Positions 1 through 5,649 of a stretch of DNA of 5,649 nucleotides are shown here, piece after piece; the stretch's first letter is position 1; every line of letters begins with the position of its first letter. The notes under the pieces were generated by a model. The model had not been told where the DNA came from. It did not search any database and was given only the letters and a program-made list of their open reading frames with translations. A program made the position numbers and the translations under genes. The stretch comes from an uncultured Clostridia bacterium (GTDB lineage Bacteria > Bacillota_A > Clostridia > Oscillospirales > Oscillospiraceae). The DNA is taken from assembly GCA_946408145.1 (NCBI GenBank), contig CAMJQX010000111.1:1-5649 (forward strand). Reading direction: 5' to 3'.

Positions 1-201
1 TACAACATCTGCATCATGGAGGAGCTGTGCAGCATCCTGGCCATGGGCGGGGGCGGCTCCACGAAGCTGATCGCACCCGGCGACGGGCGCAACATCCGCC
101 TGATGGCGCCGAAGTACCCTCTGGAGTACATCAACAGCGTCGAAAAGACCTGTGGAGATAAAGCCAAGATCGCAGAATTCTACAAAAAGGAGGAAGACTG
201 A
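1..201 (+). CDS. hemZ: HemZ-type coproporphyrinogen dehydrogenase, C-terminal 66 residues (5' end outside window)
   Basis: Partial gene: the reading frame is open from base 1 (Y-N-I-C-I-M-E-E-L) to a TGA at 199-201, so only the last 66 residues are visible. The glycine-rich run A-M-G-G-G-G-S-T-K-L (residues 14-23 of the fragment), followed by a short linker and a P-x-E-Y-I-N segment, is the C-terminal signature I recognise from clostridial HemZ proteins. These are radical-SAM enzymes related to oxygen-independent coproporphyrinogen III oxidase, and they are placed in tetrapyrrole synthesis. The radical-SAM CxxxCxxC motif would lie upstream of the window and cannot be checked here. An ATG at 16 is internal to the gene, not a start. 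The stop codon shares one base with the start of the next gene, so the two are probably cotranscribed and translationally coupled. HemW-like paralogues are the main alternative, but the GGGGSTKL tail favours HemZ. Confidence 0.82.
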   Translation, partial: YNICIMEELCSILAMGGGGSTKLIAPGDGRNIRLMAPKYPLEYINSVEKTCGDKAKIAEFYKKEED

Positions 202-1136
202 TGGCCTATCAGCTGACCGATATCAATTTCCGCACGATCTCCGATCCGAAAGAATTCGTCGAGGAGTGCGACGCGCGCTATGAGGGCGAGGTGAAGGTCG
301 CCGCGGAGATGATCCTCGAAAACCGGGGCAAGAGCCCGATCATCCTGCTCTCCGGCCCCTCCGGCTCCGGCAAGACGACCACCGCCATGAAGATCTCCGA
401 CGAGCTGGAGAAGCAGGGCGTCCACTGCCACTATGTGGCCATGGACGACTACTTCAACACCGTCGACCCCGCGACCTCTCCGCGCACGCCGGAGGGGGAC
501 ATCGACCTCGAATCGCCCCTGTGCCTCGATATGGAGCTGCTGAACAAGCACTTCACGATGCTCGCGCGGGGAGAGCGCATCTATGTGCCGAAGTACGAGT
601 TCTCCCGCCAGATGCGCATTCAGGAACCGTCCAAGTCCATCAAGCTCAAGAAGGATGAGATGGTCGTCTTCGAGGGCATCCACGCGCTCAACGACATGAT
701 CACCGTCCGGCACCCGGAGGCCTTCAAGCTCTATATCTCCGCCCGCAGCGATGTGGCCTTCAACGGCAGCATCATTTTCAAGCGCACCTGGTTCCGTCTC
801 GTGCGCCGTCTGGTGCGGGACTACAACTTCCGCGGCTCCGACCCGGCGCTGACAATGTCCATGTGGGCCAACGTCCGGCGCGGGGAGCTGAGCAATATCT
901 CACCCTTCAAGAGCAAGGCCGACCTGCGCTTCGACACCTCGCACGCCTATGAGCCTCCGCTCTTCAACGCTACCGCCACGAAGCTCTTCTCCTCCGTGCC
1001 CGAGGGCATCGAGCGCTACGAGGAACTGCGTCAGGTCCTGCCCGCGCTGCAGCTCTTCGGCCACATCGACGAGAGCCTGATCGCCCCCGACGCGCTGGTG
1101 CGCGAGTTCATCGGCGGCGGGATCTATGAGTATTGA
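201..1136 (+). CDS. Uridine-kinase-like P-loop nucleoside kinase
   Basis: A 311-residue protein with a canonical Walker A motif, G-P-S-G-S-G-K-T-T at residues 52-60. It also has an A-M-D-D-Y-F-N-T segment at 80-87, matching the acidic substrate-binding strand of uridine/phosphoribulokinase-type kinases, and a V-F-E-G-I-H-A-L-N strand at 156-164 resembling their second conserved acidic motif. These place it in the uridine kinase/PRK superfamily of ATP-dependent phosphotransferases, probably cytosolic. About 50 residues precede the P-loop and about 145 follow the FEGIH motif, so it is longer than classical Udk (about 210 residues). The true substrate may therefore not be uridine. The start is well supported: AAGGAGG at 187-193 lies 7 nt upstream of the ATG, which overlaps the hemZ stop (TGATG). 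This coupling suggests coexpression with hemZ but does not reveal a shared pathway. The gene ends about 40 nt before a strong terminator. Kinase fold is certain; exact substrate is not. Confidence 0.88.
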   Translation: MAYQLTDINFRTISDPKEFVEECDARYEGEVKVAAEMILENRGKSPIILLSGPSGSGKTTTAMKISDELEKQGVHCHYVAMDDYFNTVDPATSPRTPEGDIDLESPLCLDMELLNKHFTMLARGERIYVPKYEFSRQMRIQEPSKSIKLKKDEMVVFEGIHALNDMITVRHPEAFKLYISARSDVAFNGSIIFKRTWFRLVRRLVRDYNFRGSDPALTMSMWANVRRGELSNISPFKSKADLRFDTSHAYEPPLFNATATKLFSSVPEGIERYEELRQVLPALQLFGHIDESLIAPDALVREFIGGGIYEY

Positions 1137-1173
1137 GTTTTCAGTTTTCAGATCTGGTTTTACGGCTTTTTCC

Positions 1174-1216
1174 AAAAAGGAAGACACGCGATCCGTTTCG
1201 CGTGTCTTCCTTTTTT
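1174..1216. terminator. Bidirectional intrinsic terminator between convergent genes
   Basis: A perfect stem pairs 1179-1191 (GGAAGACACGCGA) with 1198-1210 around a 6-nt loop (TCCGTT). It is followed on the + strand by T6 (1211-1216). On the - strand the A-run at 1174-1178 becomes a U-tract, so the element can end both the hemZ/kinase transcript and the leftward operon whose last stop codon is at 1229-1231. Confidence 0.93.
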
Positions 1217-1228
1217 GCTGAATACTGA

Positions 1229-1507
1229 TTACGCCATGGCATAATCCAGCACCTCGCGCACGGCTGCCTTGATGCTCTCGTAAGTCATGCCGATATGGGC
1301 CTCAAATCGCTTTTCCCCATCCACATAGAAGGTCGGCACCGCATAGTAGTCGTAGCGGTCCGCCGTCTCCGGGTCGCGGGATTCCTCGATCTTTGTGATG
1401 GGGATCTCCCGATAGGCGGGGTTCTCGGCGAAGAGCTCCTCCATGGCGCGGTGCGCCTTGTGACAGTAGCCGCAGTCGTCCAGATAAAACATCAATACAG
1501 GCTTCAT
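1229..1507 (-). CDS. Small thioredoxin-fold protein with CGYC motif
   Basis: A 92-residue protein with a single thioredoxin-like domain. The first beta strand is V-L-M-F-Y-L (4-9). The redox motif C-G-Y-C follows at 12-15, and A-V-P-T-F at 56-60 provides the cis-proline expected opposite the active site. A D-G-E turn and a final helix complete the fold. It most likely acts as a cytosolic thiol-disulfide reductant, but CGYC differs from the classical CGPC of thioredoxin, so glutaredoxin-like or specialised roles are possible. The ATG at 1505-1507 was chosen because a purine-rich ribosome site (GGAG at 1515-1518, spacing 7 nt) precedes it and because it overlaps the aminotransferase stop as ATGA. 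A longer in-frame reading to 1837 is only the shadow of that upstream gene. It is the last gene of the operon; its link to a C-S lyase upstream hints at sulfur or redox metabolism (inference). Confidence 0.85.
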   Translation of the reverse strand: MKPVLMFYLDDCGYCHKAHRAMEELFAENPAYREIPITKIEESRDPETADRYDYYAVPTFYVDGEKRFEAHIGMTYESIKAAVREVLDYAMA

Positions 1508-2730
1508 TTGTCTTCTCCTCTCCTGTGGGCATAGATCGCGTCGCGCATGCGGCGGAGGCCTTTTTCGACCACAGCGCGCGGCATGGCTAAATTCAGCCGC
1601 ACAAAGCCCTCCGCGTCGTCGACAAAGAAGGCGTTGCCGCCTTCGAGGATCACGCCGGCTTTTTTGGCAAAGAAGTCCGGCAGATCCCGCACGTCGGGCA
1701 GGCAGGCGCGCAGATCCACCCACGCGAGATAGGTCGCCTCCGGCACGCTGAACACCGCCTCGGGCAGCTCGTCGGCCAAAAAGCGCTCGAGCAGGGCGAA
1801 GTTCCCGTCCAGATAGACCTTCAGCTGCCGCAGCCACTCGCCGCCCTGCTCGTAAGCGGCCTGGTGCGCGGCCAGCGACAGGGGATTGAGCATCCCGCAG
1901 GCCTTGGCGCGGGCCTTGAAACGCTTCCGCTCCGCCTCGTCCCGGATCAGCACCGCGGACAGCAGCAGCCCTGCGATGTTGAAGGTCTTGCTCGCGGACA
2001 TGCAGGTGACGAGCCTGTCATAGTCCGGCAGGATCCTGCCCATCGGCATGTGCCGCAGCCCGCTGCGCAGCAGGTCGCAGTGGATCTCGTCCGAGACGAT
2101 CCACAGTCCGTACTCGCAGGAGATGCGGGCGATCTCGCGCAGCTCCGCCTCCGTCCACACGCGCCCGGTGGGATTGTGGGGGTTGCACAGAAGCAGCAGC
2201 TTTGTGTCGGGGTCGGCGGCCTTGCGCTCGAAATCGGCGAAGTCGATGATGAAGCGCCCCGTCCCGTCCCGGCGCAGGGGCGAGCGCAGCAGCTCCACGC
2301 CGCTGTATTCGCAGGCCTGCAGGAACTGGCTGTAGGCCGGCGTCATGGTCAGCACCTTGCCGCCCTGCGGCACCAGATCCTCCACCAGCTGCTTGAGCGC
2401 ATAGACCACGCCCGGCGTGCAGCAGAGCTCTTCCTCCCGGAAATCCCAGCCGTAGAGCTCCCGGCACCATTGGCGCAGCGCGCGGACGTAGCCGCCGTCG
2501 TACATGCCGGTGTAGCCGAAGATGCGCCGGTCGAGACGCGCGCGGATGGCTTCGCAGATCTCCGGCGCGACGGCGAACTCCATGTCCGCCACCCACATGC
2601 GGACAATATCATCGTCGCTCCAGGGCAGCGTTTCGCCCGGCTCAAGGCGCAGGATGCTGCCGCGATAGCCGTCGGTATTGACGGCGTTGGTGTTCCGCCG
2701 TTCAACGATCTCGTCAAAATTGCAGGTCAT
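1504..2730 (-). CDS. MalY/PatB-family PLP-dependent C-S lyase/aminotransferase (putative cystathionine beta-lyase)
   Basis: A 408-residue fold-type I PLP enzyme of normal family length. Diagnostic positions are M-W-V-A-D-M-E-F (45-52), typical of MalY/PatB proteins; F-G-Y-T-G (71-75); N-P-H-N-P-T-G (183-189); S-D-E-I-H-C-D-L (213-220), with D214 expected to contact the pyridine nitrogen; S-A-S-K-T-F-N (245-251), with K248 as the Schiff-base lysine; and R-L-N-L-A (378-382), with R378 expected to bind the substrate carboxylate. Family members cleave cystathionine or cysteine to a thiol or sulfide, pyruvate and ammonia, and some act as aminotransferases, so the substrate remains open. The ATG at 2728-2730 is preceded by a GGGGGA site. 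It lies 21 nt after the acyltransferase gene and its stop overlaps the thioredoxin start by ATGA, which implies one leftward transcript. All catalytic residues are present and no frameshift is seen. Confidence 0.92.
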   Translation of the reverse strand: MTCNFDEIVERRNTNAVNTDGYRGSILRLEPGETLPWSDDDIVRMWVADMEFAVAPEICEAIRARLDRRIFGYTGMYDGGYVRALRQWCRELYGWDFREEELCCTPGVVYALKQLVEDLVPQGGKVLTMTPAYSQFLQACEYSGVELLRSPLRRDGTGRFIIDFADFERKAADPDTKLLLLCNPHNPTGRVWTEAELREIARISCEYGLWIVSDEIHCDLLRSGLRHMPMGRILPDYDRLVTCMSASKTFNIAGLLLSAVLIRDEAERKRFKARAKACGMLNPLSLAAHQAAYEQGGEWLRQLKVYLDGNFALLERFLADELPEAVFSVPEATYLAWVDLRACLPDVRDLPDFFAKKAGVILEGGNAFFVDDAEGFVRLNLAMPRAVVEKGLRRMRDAIYAHRRGEDK

Positions 2731-2751
2731 GGCTGTCCCCCGTTTTCGTTT

Positions 2752-3807
2752 TTATATCAGTTTTTTGATCCCCGGGATCATTTTCAGCAGCAGCGTGGCT
2801 GCGCTCCCCGCGAGGCAGACGCAGAGGACCCACAGCAGACAGGCGGGATAGGTCCCGATGCGAGGCTGCGCAGCCTCATAGACCGGCCGCAGCCAGCGCA
2901 GGAAGTAGTGCTGCAGCAGGTACAATCCGAAGCTGCAGGAGCCGAAGAGCGTCATTGTCCGCGCCGCCCAGGCAGGAACGCTGCGTCGCAGGAAGGCGGT
3001 CTTCGCGATATAGAACAGGGCCAGCGCGATCACATAATTCAGCGCGCCGAAGGTGAGCTCCCCGGCGTATGCGGGCCACTGGCCCTGCGCGCGGCACCAG
3101 CGCTCGGTCGCAAGGCACATCAGCGCGAGGGAGAACAGCGCCGCCAGCGACGCAAGAGCGGCGCCGCGCACTGTGAAGCGCCTCCCGTCCAGCCGCTTTT
3201 CCAGATAATGGCCCATCAGCGGGAAGAACACGTTGTAGTCCAGCAGAAAGAGCATGAAGGTCTCGCTGCGCTCAAAGCTCTCCCCGAGCACGAAGACGGG
3301 CAGGAGCTCGACGCTCTTGATCACGAGCCACAGCGCGGCGAGGTACTGATAGTCCCGGTCGCGCATGGCCGCGGCCAGCCGCCGCAGGAGAGGCAGCGCA
3401 AGCAGATAGCCCAGGTAGCAGTAGAGATACCAGTAGGAGTCCGCCAGACGGTAGGAATACAGCTGGGTGAGGAAGGTGTAGTAGTTGAAGCGCGCCGGAT
3501 CAAAGCCCAGCTCATAGAGATAAGCCAGGAGCGAGAAGAGCAGCAGCACCAGCGCAAAGCGCAGGACCCGCCTGCGGAAGAGGACGCGGTAGCTTTCCTT
3601 CCGGTCGAGCAGGAGCGCGCCGGAAATCATCAGAAACAGCGGCACCGCCGTCTTGTGCAGCGCGGAGAGCGCCATCAGCAGCCAGTGCACCGGCTGATCG
3701 GGGATCTGCAGATAATGCAGCTGTCCCGCGTATTCGGTGTGATTCATCACGACGAAAAAGATCGCCAGCATGCGCAGCGCGTCCAGATGCAGCCTGCGTT
3801 CGGCCAT
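2752..3807 (-). CDS. Integral-membrane acyltransferase 3 family protein
   Basis: A 351-residue, very hydrophobic protein with about ten predicted transmembrane segments. The N-terminus L-D-A-L-R-M-L-A-I-F-F-V-V-M-N-H (8-23) is the acyltransferase-3 signature, with R12 and H23 at the positions of the conserved arginine and catalytic histidine. Further family landmarks are V-P-L-F-L-M-I-S-G-A-L-L-L (55-67), W-Y-L-Y-C-Y-L-G-Y...P-L-L-R (126-142) and S-F-G-L-Y-L-L-Q-H (292-300). Such proteins move acetyl, succinyl or other acyl groups onto cell-surface polysaccharides, lipids or antibiotics; the acceptor here cannot be told. The C-terminus ends soon after the last helix with a short basic tail, so no SGNH domain is attached. 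The ATG at 3805-3807 has a strong GGGAGGAG site. It is the first gene of the leftward operon, driven by the promoter at 3873-3901. No other envelope gene is adjacent, so its association with the downstream PLP enzyme is unexplained. Confidence 0.88.
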   Translation of the reverse strand: MAERRLHLDALRMLAIFFVVMNHTEYAGQLHYLQIPDQPVHWLLMALSALHKTAVPLFLMISGALLLDRKESYRVLFRRRVLRFALVLLLFSLLAYLYELGFDPARFNYYTFLTQLYSYRLADSYWYLYCYLGYLLALPLLRRLAAAMRDRDYQYLAALWLVIKSVELLPVFVLGESFERSETFMLFLLDYNVFFPLMGHYLEKRLDGRRFTVRGAALASLAALFSLALMCLATERWCRAQGQWPAYAGELTFGALNYVIALALFYIAKTAFLRRSVPAWAARTMTLFGSCSFGLYLLQHYFLRWLRPVYEAAQPRIGTYPACLLWVLCVCLAGSAATLLLKMIPGIKKLI

Positions 3808-3872
3808 TGCCTCTCCTCCCTTCCGGTGATGCCAAGTCCGCGGCGGGGAACGATGCGTTCCGCCATGCTGTC

Positions 3873-3901
3873 ACTTTATCACAAGGCCGGAGAAGCGTCA
3901 A
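3873..3901 (-). promoter_or_regulatory. Sigma-A-type promoter for the acyltransferase/PLP enzyme/thioredoxin operon
   Basis: On the - strand, TTGACG (complement of 3896-3901) is separated by exactly 17 bp from TAAAGT (complement of 3873-3878). The latter is preceded by TGA, giving an extended -10 (TGATAAAGT). Transcription would start near 3866, leaving a leader of roughly 60 nt before the acyltransferase ATG. Read by eye; no start-site data. Confidence 0.68.
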
Positions 3902-3950
3902 GGGAACGAAAAGCGCGGGAAGATTTAGGACATTGTTTACAAATGCACCC

Positions 3951-3979
3951 TTGCGTCCGGGCGGGAAAGATGATAAGCT
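3951..3979 (+). promoter_or_regulatory. Possible promoter for the P-loop protein gene
   Basis: TTGCGT (3951-3956) lies 17 bp before TAAGCT (3974-3979), which is preceded by TGA (extended -10 TGATAAGCT). Only three of six -10 bases match the consensus, although these are the important first, second and last positions. Spacing and distance to the TTG start (about 35 nt from the expected transcription start) are right. An alternative -10 reading is GATAAG with a 15-bp spacer. Confidence 0.4.
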
Positions 3980-4003
3980 ATCCTCAACAAAGGAAATACT
4001 TTT

Positions 4004-4010
4004 AAGGAGG
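4004..4010 (+). promoter_or_regulatory. Ribosome binding site that fixes the TTG start of the P-loop gene
   Basis: A perfect AAGGAGG ends 9 nt before the TTG at 4020. There is no ATG or GTG in frame nearby downstream, and the next residues already form the first beta strand leading to the P-loop. This decides the start against an in-frame ATG at 3807, which would overlap the divergent promoters. Confidence 0.85.
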
Positions 4011-4019
4011 TTGATCCCA

Positions 4020-4433
4020 TTGGTCAACATCATTTTGGGTCTGAAAGGATCCGGCAAGACGAAGAAGCTGGTGGATCTGGTGCGCGACGCTGTCAATCAG
4101 GAGACCGGAGACGTCGTCGTCATTGAGCGCGAGCGAAAGCTCACCTTTGACATCCCCTATCAGGCCCGACTGATCGACGCAGGCAATTACGATATCGGCA
4201 GCTATGAGTTCCTCAAGGGCATCATCTGCGGCGTGCATGCCGGCAACTATGACATCACGCATTTCTTTATCGATAATTTCTACAAGCTCGTAAACGACAA
4301 GAGCGTGGAGGCGCTGGAGGCCTTCCTGGCCTGGCTGGACAAGTTCTCCGAGCAGGAGAAGATCAGCTTCATCATTTCCATCTCCGCCGACCCCGACACC
4401 GTGTCCGACAAGGTGCGGGCCTACGCCATCTGA
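4020..4433 (+). CDS. Small P-loop ATP-binding protein of unknown function (clostridial type)
   Basis: A 137-residue protein starting at TTG. Strand V-N-I-I-L-G leads straight into a Walker A motif, G-L-K-G-S-G-K-T at residues 7-14, with K13 and T14 as the nucleotide contacts. H-F-F-I-D (81-85) is a hydrophobic strand ending in an acid and is a candidate Walker B; F-I-I-S-I-S-A (117-123) looks like a further core beta strand of the fold. No kinase lid, helicase, AAA or secretion-ATPase motifs are visible. I recall similar short proteins in Clostridia annotated as hypothetical or, misleadingly, as 'twitching motility protein PilT'. Nothing here supports a pilus role, since there is no pilus gene nearby and the protein is far shorter than PilT. 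It is a single-gene unit with its own promoter and terminator. Nucleotide binding is likely, while hydrolysis, partner and pathway are unknown. Assigning a function would be guesswork. Confidence 0.82.
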   Translation: MVNIILGLKGSGKTKKLVDLVRDAVNQETGDVVVIERERKLTFDIPYQARLIDAGNYDIGSYEFLKGIICGVHAGNYDITHFFIDNFYKLVNDKSVEALEAFLAWLDKFSEQEKISFIISISADPDTVSDKVRAYAI

Positions 4434-4451
4434 GTTGTTGTGAATAGATCA

Positions 4452-4487
4452 AAAAGATCCCGCTGTCAACAGACAGCGGGATCTTTT
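4452..4487. terminator. Bidirectional intrinsic terminator between the P-loop gene and the folate operon
   Basis: A perfect 16-bp stem pairs 4452-4467 (AAAAGATCCCGCTGTC) with 4472-4487 around the 4-nt loop AACA. The T4 end on the + strand and the A5 at 4451-4455 (U-tract on the - strand) let it serve both convergent transcripts. Its last base is the first base of the cyclo-ligase stop codon triplet (4487-4489). Confidence 0.9.
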
Positions 4488-5032
4488 CAATAGACCGCGA
4501 GCTCTGTCACCACCGCGTCCATCGGCAGGTCGTGCGCCTCGCAGACGACGATGGGCAGCTTCTGGCTCTCGAAGGCCACGGCTATGATCGCGGCGCCGGT
4601 GCAGCGGGGGAGGAAGCGGTCGTAATATCCCGCGCCGTGCCCCAGGCGGCGGCGCTGCTCGTCAAATGCCACGCATGGGACGATCACCAGATCGATCTCC
4701 TCCGGAGACACGAAAACGGAATCCGCCCTGTCCGGCTCGCGGATACCGTAGGGCCCGAGCGTCCATCCGCCCGGCTCCCGGGCCTCCAGCATGCCGTGCG
4801 GGAGGCTCACAGGGAAGACCAGACGGATGCCGCGCTGAAGAAGCACTTCATGCAGCGCGCTCAGATCCGCCTCGTCGTCCAGCGCCATATAGCTCAGCAC
4901 TGTCCGTGCATTCCGCAGCGCCGGCAGAGCTGCGAGACGCGCGCAGATCTCCGCGGAGGCCGCGGCACGCGCCTCCGGCGTCATCGCCCGCCTTGCGGCG
5001 AGGGCGATCTCACGCTGTTCCCGCTTGCTCAT
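4487..5032 (-). CDS. 5-formyltetrahydrofolate cyclo-ligase (methenyl-THF synthetase, YgfA family)
   Basis: A 181-residue cytosolic enzyme of normal family length. It converts 5-formyl-THF plus ATP to 5,10-methenyl-THF, the only well-established route that returns folinate to the active one-carbon pool. Visible family marks are a basic N-terminal helix (K3, R4, R7, R14, R15), the G-P-Y-G-I-R-E-P substrate segment (93-100), D-L-V-I-V-P-C-V-A-F-D (114-124) and the nucleotide-binding signature R-L-G-H-G-A-G-Y-Y-D-R (129-139). A common form of that signature is G-Y-G-G-G-Y-Y-D-R; the His and Ala substitutions look tolerable. The C-terminal H-D-L-P-M-D-A-V-V-T-E (167-177) also fits. The ATG at 5030-5032 has GGAGGT (complement of 5038-5043) 5 nt upstream and overlaps the folT stop by ATGA, so it should be translated together with folT and share its leader control. 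An in-frame reading back to 5632 is a shadow of folT and its leader. Confidence 0.93.
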   Translation of the reverse strand: MSKREQREIALAARRAMTPEARAAASAEICARLAALPALRNARTVLSYMALDDEADLSALHEVLLQRGIRLVFPVSLPHGMLEAREPGGWTLGPYGIREPDRADSVFVSPEEIDLVIVPCVAFDEQRRRLGHGAGYYDRFLPRCTGAAIIAVAFESQKLPIVVCEAHDLPMDAVVTELAVY

Positions 5033-5532
5033 GCGGCACCTCCGCGGATGCGCGGCAGCAGGCGCGCGATCAGCGGGATCACGACCAGCTGCACCGCGGC
5101 GAGGATCGCGCACTGGGGCAGGCGCGAAACCAGCAGGGGAACAAAGGGCGAGCCGTAGAGGAGAGAGATCCAGAGCGTGTTGAGCAGCAGGCTCAGGATC
5201 AGCTGGTGAACGGCAACCGCGCCGAGGATGCGCGGGAAGCTCTGGCTCCGGTACAGGAACAGGCCGTAGCACAGGCCCATCAGGAAAGCCGTCAGCGTGA
5301 AGCCGGGAAAATATGTCCCGATCGGGAACAGGATCGCGCCGAGAAAATCGGCGAGGGCGCCGACGATCCCCGCGTACAGCGGGCCGAGCAGGATGGCCGC
5401 GATGACCACCGGCACAAAGGCAAAGCCGATCTTGGTGTTCCAGGCGCTGATCGACAGAAAGCGGGAGAGTACGATCTCCAGCGCGATCAGCAGCGCCATG
5501 CTCGTCAGGGTTCTGGTGCTGAATCTGGGCAT
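5029..5532 (-). CDS. folT: Folate-specific ECF transporter S component
   Basis: A 167-residue membrane protein with about six hydrophobic helices, the size and layout of ECF S components. Helix 1 has A-L-L-I-A (13-17), an AxxxA motif of the kind S components use to dock on the EcfT coupling protein. The segment F-P-I-G-T-Y-F-P-G-F-T-L-T-A-F-L-M-G (69-86) with Y-G following, the N-T-L-W motif (118-121) and the S-R-L-P-Q loop (136-140) are the features I associate with FolT. It would bind folate outside the membrane and use a shared EcfA/A'/T module encoded elsewhere (group II arrangement); no energising genes are in the window. The ATG at 5530-5532 was preferred over an in-frame GTG at 5562 because AAAGGAG lies 8 nt upstream of the ATG, while the GTG sits inside the leader hairpin. 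The folate assignment is reinforced by the cyclo-ligase partner and the leader structure. Confidence 0.88.
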   Translation of the reverse strand: MPRFSTRTLTSMALLIALEIVLSRFLSISAWNTKIGFAFVPVVIAAILLGPLYAGIVGALADFLGAILFPIGTYFPGFTLTAFLMGLCYGLFLYRSQSFPRILGAVAVHQLILSLLLNTLWISLLYGSPFVPLLVSRLPQCAILAAVQLVVIPLIARLLPRIRGGAA

Positions 5533-5540
5533 GAAAAAGA

Positions 5541-5586
5541 CTCCTTTCGTGACAGTTGCCACGAAAGGAGTTGCCCTTTGGTGGCA
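5541..5586 (-). promoter_or_regulatory. folT expression platform: two mutually exclusive hairpins, one hiding the Shine-Dalgarno site
   Basis: On the - strand RNA, a sequestor stem pairs CUCCUUUCGUG (complement of 5560-5570) with CACGAAAGGAG (complement of 5541-5551): 11 perfect pairs, loop 5552-5559. Its 3' arm contains AAAGGAG, the folT ribosome site. A competing stem pairs UGCCAC-C-AAAGG (complement of 5575-5586) with CCUUU-C-GUGGCA (complement of 5557-5568): 11 pairs and one C-C mismatch, loop 5569-5574. Both need the same CCUUUCGUG strand, so only one can form. The upstream one forms first and frees the ribosome site. There is no U-tract after the sequestor, so control should be at translation rather than by termination. 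Confidence 0.75.
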
Positions 5587-5649
5587 GCGGAAGCGGAGAC
5601 AGCACCGATTTCGTCCGCGGACAACTTCCCATCCCGCGGCACTCCAGGC
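5580..5649 (-). promoter_or_regulatory. Tetrahydrofolate riboswitch (class I type), 3' part; 5' arm lies beyond the window
   Basis: Read on the - strand. A P3 stem pairs CCGCGG (complement of 5634-5639) with CCGCGG (complement of 5615-5620) around a 13-nt loop GAUGGGAAGUUGU, followed directly by ACGAA and then CGGUG. From memory, the known THF riboswitch has a 13-nt P3 loop AAUGGGAUGUCGU followed by ACGAA; 10 of 13 loop bases agree. That class folds its loop GGAUG onto a downstream CAUCC. Here the loop has GGAAG (complement of 5625-5629) and the downstream strand has CUUCC (complement of 5589-5593), a compensatory change that keeps all five pairs. The following CGCUGCCACC would be the 3' side of P1. 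The 5' sides of P1 and P2 fall outside the window, and a P4-like hairpin is not evident, so this is a strong but incomplete match. Location directly before folT fits the known role of the class. Confidence 0.74.

Follow-up and report, generated by a model that had tools for sequence, protein, structure and literature searches.

The closest described counterpart of the locus presented here is the THF-I riboswitch (Rfam RF01831), whose aptamer carries the helix P4 between P3 and P2, within a three-way junction; in the canonical model the end of P4 immediately adjoins P2. Two ligands have been seen bound to THF-I aptamers. As far as the available part of PMC9881143 goes, the site at the junction has a role in folding rather than in control, and U7, U35 and U42 are given as contacts of the pseudoknot site and U25 and C53 as those of the junction site; the available part of PMC11477058 adds a triple of A8, A34 and G44. 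The THF-II riboswitch (folE motif) likewise senses a reduced folate but, according to the accessible sections of PMC6800512 and PMC9881143, with a two-helix aptamer that does not contain this junction. A likeness of another kind is offered by the non-circularly permuted hammerhead ribozymes, which the accessible part of PMC10085705 presents as natural RNAs with parts reconnected in a different order and the core kept. These are ribozymes, however, whereas in the THF-I form described below one junction helix alone moves, and a word search of the main text of PMC10085705 found neither THF nor tetrahydrofolate. A THF-I form devoid of P4, or one with a four-way junction, is not described in the portion of the literature searched, and a mention in the primary papers or in the Rfam full alignment is possible.

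The window, i.e., the whole analysed stretch of 5,649 nucleotides from an uncultured Clostridia bacterium, carries at its edge, on the minus strand, what its sequence identifies as a THF-I (RF01831) riboswitch aptamer; positions 5649-5580 (GCCUGGAGUGCCGCGGGAUGGGAAGUUGUCCGCGGACGAAAUCGGUGCUGUCUCCGCUUCCGCUGCCACC) contain the 3′-terminal two thirds of it, the rest being cut off by the window edge. RF01831 was the top one of four Rfam matches for the window (E up to 10), among which the THF-II riboswitch was absent. The match spans 5649-5583, is flagged as 5′-truncated and reaches 31.0 bits (E 0.001), staying under the gathering cut-off of 36 because the aptamer is cut by the edge and has no P4, while the 15 relatives that likewise have no P4 score above it, at 36.8-48.4 bits. 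A covariance model built from nine of these relatives (R1; L001, L002, L003, L013, L014, L035, L040, L045 and L078), in which the window is not included, gives 73.4 bits with a rough E-value of 1.7e-19. Both matches, the TIGR04518 folT gene downstream and the complete aptamers of the nearest relatives bear out the proposal of an earlier note on this DNA that a THF-I riboswitch lies ahead of folT.

Going inwards from the cut edge along the minus strand, the first element is GCC at 5647..5649, which the R1 alignment, running from model position 34 on, places as the 3′ arm of a hairpin between P2 and P3 (J2/3). The 5′ arm would fall past the window edge; the hairpin is complete in 15 relatives and is presumably present in the window's own 5′ half as well. 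The linker UGGA (5643..5646), for which the 15 rows have UG(G/A)A without exception, leads from the hairpin to P3, whose 5′ strand (5633..5642), loop L3 (AUGGGAAGUUG, 5622..5632) and 3′ strand (5613..5621), closing with the AC of ACGAA, are matched by both RF01831 and R1. P3 and its loop lie where they had been expected on the minus strand, but the loop has 11 nucleotides by the Rfam model and not 13. The remaining GAA of the junction, together with AU at the place of P4, occupies 5608..5612 and is followed by the 3′ strand of P2 (CGGUGCUGUCUCC, 5595..5607; again in both matches), the partner of which is known in L001. J2/1 (GCUUCCG, 5588..5594) and the 3′ strand of P1 (CUGCCAC, 5581..5587), which doubles as the 5′ strand of a possible antiterminator, come last, both placed by the RF01831 match. 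ACGAA, CGGUG and the downstream strand GCUUCCGCUGCC were all recovered at their proposed place. Of P1 and P2 the window holds the 3′ strands only; in the 15 relatives both helices are complete, with GAGUA.

One departure from the THF-I class concerns P4. Its segment consists of two bases (AU) in the window and of AU or GU in all 13 distinct aptamers of the same type, as opposed to 9-33 bases in canonical rows with a wholly parsed P4 segment. The earlier note had correctly seen a short segment after ACGAA without a P4 hairpin, but its reading of a shortened three-way junction did not hold, as the relatives keep three helices, with the third one on the 5′ instead of the 3′ side of P3. As read from the aligned sequences, close relatives of the window show a new THF-I junction arrangement, hereafter called shifted. 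Beyond P4 and the hairpin, the likeness to RF01831 covers P1 and P2 (complete in the relatives), P3, the L3/J2/1 pseudoknot, ACGAA, the named contact letters, the folT context and a terminator-like hairpin over the Shine-Dalgarno sequence.

The pseudoknot deserves separate consideration. The strand GGAAG within L3 (5625..5629) is complementary to CUUCC of J2/1 (5593-5589), and the five pairs occur in the window and in 13 out of 13 distinct shifted relatives with no variation. It had been taken for a covarying pseudoknot in which GGAAG/CUUCC replaced a class-wide GGAUG/CAUCC pairing; the complementarity was confirmed, but not the covariation, the A-U pair being invariant in the shifted aptamers. 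In the 95 distinct aptamers that share the prevalent loop register (37 further aptamers, with another register or a failed parse, stand outside the count), the disputed position holds A-U in 27, A.A in 25, G.A in 20, U.G in 11, U-A in 4, A.G in 4, C.A in 3 and G.U in 1, so that a standard pair is found in 43 of 95 and the U-A state of GGAUG/CAUCC is a minority one. The GGAAG/CUUCC state fits pairing, yet it is weak evidence of covariation, and one substitution in the common A.A state may have sufficed to produce it. CUUCC in place of CAUCC is a difference from the described class that is common to the canonical sisters; paired with GGAAG it completes the pseudoknot both in the shifted type and in these sisters, at a position often unpaired across the class.

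Contact positions were placed by what we take to be the S. mutans aptamer sequence, the letters of which agree with all eight named residues. In this numbering the letters at U7, A8, U25, A34, U35, U42, G44 and C53 are unchanged in all 15 shifted rows, and those that the window contains (U25, A34, U35, U42, G44 and C53) are unchanged too, the equivalents of A34, U35, U42 and G44 being situated in its L3. This bears on the idea that the shifted aptamer has an altered ligand preference, either for another reduced pterin or one-carbon form, or with one site instead of two. The junction rebuilt here lies beside one of the two ligand sites, and the genes behind the switch include that of a cyclo-ligase, an enzyme that uses up 5-formyl-THF and is fused to the transporter in some relatives; with the letters of the named junction-site contacts, U25 and C53, intact throughout, we regard such a change as rather improbable.

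Relatives of the locus were collected by scanning genome contigs with a FolT alignment of 25 homologues, taken from 120 matches listed. FolT relatives were encoded in 107 stretches, and the best 80 of 107 were kept and all scanned with Rfam, part of them at the gathering score and part by an E-value threshold. A THF aptamer above 36 bits was found in 61 of these best 80 loci, 43 of the 61 aptamers scoring 70-92 bits, while the closest loci (L001, L002 and L003) reached only 44.7-48.4. In L001, the nearest relative of the window, with a FolT 93% identical, a complete aptamer with P1 and P2 scores 44.7 bits, and the low scores of L002 and L003 are explained by their RF01831 alignments, in which P4 is absent and 12-13 bases are inserted before P3. 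Nine of the 61 aptamers have a hairpin between P2 and P3, for example GGC-CUGA-GCC, GACCGCC-GUC-GGCGGUC or GGGC-GAAA-GCCC, and only AU or GU at the place of P4.

The genus of L001, sampled with 102 genomes, was searched with both R1 and RF01831. R1 matched 45 of the 102 genomes, 15 with the shifted type at 96-125 bits and then, as the next one, the four-way aptamer of G009 at 85 bits. The count by RF01831 is the fairer one, as R1 contains the hairpin and RF01831 does not; it matched 49 genomes, 47 of them over the cut-off. These 49 matches comprise 31 canonical aptamers, each with a four-base J2/3 and P4, 15 without P4, two with both hairpins and one cut by a contig end (G400). The J2/3 hairpin is present in 15 out of 15 aptamers without P4 (13 distinct sequences), and the two species with both hairpins are G009 (loci L004/L154) and G010 (L060/L160). 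In a further genome, G450 (locus L005/L162), a shifted 3′ half is preceded by unrelated upstream sequence, and this swap of the 5′ half could be an assembly chimera or a natural truncation.

The hairpin itself is supported by comparison. Its first three pairs form in 39 out of 39 cells of the 13 distinct shifted sequences (15 rows), and over six pairs 95% of lettered cells pair. Double changes were found at pairs 27-43 and 28-42, from GC to AU in 2 and from CG to GC in 3. For the whole structure, none of 500 shuffles attained the covariation score and 8 had at least as many doubly changed cells, but 168 had at least as many doubly changed pairs (5), with the caveat that relatedness by itself can exceed shuffles; sliding of the partners abolishes pairing. 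An origin of the hairpin in chance or misassembly was rejected, as the hairpin returns, with compensatory changes, in 15 genome records. Outside the hairpin covariation is thin because the shifted aptamers closely resemble one another (86% identity per column on average in 15 rows); P1, P2, P3 and the pseudoknot vary little and add conservation rather than covariation. P2 also has unpaired cells, pair 16-93 being unpaired in 7 of 13. An unconstrained fold of L001 recovered P1, P2, the hairpin and most of P3; this free fold was no better than those of shuffles (z 0.77) and wrongly paired J1/2 with J2/1. P2 can be extended towards the hairpin by a U.U mismatch and then a U pairing with the first of the two bases at the P4 site (U-A in 9, U.G in 4), and therefore the hairpin starts directly on P2. 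The extra helix would stack on P2 in the canonical and shifted forms alike.

A simpler explanation could be that the locus is an ordinary THF-I riboswitch that has merely lost P4, with the J2/3 insertion as a passive loop and the junction site dispensable for regulation. The pseudoknot site is reported to be essential for regulation and the junction site important for folding (PMC9881143, in its available part), and J2/3 hairpins occur beside intact P4 as well, so a link between them is not required. A passive loop is nevertheless difficult to reconcile with the first three hairpin pairs surviving changes of sequence and length in 13 out of 13 distinct sequences, or with the finding that no aptamer among those parsed is devoid of both P4 and the J2/3 hairpin, and we consider this explanation unlikely. 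Even less plausible, to the point of being very improbable, is a decaying or non-functional remnant of a riboswitch. It could be suggested by the low Rfam score and by the 3′ half behind unrelated sequence in G450, but 15 rows agree at every named tertiary and ligand letter and the platform strands persist, while FolT diverges: in the nine shifted loci that share the transporter type of the window its identity to that of the window is 62-93%, in two more it is 32-33%, and four loci have no FolT match. The reading that we hold with considerable confidence is that the locus carries a helix-shifted THF-I sub-type, which keeps P1-P2-P3, the pseudoknot and the named contacts, has P4 replaced by a hairpin between P2 and P3, and would be turned off by folate.

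In regard to the distribution of the hairpin, J2/3 hairpins of at least 3 pairs are present in 36 of 132 distinct parsed aptamers, a sample that is enriched for low scorers and does not contain L092-L095, L102, L110 and L133. These are 13 shifted aptamers, 20 with P4, and L128, L132 and L137, which were assigned to neither group. The 20 with P4 comprise 16 recognised by program (L027, L051, L055, L064, L068, L075, L077, L079, L122-L127, L129 and L131) and four by eye (L004, L130, L160 and L175). Reading by eye also classed L023, L101, L113, L119 and L188 as canonical, L127 and L131 as four-way, and assigned L128 and L137 to neither, and P4 was visible in L100, L106, L114, L115, L116, L118, L136 and L163. 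Four-way aptamers carry the hairpin at the same place as the shifted form but retain P4, and in many of them the linkers (GUA, UUUA) and sequences differ from those of the shifted form, for which reason separate origins are likely.

The possibility that the form without P4 is widespread did not hold up in the order, class and family samples, P4 loss being seen in one genus only. With R1 at E<=1e-8, matches were found in 7 of the 394 genomes sampled from the order and in 3 of the 391 from the class; besides G001, the nearest kin of the window, these are eight canonical (L170-L174, L176 and L177) or four-way (L175) forms, and no R1 match other than that of G001 exceeded 60.7 bits in these two samples. 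In the family sample RF01831 matched 290 of 400 genomes. When R1 was applied to 30 weaker-scoring family matches, 17 of 30 were matched at E<=0.01, with 56.8 bits as the best, and none of these 30 was read as shifted, L128, L132 and L137 being assigned to no type. An exact pattern scan of viral contigs gave no match.

Two trees were used to address the origin of the arrangement. The rpoB tree of 44 genomes, with 13 of the 15 shifted ones, unites 12 shifted species with the four-way G010 in one clade (95/95), and puts G001 in another group (99/96), made up further of three canonical species, the four-way G009 and the truncated G450, so that the shifted species do not form one clade. The FolT tree, limited to 23 rows of the first transporter type (six shifted genomes with another type are left out), contains a supported branch (98/96) that sets 10 shifted rows, together with G450 and the four-way G010, apart from the others; the canonical rows form one group (99/97), and the four-way G009 is attached between canonical and shifted rows (98/96). 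The simplest order would lead from the canonical form through a four-way form to the loss of P4, with a later transfer of the operon. G010, which groups with shifted rows in both trees, needs a further step in such a four-way-first order. Alternatively, the form without P4 could have arisen repeatedly, by separate losses from four-way ancestors, instead of once with a subsequent transfer of the folT operon. The rpoB tree, in which shifted species are split between two supported groups, speaks for separate losses, while the FolT tree, with all 10 shifted rows on one side of a supported branch, speaks against them, and we treat them as a possible but less favoured course of events. It seems somewhat more probable than not that the junction helix changed sides, from P2-P3-P4 to P2-Px-P3 (Px denoting the new hairpin), through a four-way intermediate that still survives, the new helix being likewise joined straight to P2 and both ligand pockets retaining their letters.

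Downstream of the aptamer the window retains the folate-gene context known for RF01831. The gene folT, for the S component of a folate-family ECF transporter (5029..5532, minus strand; TIGR04518, 164.5 bits, cut-off 60), is followed by that of a 5-formyltetrahydrofolate cyclo-ligase (4487..5032, minus strand; TIGR02727, 153.6 bits, cut-off 84.9), the start of which overlaps the folT stop (ATGA). In two relatives (L144:1652-2734 and L045:219-1259) an ECF S component and the cyclo-ligase were found in one fused protein (PF12822 and PF01812), and such fusions suggest imported 5-formyl-THF as a substrate. A second, distant type of S component also stands behind the riboswitch in the same genus (L144, L147-L149, L152, L155-L159, L161, L163, L182, L185, L186 and L188); for four examples TIGR04518 (cut-off 60) gives 55-64 bits. 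Elsewhere in the window there are a small protein at 4021-4433 (plus strand) with a P-loop-like GLKGSGKT start, for which no Pfam or NCBIfam match was found at 0.001 and one weak AAA match at 0.022; a protein of 311 aa at 201-1136 (plus strand), with a phosphoribulokinase/uridine-kinase domain (PF00485, 75 bits) beside a HemZ-like C-terminus and under the cut-offs of named NCBIfam kinases; and a PatB-type C-S lyase at 1504-2730 (minus strand; 349.6 bits, cut-off 340).

Between the aptamer and folT, the minus strand is predicted to fold into a terminator-like hairpin of 14 pairs followed by CUUUUU (5540..5571), whose 3′ arm includes a Shine-Dalgarno-like AAAGGAG (5547-5541) eight bases before the folT start. 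According to the alternative folds, GUGGCA (5557..5562), in the 5′ arm of this hairpin, could instead pair with UGCCAC (5586-5581) as an antiterminator. All 23 relatives inspected keep CUGCCAC and GUGGC, as does the window. For one of the 23, L160 (G010), free folding of the platform prefers the antiterminator pairing, which speaks against the reading. Ligand binding is described as stabilising P1 in the THF-I class (available part of PMC11477058), from which the predicted outcome is OFF with folate, and the downstream pairings likewise suggest a folate OFF switch. The hairpin between P2 and P3 would supply the third helix of the junction, starting on the last P2 pair, and binding of a reduced folate would fix the pseudoknot and P1. 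With P1 formed, CUGCCAC would be occupied and could not pair with the downstream GUGGCA; in the absence of the antiterminator the U-tract hairpin would form and hide the folT Shine-Dalgarno sequence, so that plentiful folate would turn off folT and the cyclo-ligase. To judge from its sequence, the working of this RNA is most likely that of a THF-I riboswitch, though one defining part of it, P4, is missing.

The standard model scores aptamers without P4 near its cut-off and can therefore overlook truncated or divergent examples, the window being a case of this. At the same time, a natural form devoid of P4, with close four-way and canonical sisters, is a ready set for testing the role of P4 and of the junction site. 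The comparison suggests a way in which a folded RNA may be rewired with the letters of its known binding sites unchanged. If this is true, one helix was gained first and another lost afterwards, and the change of the helix from one side to the other would represent natural, non-circular rewiring in a riboswitch, the evolutionary steps of which are preserved within one genus.
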